From Candidatus Eiseniibacteriota bacterium (GTDB lineage Bacteria; Eisenbacteria; RBG-16-71-46), in NCBI GenBank assembly GCA_016223045.1, contig JACRPT010000108.1:851-39548 (forward strand): 38,698 nucleotides of DNA, in the 5' to 3' direction. The position numbers were made by a program, and so were the translations under genes. Shown piece by piece: positions 1 through 38,698 of the stretch (position 1 is its first letter; the number at the start of each line of letters is the position of its first letter). The notes under the pieces were generated by a model. It did no database searches, was not told the origin of the DNA, and saw nothing but the letters and a program-made list of their open reading frames with translations.

Positions 1-700
1 AGCTCGCGCAGGTCGCGGTGACGCCGGTGTGGCTGAAGTTCGCCGGGGACCACGCTGCGGTCGTGTGGCAGCTCTGGCACGTAGTGGGCAGGTTCATCGC
101 CACGTGGTTGGGATTGACGGTGCCCTGGTAGTCGGGCTGGTGGCACGACACGCAGCCCGAGGTGATCCCGCTGTGGTTGACGTTCGCCGGGGACCACGCC
201 GCGGTGGTGTGGCAGCCCTGGCAGGTGGTCGCCAGGTTCATCGCCACGTGGTTGGGGCTCGTGGTGCCCTGGTAGTCGGACAGGTGGCAGGACGCGCAGC
301 TCGCGGTCACGCCGGAGTGGCTGAAGTTCGCCGGCGACCACGCCGACGTGCTGTGGCAGTTCTGGCACGTCGTGGGCAGGCTCATCGCCGTGTGGTTGGG
401 GCTCCGGGTGGCATGGTAGTCGGACTCATGGCACGCCGCGCACGCCGCGGCGGTCCCGGAGTGGCTGAAGCTCGCCGGCGACCACGCCGACGTGTTGTGG
501 CAGTTCTGGCACGTCGTCGGGAGCCCGGTCGCGACGTGATTGGGGCTCATCGCGCCCTGGTAGTCCGGCGTGTGGCACGAAGCGCACGCGGCGGTGATCG
601 GCGGGTGCTTGAACTTCACCGGCCGCCACCCCGCACTCGAATGGCAGCTCTCGCACTCGAGCGGGAAGTTGCCCGTCATGTGGTTCGGGCTGCTCGTGGA
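1..700 (-). repeat. 144-bp tandem repeats inside the multiheme cytochrome gene
   Basis: The codons for the W-S/R-P signature recur at 41, 185, 329, 473 and 617, exactly 144 bp apart. Each unit encodes 48 residues with two heme-binding CXXCH motifs (one of the CASCH/CAACH kind, one of the CQNCH/CQSCH kind). The four units nearest the left edge are very alike. The unit around 600-700 has diverged (W-R-P-V, H-P-P-I). This looks like stepwise internal duplication that adds two hemes at a time. The array continues past the left edge. Confidence 0.9.
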
Positions 701-1249
701 CCGGTAGGCCTCCAGGTGGCAGCCGGCGCAGTTCGCCTTCATGTTCACGAACTGGAGCTGCCCCTCGGCCGCCGGGCGGTGGCACTGCTCGCAGTCGAGG
801 CTGGCGTGGGCGCCGCGCAGCGGGAAGCGGGTGAGCGCGTGCGCGCGCAGCATGCGCGAGCGATCGATGAAGCTGCGCGCCCCGTGGCAGCTCGCGCACT
901 CGGTGCCGAGCTCTCCGCGGTGCACGTCCTGATGACAGGTGACGCAGCGTGCCTCGCCGCGCTTGAAGTCGAGCGTGACGTGGCAGGTGCGGCAACCCGC
1001 GTCGCGGTGCGCGCCCTCGAGCGCGAAGCCGTACTTCGCGTGGTCGAACCGAGCGCTGATCTTCGCCGGGCGCCAGGCCGCGGCCCCGTGGCACAGCGAG
1101 CAGTCCTCTTTGAACGAGCCGTGCGGGTTCTCGGGCGTGCTCTGGATCGCGGCGCGCGTGACCGCCGCGAGCGCCAGCGCCAGCGCGAGCAGGGCGAGCC
1201 CCGCCACCAGGCGGGGGAGTCGCAGACGACGAGGGAAGGGGTGCTTCAT
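1..1249 (-). CDS. multiheme c-type cytochrome, at least 16 hemes, cut by the left edge
   Basis: Translating the minus strand from the ATG at 1247-1249 gives an open frame to the window edge (416 codons). A basic N-terminus and a hydrophobic segment (about residues 8-33, rich in Leu and Ala) form a Sec signal peptide, so the protein is periplasmic or exported. I count 15 complete CXXCH heme motifs (CSLCH, CRTCH, CVTCH, CASCH, CEQCH, CAGCH, CESCH and so on) and a sixteenth cut at its last residue by the edge. The distal part consists of 48-residue repeats (144 bp), each with two CXXCH motifs and a W-S-P-A-x-F-S-H-S/T-G signature. It starts 10 bp after the stop of the 20-heme cytochrome, and a GAGAGG ribosome-binding site overlaps that stop, so the two are cotranscribed. 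It is likely a periplasmic or extracellular electron conduit. Substrate and partner cannot be read from the sequence. Confidence 0.88.
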   Translation of the reverse strand, partial: MKHPFPRRLRLPRLVAGLALLALALALAAVTRAAIQSTPENPHGSFKEDCSLCHGAAAWRPAKISARFDHAKYGFALEGAHRDAGCRTCHVTLDFKRGEARCVTCHQDVHRGELGTECASCHGARSFIDRSRMLRAHALTRFPLRGAHASLDCEQCHRPAAEGQLQFVNMKANCAGCHLEAYRSTSSPNHMTGNFPLECESCHSSAGWRPVKFKHPPITAACASCHTPDYQGAMSPNHVATGLPTTCQNCHNTSAWSPASFSHSGTAAACAACHESDYHATRSPNHTAMSLPTTCQNCHSTSAWSPANFSHSGVTASCASCHLSDYQGTTSPNHVAMNLATTCQGCHTTAAWSPANVNHSGITSGCVSCHQPDYQGTVNPNHVAMNLPTTCQSCHTTAAWSPANFSHTGVTATCAS

Positions 1250-1259
1250 GATCGGCCTC

Positions 1260-3047
1260 TCAAGGGGTCGAGTGCGCGGCCAGCAGGGATGCCCGGTCGC
1301 TCGCGTCGGGCGGGAACGCGCCGAGCGGGCCGGGGTTCTTGTCGTGACAGCTCTCGCACTTCCCCGGCACGGGCCGCCAGATGGTGCGGACCTTGCCGTC
1401 GGTGTCCTTCCGCTTCGCATGGCACTTCGCGCACGCCACCCGCGCGTGCGTGCCCTCCAGCTTGAAGCCGGCGTCGCGCGCGTGGTTGAAGCGGGCCGCC
1501 GGCGCGAACACGGTCACGTCGTGACAGGCCTCGCACGCGCCGCCGTCGCGCCGCGGCGCGAACTGGGCGCCGTGCGGATTCTCGTGGCAGTCCACGCAGC
1601 GCTGGTCCCGGACCGCGAAGTCGAGCGGTCGCTTCGCGGGCGCGCCGGGCTTGAGCTCGGTATGGCAGGCGAAGCACGGCGCCGCACCGTGGGCACCGTC
1701 GAGCGCGAAGCGGTAGGCGCGGTGCGCGGCCACGTCCACCCGGCTCGGTGCCCAGCCGGCGACGGCATGGCAGGTCTCGCACGCGCCGCGGTCGGCGCGC
1801 TTCGCGAACGCGGTACCGTGCACGTCCGCGTGGCAGGCGGCGCAGCGGTCGTGCAGGGGCCGCAGCGGCACGCCCGCGCTGCCGAGCCCCGCGGACTCGA
1901 CGCCGGGCGGCTTCTTCGGGTGGCACTTCGCGCACGCCACGTCGCGATGCTTCCCGGCGAGCGGGTACGAGGAGGTCTGGTGGCGCTCGACGGTGTAGGT
2001 CGAGGGCCGGTAGGCCGCGACGTTGTGACATGCCGCGCAGTCGGCGGGCTTCCCGGCGAGCGTCGCGGTGCCGCCGTGAACGTCCTTGTGGCAGGCGGCG
2101 CAGGCGTCGAACCGCGGCTTCTTTCCCCACGCCCGCACCGGGTCGTGGCACTTCTCGCACGGCACCGGGACGTGCGCGCCGCGCAGCGGGTAGCGCGTGC
2201 GGTCGTGGTCGAAGGTCTTCACGTTGAGACGCTTCCAGTCCTCGACCACGTGGCACCTCGCGCACGCGGGCCCGAGGCGCTTCGCGTGCGGGTCGCGGTG
2301 GCAGGCCGAGCACTCGGCGTGGGGGAGCGGCTTGTAGAGCGCGACGGGTCGGCCCTGCGCGTCGTGCGCGAGCTGGAGCTGCGGCGCGAGGTGGCACTTC
2401 GCGCAGGGCAGGTCGGTGTGGCGGCCGGTGAGCGGGTACGAAGTCTTCGCGTGGTCGAAGCCGGGCGCCGGCTTCCACGCACGCAGGTCGTGGCACTTGA
2501 GGCAATCCGCGCCGAGGCTCCCGCGGTGGACGTCGCGGTGGCACGAGGTGCACGCGGCCTCGAGCCCGAGCCAGCTCCGCGCGCGGTCGGAGCGCCGTGC
2601 GAGCTTCGCCGCGGCGGAGACCTGGAATGCCGGCCGGTGACAGGCGCGGCACGCGAGCGCGGCGTGCTTGCCTTCCAGCGCGTAGCCGGCGCGCCGGTGG
2701 TCGAACTTCTCGGGCGCGCCCTCGCTCCACTGGATCATGGCGAAGTCGCGGCCGGCGTGGTCCGGATGGCAGGGCGCGCACTCGCCTTTCGCCTCGCGCG
2801 CGTGCAGCCCGCGGCCGCGCTCGGCGAGCCAGGCGATCTCGGTGTGACAGGCGAGACAGCGTTCGCGCATGGTGCTCCCCGCACGGTGGCACTTGAAACA
2901 CTGCAACGACCCGTCGAGCTTCTGGTGCGCCCCGGCCAGCGGCCCGGGCGACACCTGGGCCCGGGCGCCGCCCGGCGCCAGCGGCACGGACAGCAAGAAC
3001 ACGGCCACCCACCACGCGCCCGCCCTGGCGCGACCGCTACCCCGCAC
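1260..3047 (-). CDS. 20-heme periplasmic c-type cytochrome
   Basis: The 595-residue protein starts at GTG 3047, which is supported by a good Sec signal peptide (hydrophobic stretch about residues 12-23, cleavage likely after A-R-A at about 30). I count 20 CXXCH motifs from CFKCH (about residue 50) to CESCH near the C-terminus, many followed by D/E-V-H or K/R-D-P/V-H, where the extra His can serve as distal heme ligand. A recurrent F-D-H/A-H...Y-P-L-x-G-x-H spacer marks repeated cytochrome modules. Its start overlaps the end of the flavoprotein gene upstream by 11 bp, so it is probably translationally coupled. Likely role: accepting electrons from the membrane module encoded upstream and passing them across the periplasm. 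No non-heme catalytic domain is visible, so I read it as a carrier rather than an enzyme, without certainty. Confidence 0.9.
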   Translation of the reverse strand: MRGSGRARAGAWWVAVFLLSVPLAPGGARAQVSPGPLAGAHQKLDGSLQCFKCHRAGSTMRERCLACHTEIAWLAERGRGLHAREAKGECAPCHPDHAGRDFAMIQWSEGAPEKFDHRRAGYALEGKHAALACRACHRPAFQVSAAAKLARRSDRARSWLGLEAACTSCHRDVHRGSLGADCLKCHDLRAWKPAPGFDHAKTSYPLTGRHTDLPCAKCHLAPQLQLAHDAQGRPVALYKPLPHAECSACHRDPHAKRLGPACARCHVVEDWKRLNVKTFDHDRTRYPLRGAHVPVPCEKCHDPVRAWGKKPRFDACAACHKDVHGGTATLAGKPADCAACHNVAAYRPSTYTVERHQTSSYPLAGKHRDVACAKCHPKKPPGVESAGLGSAGVPLRPLHDRCAACHADVHGTAFAKRADRGACETCHAVAGWAPSRVDVAAHRAYRFALDGAHGAAPCFACHTELKPGAPAKRPLDFAVRDQRCVDCHENPHGAQFAPRRDGGACEACHDVTVFAPAARFNHARDAGFKLEGTHARVACAKCHAKRKDTDGKVRTIWRPVPGKCESCHDKNPGPLGAFPPDASDRASLLAAHSTP

Positions 3048-4482
3048 TTGCGGCCTGTGCCTCGGGCAGAGCCAGTTCCTTTTGCACGATGCGCACGCCG
3101 ATGCGCTCGAGGAACTGGTAGGGCGGATTGCCGCCGATGCGGACCACGACGAAGTCGTTCGGCACGATGCGGAGCTGGCCTTCCGCCTCGAGCATCACGC
3201 GGTCCTGCCGGATCTCGCGCACGTGACTCTGGAAGTACACGGTCAGCTTGCCGCGCTCGAGCGCCTGGTCGAACTTCTCCTGGTTGCGCGGCTTCACGCG
3301 CGAGAGCTTCTCACCGCGGTAGGAGAACGTGACCTCGCAGCCGCGCTGGTTCGCGAGCCCGAGGGCCGATTCGACCGCGCTGTCGCCGCCCCCCACCACC
3401 AGCACGCGCGAGTCGGCGAACGCCTCCATCTCGACGATGTCGTAGAACACCCCGGGCAGCTCCTCGCCCGCGACGCCCAGGCGGCGCGGCGTGCCGCGCC
3501 GGCCCATCGCCAGCACCACGCGCCGCGCGCGGAACGCGTGACCCGCGGCGACGAGGCGGAAGCGGTCGCCGTCGGTCGCGATCTCCTCCACCCGGTGCCC
3601 GGTGCGCACGTCGAGCCCGGTGCCGGCGATGACCTGCTCCCACACCTCGAGCAGCTGCTCCTTCGAGGCGTCGGCGACCCACAGGTCGCCGTAGAGCGGC
3701 ACGCGCACCGGCTCGGCGAGCAGCAGCTTGTGACGCGGGTAGCGACGGATGGTGTCGGAGAGGCTGCCCTGCTCGAGGATGACGTAGGAGAGCCCCGAGC
3801 GCAGCGCCTCGAGCCCGGCGCTCAGGCCCGCCGGCCCCGAGCCGACGATCGCCAGGTCGAACACGTCGGGCTCGCCGGCGTCGGGGCGCGGCACCAGTCG
3901 CAGCTCGCGCGCGATGGCCTCGACCGCGACCTTGCCCTCGTTGATGGCATTCTTGATGAGCCCGCGACCGCCCAGCTCGCCGACGATGTAGAGCCCGGCG
4001 ATGTTGCTCTGGAAGTTCGCGTCCAGCTCGGGCGCATCGACGCGCTGCACCGCCGCGCCGCTGGTCAGGACGATGCCGCCGACCGGGCAGGCCGCCGCGC
4101 ATTTCCCGTGGCCCGTGCACTTCTCGAGATCCACCACCGCGAGCTTGTGGACGAGCTTGAGCGCGCCGGGCTCGGGGCACGCGTCCACGCAGGTGCCGCA
4201 GCCCACGCAGACGTCCGCGCGCACGATGGCGTGCACCGGGCCCGCCGGCGCGGCGGCCTCGGTCTCGGCCTCGGCCACCGCGGCGCCCACCAGCTCGAAG
4301 ACCTGCTGGGGCACGCCGCAGCCGCCGCAGAAGGTGGAGCCGGCGGTCACCGGGGTATCGCAGCGCGGGCAGGGACGGACCTCCGCCGCCACGGGCCCGG
4401 AAGCGCCGCGCGCGCGCAGGTGCAGCAGCACCGCCAGCGCGGTGAGCAGCACGAAGGTGAAGGTCGTCATCAGCATGTCCAT
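3037..4482 (-). CDS. membrane-anchored FAD/NAD(P) oxidoreductase with zinc-ribbon and ferredoxin domains
   Basis: 481 residues. Visible in order: an N-terminal membrane anchor (about 5-22); a zinc-ribbon-like motif (C38-P-R-C41 and C52-G-G-C55); a [4Fe-4S] motif C92-V-G-C-G-T-C-V-D-A-C102-P; a second ferredoxin half C122-T-G-H-G-K-C-A-A-A-C132-P in which the usual second Cys is His; a segment with G-L-Y-I-V-G-E-L, as in the C-terminal part of thioredoxin-reductase-like folds; then an FAD-binding G-S-G-P-A-G (about 214-219) and an NAD(P)-binding V-V-G-G-G-D-S-A motif (about 362-369). This fits an NAD(P)H- or quinone-linked electron-transfer flavoprotein. The ATG at 4482 lies 10 bp after the cytochrome-b-like gene, and its Shine-Dalgarno AGGAG overlaps that gene's stop. 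Directionality (oxidising NADH or reducing it) is not determinable here. Confidence 0.85.
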   Translation of the reverse strand: MDMLMTTFTFVLLTALAVLLHLRARGASGPVAAEVRPCPRCDTPVTAGSTFCGGCGVPQQVFELVGAAVAEAETEAAAPAGPVHAIVRADVCVGCGTCVDACPEPGALKLVHKLAVVDLEKCTGHGKCAAACPVGGIVLTSGAAVQRVDAPELDANFQSNIAGLYIVGELGGRGLIKNAINEGKVAVEAIARELRLVPRPDAGEPDVFDLAIVGSGPAGLSAGLEALRSGLSYVILEQGSLSDTIRRYPRHKLLLAEPVRVPLYGDLWVADASKEQLLEVWEQVIAGTGLDVRTGHRVEEIATDGDRFRLVAAGHAFRARRVVLAMGRRGTPRRLGVAGEELPGVFYDIVEMEAFADSRVLVVGGGDSAVESALGLANQRGCEVTFSYRGEKLSRVKPRNQEKFDQALERGKLTVYFQSHVREIRQDRVMLEAEGQLRIVPNDFVVVRIGGNPPYQFLERIGVRIVQKELALPEAQAASAG

Positions 4483-4492
4483 GGGATGTCTC

Positions 4493-5422
4493 CTACCAGA
4501 ACCAGGTCATCCCGGTCGCGATCGCCACGGCCACGTGCACCAGCACCGCCAGCAGCGCGGTCAGCGCCACCGGCCGGTGCCCCACGTGCCAGTAGCCGAA
4601 CACCCGCCGCGCCGCGTCCAGCATGCGCACCTGCTGGTCGAGCCGGATCTCGCGCCGCGCGAGCCGCAGCGCCTCCGCGAGCGCCACGCGGTCGAGCGGG
4701 CGCCTGCCCGGCTCGGGCTTCTCCCACGCGCGCCGGAGCGCGCGCATCGAGCGCGCCCGCGCGAGGTCGTCGAGCACCATGCGCTGGAGGATCCCGAGCG
4801 GCCCGCGCATCGAGGCGGACCGCGGCGTCGCGGCCGCCATGAGCGCGCGCTCGATCGCCGCCGGGTCGCGCCCGGTGGTGAGCGCGATGCGCTTGAGCAG
4901 CGTGCGGCGCTGCTCGGCCGCCTCGTCGCGCGTCAGCTCGGCGCCGTCGCGGCGGCGCGGGATGTGCGCGTAGAGGTAGCGCCCCACCGTGCCGCTCAGG
5001 CTCACCACCAGCATGGCCCAGAAGCCGAGCCCGATCAGGCCTTCGAAGCGCCAGCCGGCGTGCACCGCGACGAACAGCGGGATGGCGAGCCCCGCCACGG
5101 TGTGCACCCGCATCCACCCGCCCACCGAGCCGGTCCACGCCAGCCAGCGCACCTGCTTGCGCAACGGGTAGAGCCACAGGAACAGGAACATCGCCAGGGC
5201 GGCGAGTCCCATGGCCTGGCCCACCGGGCCCGAGGGCTTGAGCAGCGCGTGCAGCGGGTGCCTCATGCGCGCGCCGGTCGCGAGCAGGTAGTAGGGCAGG
5301 CCGCCGAGAGTGACCGCGAGGGGAATGGCAAGGACCACGGCCAGTCCGAGACGATCCGGCGACGAACGGACCGCCCGGGGCCGTGCAAGTTGCACCTGCG
5401 CGGTTGCGGTATTCAGGGCCAT
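4493..5422 (-). CDS. putative diheme cytochrome b-like membrane protein
   Basis: I place the start at ATG 5422 (309 residues). An open frame extends upstream to 5686 but would overlap the divergent arginase gene and encodes nothing recognisable. There are about five membrane segments (about 25-48, 66-87, 104-122, 128-150, 280-303). Two helices carry His pairs with 13 residues between them (H107/H121 and H282/H296), the spacing expected for bis-His heme b ligation, so two b hemes are plausible. A soluble charged stretch (about 155-275) interrupts the membrane part. As first gene of the operon with the flavoprotein and two multiheme cytochromes, it probably passes electrons between the quinone pool and the periplasmic cytochromes. 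Family assignment (ferric-reductase-like or NapC/CbcL-like function) is inference. Confidence 0.75.
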   Translation of the reverse strand: MALNTATAQVQLARPRAVRSSPDRLGLAVVLAIPLAVTLGGLPYYLLATGARMRHPLHALLKPSGPVGQAMGLAALAMFLFLWLYPLRKQVRWLAWTGSVGGWMRVHTVAGLAIPLFVAVHAGWRFEGLIGLGFWAMLVVSLSGTVGRYLYAHIPRRRDGAELTRDEAAEQRRTLLKRIALTTGRDPAAIERALMAAATPRSASMRGPLGILQRMVLDDLARARSMRALRRAWEKPEPGRRPLDRVALAEALRLARREIRLDQQVRMLDAARRVFGYWHVGHRPVALTALLAVLVHVAVAIATGMTWFW

Positions 5423-5594
5423 GTGGGGTCGCTCGCTTCCAAACGATTCCGCGGGGTGGGAGCCGCGGAAGTTCCCGTGGAAGCGGCAAGGCGTGTGCCA
5501 GCGGGAGCCGACTGCCGCTCTTATACCACGGAGCCGCGCCCGGGTTCCAGCACAATTGGCGGGGCTCGAGAGCCGCTGATAGACTCCGCGCCCC
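5423..5594. promoter_or_regulatory. divergent intergenic region between the electron-transfer operon and arginase
   Basis: 172 bp separate the ATG of the cytochrome-b-like gene (minus) and the ATG of arginase (plus), so both promoters should lie here. The stretch around 5518-5560 (CTCTTATACC, GCACAATTGG) is AT-richer than its surroundings, but I cannot assign -35/-10 boxes with confidence. It contains a 21-nt sequence (5462-5482) also found inside the gene at 12158-12547. Confidence 0.4.
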
Positions 5595-6515
5595 ATGACA
5601 AGTGCCGGACGTTTCATCGAGATCATCGGCGTGCCGGTGGACCTGGGCGCGGGCCGCCGCGGCGTGGACATGGGCCCGTCGGCCATCCGCGTCGCGGACC
5701 TGGAGGCCCGGCTCGAGCACCTCGGCCACCAGGTCGAGGACTACGGGGACCTCGACGTGATGATCCCCGAGACCCAGCAGGTGGGCGAAGGGAAGCTGCG
5801 CTACAAGGCGCCGATCCTCGCGGCGTGCGGGGAGTTGTGCGGCGTGGTGACGCGCTGCCTCGAGCAGGAGCGCATGCCGCTGGTGCTGGGCGGGGACCAC
5901 AGCCTCTCGATCGGCTCGGTGGCCGGCTCCAGCGGCTTCTTCGCGAAGCGGGGCGAGTCGCTGGGGCTCATCTGGTTCGACGCCCACGCCGACGCGAACA
6001 CGCCCGAGACCACACCCTCCGGCAACATCCACGGGATGTCGCTCGCGATCCTGCTCGGGATCGGCGACCCCGAGCTGGTGAACCTGGGTGGCCGCGCCCC
6101 CAAGGTGCAGGCGCGGAACACCGTCCTGATCGGCGTGCGCGACGTGGACGCCGGGGAACGCGACCTGCTCAAGCGGAGCGGCGTGACCGTCTACACCATG
6201 CGCGACCTCGACGAGCGGGGCATGCGCGACGTGGTGGACGAGGCCGTCCGCCTCGCGGGCGACGGCACCGCGGGCGTGCACCTGTCCTTCGATCTCGACG
6301 TGGTGGACCCCGAGGACGCGCCCGGCACGGGCACGCCGGTGTGGGGCGGCATCACCTACCGCGAGGCGCACCTCGCCATGGAGCTGCTGTGCGACCGGGC
6401 CGGGATCGTGGCGATGGACCTGGTCGAGGTGAACCCGGTGCTCGACACCCAGAACCTGACCGGGCTGCTGGCCACCGAGCTGGCGCAGAGCGCGCTGGGG
6501 AAGAAGATCCTGTAG
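5595..6515 (+). CDS. rocF: arginase
   Basis: 306 residues, the normal length for bacterial arginase (L-arginine to L-ornithine plus urea, cytosolic, two Mn ions). All metal-binding motifs are present: G-G-D-H102-S-L-S-I-G, W-F-D129-A-H131-A-D133-A-N-T and S-F-D233-L-D235-V-V-D-P. The substrate-side P-S-G-N-I-H-G-M loop is also present, and N-terminal G-V-P-V-D-L-G-A-G-R-R-G-V-D-M-G-P is typical of the true arginases rather than agmatinases. The start ATG at 5595 is the first in frame. It stands alone, divergent from the cytochrome operon and convergent with the sensor kinase, so no pathway context is visible. Confidence 0.95.
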   Translation: MTSAGRFIEIIGVPVDLGAGRRGVDMGPSAIRVADLEARLEHLGHQVEDYGDLDVMIPETQQVGEGKLRYKAPILAACGELCGVVTRCLEQERMPLVLGGDHSLSIGSVAGSSGFFAKRGESLGLIWFDAHADANTPETTPSGNIHGMSLAILLGIGDPELVNLGGRAPKVQARNTVLIGVRDVDAGERDLLKRSGVTVYTMRDLDERGMRDVVDEAVRLAGDGTAGVHLSFDLDVVDPEDAPGTGTPVWGGITYREAHLAMELLCDRAGIVAMDLVEVNPVLDTQNLTGLLATELAQSALGKKIL

Positions 6516-6621
6516 ACGCCGGGCCCACCGCGCCGTGCAGTGGCCGGACGGGCGCATCGGGCTGCGCGTCGTCGCCGGCGAGCGCTGCCCGTGGCGCGTC
6601 CCGCGCCGGGGCGCGCCTTGC

Positions 6622-8046
6622 TCACGCGGCCAGCCGGTCCTCGCCCGCGGCCGCGCCCGCCGCTCCGGCCGTGGCCTGCCACAGCGGCAGCGTGAAGCTC
6701 ACACGGGTGCCCCGTCCCTCGCCCTCGCTGAACAGGTTGATGGTGCCGCCCATCAGCTCGACCAGGCTGCGCGTGATGGCGAGCCCGAGGCCGGCGCCGC
6801 CGTAGCGGCGCGTCCGGGTGCCGTCGGCCTGCGCGAACTTCTCGAAGATGAGCTTCTGCCGCTCCGGCGCGATCCCGATGCCGGTGTCCGCGACTTCGAA
6901 CACGCAGTGGCCGAGGTAGGGGCGGGTCGTCGCCCGAACCACGACCGAGCCGGCGGGCGTGAACTTGATGCCGTTGCCCACCAGGTTGACGAGCACCTGC
7001 CGGATCTTGCCCCGATCCCCGCGCACCTTGAGAGCCCACTCCTCGGGCGGCTCGAAGATCAGCTCGAGCCCCCGCTCCCGGGCCGGCACGGAGGTCAGGG
7101 ACCGCACTTCCGCGAAGAGCTCCACCACGTCCACCGACGCGACTTCGAGCGAGAGCCTGCCCGCCTCGATCCTCGCGATGTCGAGCAGATCGTTGATGAG
7201 GTCGAGCAGGTGGCGCGAGCACTCGTGCGCCTTCGTCAGGTAGTCCCGTTCCTCTTCCGGCGAGTCGCACTGGCGGTCGAGCACGAGCTGGAGGAACCCG
7301 ATAATGCCGTTGAGCGGTGTGCGCAGCTCGTGCGAGGTGTTCGCGAGGAACTCGCTCTTGAGCCGCGAGGCTTCCGCGAGCCGGGCGTTGAGCTCCTCGA
7401 GCCGGCGGTTGCCCTCGCGCAGCATCCGCTGCTCGGTGCTCTCGAGCTTCGCGCGGTGTTGCGCGCTCTGGACCCGCCAGATGAGCAGGGTCATCGCGAC
7501 GAGAGCGAAGAGGATCGCGGCCAGGGATCCCGTGCGCGCGACGAATCCCGTGCGCCGCATGCCCGCCTCGCAGGACGCCGCGATCATGGCGAGGTCGCTG
7601 GTGAGCTGTTCGAAGGCCGGGTCCACCTCGGACTCGTCCAGGGCGCGGGCCTCCTCGATGCGCCCCGCGCCGATCAGCGCCAGCTCGCCGTCCAGCGCGA
7701 CGGTGTAGCCGCGGAACGCCGCATCCAGCGAAGCCATCTCGCCCCCGCCCCGGCCGGTGTGCCGGAGGCGGGTGAGCAGGTCCGCCGCCGCGTGCCGGGC
7801 GTCGCCCATCTCGATGCGGAGTGCCGCGGGAACCGAGCGCCCGGCGACCATCCGCCACTCGAGCGCGTCGAGGTGTCTCAGCTGCGCTTCCAGCCGCGCG
7901 AGCAGCACCTCGGCCTGACGGCTGGCGTCCGCCTGCTGCTGGAGCAGCACGAAGCTCGTTGCCGCCGCGGCCAGCACGAGCGCCGCCAGCGCCGGGACCG
8001 TCCAGCGTGGGGCGGAAGCGGCCTGGGGCGGCGGAGTCCGGTCCAT
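6622..8046 (-). CDS. membrane-bound sensor histidine kinase
   Basis: 474 residues. Two membrane helices (about 17-36 and 172-191) enclose a periplasmic, mostly helical sensor region of about 135 residues. A coiled-coil linker (about 196-230) follows, then the dimerisation/phosphoacceptor H-box S-H239-E-L-R-T-P-L-N-G and an HATPase domain with N-box N-L-V-G-N-G-I-K-F (354-362), G1 D-T-G-I-G-I (387-392), F-box F-E-K-F-A-Q and G2 G-L-G-L-A-I. No receiver domain and no adjacent response regulator are present, so it is an orphan kinase. The H-box and N-box sequences resemble the ATPase core of hybrid kinases. ATG 8046 is preceded by GGGAG at a good distance. Ligand unknown. Confidence 0.92.
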   Translation of the reverse strand: MDRTPPPQAASAPRWTVPALAALVLAAAATSFVLLQQQADASRQAEVLLARLEAQLRHLDALEWRMVAGRSVPAALRIEMGDARHAAADLLTRLRHTGRGGGEMASLDAAFRGYTVALDGELALIGAGRIEEARALDESEVDPAFEQLTSDLAMIAASCEAGMRRTGFVARTGSLAAILFALVAMTLLIWRVQSAQHRAKLESTEQRMLREGNRRLEELNARLAEASRLKSEFLANTSHELRTPLNGIIGFLQLVLDRQCDSPEEERDYLTKAHECSRHLLDLINDLLDIARIEAGRLSLEVASVDVVELFAEVRSLTSVPARERGLELIFEPPEEWALKVRGDRGKIRQVLVNLVGNGIKFTPAGSVVVRATTRPYLGHCVFEVADTGIGIAPERQKLIFEKFAQADGTRTRRYGGAGLGLAITRSLVELMGGTINLFSEGEGRGTRVSFTLPLWQATAGAAGAAAGEDRLAA

Positions 8047-8207
8047 GGGATCTCCCCCGGGGGAAGCGTGGACGACGTCGCGGCCGCCGGCCGGATCCAG
8101 GGGCCGGCCCGGGCGAACGGAAAGCCCGGTGCCGCTCCCTGGTCATCGGCAGCCGCGCACGAGCCCTGAAGCCTCCCGCCGCGGGGCGCGGCGACCCGGC
8201 GCGCCGC

Positions 8208-10007
8208 TCACTCGCGCGTCTTCGTCACCAGGTCGCGCACCGCGTGCCGGAGCTTCGGGTGCGCGTCGAAGCCGCGGACGAAGTCGGACTCGCGCACGCC
8301 GCCCTTGGCGCGGATGACCGCGATCGCCGCGTGCCGCTCTTCCGCGCTCCAGCGCGCGACCCCGGGCAGGATGGTCACGAGCGGCGCCCAGCGTTCCCAC
8401 GCGAGCCGCTCGCCCGCACTCCAGCGACGGGTCGCGCGCACGCCGAGCAGGGCGGCCGCCTCGCGCCGGCACTCCCGCACCGCGCGCTCGCGGTCGGCGC
8501 CGAAGCGGCGCGCCAGCGCGCGCGAGACCGCGATCCCGGCGCGCGCCACCGGCAGCAGCCCGATGACGTCGCCGCGCTCACGGCCGAGGTGGAGGTAGAC
8601 GTTGTGCTCGGCGAGGCGCTCGAGCGTGGCGTGGCTCGAGCGATGCGTCGGCCGGGCCGCCATGCGCGCCAGCTCGCGCCGCATCAGGCGCCGCGCGCCG
8701 GGATCGCGCGGGCGGAAGCCGAGCTTCTGGTAGAACCACCACGCGCCCGACTCGATGGCCTCGTGGTTCCCGGCGCCGAGCTGGTAGGGGAAGATGGTGA
8801 ACGCGTCGGCGCCGAACAACGCGCGCGTCATGGCGAGGACCTGCGCGTAGATCGCGGCGGCCTCGGCGCCGCGGAAGCTCTCGAACACGTTGTAGGCCAG
8901 CTCGGCCGAGCGGTAGAGCGCGCTGTTCAGCACGTAGCCCACCGGCACGCCGTTCCTGAGCGTGAGGAAGCCGTAGACCGCCTCGAGCAGCAGCCGGCGC
9001 TCGGGACGGCAGCCGATGCAGGCGAACTGGAGCCCGTCGCCGAAGTCCACGAGCCGCACGTCGCGCGGGTCGCCGTAGGCGAACACGTCGAGGTCGCGGC
9101 TGCGCGTCACCATGGCCTCGAGCGCGAGGGCGATCAGCCGCCGGCCTTCGGCGGGCGGCGCCGCGCGCACCGCGAGCGGCGCCCGCCGCGCCTCGATCCG
9201 CAGGTCGGGCCGCGCGCGCACGAGCGGGCGCGCCTGGTACGCGAGGCGCGCGACCGGCCACTTCGCCCGCGTGCGCGACGGCGTGTCGGGACCGGGGGAG
9301 AGCAGCACCGGCATGTCGAGCCGGTCGTGCAGCGTCTCGCGCAGCGGATCGCCCGCCGCGAGCGCGGCGAGGCGCTGGATGACGAAAGCCGCGTCGCTCG
9401 TGCGTGGGCCTTTGAGCAGCCGCACCCAGCCGCGCGTGCCGTAATCGTACTCGTCGAGCCCCGCGGTCTCGGCGAAGGGCACCAGGTGGGGGAGCAGCGC
9501 TTCGAGTTGCTCCGACTTCTCGAAGCTCCCCCATTCGATGGCCAGCCGCCCGGGCCAGCGGCGCGCCAGCCAGCGCGCGGTCTCGGCGAAGAACGGGAAG
9601 TGGATCACGGTGCCGGCGATGCCGGTGTCGGCGAGGTCCGCGCGGTGGCGCCGGAGGTCCCGGCGGCGCGCAAAGCGCTCGAGCATGCGCTCGACCCGCG
9701 CGAGCACCGGCGGGTCGTCCGGGTACGCGCGCAGGAAGCACAGGATCTCGTGCAGCCTCTCGACCTCGCGCGCTCTGCCGAGCGCCGCGCGCTCGAGCGG
9801 GCGCAGCAGGGCGAGCTTGCGCGCCGCCGCGTCGCCGCCATAGGCCAGGCGCAGGCGCGCGAGGCGCCGCAGCAGGAGCGAGGCCGCGGCCCCGCGGGCG
9901 CGGCCCCCGGCCGCCCGGCCCCGGCGCGCGCGTCGCTTCGCCCGGAGCGGGGCCGCGCTCCGCGGGCGCTGCTCCGGGGCGCGCGCTGCGGCCGCGGCCC
10001 GCCTCAC
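8208..10007 (-). CDS. unknown protein with a GNAT-like acyltransferase segment
   Basis: 599 residues from GTG 10007, one base after the stop of the S9 peptidase, so coupled translation is likely. The first 40 residues are an Arg/Ala-rich low-complexity stretch and the true start may be further in. I recognise no family overall. Around residues 400-460, G-V-P-V-G-Y-V...(about 70 residues)...W-W-F-Y-Q-K-L-G-F-R-P looks like the core of a GNAT N-acyltransferase, where the Y-x-K-x-G-F ending is a hallmark. The N-terminal third (with I-H-F-P-F-F-A-E-T-A-R-W-L) is unassigned, and so is the C-terminal helical part. It could be a bespoke acyltransferase, but the acetyl-CoA loop is not clear. The frame is long, uninterrupted and codon-biased like its neighbours, so a real gene is likely. 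Confidence 0.72.
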   Translation of the reverse strand: MRRAAAAARAPEQRPRSAAPLRAKRRARRGRAAGGRARGAAASLLLRRLARLRLAYGGDAAARKLALLRPLERAALGRAREVERLHEILCFLRAYPDDPPVLARVERMLERFARRRDLRRHRADLADTGIAGTVIHFPFFAETARWLARRWPGRLAIEWGSFEKSEQLEALLPHLVPFAETAGLDEYDYGTRGWVRLLKGPRTSDAAFVIQRLAALAAGDPLRETLHDRLDMPVLLSPGPDTPSRTRAKWPVARLAYQARPLVRARPDLRIEARRAPLAVRAAPPAEGRRLIALALEAMVTRSRDLDVFAYGDPRDVRLVDFGDGLQFACIGCRPERRLLLEAVYGFLTLRNGVPVGYVLNSALYRSAELAYNVFESFRGAEAAAIYAQVLAMTRALFGADAFTIFPYQLGAGNHEAIESGAWWFYQKLGFRPRDPGARRLMRRELARMAARPTHRSSHATLERLAEHNVYLHLGRERGDVIGLLPVARAGIAVSRALARRFGADRERAVRECRREAAALLGVRATRRWSAGERLAWERWAPLVTILPGVARWSAEERHAAIAVIRAKGGVRESDFVRGFDAHPKLRHAVRDLVTKTRE

Positions 10008-10008
10008 G

Positions 10009-12012
10009 TCACCTCATCCACCGGTCGAACCAGCGCAGCATGCGCGTGGTCTGGTCGGCGCGGTGGCGTGGCTCGCGCAGGCCGTGGCCCTCGCGCGGGT
10101 AGTGCGCGAACTCGGCGGGCACGCCCAGGTTGACGAGCGCGTTGTAGAGCTGCTGCGCCTGCGGGTAGGGGATCCGCTGGTCGTTCTCGCCGATGATGAT
10201 GAGCGTCGGCGTCCTGGCGTCCTGGATGTAGGTGATGGGCGAGGAGCGCCGCCACTTCTCGGGCGTCTGCCACGGGTAGCCCTCGAATTCGAACGCGCGG
10301 TACTGGTGCGTGTCGCTCTGCCCGAACAGCGCGGGCAGGTCCACCGCGCCCGCCAGCACGCACGCGGCCTTGAAGCGGCCGGTCTGCGTGATCGCCCATG
10401 CCGAGAGGTAGCCACCGTACGAGCCGCCGTAGACGCCCAGGCGCTTCGCGTCGGCGAGCCCCCACCTCACCAGGCTGTCCACGCCGCTCGCCACGTCCAG
10501 CCAGTCCTGGAAGCCCCAGTCGCTGCGCTTCCTCAGCATGAACGCGGTGCCGTAGCCGCCGCTCGAGCGGAAGTTCGGCATGAACACCTGGTAGCCGTGC
10601 GCGGCGAAGTACTGCGGCGTGCTCTGGAAGCCGAGCGCGTAGCGCGCCGCGTAGGGTCCGCCGTGGAGCAGCACCAGCGTCTTGAGCGGCGCCTTCGCCG
10701 CGGCGCCGGCCGGCCGCAGCAGCAGTCCCTCGATCTTCACGCCGTCGCTGCTGGTCCACTGCACCGCGCGCGTCGCGCCGAGTGCCAGCTCCGCGATGCC
10801 GGCGTTGAGATCGGTCATCCTCCGGCCGGGGAGCCCCGCGCGGTCGGCGACCCACACCTCGGACGGCGCGGTCGCGCCCGACTGCACCCACGCCATGCGC
10901 CCGTCGCTCGCCACCACCGGCGCGCCCGCCTCCGCGTCGCGGTCCGGGCCTAGCGTCACCGCGCCGCCGTCGCGCGGCACCGCGGCGAGCACGGTGGTCA
11001 CGCGCCGCGCGGAGTGGAAGTAGAGCGTGTCCGAGCCCGGGCTCCATGCCGGCTCCTTCGCGTCCTCGTCGAACGAGGCGGTGAGGTTCGCGGGCGCCCC
11101 GCCCTCCGCGGACGCCACCCACAGGGCGCTCTTCTCGACGTACTTCCCGCGGTCGCTGCCGCCCGCCCACGCGATCCACTTTCCGTCGGGCGACCACGCG
11201 AAGGGCGCGGCGATCACGCCGAGCCTGCGCTCCGCCCCGGTGGCGCTCGACCCAGCCGGCTCCATCGGCACGATCGCGAGATCCGTCCGGTTCTCGTCGT
11301 CCACCTTGCCGGTCGGGCTGGTGAGGAACGCCAGGCGCCTGGAGTCCGGCGACCAGCGCACGTTCCACACGTGCTCGTTCGAGGTGAGCCGGCGCGGCTT
11401 GCCGCCCGCCGCGTCCACCACCCACAGGCTCGGGTACTGGAGCCGCTCGTCCTCGACCACGTGGTCCCACTTCTTCTTGCGCCACTCGCGCACCTGCTTC
11501 GGCAGCGTGTCGAGCCTGACGTACGCGAGCCACCTTCCGTCGGGCGACCACGCGACCTCGCTCACCGACTCGTCGGTCGTGCCGAACGCCCACGGCTCGC
11601 CGCCCCTGAGCGACATCATCCAGATCGCCGCCTTCGCGTCGTCGCCGCTGCCGCGGTTCGCGATGAACGCGAGCGTGTCGCCGGAGGGCGAGAAGGTCGG
11701 GCCGAAGTCGTTCTTGGGGTGGCGCGTCAGGCGCGTGACCCGACCTTCGGGCAGGTCGAGCAGCCAGAGGTCCTGGTTGTTCGAGTCCTCGGCGGTGTCC
11801 GGCGCGGTCACCACGAACGCGAGCCGCCGGCCGTCCGCCGACCAGGAGAGCTGGCTGATGCTGCTCAGCGTGAGCAGGTGATCGAGCGTGAAGGCGTCGG
11901 GCTTCGCGGCCGGACCCTTCGCGGCCGGCGGCGCCGCAGGCGGGCCGGCGGCGCAGGCGAAGGCGGCGTTCAACGCGAGGGCGAAGGACAGCGGGAGGAC
12001 GCGAGGTGCCAT
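10009..12012 (-). CDS. S9 family prolyl-oligopeptidase-like serine peptidase, secreted
   Basis: I start at ATG 12012, which has GGAG eight bases upstream and a signal peptide (hydrophobic A-P-R-V-L-P-L-S-F-A-L-A-L, cleavage about residue 22), giving 667 residues. The open frame extends 25 codons upstream without a signal. The N-terminal two thirds are a WD/TolB-like beta-propeller with repeated S-P-D-G-R/K and S-W-S-A-D-G motifs. The C-terminal alpha/beta-hydrolase domain has the nucleophile elbow G-G-S-Y-G-G-Y (Ser near 530), acid E-N-D-Q-R (Asp near 613) and base R-E-G-H-G-L (His near 642). Such peptidases cleave short peptides, often after Pro or as dipeptidyl or acylaminoacyl peptidases. 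The secreted form suggests peptide scavenging in the periplasm. Confidence 0.93.
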   Translation of the reverse strand: MAPRVLPLSFALALNAAFACAAGPPAAPPAAKGPAAKPDAFTLDHLLTLSSISQLSWSADGRRLAFVVTAPDTAEDSNNQDLWLLDLPEGRVTRLTRHPKNDFGPTFSPSGDTLAFIANRGSGDDAKAAIWMMSLRGGEPWAFGTTDESVSEVAWSPDGRWLAYVRLDTLPKQVREWRKKKWDHVVEDERLQYPSLWVVDAAGGKPRRLTSNEHVWNVRWSPDSRRLAFLTSPTGKVDDENRTDLAIVPMEPAGSSATGAERRLGVIAAPFAWSPDGKWIAWAGGSDRGKYVEKSALWVASAEGGAPANLTASFDEDAKEPAWSPGSDTLYFHSARRVTTVLAAVPRDGGAVTLGPDRDAEAGAPVVASDGRMAWVQSGATAPSEVWVADRAGLPGRRMTDLNAGIAELALGATRAVQWTSSDGVKIEGLLLRPAGAAAKAPLKTLVLLHGGPYAARYALGFQSTPQYFAAHGYQVFMPNFRSSGGYGTAFMLRKRSDWGFQDWLDVASGVDSLVRWGLADAKRLGVYGGSYGGYLSAWAITQTGRFKAACVLAGAVDLPALFGQSDTHQYRAFEFEGYPWQTPEKWRRSSPITYIQDARTPTLIIIGENDQRIPYPQAQQLYNALVNLGVPAEFAHYPREGHGLREPRHRADQTTRMLRWFDRWMR

Positions 12013-12157
12013 CGGGGAGCTCCGCGAAGATGGAAGGGACGTGGGGAAACCGCCACGCAGGGTAGCGGAGCGGAAGCCGCCGGCCAAGAGCGGCGTGCCG
12101 GAGCGTCGTGGCGCTCCGGTCGCGCGCCGCGCGCCGCGACGGCCGGTCGCGTGGCCC

Positions 12158-12547
12158 TCAGGGACCCGTCGGTGGGAACAGCTTGGGATGCGACTCCAGC
12201 ACCCACCAGCGGCCGTCGCGCCTGTGCATGACGTCGAGCGCGTGGCCGCGCAGGTGCGGGCCGCCCGGCACGAAGATCTCGAGCGACGCCTGCCACAGCG
12301 CGTATTCGGTTCCGAGCAGCCGCACCGTGTTGATGCCGAGGGTCACGTTGGCGCCGCGGAAGTTCCCGTGGAACAGCGCGTCGAGCGCGTGCTCGATCGC
12401 GGCTCGGCCGCGCTGCACGTCGCCGCGTGCGCCCACGCGCACGCCGTCGTCGGCGAACACCGCCGCGGCGCCGCGCGCATCGCCGCGGCTCCAGCACTTC
12501 GCGAACTCCTGGTGGACGCGGATGATCTCGGCTTCGTCGGGGCTCAC
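12158..12547 (-). CDS. SnoaL-like / DUF4440-type small protein (NTF2 fold)
   Basis: 129 residues from GTG 12547, with GGGAGG eight bases upstream; the ATG that lies between them runs into a stop after three codons. The pattern is typical of the SgcJ/EcaC-type NTF2-like family: an N-terminal helix E-A-E-I-I-R-V-H-Q-E-F, a W-S-R-G-D-A-R-G-A-A-A-V-F-A-D-D-G turn, then strands ending with D-G-R-W-W-V-L-E-S-H. Family members range from ketosteroid-isomerase-like enzymes to binding proteins, so no reaction can be assigned. No signal peptide, so it is cytosolic. Confidence 0.85.
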   Translation of the reverse strand: MSPDEAEIIRVHQEFAKCWSRGDARGAAAVFADDGVRVGARGDVQRGRAAIEHALDALFHGNFRGANVTLGINTVRLLGTEYALWQASLEIFVPGGPHLRGHALDVMHRRDGRWWVLESHPKLFPPTGP

Positions 12548-12671
12548 CGGTGCATCCTCCCGTTCACGGCCGGCAGTGAGCGGCTGGACGGGCGAAGGCG
12601 CGATGTCTCGCGCCTCGTGCTCCCGTGGCGCCGCGCCCGGGCGCGGAGGCTCGCCCGGTGCGGACCGCCCG

Positions 12672-13034
12672 TCAGCGCTCGTTCGCGGCCGAGCTCTGGG
12701 GTTTCACCACCACGCGCACTGCGACGGCGTGGCCGCCCTCCTCACGGTAGTACACCGTGACGCGGGCGTCCTTCTCGATCTCGCCGGTGTTCTTCATCTC
12801 GGCGTGCTTCGAGAACACCATCGTCTTCGGCTGCTTGCCGCGCTTCTCGACCGTGAGGCTGGTCTTGTCGTTCGCGGTGACGTAGCCGGTGAACTGGCGC
12901 GTGGTCTGCTTCGCCTTCGCCGTGGCGGCGGCCACGGGCGCCTTCGCGCGTGCGGCGTGCGCGGGGAGCGCCGCGCCGGCGCCGAGCATCAGGAGCGCCG
13001 CGCACAGGGGAAGGTACTTCCGGCCCTGCTTCAT
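12672..13034 (-). CDS. small secreted protein, DUF5666-like
   Basis: I start at ATG 13034, preceded by a strong GGGAGG/GAGGAG ribosome-binding site, and not at the ATG 44 codons upstream in the longer open frame. This gives 120 residues. A clear signal peptide (K-Q-G-R-K followed by L-P-L-C-A-A-L-L-M-L-G-A-G-A, cleavage after A-H-A at about 26) is followed by a small beta-rich domain: F-T-G-Y-V-T-A-N-D-K-T-S-L-T-V-E-K...V-F-S-K-H-A-E...V-T-V-Y-Y-R-E-E-G-G-H-A-V-A-V-R-V. This pattern resembles the DUF5666-type single-domain periplasmic proteins. Function unknown. The ending is Lys/Pro/Ser rich. Confidence 0.82.
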   Translation of the reverse strand: MKQGRKYLPLCAALLMLGAGAALPAHAARAKAPVAAATAKAKQTTRQFTGYVTANDKTSLTVEKRGKQPKTMVFSKHAEMKNTGEIEKDARVTVYYREEGGHAVAVRVVVKPQSSAANER

Positions 13035-13341
13035 TCTCCTCACCTCCCTTCCTCGCCTCGGGAGCAGGGCGCGCGCAGTCTCGACCCGCGCGCGGGGCAC
13101 GTCAAGGCTTTCGAGCGCGGAAACCGCGGGCGTGAACACCGTGGGCGGGGAGCGCACCGCGTTCACGGAGGAGGTCGGAACCGGCGCGGGTCGCCGGGCG
13201 CCGGGCGGTCGCCGGCGCTGGGTCGCGCTGCACTTCGGCCTGCCGGTCCGGCGGGGAACGCAACGCGACGCCCGGTCGTCGGTGCGGCGGCGCGCCGCCC
13301 CCCGGCTCGACGGGACCGGCAGGGGGCGCGCCGCGGAGGCT
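13035..13341. other. 307-bp gap with a large inverted repeat
   Basis: No gene found. An 11-bp perfect inverted repeat, CCTGCCGGTCC at 13239-13249 with its complement at 13313-13323, encloses further GC-rich hairpins including GGCGGC-GC-GCCGCC. It lies just downstream of the stop of the GAF-Fis regulator (minus strand, ends 13342), so it may act as its terminator. The part nearest 13035 should hold the promoter of the small secreted protein, but no clear boxes are visible. Confidence 0.45.
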
Positions 13342-14277
13342 CTACCGCCGCGGCTTCCTCACGCCGAGTTTCTTCATCTTCGACTCGAGCGTGGTGGGCT
13401 TGAGGCCGAGGATGACCGCCGCGCCCTGCGGTCCGCTGACGCGCCCGCCGGTGTGCCGGAGCACGCGCTCGATGGCGCGCCGCTGCGCCTCGGCGAGCGT
13501 GGTGAGGGCGGTGGGCTCGGGCGCGGGCGGTGGAGTGGGCGCTGCGGCAGGCGTGGCGACGAACGTCGCGGTGCCGGCGGACGGCGCGCCCGCGCCGGGC
13601 GCCGCGATCACCGCCGCCACCGCGCGTGGCACGGGGGGTGCGGTTGCTGCTGCCGCCGCGAGCGCGACCGGCGCCGGCAGCGGCCCCGCCAGGTCCTCGG
13701 GCAGGGGCTGGCCGCCGCGCAGCCGGGCGTTGCGCGCGACCAGCCGGTTGCGCTCGGCCGCGAGGTCGCGGAAGGCGCGCAGGTTGCCGAGCGCGAGCGC
13801 GCCGAGCCGGACCGCGTGCTCGACCGCCGCCAGCTCGCGGCCCTCGAGCGTCCCGCGTGAGAACAGGGCGAGCACCCCGATGCAGCCCTGGCCGTAGGCG
13901 AGCGGCCAGGCGCCGAAGCTCCGCACCCGGTGGAGGCCGAGCCACGAGGCCTCGGCCACGCCGCGCGCGGCGAGATCGTCGCGGAGGACCAGCGCCTGGC
14001 GCGTCACCGGGATCCCGCCGACCAGCCGCGCCCCGATGGGAATGCGCCGGAATGGGCCGTCCACCCGCGTGGTTGAGCCGGCGCTCGCGACCAGGTGGAG
14101 GCAGCGCCGCTGATCCGGGCACTCCGGGCGCATCGGGCACTGTTCGCACAGGTCGCCCGGGCCCACCAGCCAGGTGCGGGAGAGCACCCCGTCGGAAGCC
14201 GCAGCGGCACCCTCCGCCAGGGAACGGAGCGCGGGCTCAATGGCCTGCAACAGCGAGGCTTCCTTGCTCGGGCTCAT
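13342..14277 (-). CDS. GAF-domain regulator with Fis-type HTH, lacking the AAA+ module
   Basis: 311 residues from ATG 14277 (an upstream TTG at 14316 is in frame but less likely). The N-terminal GAF-like sensor domain (about 1-195) carries a four-Cys cluster C44-E-Q-C47-P-M-R-P-E-C53-P-D-Q-R-R-C59, which could bind a metal or Fe-S cluster or sense redox. A low-complexity Ala/Pro linker (about 200-260) replaces the sigma-54-interacting AAA+ domain expected in this architecture; no Walker motif or GAFTGA loop is seen. The C-terminus is a good Fis/FhlA-type HTH (A-E-A-Q-R-R-A-I-E-R-V-L...V-S-G-P-Q-G-A-A-V-I-L-G-L-K-P-T-T-L-E-S-K-M-K-K-L-G). Without AAA+ it cannot act as a normal sigma-54 activator. 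It is divergent from the membrane gene at 14397, with palindromes between them, so autoregulation or control of that gene is plausible. Confidence 0.85.
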   Translation of the reverse strand: MSPSKEASLLQAIEPALRSLAEGAAAASDGVLSRTWLVGPGDLCEQCPMRPECPDQRRCLHLVASAGSTTRVDGPFRRIPIGARLVGGIPVTRQALVLRDDLAARGVAEASWLGLHRVRSFGAWPLAYGQGCIGVLALFSRGTLEGRELAAVEHAVRLGALALGNLRAFRDLAAERNRLVARNARLRGGQPLPEDLAGPLPAPVALAAAAATAPPVPRAVAAVIAAPGAGAPSAGTATFVATPAAAPTPPPAPEPTALTTLAEAQRRAIERVLRHTGGRVSGPQGAAVILGLKPTTLESKMKKLGVRKPRR

Positions 14278-14302
14278 GGTGTGACCGCGGCGACCATAGT
14301 CC

Positions 14303-14333
14303 ACGACATTTCGCAAGTCACGAAATATCGTGA
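14303..14333. promoter_or_regulatory. overlapping palindromic operator candidate
   Basis: An AT-rich island in the divergent region contains TCACGA-AATA-TCGTGA (14318-14333, 6-bp perfect arms). Overlapping it is ATTTCG-N7-CGAAAT (14308-14313 with 14321-14326). Dyad sites of this kind suit a dimeric regulator. The adjacent Fis-HTH protein is the obvious candidate, although the spacing TCACGA-N4-TCGTGA also resembles CRP/FNR-family sites. It lies about 30 bp upstream of the regulator ATG (minus) and about 64 bp upstream of the plus-strand gene. Confidence 0.5.
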
Positions 14334-14396
14334 GCCGACGGAGACCAGAGATCGCCGTGGTTCAGTTCGCCCTCCCGGGCGTCGAAAACCCGTGCC

Positions 14397-14885
14397 GTGG
14401 ACCCTCACTCCCCCGGGCCGCCGCCGGCCGCCCATGCCGTCGGCGCCCTGTACGGCCTGGGCGCCCTGCTGCTCGCCACCCTGGCTTGGTCGGGGCTTGC
14501 CGTGCTGGCCGAGCCGGCCGCCCTGCCCGCGGCCGCCGGCATGGGCTGGCTGGTGGGCTGGGCGTACCGCTACGGGGCGGGCCGCGTGGATCGCGCGGGC
14601 GAGGCGCTCGCCGCGCTCCTCTCGGTCGTCGCCGTGCTCTCCGGCAGCTTCCTGCTGGTGAGCTTCGCGGTCACCCAGGCCTCGGTGGACGTGGGCGCCT
14701 GGTCCGAGCCGGTCCGCCGCGAGTACCTGCGGCTGTTCGTCGAGGCGCCCTGGTTCGGGGCGTTCTCCCTGCTGCTGGCCCTGGCCGGGACCGGGCGCGC
14801 CCTGCGCCTGCCGCGCCCCCGGAACCCCGCTGCGACGCTGGCCGCGGAGCCCGAACGCCAGCGCACGCGCTCCAGCGCGCTCTGA
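14397..14885 (+). CDS. small integral membrane protein of unknown function
   Basis: 162 residues from GTG 14397. No strong ribosome-binding site is seen, so the start is uncertain. Four hydrophobic segments (about 13-36, 41-57, 69-92, 116-134) and a charged Arg-rich tail. No family recognised. It is divergent from the GAF-Fis regulator across the palindromic region and precedes another membrane protein in the same direction, so the two may be a regulated unit. The reading frame follows the GC-rich third-position bias of neighbouring genes, which supports it as real. Confidence 0.6.
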   Translation: MDPHSPGPPPAAHAVGALYGLGALLLATLAWSGLAVLAEPAALPAAAGMGWLVGWAYRYGAGRVDRAGEALAALLSVVAVLSGSFLLVSFAVTQASVDVGAWSEPVRREYLRLFVEAPWFGAFSLLLALAGTGRALRLPRPRNPAATLAAEPERQRTRSSAL

Positions 14886-15066
14886 TCATCGAGCCGGCTC
14901 TGCCGCACGCCTGAGGACCGCTCCCGCCGCCCTGCCGTTCGTCTATGATGCGTGCCGTTCGCCCGACCCCGCGACGGCGGACCCGGAACTGCCCCGGCCG
15001 CGCCCGCGAAAGCCCGTGTCCGGGGGACTCCGGAACGAGCCTCGACCCCGAACGCCGGGAGCCGCC

Positions 15067-15897
15067 ATGAGACGTTCCGTGTGGCTGTGGATCATCGCCA
15101 TCGTCGTGACCGCCTTCTCCGCCCACTGGCAGCGCGCGTCCGGGCCCACCTACGCCCTGCCGGTGAGCGCGCGGCTCGGCGCGACCACGTTCCGCGGCGC
15201 GCTCGACCGCACCCACGCCGGCCCGGGCGATCACCGCGTGGAGCTCGGCCAGGTGCCCGCGGACGTCTCGGGGACGCTGGAGTGGAAGCGCTTCCGCAGC
15301 ACGGACCCCTGGACCGCGGTGCCGCTGCGACGCGAAGGTGAATCGCTGGTGGGCGAGCTGCCGCACCAGGGGATCGGCGGCAAGCTCTGGTACCGGCTGC
15401 GGCTGGTGCGCGAGGGCGACTCCGCGCTGATCCCCACGGCGGGTCCGGCGACGCTGCGCTTCCGCCAGCACGTCCCGCCGTGGCTCCTCGTCCCGCACAT
15501 CCTGTTCATGCTCGCGGCCCTGTTGTACTCGACCCGCGCCGGGCTCGAGGTGTTCGACCCGCGGGGGAACGTGAAGCCGCTCGCCTACCGGGCGCTCGCG
15601 CTGCTCTTCATCGGCGGCCTGGTGCTGGGCCCGATCGTGGTGCACGCCACTTCCGGCTCGTGGTGGACCGGGTTCCCGGTCGGGAGCGATCTCACCGACA
15701 ACAAGACCCTGATCGCGCTGGCCGGCTGGATCGGGGCCGTGCTCGCCCTGAGACAGGGCCGGGACGGGAGGGGCTGGGCGGCGTTCGCGGCGCTGCTCAT
15801 GCTGCTGGTGTTCATGGTCCCGCACAGCTGGCTGGGCGCGGAGCCGGGTCACGCCGCGCTCGACGCGCCGCCCGCGGCGACGGGGCCGGCGCGGTGA
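15067..15897 (+). CDS. membrane protein with an extracytoplasmic beta domain, function unknown
   Basis: I start at ATG 15067, with GGGAG five bases upstream, giving 276 residues. A single N-terminal helix (about 5-20) is followed by an exposed beta-rich domain of about 120 residues (R-V-E-L-G-Q-V...L-W-Y-R-L-R-L-V-R-E-G-D-S, reminiscent of an Ig-like fold). After it come four membrane helices (about 136-158, 175-198, 218-235, 239-257). His residues are present near the helices (V-P-H-I, V-V-H-A, V-P-H-S-W-L-G). I do not recognise the family. It follows the 162-residue membrane protein at 181 bp. Confidence 0.72.
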   Translation: MRRSVWLWIIAIVVTAFSAHWQRASGPTYALPVSARLGATTFRGALDRTHAGPGDHRVELGQVPADVSGTLEWKRFRSTDPWTAVPLRREGESLVGELPHQGIGGKLWYRLRLVREGDSALIPTAGPATLRFRQHVPPWLLVPHILFMLAALLYSTRAGLEVFDPRGNVKPLAYRALALLFIGGLVLGPIVVHATSGSWWTGFPVGSDLTDNKTLIALAGWIGAVLALRQGRDGRGWAAFAALLMLLVFMVPHSWLGAEPGHAALDAPPAATGPAR

Positions 15898-16025
15898 GAG
15901 CGGCGCGGCGAGGGCGCCCGCGGCGCTCGGTGCAGGAGTCGGAGCGGCTCGACCGGCGCGGGCGCGTCTCAGCGAGAGCTTCGGCGCGGCGAGGAATGTC
16001 GCAGCGGTGCGAACACCCGCCCCGC

Positions 16026-17492
16026 TCAGGGCAGGCGCCGCACCGGCTCGATCAGCCCGGGCGCGTCCAGCGCCCCGAGGAAGCGGTAGCTGAAGCCGAC
16101 CTGGAGCTGGGTGGATCGCGCGAACCTGCCGTTCCACGAGGATGGGTCGAAGCTGCGCCCCTGCATCTCCCACAGCGCCGCGCCGAGCTGCACGTGGTCC
16201 TCGACGTACCAGCTCAACTGGGCGCCGTAGCTCGCGCTCCAGGAGTCCGCGAAGAGCCGGTCCCCGCGGTCGCGCTCCAGGATGTCGCGGAAGTGGGACA
16301 ACCGGGCCAGGACTCCCCACCTGTCGGCGATCAGCCAGGCCGCCTGGGCGTTCGTGGAGGCGTGGAGTCCGCTCCAACCCGGCCGCACGGGAACGGTCAC
16401 GCGCGACGCGACGTCGAACTGCCAGCGCCAGCCCATCGGGAGGTGGTACTCGGCCTGGGCCCCGAGGTTCACGTCGTCGAACGACGTCACATCCCGGAGT
16501 CCCCGGATCGAGGTCGCGCTGTTCACGAGCGAGTCGGCCTGGTACTCACGGGTGCTCGATGCGAGGTCGTCGCGCCACACCCAGTGGGAGTGACGGTCGT
16601 CGAGGACCGGGCCGGCGAACCAGCCGCGCATCCGCAGGACCCACAGGCGGGCATACGGCTCGCGCACGCGCAGCAGACTGTAGGGGTCAAGCCCGCGTTC
16701 CCCCAGGGCCCCGTCTTCGCGCAGGATGCGCTCCATGTCGCGCCACGCGTAGCGGTCCGGCCGGTCGTGGGCGGAGCCGTAGCGGGGTCCGATGAAATAC
16801 AGGGACGCCAGCTTCTCGCGTGCCTGCTTCGAGAGCGGCCGGGTGATGGCGCCGGTCTCGCGCAGCCGCTCCTCCAGCACCCAGGCGTCGTAGACCACCG
16901 AGGCGTCGCGCACACGGCCGAGACCCGCGAAGGCAGAGAGCGTGATCTCGTAGGCGTACTCGTGCTGGTCAGAGTCGTAGTTCCCTTCCCGGCGCCCGTT
17001 CGGCGGACCGAACCACTGTTCGCGGCGGTTCTCGCGGCTCAAGGCCTGGCGGTAGGAGCCGGCTCCCGATCCCGAGAGGCCGAACCCCAGCGGCATCTCC
17101 CAGGGATAGGCGCTGAGGAAGCCCGAGAGCTGCCAGGACTCCCTCGCGCTCTGCGAGCGGCTGTCGCCGGTGCGCTCGGCGTACCCCGGGTAGGTCTCCC
17201 GGTCGTTGCGGTCCCAGCCGCCCAGGTTCCCGGAGAGGCGCAGCCCGAGCTCGTGCTGCAGCCGGTCGGAGTCGCGGGCGAGGAACAGGCTCGTGTTCAG
17301 GGACGAAGACAGCGCGGACTGGCGGGTCTCCTGATCCTGGCCGCCGGACGTGGCGCGCCAGCCGGACACGCTGCTACCGAGGAAGCCGCTCCGCCACGAG
17401 TGATCGGGGATGCGAAAGTCCGAGAAGGGATCGGCGAGCGCGACGGCGGGCAGGCCGAGCAGCATCAGCGCGGCAGACGCGAAGTGCTTCAT
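16026..17492 (-). CDS. predicted outer-membrane beta-barrel protein
   Basis: I start at ATG 17492, where a signal peptide (K-H-F-A-S-A-A-L-M-L-L-G-L-P-A-V-A-L-A, cleavage before D-P-F) follows a GAGAGG ribosome-binding site. This gives 488 residues; the open frame continues 40 codons upstream without a signal. The mature protein has many alternating-pattern strands rich in W, Y and F (such as W-Q-L-S-G-F-L-S-A-Y, Q-L-Q-V-G-F-S-Y-R-F near the end), Arg/Asp-rich turns and no long hydrophobic helix, as in outer-membrane barrels. A 16-residue tail after the last F-S-Y-R-F strand is unusual for BAM-type barrels. No specific family or ligand recognised. Confidence 0.72.
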   Translation of the reverse strand: MKHFASAALMLLGLPAVALADPFSDFRIPDHSWRSGFLGSSVSGWRATSGGQDQETRQSALSSSLNTSLFLARDSDRLQHELGLRLSGNLGGWDRNDRETYPGYAERTGDSRSQSARESWQLSGFLSAYPWEMPLGFGLSGSGAGSYRQALSRENRREQWFGPPNGRREGNYDSDQHEYAYEITLSAFAGLGRVRDASVVYDAWVLEERLRETGAITRPLSKQAREKLASLYFIGPRYGSAHDRPDRYAWRDMERILREDGALGERGLDPYSLLRVREPYARLWVLRMRGWFAGPVLDDRHSHWVWRDDLASSTREYQADSLVNSATSIRGLRDVTSFDDVNLGAQAEYHLPMGWRWQFDVASRVTVPVRPGWSGLHASTNAQAAWLIADRWGVLARLSHFRDILERDRGDRLFADSWSASYGAQLSWYVEDHVQLGAALWEMQGRSFDPSSWNGRFARSTQLQVGFSYRFLGALDAPGLIEPVRRLP

Positions 17493-17521
17493 GTGCGGCC
17501 TCTCGGGTGGGCAGGAATGCG

Positions 17522-17538
17522 AGGGTCGCGGCGACCCT
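17522..17538. repeat. palindrome upstream of the beta-barrel gene
   Basis: AGGGTCGC-G-GCGACCCT is a 17-bp dyad with perfect 8-bp arms, 30 bp upstream of the start of the minus-strand beta-barrel gene. It may be an operator or an mRNA leader hairpin. Confidence 0.45.
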
Positions 17539-17579
17539 AGCACGCCGGGCGGCGCGGCGCGACGCTCCGTCGGTGGAGC

Positions 17580-17621
17580 GGCCGCACGATGCGGTCGCCC
17601 GGAATTCCGCACCGTGCGGCC
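17580..17621. repeat. 15-bp-stem hairpin between the beta-barrel gene and ogt
   Basis: Positions 17580-17594 and 17607-17621 are complementary at 14 of 15 bases with a 12-nt loop containing GGAATT. The following 17622-17742 holds further GC-rich dyads, including CCCCG/CGGGG at about 17710-17737 next to the ogt stop. Together they probably end transcription of the minus-strand ogt gene. There is no U-tract on either side. Confidence 0.45.
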
Positions 17622-17742
17622 ACCCGAGTGCTCGCACCGCGCGGTCGCACAGGCGGCCCGGTCGGCGGCTGTAGTCCGACCGATCCGCCGGGTCAGATCA
17701 GCGCCGCCTGCCCCGCTCCGGCGCGCTCAGCCGGGGCGGAGG

Positions 17743-18285
17743 CTAGAGCGCCGCCGTCTGCGCCATCGCGAGCGGGAGCGCCGAGCCGTTGGCTGCCGCC
17801 TCGTGCGCCAGCAGCCAGCGCTTGCGCTCGAGTCCTCCGCCGTAGCCGCCGAGCGTGCCGTCCGCGGCGATCACGCGGTGGCAGGGCACCATCAGCGAAA
17901 CCGGGTTCCTCGCGTTCGCGGCGCCGACCGCACGCACCGCCCGCGGCGCGCCGACCGCGTGCGCGAGATCGGAGTACGACCAGGTCTTCCCGGCCGGGAT
18001 GATGCGCAGGGTCTCCCACACGCGACGCTGGAACGGCGTGCCTCCCATGTCCACGACCACCGCGTCCAGCGCGCTCACCTCGCCGTCGAAGTAGGCGGCG
18101 AGCGCGGTGCCGGCGCCCGCCGGGTCGCGCGCCTCACGCGCGGCGCACGCGCCGAAGCGCCGCTCGAGCCACTCCAGCGTGCGCTGCCCGGTATCCTCGA
18201 AGTCCAGTCCGCACAGCCCGGCCTCGCTCGCGTGGAGCACCACGACGCCGATCGGCGTCCTCACCTTCGCGGTCTGCAGGATCAT
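17743..18285 (-). CDS. ogt: methylated-DNA-[protein]-cysteine S-methyltransferase
   Basis: I start at ATG 18285, with AAGGAG five bases upstream, giving 180 residues; the open frame extends 15 codons further. It removes alkyl groups from O6-alkylguanine by suicidal transfer to its own Cys. The active-site motif P-C135-H-R-V-I-A is intact, followed by the usual G-G-Y-G-G-G-L-E-R-K-R-W-L-L-x-H-E, and the HTH region (W-E-T-L-R-I-I-P-A-G-K-T-W-S-Y) is typical. It lies immediately downstream of the Ada-AlkA gene on the same strand, separated only by a 34-codon mini-ORF made by a tandem duplication; ATGA overlaps couple all three. Jointly they form a small alkylation-repair operon. Confidence 0.95.
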   Translation of the reverse strand: MILQTAKVRTPIGVVVLHASEAGLCGLDFEDTGQRTLEWLERRFGACAAREARDPAGAGTALAAYFDGEVSALDAVVVDMGGTPFQRRVWETLRIIPAGKTWSYSDLAHAVGAPRAVRAVGAANARNPVSLMVPCHRVIAADGTLGGYGGGLERKRWLLAHEAAANGSALPLAMAQTAAL

Positions 18286-18444
18286 CGCGACTCCTTCGTT
18301 CTGCGGGAGCCCGTGCCCCCGCGGGTCCACAGCGCCATCACCACGACGCCGATCGGCGTCCTCACTCTCGCGGTCTGCGGGATCATCGCGACTCCTGCGT
18401 TCTGCGGGAGCCCGTGCTCCCGCGGGTCCACAGCGTCATCACCG
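18238..18444 (-). repeat. 101-bp tandem direct duplication at the alkA-ogt junction
   Basis: The block 18238-18338 is repeated at 18339-18439 and a few bases beyond, with about six or seven differences. Each copy contains the last 18 codons of the upstream reading frame, the ribosome-binding site, the ATGA stop/start overlap and the first 16 codons of ogt. Since 101 is 35 codons minus the 4-base overlap, coupling is preserved at both joints. Confidence 0.9.
18282..18386 (-). CDS. 34-codon mini-ORF created by the junction duplication
   Basis: It starts at ATG 18386, overlapping the stop of the Ada-AlkA gene (ATGA), and ends with TGA overlapping the ATG of ogt (ATGA again). Its first 16 residues copy the ogt N-terminus (M-I-P-Q-T-A-R-V-R-T-P-I-G-V-V-V) and the last 18 copy the alkA C-terminus. 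It has its own AGGAG ribosome-binding site. It probably has no enzymatic role and may only keep translation coupled. Confidence 0.5.
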   Translation of the reverse strand: MIPQTARVRTPIGVVVMALWTRGGTGSRRTKESR

Positions 18445-19858
18445 CATAGGCCCGCCACGGCCGCCACGCTTCCGCGCGCGCCTCGGCTGCGCGCGCGGAG
18501 GGGAGCCTGCCGCCGCGCGCCAGCGCGTGGCGCACGCCGAGGTCGCCGGCCGGGAACGCGTCGGGCTCGCCGAGTGCGCGCATCGCCACGTAGTGCGCGG
18601 TCCATGCCCCGATGCCGGGCAGCGCCGCCAGCTTCGCCACCGCCTGGTCGAGCGTGCCGAGCGCATCGAAGCGCAGCGTGCGGTCGCGCACCGCGGTGAC
18701 GAGCGACTGCAGCGCCCGGGCCCGCGCGCGCGTGAGCCCGATCCCCGCGAGGTCGGCCTCCGCGAGCCGGGCCGGCGTGGGGAAGAGATGGGTGAGCCCG
18801 CCACCCGCGGCGAGCGGCGCGCCGCAGGCGCGCACCAGCCGGCCGGCCAGTGTCACCGCGCCGCGCACCGATACCTGCTGGCCGAGGACCGCGCGCACCG
18901 CCAGCTCGAACGGGTCCCACGCACCCGGCACGCGCACCGCGCGGCCCGCGAGCGCGCGCCTCAGCAGCGGGTCGCGCGAGAGATGCGCCGCGATCGCCGC
19001 CGTGTCGGCGTGCAGGTCGAACAGGCGGCCCGCGCGCTCGGCCACGCCGATCAGGTCGCGCGGCGCGGAGAGCCTGAGCCGCAGCGCCAGCACGTGCTCG
19101 CCCGGCAGCGCCCGCGCCTCCAGGCTGCCGCGCACGCCGTCCACCTCGATGGTGCGCCGGTACGCGCCGCCCTCCACCGCCTCGACGCCGGGGATGGCGC
19201 GCGCCCCGAGGAACGCGAGCATGGCGTCCCAGTCGAGCGGCGGGCGGCAGGGGAGCCGGAGCACCAGGCCCTCCGCGGCGTCCACGTGCGGCTGCCGGCC
19301 ACGCGCGCGGCGCAGCTCGAGCGGCGTGCGGCGGAACGTGTCGCGGATCGCGTGGTTGAAGCGCCGCGTGCTCCCGAACCCGGCGGCCAGCGCGATCTCG
19401 CTCATCGGCAGGTCGGTCTCGTCCAGCAACCGGCGCGCGAAGTGGGCGCGCCGCGTGCCGGCGACCGCGAGCGGCGAGGCGCCGACGTGCGCCGCGAACA
19501 GCCGGCGCAGATGGCGCGCGCCGACGCCGAGCCGCGCCGCGAGCGATCCGACGCCGCCGCGGTCGAGCTGGCCGTCCGCGATCAGGCGCAGCGCGCGGCT
19601 CACCGTCGCCGAGGTACCGAGCCACGCGGGCGAGCCGGGCGCGGTCTCGGGGCGGCAGCGCAGGCAGGGCCGGAAGCCGGCCTCCTCGGCGGCCGCCGCG
19701 CACGCGAAGAAGCGCACGTTGCGCGGCCGCGGCAGCCGCGCCGGGCAGCCCGGCCGGCAGTAGATCCCGGTCGAGAGGACGGCCGTGAAGAAGCGGCCGT
19801 CGAAGCGGCGGTCGCGGCTGGCGAAGGCGCGGTAGCAGGCGTCGGAGTCGAGTTCCAT
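18383..19858 (-). CDS. alkA: Ada-AlkA fusion: DNA-3-methyladenine glycosylase II with methylphosphotriester sensor and AraC HTH
   Basis: 491 residues from ATG 19858. The N-terminal Ada-type zinc domain has C34-R-P-G-C38 and C65-L-R-C68, where the first Cys accepts methyl groups from phosphotriesters. An AraC-type double HTH follows (about 80-185, with I-A-L-A-A-G-F-G-S-T-R-R-F-N-H-A-I). Then come an AlkA N-terminal domain and an HhH-GPD glycosylase (about 310-465) with helix-hairpin-helix L-P-G-I-G-A-W-T-A-H-Y and the catalytic Asp in F-P-A-G-D-L-G. It therefore combines damage sensing, transcription activation and excision of alkylated bases. Its last codons (T-L-W-T-R-G-S-T-G-S-R-R) lie in the duplicated junction. 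Start codon alternatives: GTG at 19873. Confidence 0.94.
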   Translation of the reverse strand: MELDSDACYRAFASRDRRFDGRFFTAVLSTGIYCRPGCPARLPRPRNVRFFACAAAAEEAGFRPCLRCRPETAPGSPAWLGTSATVSRALRLIADGQLDRGGVGSLAARLGVGARHLRRLFAAHVGASPLAVAGTRRAHFARRLLDETDLPMSEIALAAGFGSTRRFNHAIRDTFRRTPLELRRARGRQPHVDAAEGLVLRLPCRPPLDWDAMLAFLGARAIPGVEAVEGGAYRRTIEVDGVRGSLEARALPGEHVLALRLRLSAPRDLIGVAERAGRLFDLHADTAAIAAHLSRDPLLRRALAGRAVRVPGAWDPFELAVRAVLGQQVSVRGAVTLAGRLVRACGAPLAAGGGLTHLFPTPARLAEADLAGIGLTRARARALQSLVTAVRDRTLRFDALGTLDQAVAKLAALPGIGAWTAHYVAMRALGEPDAFPAGDLGVRHALARGGRLPSARAAEARAEAWRPWRAYAVMTLWTRGSTGSRRTQESR

Positions 19859-20048
19859 GCCGCCGTTATACACCCGCGAAGCCGTCCGCGCTGGTCGTTT
19901 TCGGACGTGTCATCCGGCCGCACGATTCGCGGCCCGCGCGCGGCGGGCGTGCCGACAACGCAGGTGCGAACCGGACCCTCTCGTCACCCGCGCCGGGCCG
20001 CGCGAGCGGACGGCGCGCCGACGGCGCGGGCGAAAGCCGGGTGCGTCC

Positions 20049-21692
20049 TCACCCCGGCCGCACGCGCGCGAGCACCAGGCCCGGCGTGCGCAGCAGGATC
20101 TCGAGCGGGTGGACCTGTGCGGCCGCGACGTCGCGCTCGCGCGCGGGCGGGAACGCGAGGTAGGCGAGCCCGTCGGACGCGCGCGCCTCGCGCAGCGTGC
20201 CCGGCACGGGTGGCGCCACGACGAGGTCGCGGCGCAGGTAGTAGCGCAACGACGCGGGCGGCGCGTCCGGGAGCACCAGCGGCGCACGCGGCGGCGCGAC
20301 CGCCTCCATCGCCTGCGCCACGCTGCGCGCGCTCAGCCAGTCCTCCATCGCCGGCAGCACGCGCAGCGATACCACCGGCACGCCGGCCGCGACCGGCAGG
20401 GCCAGCAGCAGCGCGGCGAGCCGCGGGCGCTTCATGAAGCCGGCGAGGAACGGCAGCCACGAGGTCACGAACAGCGCGGTCGCGAGCAGCCGCAGCTCGG
20501 GCGCGGCCTCGCGCACGCGCGCGGCGAGCAGGTTCACGAGCAGCGCGGCGGCGCTGCCCGCGAACGCGAGCATCCGCGTCGCCTGCGCCAGCGGCTTCTC
20601 GACGCGCGGCGCGTCCTCGAACAGGTGGTCGAGCAGCCGCCCGCACAGCAGTGCCGCCGCGGGCAGCGCGGGCAGCACCGCGGTGAGCGGCGGCGCGGGG
20701 TAGAGCGCGACCGGGACGAGCGAGGCGAGCAGGCAGGCGATGAAGAAGTGCGCCGCGCCCTCCTCGCGCCGCTCGCGCTCGAGCGGCGCGCCGGCCAGCA
20801 CGTCGGGCCCGCCGGGCCCGATCGAGAGCAGCGTCCGGCCGCGCGTACGCCACCAGGTCGCGGCGTGCAGCGCCGCGCCGGGCAGCAGCACGCTCCACGG
20901 GAACCCGCCCACGACCAGGAACGACAGCGCGAGCAGCGGGCCTGCGTACCACGGGCCGCGCGGCGCGGACGCGTAGGGGAAGAACGGCGCGTGCGCGAGG
21001 AACGCGGCGCCATGGCGCTCGGCCATCGCGCCGTACCACGGCAGCGCGATTCCCAGCATGACGAGCAGCCCGGCCGGCAGACGCGCGCGGCGCAGGTGCT
21101 CGCGGTCGCGCGCGAGCGCGAGGTAGAGCACGAGCCCGCCGAGCGGCCACAGCGCGGACAGCGGCCCGGCGCACACCAGCGCCGCGGCGAGCGCGCCGTA
21201 CGTCACGACCAGGCGCAGGTCGCGGCCCTGCGCGCGCCCGAACACCACGTCCGCGAGCCCCTCGCAGCCGACCCACGCGAGCAGGGTGCCGAGCAGCTGG
21301 GTGCCGTCGCTGCGCGCGGCGAGCGGGAGCGCCACGCCGGTAAGCAGCACGCCCGCCGCGAACACGCCGGCCCGCGGGCCGAAGTGACGCGCACCCGCGG
21401 TGGCGGTGACGAGCAGCAACGCCACGGCGAGCAGGCCGCGAATCTGGCGCGAGCGCCGCGGCGCGTCGGGACCGAGCGCCTGCGCGAGCACCTCGGACGC
21501 GTAGGCCACCACGGGCTTCTCGTAGAGCGGCTCGCCGGCCAGCACTGGCGTGAGCGCCTCCTGCCGCGCGATCAGCTCGCGCGCCACCGCGGCGTCGCGC
21601 GCCTCGCGCGTGTCGAGCACGCCGACGCGGTCGAGGCCCGTGAACAGTACGAGCACGCACAGAGCGGCCAGGACGAGGGGGGCGAAGCGCAC
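20049..21692 (-). CDS. GT39/ArnT-like membrane glycosyltransferase
   Basis: 547 residues from GTG 21692; no good ribosome-binding site, so the start is uncertain. About 10-12 membrane helices. The GT-C signature is seen: after the first helix L-D-T-R-E-A-R-D-A-A-V-A-R-E-L (acidic residues of the catalytic first periplasmic loop), then E-P-L-Y-E-K-P-V-V-A-Y-A-S-E, the E-K-P motif typical of ArnT/PMT-family enzymes. These transfer a sugar from a polyprenyl-phosphate donor to lipid or protein in the periplasm. The C-terminus has a small soluble domain. No polysaccharide genes lie nearby, so the acceptor is unknown. Confidence 0.85.
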   Translation of the reverse strand: MRFAPLVLAALCVLVLFTGLDRVGVLDTREARDAAVARELIARQEALTPVLAGEPLYEKPVVAYASEVLAQALGPDAPRRSRQIRGLLAVALLLVTATAGARHFGPRAGVFAAGVLLTGVALPLAARSDGTQLLGTLLAWVGCEGLADVVFGRAQGRDLRLVVTYGALAAALVCAGPLSALWPLGGLVLYLALARDREHLRRARLPAGLLVMLGIALPWYGAMAERHGAAFLAHAPFFPYASAPRGPWYAGPLLALSFLVVGGFPWSVLLPGAALHAATWWRTRGRTLLSIGPGGPDVLAGAPLERERREEGAAHFFIACLLASLVPVALYPAPPLTAVLPALPAAALLCGRLLDHLFEDAPRVEKPLAQATRMLAFAGSAAALLVNLLAARVREAAPELRLLATALFVTSWLPFLAGFMKRPRLAALLLALPVAAGVPVVSLRVLPAMEDWLSARSVAQAMEAVAPPRAPLVLPDAPPASLRYYLRRDLVVAPPVPGTLREARASDGLAYLAFPPARERDVAAAQVHPLEILLRTPGLVLARVRPG

Positions 21693-21744
21693 GGGGCGAG
21701 ACTAGCAGAGGAGGGCGCTAGGTGCGCGACGGAGACAGTGCTGG

Positions 21745-21899
21745 GCCCGGAGCGGGTGGAGGCACCACGCGAGACCGGGCACCCGCGCAAGCGGGTCCGC
21801 TCCGCCTTCCTGGCTCCGCTCACTCCCCGGTTCCCGCGGTCGGCTTTCGAAGCCGACCGCTACCGGGAGTCTCGCTTGGGGCCTCCACCCGCTCCGGGC
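21745..21899 (+). repeat. structured inverted-repeat element, copy 1
   Basis: 31-nt terminal inverted repeats (21745-21775 and 21869-21899, 29 of 31 complementary, first 19 perfect) end inside with GCGAGAC/GTCTCGC. Between them: hairpin ACCCGC-GCAA-GCGGGT (21781-21796), a TTCCTGG loop region (about 21803-21815), and a perfect 11-bp stem 21836-21846/21850-21860 with a 3-nt loop, itself flanked by CCCGGT/ACCGGG. It fills the space between the glycosyltransferase and the hybrid kinase, 8 bp from the latter's stop. The inner core matches the copy at 38363-38511. No ORF. Confidence 0.8.
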
Positions 21900-21907
21900 T
21901 CGGAGAC

Positions 21908-23839
21908 TTACGCGGCTTCGTCGAGCACGTCGCGCACCTTGCGGGTGAACGCGTCGAGCGCGAAGGGCTTCTGCAGGAACGCGGCCTTCGTGGAGGTCAG
22001 GTCCGGGTGGTCGAACGCCGCCTGCGCGTGGCCGGAGAGGAACAGCACCTTCATCCCGCGCCGCCTGGTGGGCAGGTGCTTCACCAGCTCGGGGCCGCCC
22101 ATCTCGGGCATCACCACGTCCGTGACCATCAGGTGGATGGGGCCGGGATGCTGCTCGCAGACCGTGAGGGCTTCCTTGCCGTGGCGCGCCTCGAGCACTT
22201 CGTATCCCGCCAGTTCCAGGGTCTCGCGCACCAGGCCGCGCACCATGTCCTCGTCCTCGACCAGCAGCACGGTCCCGGCGCCGCGCTTGAGCTCGACGCG
22301 CGCCGGCACGCCCGCGGTCGCCTCGACCTCTTCCTCTACGCGCGGCAGGTAGATGCTGAACGTCGTCCCGCGCCCCGGCTCGCTCTGCACCGCGATGTCG
22401 CCGCCGCACTGCCGGACGATGCCGTACACGGTCGAAAGCCCGAGCCCGGTGCCCTTGCCGGCGTCCTTGGTGGTGAAGAACGGCTCGAAGATGTGCCGCA
22501 TGGTCTCCGCGTCCATGCCGATGCCGGTGTCCTTCACGCTCAGCACGACGCAGGGGCCCGGCGCGAGTTCCGCGCAGGCCCGCGGCCCCGCGCCGGCCTC
22601 GGCGTTCGCGGTCTCGACCAGCACGCGCCCGCCGCGCGGCATCGCGTCGCGCGCGTTGACGACCAGGTTCGCGATGACCTGCTCGATCTGCCCCGGGTCC
22701 ACCCGGACCCGGCCCAGCCCCGCGGCCGCGACGGTCTGGAGCTGGATGTCGGCGCCGATCACGCGGCGCAGCATCTTGCTCAGGTCGGCGACCACGTCGT
22801 TCAGGTCCAGCACGCGCGGCTGCGTCGCCTGCTGGCGGCTGAACGCGAGCAGCTGGCGCGTGAGGCCCGCGGCGCGCACGGCGGCCTTGTGGATCTCCTC
22901 GAGATCGCGCTTCGCGGCCGCGTGGACGTCCGGGCGGCGCAGCAGCAGCTCGCTGAAGCCCTGGATCGCGGTGAGCAGGTTGTTGAAGTCGTGCGCCACG
23001 CCGCCCGCCAGGCGCCCGATGGCCTCCATCTTCTGCGAGTGGTGGAGCTGACGCTCGAGCGCCTTCTGCTCGGTGACGTCGATCGCCGTGCCGCCGACGC
23101 GCCGCGCGCCCGAGGGCTCGACGACCGGGAACTTGAGCACCAGCCAGTGGTGCGGCGTGCCGTCCGGCGCGGGCACGTCCTCGTAGATCTGCGTGGGCTG
23201 CCCGCTCTCCAGCACCGCCAGGTCGTGCTCGCGGAGCTGCTGCGCGGTCTCCGGTGGCCACAGCTCGGCGTCCGACTTGCCCCGGATCTGCTCGAGCGTG
23301 GTCTGGAAGAAGGTCTCGAAGGGCCGGTTGACGTAGAGCATGCGGCCGTCCTCGTCCTTCAGGAACGCTACCGCCGGGCTGTTGTCCATGTAGGCCTGGA
23401 AGCGCTCCTGGCTCTCGCGCAGCGCTTCCTCCATCGCACGGCGCTCGGTGATGTCCACGCACGAACCGATGTAGCCGGTGAAAGCGCCCTCGGCGGTGAA
23501 CTGGGGCACCGCCGTGTCCAGCACCCAGCGGTGCACGCCATCGTGGCGGCGCACACGGTGCTCGAGCGTGAACGGCTGCTTCGAGCGGTACGCGAACTCC
23601 GCCATGCCGAGCAGTCGCGCCCGGTCGTCGGGATGCACACCCTGGACCCATCCGTCGCCGGCCACTTCCTCCAGGCGGCATCCCGAGAAGTCGAGCATGG
23701 GCTTGTTGACGAAGGTGCACGCCATGCTCTCGTCCGTGACCCACAGCAGCACCGGCGTGCCGTCGGCGAGGCTGCGGAACCGGTGCTCGCTCTCGCGCAG
23801 CGCCGCCGCCGCCTGTTCCGCGTCGCGCGCCCGGACCTG
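21908..23839 (-). pseudogene. PAS-PAS-histidine kinase-receiver part of a frameshifted hybrid sensor kinase
   Basis: Reading from the frameshift near 23839 gives 643 residues that continue the protein begun at 24897. In order: a short coiled linker R-A-R-D-A-E-Q-A-A-A-A-L-R-E-S; two PAS/PAC domains, each ending with the S/T-C-V-D-I-T-E-R or T-A-I-D-V-T-E-Q type motif; the phosphoacceptor G-G-V-A-H-D-F-N-N-L-L; an HATPase domain (N-L-V-V-N-A-R-D-A-M, D-T-G-I-G-M-D, G-T-G-L-G-L-S-T-V); and a C-terminal receiver with L-L-V-E-D-E-D, phosphoacceptor D-V-V-M-P-E-M-G-G and the conserved Lys in Q-K-P-F. The sequence is fully conserved across the break, so the shift is recent or a base-calling error. 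In-frame upstream starts (24154) read through the wrong frame. Confidence 0.85.
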
Positions 23840-24897
23840 AGGCTCGCCGCCATCGCGTCCAGGGCGCAGCCGAGCTGGTCCAGCTCGTCGCCCTTCCCGG
23901 ACATCCCGGTGCGCGCCGCCAGGTCGCCGCGGCTGATGCGCTCCGTGGTACTCGCCAGCGCATCCATGCGCCGCAGGATGAAGAGCTTCGCGCCCGCCCA
24001 GGCTGCGAGCAGCGCCAGGACCAGCACCGCCGCCAGCACGAGCAGGCTCTGCCGCAGCACGCGGTCGGCCCGGGCGTACGCTGCGTCGCGCGACAGGCCG
24101 AACGCCACGTAGGCGCTGGCCTCGGGTCCGCCCGGGATCGGGTTGAAGCTCCACAGCCGCGTCACTCCGTCGAGGCCGCGCACCACCGCCGTTCCGGCGC
24201 CCTGCGCGAGCACCGCGCGCACCGAAGGCGCCTCGGGCAGCAGGCGGCCCACCCAGCGCTCGGGCTCGGGATAGCGCGCGAGGATGACGCCGCGGCGGTC
24301 CACCACCATGAGCGCCGCGCCAGCGGGCAGCTCGGTGCGCGCCGCGTAGCCGTTGAGATAGCCCAGGTCGATCGCGGCGAACACGACCCCGCGCATCCGG
24401 CCCCCCGCGTCTCGCACCGGGCAGGCCACGTTGAGCGTGGCCCTGCGCGTGACGCGGCCGATCTGGTAGCCGCCCACCACGAAGCCGCGCTGCGCGAGCG
24501 CGCGGCGGAACCAGCCGCGGTCGGAGAGGTCCATGCGGCCCGTGAAGGGGACCCCGCTCGCGACCAGGTGGCCGTCCGGCGCCACCAGCCCCAGGTTCGC
24601 GTAGGTCGGATGCTCGCGGAGCAGGTTCGCGAAGATCGCGCTTGAACTCCCCGCGCGCTCCTCGCGCACCTCAGGCAGGTGCGCGAGCGCCACCAGCAGC
24701 TGGTTCGCGCTCGCGATCGTCTGCTCGATCGAAGCCGAGGTCAGGCGGGTGAGCCGCTGCGCCTCGGCATGCGCCTGCTGAGCCGCCATGCGGCGCTGCT
24801 CGAAGCCTGAGTAGAGAGCGAGCCCCGCCGCCGGCAGCAATGCGAGCAGCGCCAGGCAGAGCAGGCGCAGCCTGAGGCTGGAGAAGAATGACGACAT
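23368..24897 (-). pseudogene. Cache-TM-HAMP part of the frameshifted hybrid sensor kinase
   Basis: From ATG 24897 the first 353 residues are real: an N-terminal membrane helix (about 10-28), a dCache-like periplasmic ligand domain (I-E-Q-T-I-A-S-A-N-Q-L-L...L-S-D-R-G-W-F-R-R-A-L...A-C-P-V-R-D-A-G-G-R-M-R-G-V-V), a second helix (about 285-308) and a HAMP domain with R-M-D-A-L-A...R-G-D-L. At 23836-23845 the frame is lost: the tail from about residue 354 to the stop at 23368 is Arg/Ser-rich out-of-frame sequence. One missing base there (for example CTGCAG for CTCAG) would join it to the frame ending at 21908 and restore one protein of about 996 residues. Confidence 0.85.
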
Positions 24898-25180
24898 GAC
24901 CGTCCCTGGCTATTCGTTGCGAGCGGCGCCGCGACCGCGGCGGCATCTGAGGGCTGCCCGCGGGCTGCGGCCTTGCCGGGGGGTTATCGGCGGGCGGTGG
25001 CGCGGGCTGGAGGGGGGCGGGGGAGACCGGGAGGAGGGTCGAAGGGTAGCCGGGGGGATACCGCGAGGGTGGCGAGCGCGAGCGCCGGCGCTGCGCGTCG
25101 GTCGCACGGACAGGCTTCGAGCCCGGGCGGGATGCCGGCGCAAAGGCAGACGACCCCGGTGGACGAGGTCGAGTCCGTCG
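24898..25180. other. 283-bp intergenic region, no gene seen
   Basis: GC-rich, with a G-run-rich stretch on the plus strand (about 24975-25065). It should contain the promoter of the hybrid kinase and the end of the molybdenum hydroxylase operon. I see no clear terminator hairpin or promoter boxes. Confidence 0.4.
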
Positions 25181-27301
25181 CTAGCCTTTCCGCACCTCCT
25201 CCGCCCGCACCGGCAGCCTGCGCACCCGCTTCCCCGTCGCCGCGGCGATCGCGTTCACCACCGCGGGCGCCACCGGCGGCACGCCGGGCTCGCCGATGCC
25301 GCCCACGGCGTCACCGCTCGGCGCGAGGTGCACCTCGACCGCCGGCATCTCGTCCAGGCGCAGCACCGGGTAGTCGTCGAATCCGCTCTGCACCACCGCG
25401 CCCTGCTCGATCGTGATCTCGCCGTGGAGCGCGGCGGAGAGGCCGAACGCCACGGCGCTCTCCATCTGCGCCTCGACCAGGCCGGGATGCACGACCATGC
25501 CGCAGTCCACGGCGCACACCACGCGCTCCACCTTCACCGCGCCGTCGTCTGCCACCGCGACCTCGGCGACCATCGCGACGAAGCTGCCGAACGAGCCGTG
25601 CACGGCGAGGCCGCGCCCGCGTCGCGGAGGCAGCGGCGCGCCCCAGCCGGCCTTCTCCGCCGCCAGGTTCAGCACCGCGAGGTGGCGCGGCTGGTCCCGG
25701 AGCAGCGCGCGCCGGAACGCCAGCGGGTCGTGTCCGCCGGCGGCGGCCACCTCGTCCACGAAGCACTCGGTGACGAATGCGTTCTGCGAGCTGCCGACCG
25801 AGCGCCACCAGCCGACCGGGACGCCGGGATCGTGCAGCACCCAGTCCACCTCGAGGTTCGGGATGGCGTAGGGCAGGTCGGCCGCGCCCATCACCGAGCT
25901 GCGATCGAGGCCGCCCCGCATCTCGGGCACGAGCTGGCCCAGGATGCTCGGTCCGACGATGCGATGGGTCCACGCCACCGGCGAGCCGTTCGCATCGAGG
26001 CCGGCGCGCAGCAGGTTGTAGGTCGCGGGACGGTAGAAGTCGTGGCGCGTGTCGTCCTCGCGCGTCCACACCACCTGGACCGGGACGCCGGCCGCCTTCG
26101 CCAGCATCACGGCCTGCGCGACGTAGTCCTGCATCAGCCGCCGGCCGAAGCCGCCGCCCACCAGCGTGGTGTGCACGGTCACGGCCTCGGGCTTCATCTC
26201 CGCGGTGCGCGCCGCCCACTCCAGCGCGTCGCTCGCGCTCTGGGTGGGCGCCCACACCTCGCACGCGTCCGCGGTCACGCGCGCGGTGCAGTTGACGGGC
26301 TCGAGCGCGGCGTGGGCCAGGTAGGGCACCTCGTAGACCGCCTCGATCGTGCGCGCGCAGCCGGCGAGCGCCGCGGCGCCCTGACCCTCCTTGCGCGCCG
26401 GGAGGCCCACCTGCTTCGCCTTCTCCTCGAACGCGCGGCGGATCGCGCCGCTGTCGAGCGTGGCGAGCGCGCCTTCGTCCCAGCTCACCTTCAGCGCCTC
26501 GCGTCCCTTGAACGCGGCCCACGTGTTCTCGGCGAGCACCGCGACGCCGCTGCCGCAGCGATCGACGCGCCTCACACCGGGCACGGCGAGCGCCGGCGCG
26601 GGGTCGAAGTCCGCGGCCTTGCCGCCCGGCACCGGGCAGCGCGCGACGCTGGCGAAGAGCATCCCGGGCAGGCGGACGTCGAGGCCGAACACCGCGCTGC
26701 CGTCGAGCTTCGCGGGCACGTCGAGCCGCGCGACGCGCGTGCCGAGCAGGCGGAACGTCTTCGGGTCCTTGAGCGGCGGGTCTTCGGGCACCGGGAGCTG
26801 CGCCGCGCGCGCCACCAGCGCTCCGTAGGCGAGCCTCCGTCCGCTCGGGACATGGACCACCGTGCCGCTCTCGGCGCGGCAGGTCGCGCGCTCGACGCCC
26901 CAGCTCTGCGCGGCGGCGCCGACCAGCATCGCGCGCGCGGCGGCGCCGGCCCGGCGCAGCGGCGTCCACAGCGAGCGGATGCTCATGCTGCCGCCGGTGG
27001 TCATGTCGCCGTACTTCGCGGCGGCGATCGCCGGCTCGATGCGCACGTCCTTCCAGTCGGCCTCGAGCTCCTCGGCGACCAGCATGGGCAGCGCGGTGCG
27101 CACGCCCTGGCCCAGCTCGGAGCGGGCGACGGTCACGGTGACGAGGCCGTCGGCGCCGACGCGCAGCCACACGTCGGCTTGGAGCGCGGCGGTGGCGCGC
27201 GCGGGCGCGGCGTCCGCGAGGCGCACGCCGATCGCGAGCCCGGCGCCGGCGAGCGCGGTGGTCTCGAGGAACTCGCGGCGGGTGATGCGGGGCGTGGTCA
27301 T
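25181..27301 (-). CDS. molybdenum hydroxylase large subunit (IorB/CoxL-like), Tat-exported
   Basis: 706 residues from ATG 27301, which overlaps the stop of the small subunit by ATGA. N-terminal twin-arginine signal [18 protein letters not shown]. This is the molybdopterin-binding subunit of the xanthine dehydrogenase family. Motifs such as V-G-G-G-F-G-R-R, the substrate-channel region [13 protein letters not shown] and the C-terminal G-G-I-G-E-P-G (catalytic Glu near 671) place it in the aldehyde/isoquinoline 1-oxidoreductase group. It oxidises an aldehyde or N-heterocycle with water as oxygen donor. Only two subunits are present and no FAD subunit, so electrons must leave the [2Fe-2S] subunit to a periplasmic acceptor, perhaps a cytochrome. 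Substrate unknown. Confidence 0.93.
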
Positions 27302-27762
27302 CGCGCACCTCCCTTCGCCGCGCGCTGGATCGCGGCGCGGATGCGCGGGTAGGTGCCGCAGCGGCACAGGTTGCCCGACAGCGCGCGCTCGATGTCGGCG
27401 TCGAGCGGGGCGGGCTGCTTCGCGAGCAGCGCGGCGGCGCTCATGATCTGCCCGCTCTGGCAGTAGCCGCACTGCGGCACCTGCTCGGCGAGCCAGGCGC
27501 CGCGGAGCTTCGCGCCGACCGCGGGCGCGAGGCCCTCGATGGTCGTGATCGTGCGGCCGGCGGCCTCCGCCACCGTGGTCGAGCACGAGCGCACCGCCTC
27601 GCCGTCCAGATGCACGGTGCACGCGCCGCACTGGCCCATGCCGCAGCCGAATTTCGTCCCGGTGAGCCCGAGCGTGTCGCGCAGCGCCCACAGCAGCGGC
27701 ATCGCTGGGTCCACGTCGAGCGCGCGGGCGCGCCCGTTGACGGTGAGCGTGATCGAGGCCAT
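27298..27762 (-). CDS. molybdenum hydroxylase small subunit with two [2Fe-2S] clusters (IorA-like)
   Basis: 154 residues from ATG 27762, with a strong GGGAGGAG ribosome-binding site. N-terminal plant-type [2Fe-2S] motif G-C40-G-M-G-Q-C45-G-A-C48 with distal C60. The C-terminal all-helical [2Fe-2S] domain has C98-G-Y-C101-Q-S-G and L-C133-R-C135-G-T-Y. It relays electrons from the Mo centre of the large subunit. It has no signal of its own, so it should be exported with the Tat-tagged partner as a folded complex. First gene of a two-gene operon, coupled by a 4-bp ATGA overlap. Confidence 0.94.
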
Positions 27763-28045
27763 GTCTCCTCCCTCGCGAGCGGGGGGCAGTGGATCGTTCC
27801 GGCGACGGCGCCGCGTGGGGGAGACGCGGGGGAGATTGCGCCTCCGGGCGGCCGCGCGCAACGGCGCTTCGAGCGTCCCTGCGAATCGGCGGGCGCCCGC
27901 GGTCGCCGGGGGCGCCACGCGCGCGCGCCCGTGACCAACGGCGCGTCTCGGCCGTGGACAACCCCCCGCGCGCGGCGGTATCGTCCGGCCTCTCCCGCTC
28001 ACACTGGGACGCCGCGCGCGTGCGGCGGGCCCGCCCGGAGGCACG

Positions 28046-30262
28046 ATGGCCGCGCAGGAACCCGTGGACCCTCCCTTCGCCCTCAGTCCGGGCGCCGAGC
28101 TGCTGGTCGAGGCCGCCGCGGCGAAGCAGGCGGAAGGCCCGGTGCTGGGCATACGCCACTGGCTGCTCGCGCTGCTCGAGCGCCACGCCCCGATGGTCGC
28201 CTCCATGGTCCAGGGCCTGGACGTGGCGGGCGCCCTCGCGGAGCTGCGCGAGCGCGTCGCGCAGAACGAGCCGGGCGAGGCGCTGGACCGGGAGAGGGCA
28301 GTGCGGCTGGCGAGCGAGCAGGCCCGGGCGCGCGGCATGCAGCGGGTCTACGAGACCGACCTCGCGCGCGTGATCCTGGCGGGCTCGGGCTACGCGGTCG
28401 GCGGCGCCGCGGCGCCGGCTCCCTCCGCCGCCGCGGCCGCCACGGCGACCGCGCCGGGCACGGCCACGCGCCCGTCCGCGCAGCCGCAGCCCGCCGTTCG
28501 CAAGCTGCGCCCCACGCCGACGCTCGACGAGTTCGGGCGCGATCTCACGAAGCTGGCGCGCGCCGGCAGGCTGATGCCCGTGGTGGGCCGTGACAGCGAG
28601 ATCGAGATGGTGATCGAGACGCTGTGCCGGCGCATCGCCCGCAACCCGGCGCTGGTGGGCGCGGCGGGCGTGGGCAAGACGGCGATCATCGAGGGGCTCG
28701 CGCTGCTCATCGTGCAGGACCGGGTGCCGCCGCCGCTCAAGGGGCTGCGCATCGTCGAGCTGCAGCCCTCGACGCTGGTGGCCGGCTCGCGCATGGTGGG
28801 CGACCTGGAGGCGCGCATGAAGGCGGTGGTGGCCGAGGCCTCGCAGGAGGGCATCGCGCTCTTCATTGATGAGATGCACTCGTTGATGGGCGCGGGCGGC
28901 ATCCCGGGGCTCTCGGACGTGGCGAGCCAGCTCAAGCCGGCGCTGGCGCGCGGCGAGCTGGCGTGCATCGCCGCGACCACGGACGACGAGTACCGGCGCT
29001 TCATCGAGAACGACCGCGCGCTCGAGCGCCGGTTCCAGCCGATCCGGATCGCCGAGCCTCCGCACGAGCTGACGCTGGCGATCCTCGCGCAGCTGGCGGC
29101 CGAGTCGCAGGCTTCACGGCACGTCGCCGTGCCGGAGGTGGTGCGGCGCTGGATCGTGGACTTCGCCGAGCGGTTCCTGCGCAACCGCTGCTTCCCGGCC
29201 AAGGCGGTGGACCTGCTCGAGCAGTGCGTGGCGCACGCCATCGTCCAGGGGCGCGCGGAGGTCCACCTGGCGGACGCCGAAGCGGTGGGCCAGCGGCTGA
29301 TCGGGATGCCCACCGGGATCGGTCCGCGCATCCAGGTGCTCGCGCGCCGCCTGCTCGAGCAGGGCGAGCTGCCCGCGGACGACGCGAAGGCGCTGGCCGA
29401 GCGCCTGGACGTCACCATGCGGGGCCTCGACATCCGCGCCGAGCGGCCCAACGCCGTCGTCCTGCTGCTGGGCCCGGCCGCGGCGCTGGGACCCGCGCTC
29501 TCCGAGACCATCGCCGACGCGCTGTTCGGCTCCCCCGACCGCGTGGTGGCGATCGACTTCGGCCGCCTGGTGCATCCGGCCGACGTCACCATCCTGGTCG
29601 GCGCGCCGCCGGGGTACGTGGGCTACAGCGAGAGCCTGCCGCTCCACCGCGTCGCCGACATGCCGTGGTGCGTGCTGCGCTGCGACGACGTGCACGCGGC
29701 GCACCCGCAGGTGCTCGAGGTGCTGGCGCAGGCGCTGGAGAGCGGATCGCTCACCGACTCGCGCGGCAAGCGGATCTTCCTGAGCGACACGGTCGTGGTG
29801 CTGACCGCGCCGGTCACCGAGGCGAAGCAGGCGCACCTCGGGTTCAAGGCAGGCGCTGAGGCCCCGGCCGCGGCGGACGCCGGGGTGCGCCGGAGCGCGG
29901 AGGGGGCGCTGGGCGCGCGTCTCGCCGGCCAGTGCGATTTCGTCTTCCACGCCACGGACGGAGGCGCGGTGCGCCCGTCGGGCGCGCTCCAGCACGGCGT
30001 GCTCGACGTGCTCTCCGAGCGCTACGGGAAGCAGGGTGTCGAGGTGAGCTGGGACGCGAGCCTGATCGAGTGGCTCCGGTCGTTCCGGGGCCAGTTCCCG
30101 AACGCCATGGACTGGGAGCGCAAGGTGGACCAGCTGGTGGGAGGCCCGCTGGTCCAGTTCATGGCGAGCGCCGCCGGCGCGCCGGCGCGCCGCCTGGTGG
30201 TCACCTATCACGACGGGGCCGTCCACATCGAATCGCTCGTCACCGAGCCGGGAGGATCGTAG
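28046..30262 (+). CDS. Clp-like AAA+ protein with an inactive second ATPase module
   Basis: 738 residues from ATG 28046 with GGAGG six bases upstream. A short N-domain resembling a degenerate Clp-N (about 10-115) is followed by an Ala/Pro linker (about 119-155). NBD1 is intact: G-A-A-G-V-G-K-T (205-212), Walker B A-L-F-I-D-E-M-H (271-278), and R328-R329 as Arg-finger candidates. No ClpB-type M-domain. NBD2 keeps Clp features (pore loop G-Y-V-G-Y 523-527, [20 protein letters not shown]), but its Walker A position reads L-G-P-A-A-A-L-G (lacks GKT) and Walker B is C-D-D. The second ring therefore probably cannot bind or hydrolyse ATP. No ClpP tripeptide is evident and no protease gene is adjacent. 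It is followed 2 bp later by a YbjN-like gene. Confidence 0.9.
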
Positions 30263-30264
30263 CC

Positions 30265-30726
30265 ATGGAATTCAAGACCGAGGCCCAGAAGGCGTGCCAC
30301 GCGAGGATCGCCTCGATGATGAAGGACCTGTTCGGCGAGTTCGTCATGGTGCGCGACGACGCGCCGTTCTTCGGGATCGCGATCGGCTCCGCGCTCGCCC
30401 AGACCGCGGTGTGGCCGTGGGGCGACGACGACGCCACCATCTCGACGCGGGCCTACGTGGTGACCGGTGCCGAGCAGACGAGCGAGCTGTTCAAGTTCCT
30501 GCTCGAGAAGAACGGCGAGATGCGGTTCGGGGCGTTCGGCGTGGACTCCGACGGGGACGTCTTCTTCCAGCACTGCATCGTGGGCTCGACCTGCGACAAG
30601 AAGGAGCTGAAGACCTCGGTCATGGCGGTGGTGTCCACGGCCGACAGCCTGGACGACGAGATCGTGGCGCGCTGGGGCGGGCAGCGCGCGCTCGACAAGA
30701 TCCAGTCCGCCAGCCGCCCGAAGTAG
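30265..30726 (+). CDS. YbjN / CesT-like chaperone-fold protein
   Basis: 153 residues from ATG 30265, with GGAGG nine bases upstream, 2 bp after the stop of the Clp-like gene. The order helix (E-A-Q-K-A-C-H-A-R-I-A-S-M-M), strands (F-V-M-V..., I-S-T-R-A-Y-V-V-T, R-F-G-A-F-G-V-D-S-D-G-D-V-F-F), then a long helix (T-S-V-M-A-V-V-S-T-A-D-S-L-D-D-E-I) matches the YbjN/type III secretion chaperone-like fold. These dimeric proteins bind partner polypeptides. With no secretion genes here, the most economical reading is a substrate adaptor or partner for the Clp-like ATPase. Confidence 0.72.
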   Translation: MEFKTEAQKACHARIASMMKDLFGEFVMVRDDAPFFGIAIGSALAQTAVWPWGDDDATISTRAYVVTGAEQTSELFKFLLEKNGEMRFGAFGVDSDGDVFFQHCIVGSTCDKKELKTSVMAVVSTADSLDDEIVARWGGQRALDKIQSASRPK

Positions 30727-30835
30727 CGCCCGCGCGCGCCGAACGCGAAGTGCCCCGGCCGGGCACGGCATCGCCCCGGCCGCGGAGGCCGGACACCGCG
30801 CCCGCGCGCGCCGCGAACGCCAAGAGCCCCGGCCG
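30726..30835 (+). repeat. duplicated 36-38-bp unit after the YbjN-like gene
   Basis: 30726-30761 and 30798-30835 share the sequence pattern GCGCCCGCGCGCGCC...GAACGC...CCCCGGCCG. The first unit forms the small hairpin GTGCCC-CGGCC-GGGCAC (30750-30766), the second forms the left half of the strong terminator that follows. Confidence 0.6.
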
Positions 30836-30853
30836 CGTCCCGCCGGGGCTCTT
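30822..30853. terminator. bidirectional terminator hairpin
   Basis: AAGAGCCCCGGC (30822-30833) pairs perfectly with GCCGGGGCTCTT (30842-30853), 8-nt loop. It lies between the convergent Clp/YbjN operon (plus) and the tricorn-like gene (minus, stop at 30870), so it can serve both. Confidence 0.85.
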
Positions 30854-30869
30854 CGTTTGCTGCGAGCGG

Positions 30870-34160
<3,291 letters not shown>

Positions 34161-34605
34161 CGGGAGATCCTCCTCGAAGGGGTGGGGTGGGGACGGAGAA
34201 CAGCGCATCCTGCGAGTCCCGCCCGGGGCGGGTCAAGGTCGCGGCGACGAGCGCGGGCCCGCGCGGCCTGAGCGGAGAGGGCGGGTCACTCCCGGGCTAC
34301 GGCGCGGCGGCCCGCGGGGTTGCGGCGACCTGAGGCCGGGCCGCAGGGTGCGGCGGGCCCGGGGGCGGGTCCGGCGGGAGGCAGGTCATCCCCGGATTTT
34401 CCGCTTGCGCTCGCCGGCGCGGCGTTCCATCCTAGCGGCTGACTTCGGTTGCCGGTGGATGGTCGAACGCGAGTTCAGTGCCGCCAGGGCCGACCTGGCG
34501 GCGTTTTTCGTCCACCGCGACCGGACCGGTCACAGGGGCCGGGCGCGGCCGCCGCGTTCGGGCGGCAGAACAGGGGTCTTCGGACCCGGATTCAAGGAGT
34601 CTCAA
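34161..34605. other. 445-bp intergenic region upstream of the cold-shock gene
   Basis: No gene seen. It contains the promoter of the tricorn-like gene on the minus side, a dyad GCGGCCCG/CGGGCCGC (34307-34344), and a weak promoter candidate TTGCGC (34405-34410), 17-bp spacer, CATCCT (34428-34433) on the plus strand. If real, the cold-shock mRNA would have a leader of about 165 nt, as is usual for csp genes. Confidence 0.35.
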
Positions 34606-34806
34606 GTGGCACGTGGTACGGTGAAGTGGTTCAACGAGGCGAAGGGCTTTGGTTTCATCTCGCAGGAAGGCGGCGAGGACGTGTTCGTGCACTTCTCCGC
34701 GATCCAGGGCGAGGGATTCAAGACGCTCGCCGAGGGTGATGCGGTGGAGTTCGACGTGAACCGTGGGCCGAAGGGTCTGCAGGCGGCCAACGTCCGCAAG
34801 GCGTAA
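34606..34806 (+). CDS. cspA: cold-shock domain protein (CspA family)
   Basis: 66 residues from GTG 34606, with AAGGAG seven bases upstream. Single OB-fold with RNP1 K-G-F-G-F-I and RNP2 V-F-V-H-F, beginning [12 protein letters not shown], exactly the size of bacterial Csp proteins. It binds single-stranded RNA/DNA and melts mRNA secondary structure. The gene stands alone and ends in a strong hairpin. Which paralogue (cold-induced or constitutive) cannot be told, so the gene symbol is family-level. Confidence 0.95.
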
Positions 34807-35124
34807 TCGCCCGGAGTACCACCTCACGCCACGGGGGCGGCGCAGTCCCGCGCAAGCGGGGTCCGCGCCGCCCCTGGCGTTTGAGGCGCCGGCGCGCTCC
34901 CCGCCGTCCGCCCGGGCCGCGATGACCCCGGGCAGCGTGTTCAGCCGGAGCGGCCCGCGTGCCGCGGGTCCCCGCCGCACATCCGGGCCCCCGGGAGGCA
35001 CGCCCCGGGCGCCATGGCGGCGGCCCGCGGCCCCGGCTGCCGCCTCAAGGCCGACGGCTCTCCTGCCGATGACAGGGACGTTCGGTCCGGGTTTCCCACA
35101 GGCCCAGGGAGCGGGGACTTCCCC
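34807..35124. other. 318-bp intergenic region between csp and the HEAT-repeat gene
   Basis: Holds the csp terminator-like hairpin (34833-34874). The rest is GC-rich with no clear promoter boxes. The frame of the HEAT-repeat gene is open here back to 35014, but the coding character appears only after 35125. Confidence 0.4.
34833..34882 (+). terminator. csp terminator hairpin with a core related to the inverted-repeat elements
   Basis: GGGGCGGCGC (34834-34843) pairs with GCGCCGCCCC (34865-34874). Inside, CCCGC-GCAA-GCGGG (CCCGC at 34847-34851, GCGGG at 34856-34860) forms a smaller stem. The sequence CCCGCGCAAGCGGGG-TCCG-CGCCGCC-CCTGGCG parallels the core of the elements at 21745 and 38363. It most likely ends csp transcription; no U-tract. 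Confidence 0.65.
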
Positions 35125-36858
35125 ATGAACGTGAGTGCCGGATCGGAGCGCCGCGAGCAGGCGGTCGCGCGCCCCGCGGAGCAGGAAGCGACGATCCGTG
35201 CCGCCGGCACCTGGATCAACCACCTCGCACGCACCCTCAAGACCTGCCGGCTCTACGACGCGAACAACCCCACGGTCGTCCGCTTCCGCGACGAGCTGGC
35301 CCAGGCGCTCACCCGGCTCCTCGAAGAGCACGGCAGCATCACCTACAAGTTCAGCTCCGACGACGTGTTCTTCGAGGACGCCTCGCTCTACCCGGCCCGC
35401 TCGCGCGACGACAACCTCGCGCTCGCCTTCTACCGCGACGGCATCCACGCGCTGACCTTCTCGTCCGGGGTCGAGGCGCCGGAGGTCGAGGCGTTCCTCG
35501 ACGCCATCCTTCAGGTCACGGGCCAGAACACCGGCGACAACGACCTGGTGACCCTGCTGTGGGAGACGCATCTCCCGCACATTGAGGTGGATTACGTGCC
35601 CGCCGAGGGCGAGGTTGGCGCCGGGGGCCCGGTCGAGGGGCAGGATGGACAGGACCCCGCGCCGTGGCCGTCCTTCGTGGCCACCGAGGAGGATGGCGAA
35701 GCGGCCCCGGCCGGCGCCGCCGGCCCGGCGGCCGGCCGCTCCGACGACTGGAGCACCGGGAACAGCACGGTCGAGGTCGAAGCCGGCTTCGAGGAGCTCG
35801 AATCGCTGGCGCCCGGCGAGACCCAGCGCTTCCTGCGCGAGTACCAGGCCGAACACCAGGTGGACCTCGTCACCGCCACCATCGCGGTGGCGAGCGCGTT
35901 CGTGCACGCCGAGAGCGGCCCCGCGGACCGCGTGGAGCTGTCGCGCTTCCTGCCGCGCGTGCTGCGCCAGGCCGTCATGCAAGGCGCGTGGGCCGAGGCG
36001 CGCGAGACGCTCGCGCTGCTGCGGGAGTGCGAGGGCGAGTGGTCGGTCGAGACCTTCACGCAGGAGCTGTTCCAGCCCGTCTCGATCGCGAGCGCGGTCG
36101 AGCGCCTCGACCTGCAGGATCCCGCCGCGATCGCCGAGTTCGTGGAGTTCGCGAAGGAGCTGGGCGATCCCGCGGTGGACTGGCTCAACCTCACGCTCGC
36201 CGAGAGCCAGCAGCGCAAGACCCGCCGCCTGCTCGCCGAGGCGATCGCGCACCTGTGCCGGGACAACCCGGAGCGGCTCGCGCCCTGGCTCTCCGACCCG
36301 CGCTGGTACGTGGTGCGCAACGTCGTGCATATCCTGGGCTGGATCGGCGGCAATCAGATCGTCGGCCTGCTCCAGGTGGCGCTCCGCCACCCCGAGCCGC
36401 GCGTGCGGCAGGAGGTGGTCGCCGCGCTGGGCCAGGCCGACCCGGCGGTGGCGCGCCCGCTGCTGCTGCACATGCTCGAGGGCGCCGACACGCGCATGTT
36501 CTGCTCGGTGCTCCACCACCTGTCCATCGAGCGCGACGAGAAGACCGCGAACCTCATGCTCACCTTCCTGGTGGATCCGGAGTTCGAGCAGCGGCCGCTC
36601 GAGGAGCGGCGCGCCGTCTACTCGACGCTCGCCGCCACCGGCGGCGACGCGGTGGTCCCGGCGCTCGAGGTCGAGCTCCACCGGGGCAACTGGCTCTCGC
36701 GCTTCCAGGAGGCGCACCGCCAGTCGGTGGCGCGCTGCCTGGCGCGGGTCGGCACGCCGCTCGCGCGCGCCGTGCTGGAGCGCGGCGCGCGCTCGAAGCG
36801 CGCGCCCGTGCGCAAGGCGTGCGAGGACGCGCTCGGGGGGTTCGAGGACCATGCCTGA
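35125..36858 (+). CDS. HEAT-repeat protein with an N-terminal domain shared with the downstream HD-GYP protein
   Basis: I start at ATG 35125, giving 577 residues; the frame is open upstream to 35014 but without coding character. The N-terminal domain (about 20-125, W-I-N-H-L-A-R-T-L-K-T-C-R-L-Y-D-A-N-N-P...V-E-A-F-L-D-A-I) aligns with the same region of the next gene. A low-complexity acidic linker follows (about 165-220). The rest (about 240-577) is all helix with HEAT-like units, for example D-P-R-W-Y-V-V-R-N-V-V-H-I-L-G and H-P-E-P-R-V-R-Q-E-V-V-A-A-L-G. Such proteins are scaffolds. It overlaps the HD-GYP gene by 8 bp and is surely cotranscribed with it. Probably cytosolic. Confidence 0.88.
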   Translation: MNVSAGSERREQAVARPAEQEATIRAAGTWINHLARTLKTCRLYDANNPTVVRFRDELAQALTRLLEEHGSITYKFSSDDVFFEDASLYPARSRDDNLALAFYRDGIHALTFSSGVEAPEVEAFLDAILQVTGQNTGDNDLVTLLWETHLPHIEVDYVPAEGEVGAGGPVEGQDGQDPAPWPSFVATEEDGEAAPAGAAGPAAGRSDDWSTGNSTVEVEAGFEELESLAPGETQRFLREYQAEHQVDLVTATIAVASAFVHAESGPADRVELSRFLPRVLRQAVMQGAWAEARETLALLRECEGEWSVETFTQELFQPVSIASAVERLDLQDPAAIAEFVEFAKELGDPAVDWLNLTLAESQQRKTRRLLAEAIAHLCRDNPERLAPWLSDPRWYVVRNVVHILGWIGGNQIVGLLQVALRHPEPRVRQEVVAALGQADPAVARPLLLHMLEGADTRMFCSVLHHLSIERDEKTANLMLTFLVDPEFEQRPLEERRAVYSTLAATGGDAVVPALEVELHRGNWLSRFQEAHRQSVARCLARVGTPLARAVLERGARSKRAPVRKACEDALGGFEDHA

Positions 36859-38314
36859 CGCCGCGCTGCATCCGGACGGCGCGAGCCCGGCGCCGGACGG
36901 CGAGCGGCTCGCCAGCGTCGGGCCGGCGTTCCTGGTGCGCTTCTCCGCGCTGCTGCGCACCGCGCGCACCTACGACGTCTCGAACGACGCCTTCCGGCAC
37001 CAGCTCCAGGACTTCATGACGCTGCTGCTGCGCATGCTCGAGGACGAGGACGAGGTCGCGCTCGCGGTGGTCGCCGACTACTTCTACCTGAACGGCGTGC
37101 GGCTCAGGGCGCAGGCCTCGCTGCTCGCCGTCTACCACGCCCTGATGGGTGAGTTCGAGCGCCGCGAGCTGGGCGGCGTGCGCTTCCTCCACGGCGTCAG
37201 TGCCGCCGAGACGGAGCGCTTCCTCCAGCTCTTCATGGCCGCCGAGAGTCCGGCGATGGCGGAGCGGCTGCCGGAGGCGACCCTCGAGGCCCGCATCGAG
37301 CACATCGTGCCGGTGCACGCGATGGACCTGGACCGCGAGGACCTGGTGCGCGCGCTCGACGCGGAGCACACCCCGGCGAGCGAGCGCGGGCGCGCCAAGC
37401 GGGTGTTCTGGCGCGCGGTGCTCGGCACCAAGAAGGTCGTGGTGCGCGCCGCGCAGACCGGCCGCCCCGACCTGCGCCAGGCCAAGCGCCTGGTGCAGCC
37501 GGTGGTGGACAGCATCATGAAGAACGAGTACTCGATCGTGGGGCTCACCGCGCTCAAGGACCACGACGAATACACGTACGCCCACTGCGTCAACGTGAGC
37601 GTGCTCTCGGTAAGCATGGGCCAGTCGCTGGGGCTCAAGCGCCAGACGCTCGCCGACCTCGGCGTGGCGGCGCTGCTCCACGACATCGGGAAGGTCGCAG
37701 TGCCGGGCGAAGTGCTGCGCAAGCCCGGCAAGCTCGACGCGAACGAGTGGACGATGATCCGCCGGCACCCGCTCGAGGGCGTGAAGATGATGTTCCGCAT
37801 GCCGGGGCTCAACGGGCTCACGCTCGATTCGATGCGCGTGTGCCTCGAACACCACATGAACTTCGACCGCACCGGGTACCCGGACGTGGCGCACGCGTGG
37901 GGGCAGGCGGCGATGTCGCGCATCGTGGCGGTGGCCGACGTGTTCGACGCGATGACCGCGCACCGCGCGTACCAGAAGCGTCCGCTCTCGCCGTTCGAGG
38001 CGCTCCAGAGCCTGCTGGGGCCCACGCGCGTGCAGTTCGACCCGGCGGTCCTGTGGGCGCTGGTGAAGACCGTGGGTCTCTACCCGGCGGGCTCGGTGCT
38101 CCACACCGCGTCGAACCACGTGGTGCTGGCGATCAGCCCGAATCCCGCCGACCCGCGGCGCCCGCACTGCCGCGTGCTGGTGCGCCCGGACGGCACGCCC
38201 GTCTCGGAGTCCGCCGAAGAGACCTGGGACCCGATGCCCGGCGCCGAGAGCGTGACCCGCGTCCTCGCGCCCGAAGAACTCACGGTGGACACGCAGGAGC
38301 TGCTCGCGGCGTAG
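36851..38314 (+). CDS. HD-GYP domain protein, probable c-di-GMP phosphodiesterase
   Basis: 487 residues from ATG 36851, overlapping the HEAT gene (ATGCCTGA). The N-terminal domain (about 20-130, R-T-A-R-T-Y-D-V-S-N-D...F-L-H-G-V-S-A-A-E) matches the neighbour's. The HD-GYP domain is at about 220-400: Y-A-H245-C-V-N, L-L-H277-D278-I-G-K-V-A-V-P, R-R-H306-P, E-H334-H335-M-N-F-D339-R-T-G-Y-P344. All metal ligands and the GYP are present, with M-N-F-D-R-T in place of the more common E-R-x-D-G-x. Likely hydrolyses cyclic di-GMP, perhaps steered by the HEAT scaffold. No receiver or membrane segment, so input is probably by protein contact. A C-terminal beta segment (about 415-487) ends it. Confidence 0.92.
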   Translation: MPDAALHPDGASPAPDGERLASVGPAFLVRFSALLRTARTYDVSNDAFRHQLQDFMTLLLRMLEDEDEVALAVVADYFYLNGVRLRAQASLLAVYHALMGEFERRELGGVRFLHGVSAAETERFLQLFMAAESPAMAERLPEATLEARIEHIVPVHAMDLDREDLVRALDAEHTPASERGRAKRVFWRAVLGTKKVVVRAAQTGRPDLRQAKRLVQPVVDSIMKNEYSIVGLTALKDHDEYTYAHCVNVSVLSVSMGQSLGLKRQTLADLGVAALLHDIGKVAVPGEVLRKPGKLDANEWTMIRRHPLEGVKMMFRMPGLNGLTLDSMRVCLEHHMNFDRTGYPDVAHAWGQAAMSRIVAVADVFDAMTAHRAYQKRPLSPFEALQSLLGPTRVQFDPAVLWALVKTVGLYPAGSVLHTASNHVVLAISPNPADPRRPHCRVLVRPDGTPVSESAEETWDPMPGAESVTRVLAPEELTVDTQELLAA

Positions 38315-38362
38315 GCCGCGACCGGAACTCGCGGCAGGTTGTTCAGCACCGTGCCCGGGGCC

Positions 38363-38511
38363 ATCGCGGCAGGCCCCCTCGGCGAGACCGGGCACCCGCG
38401 CAGCGGGTCCGGCGCCGCCATCCTGGCGGCACCGGAGCTCCTCGTCGAAGCGCTCCGGGCATCCTGCCCTCCGCACTCGACGAGAGTCTCACCGAGGGGG
38501 CCTGCCGCGAT
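38363..38511 (+). repeat. structured inverted-repeat element, copy 2
   Basis: 26-nt terminal inverted repeats (38363-38388 and 38486-38511) match at 25 of 26 positions, ending inside with GAGAC/GTCTC. Inside: CCCGCGCA-GCGGG hairpin (about 38394-38408), hairpin GCCGCC-ATCCT-GGCGGC (38414-38430), and a long stem CTCGTCGA (38441-38448) / TCGACGAG (38477-38484) holding GGGC-ATCCT-GCCC (38457-38469). It starts 49 bp after the HD-GYP stop. The inner core is homologous to copy 1 while the terminal arms are unrelated in sequence. Confidence 0.82.
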
Positions 38512-38561
38512 TGCCCTTCAGCGCTGAAACGACCTGCGGCGAGTCCCGTGCAGCGCCGGGA

Positions 38562-38698
38562 ATCGGGATAGGGGAGCGCGGGTATTCCCCGCGCTTCCCC
38601 TCCCACACCACCGGACATGCGGGTCCGCATCCGGCGGTTCGATGGTTCAGCGACCAGTCAGGCGCGGGACGCCGAGCTGGTCGAAGTACGAGGTCGGC
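38562..38698 (-). mobile_element. 3' end of a group II intron (domains V and VI), partial
   Basis: Read on the minus strand after the reverse transcriptase stop: a domain V-like hairpin, ACCGCCGGA (38638-38630), inner stem TGCG-GACC-CGCA, 2-nt bulge, TCCGGTGGT (38615-38607). This is the classic 9-bp stem/bulge/distal-stem layout. It is followed by a domain VI-like hairpin: basal GGGA (38604-38601)/TCCC (38568-38565) with a TA bulge (A at 38569), above it GGGG-AAGCGCGGGG with loop AATA and CCCGCGCTCCCC. The 3' end is probably ...CCCGAT at 38562, with the bulged A seven bases before it. The rest of the intron is beyond the right edge. Confidence 0.82.
38647..38698 (-). CDS. group II intron reverse transcriptase/maturase, C-terminal end only
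   Basis: The last 16 codons before a TGA at 38647-38649 read P-T-S-Y-F-D-Q-L-G-V-P-R-L-T-G-R, the kind of ending seen in intron-encoded proteins whose stop lies just upstream of domain V. The open frame continues past the window edge. The call rests mainly on the flanking domain V/VI structure. Confidence 0.7.
   Translation of the reverse strand, partial: PTSYFDQLGVPRLTGR

Follow-up and report, generated by a model that had tools for sequence, protein, structure and literature searches.

The terminal inverted repeats of a MITE family are common to all of its copies. REP units are 20-40 bp in length, carry a GTAG or CGTC tag, and lie preferentially between convergent or tandem genes, close to their 3' ends (PMC3733652). 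REPINs are REP doublets that form hairpins, in which the spacer varies with compensatory changes (PMC3116915). The HUH Y1 systems IS200/IS605 and TnpA-REP recognise imperfect hairpins and insert without target duplication (PMC6006769).

The stretch of DNA analysed here (the window, 38,698 nt in full) carries two copies of what is probably a REP/REPIN- or MITE-like palindromic DNA repeat, mobile but non-autonomous, of one Candidatus Eisenbacteria family. Similar to REPINs, the elements are short, extragenic, dispersed and non-autonomous, and take the form of a long hairpin of smaller imperfect hairpins with a partly variable, compensating stem. However, REPIN ends are conserved and their spacer is variable, whereas the Eisenbacteria element has a conserved centre and variable, paired outer arms. 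Mobile palindromes similar to REPs would thereby be extended, in reversed layout, to a phylum of which little is known. The elements are about 140-190 nt long and in this also differ from the tagged REPs. REP tags were not enriched at 144 arm ends (GTAG 1.4%, GTGG 2.1% and CGTC 6.9%, against 1.9%, 7.5% and 7.3% in the control) or, as judged by eye, at the feet of the inner hairpins. Hairpin recognition and duplication-free insertion as in IS200/IS605 would fit, and the family has a largely single-copy Y1-fold gene. In contrast to these systems and to REP/REPINs, we found no cognate RAYT with the repeat on its flanks, and the sole Y1 gene lies by lexA, is unflanked by elements and has arginine for the catalytic tyrosine. 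The length, inverted-repeat structure, intergenic position and absence of coding capacity recall MITEs and ERIC, but the arms are mostly copy-specific. Because the GTAG/CGTC tag, conserved ends, a cognate RAYT and shared terminal repeats are all missing, we filed the elements as a variant of mobile palindromic repeats, outside the REP/REPIN and MITE families proper.

Structure of the window copies and the family core

Each copy is a long hairpin, in which complementary arms enclose a conserved centre of two smaller hairpins, or three in the window (Table 1). The sequence-only reading had placed two elements here, and both were confirmed with fold z values near -10 that none of 200 shuffles equalled (DNA parameters for copy 1, RNA parameters for copy 2). 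Its arm length of 31 nt held for copy 1, but the 26 nt given for copy 2 was too short. The arms of copy 2 also measured 31 nt (38358-38388/38486-38516), and in both copies they are 94% complementary. GAGAC and GTCTC surround several hairpins in both copies. The string GAGACCGGGCACCCGCGC is common to the two (at 21771 and 38384), a pair that alone is within chance at 3 mismatches (at least two matches in 16 of 100 shuffles). Copy 1 lies directly 3' of a hybrid kinase gene (21908-24154, minus strand) and is antisense to that neighbour. The same opposite orientation had been claimed for copy 2, which instead lies 44 nt downstream of an HD-GYP gene (plus strand, ending at 38314) and on the same strand.

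Table 1. Coordinates of the two window elements, their parts and the lexA-linked gene
Feature	Position	Strand	Basis or remark
Element copy 1	21745..21899	+	Inverted repeat, fold z -10.4, covariance-model match
Copy 1 left arm, GAGAC box (21771-21775) at its end	21745..21775	+	94% complementary to 21869-21899
Copy 1 extra hairpin CGGGCACCCGCGCAAGCGGGTCCG	21776..21799	+	Among family copies, in three of the window's genome only
Copy 1 core hairpin A, TTCCTGG loop, TCC/TCC flanks (CTCCGCCTTCCTGGCTCCG)	21800..21818	+	Motif common to family
Copy 1 core hairpin B (CCCGGT...ACCGGG)	21826..21867	+	Consensus structure with paired changes
Copy 1 right arm, GTCTC box (21869-21873) at its start	21869..21899	+	Inverted repeat
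Element copy 2	38358..38516	+	Inverted repeat, fold z -9.8, covariance-model match
Copy 2 left arm, GAGAC (38384-38388) at its end	38358..38388	+	Inverted repeat
Copy 2 extra hairpin CGGGCACCCGCGCAGCGGGTCCG	38389..38411	+	Consensus-structure comparison
Copy 2 core hairpin A (GCCGCCATCCTGGCGGC)	38414..38430	+	Consensus structure and fold
Copy 2 core hairpin B (CTCGTCGA...TCGACGAG), inner GGGCATCCTGCCC hairpin	38441..38484	+	Consensus structure and fold
Copy 2 right arm, GTCTC (38486-38490) at its start	38486..38516	+	Inverted repeat
Y1/HUH-fold gene by lexA, ~150 aa	G000:C75 ~4403-4861 (L298:1404-1862)		Relatives L257-L266, L301-L307

Across the family, 74 aligned rows (two of which probably represent one locus assembled twice) follow the plan of arm, GAGAC-like box, hairpin A, hairpin B, GTCTC-like box and arm. 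The GAGAC/GTCTC-like pair often encloses the core. Two hairpins whose loops carry TCC(N)TG form the general core, and this motif was present in 68 of the 72 cores scored. With conservation this high, the cores might also have a function.

The hairpin that had been read as the conserved core (GGGCACCC...GGGTCC, or GGGCACCCGCG..GCGGGTCC in its short form) is not the core of the family and turned out to be a local extra, carried in the window's genome by the two window copies and one on contig C1, and by a second element type in G014, a relative within the same family. This second type (L036 and L038, from G014:C92 and C187) is longer, has CTAGGCTGC...GCAGCCTAG-like arms and carries the GGGCACCCGCGCAAGCGGGTCC hairpin. 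Judged from the sequences, the occurrence of the GGGCACCCGCGCAAGCGGGTCC hairpin in two element types looks as if modules had been swapped between repeat families. The GGGCACCCGCG..GCGGGTCC hairpin was also found alone at L035 (G017:C76:5979-5999) and L037 (G000:C40:34054-34075), and one of these lone hairpins sits just 3' of an apparent tRNA gene. Another dispersed repeat, with ends CTAGCCCGGTCTATTCATGA...TCATGAATAGACCGGGCTAG (L191:2322-2525 and 12973-13155 in G000:C164; L186:17539-17725 in G001), is common to two genera.

Distribution and insertion of the elements

More than 75 such hairpins make up a dispersed repeat family within a single Eisenbacteria family of soil bacteria. A covariance-model search of the genome and its relatives, as envisaged in the sequence-only reading, recovered further copies with compensatory changes. 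The first model, built from three copies of the window's genome, matched four copies there and others in eight related genomes, 13 of these in G006. The second, built from 13 G006 copies and one from the window's genome, had matches in 17 of the 20 genomes of the same family (E≤0.01), and copies found by BLAST in G019 brought the carriers to 18 of 20. With 150 candidates scored per genome in this family, the copy counts are lower bounds. They ranged from 0 or 1 per genome to about 28, the second model giving at least ~28 copies in G006, while the two models pooled gave at least seven distinct loci in the window's genome. In 27 genomes representing other families of the class, a search with stricter filters gave no match at E≤0.001 (71 candidates scored).

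Like REPs, the elements are dispersed, palindromic and mainly extragenic. According to gene calls from a simple codon-usage script, 33 of 73 copies lay between tandem genes, 23 between convergent and 7 between divergent genes, while 6 fell within called ORFs and 4 at the edges of contigs. Convergent sites thus outnumbered divergent ones (two-sided binomial P ~0.005), and the layout agrees with that of REPs. Effects on adjoining genes, if any, would be secondary. Nothing in the comparisons made hinted at a tie to the signalling genes that the sequence-only reading had remarked on.

The location of copies at gene 3' ends, the strong fold with covariation and the conserved loops would also suit a structured RNA. 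Candidates would be a small RNA, a stabiliser of mRNA 3' ends, or a terminator that keeps its loops while the closing stem varies, for example as a minus-strand target of the CsrA type with a GGA loop. We consider this quite improbable, however. In tandem pairs the elements showed no clear bias to either strand with respect to the gene upstream (18 vs 15). The T-tract that follows the short GC hairpin of an intrinsic terminator was found at 2 of 144 ends, compared with 2 of 413 in the control. No element matched Rfam at the curated threshold, where the matches were a nearby group II intron end and a tRNA in a relative. Slow compensatory evolution alone, moreover, would not be expected to give unrelated arms on near-identical cores. 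With neither a strand preference relative to genes nor an Rfam match, the earlier guess of a small RNA found no support. More generally, covariation within a dispersed repeat need not imply a functional RNA. The group II intron 3' end (domains V-VI) lies at 38562-38639 on the minus strand, about 45 nt from copy 2, and runs off the contig.

One clean empty site was resolved, for the copy at G001:C25. In all six relatives compared (G016, G013, G004, G018, G008 and G003, three of them congeneric), the flanking genes abut or overlap, and neither the core nor either arm is present. This indicated that the whole hairpin was inserted and that its arms are not target DNA. The sequence-only reading had also pointed to target-site duplications, and none was present at this site. 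Its suggestion that the element might be REP/BIME-like, or mobile and non-autonomous, gained support from the many copies, the empty site in six relatives and the preference for gene 3' ends. The empty site also makes it most improbable that the arms are by-products of the target, produced when the flank is copied in inverted form at insertion or when the core jumps into pre-existing palindromes. Most copies do have unique arms and shared cores, as such a process would predict, but the first route is contradicted by the absence of either arm at this one empty site. For the second, suitable palindromes were rare: in the 366 kb of G006 surveyed, nearly all stems of at least 16 bp that enclosed a loop of 200 nt or less were parts of elements (the survey also took in G000 and G001).

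The gene pair at copy 1 is adjacent in G010:C87, where the 165-nt gap lacks the element. This is weaker evidence of an empty site because the gap aligns poorly. CTAG occurred by one end in six of seven G001 copies, but near the ends of all copies taken together its frequency was 13%, compared with 9% for ordinary gene ends, which does not support it as a general target. A phage origin was rejected, as no phage match was obtained and core matches in viral contigs were due to chance. Plasmid matches were weak and short, and a plasmid origin was likewise discarded. A second inverted repeat close to one of the G001 copies (L185:10184-10308, G001:C23) was set aside as a candidate element: it is conserved, lies between divergent genes and resembles a promoter. 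With its orthologues (L252-L255) it spans five genomes, and its conserved inverted repeat (TTGGACGG...GGTTTCA / TGAAACC...CCGTCCAA) looks like a two-way ECF-type promoter.

The lexA-linked HUH protein

The elements would be mobilised in trans by a putative transposase that recognises their core, probably in the form of single-stranded hairpins. A Y1_Tnp search over the window's family and the 27 other genomes found no transposase for the elements. Most genomes of the family had a single full-length match, while G006 had two weaker ones, G016 an extra fragment and G007 none. Outside the family, weak matches appeared in 3 of 27 genomes. The gene adjoins lexA at nearly all loci inspected. Alignment against solved TnpA structures showed that the HUH motif is kept, and that an invariant arginine occupies the position of the catalytic tyrosine in ISDra2 TnpA and its relatives. 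Without this tyrosine the protein alone should not act as a transposase, and a catalytic RAYT was therefore rejected as the mobiliser. The gene is frameshifted in G006 (L299). The lexA-linked protein may instead be a hairpin-binding host protein, and its occurrence over the same family range as the elements could reflect shared descent of both traits. In a lexA-near relative from G020 (L308), the HUH motif is lost too.

Pairing and history of the arms

Double-sided changes were present in 15 of 16 arm pairs in the G006 set, and the covariation score was 0.267, compared with 0.106 after shuffling (0 of 500 as high). Six of the eight pairs of the GAGAC helix were invariant in this set. Over the 10 nt just inside the model ends, the arms paired at 0.91 with their own partner and at 0.52 with a swapped one, left arms of different copies were 0.39 identical, and pairing weakened 10-20 nt farther out. 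That the arms change yet stay paired, as first read from the window, was thus upheld. The accompanying explanation, selection on structure and not spread of a repeat, posed a false choice, for the element spreads and its arms are unrelated even on near-identical cores.

Pairwise comparisons separated the arms from the core. In G001, the cores of L241 and L243 agree at 97%, and those of L244 and L245 are 0.94 alike; the arms of both pairs are unrelated (0.56, with shuffled G006 arms giving a baseline of 0.48). L185 and L240, in contrast, share both core (0.96) and arms (0.88), and their compensatory differences lie in blocks. Some subsets of copies do have arms in common. Left arms of G006 copies were 0.28-0.39 identical outside the core, and core and arm similarity were nearly uncorrelated (Spearman 0.12). 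An orthologous copy in G016 and G013 showed compensatory changes within hairpin B, and its outer arms were perfect in one species and decayed in the other. These comparisons indicated that arms change in place, and also that copies differ in their arms where the core is almost identical.

PMC8794818 describes template switching as creating and maintaining hairpins. During replication, such switching would hold both arms of the element complementary, while arms and cores would be reshuffled through recombination, or arms remade on transposition. We suggest tentatively that only the core might be heritable, with new arms, derived from neither target nor parent, made at each transposition or by strand-switch replication soon after it. 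It seems unlikely, on the other hand, that the hairpins are mostly old, with gene conversion homogenising the cores of each genome, arms drifting under template-switch correction, and new insertions rare. The decoupled histories of arm and core, the orthologous copy retained in G016 and G013, the paired arm changes in blocks in G001 and the reported part of template switching all agree with such concerted evolution. Rarity of insertion, however, sits poorly with a G001:C25 copy missing from every relative compared and with copy numbers that differ so widely between genomes. For mobile hairpins, the more than 75 copies form a natural set in which template switching, selection and transposition can be compared as sources of arm origin and upkeep.

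Tandem partial copies of one arm lie beside an element at L181:15843-16102 (G001:C23), with a period of about 40-55 nt, and also at the right flanks of copies in L179 and L178 (G014). These partial direct repeats beside several copies fit replication slippage or switching.
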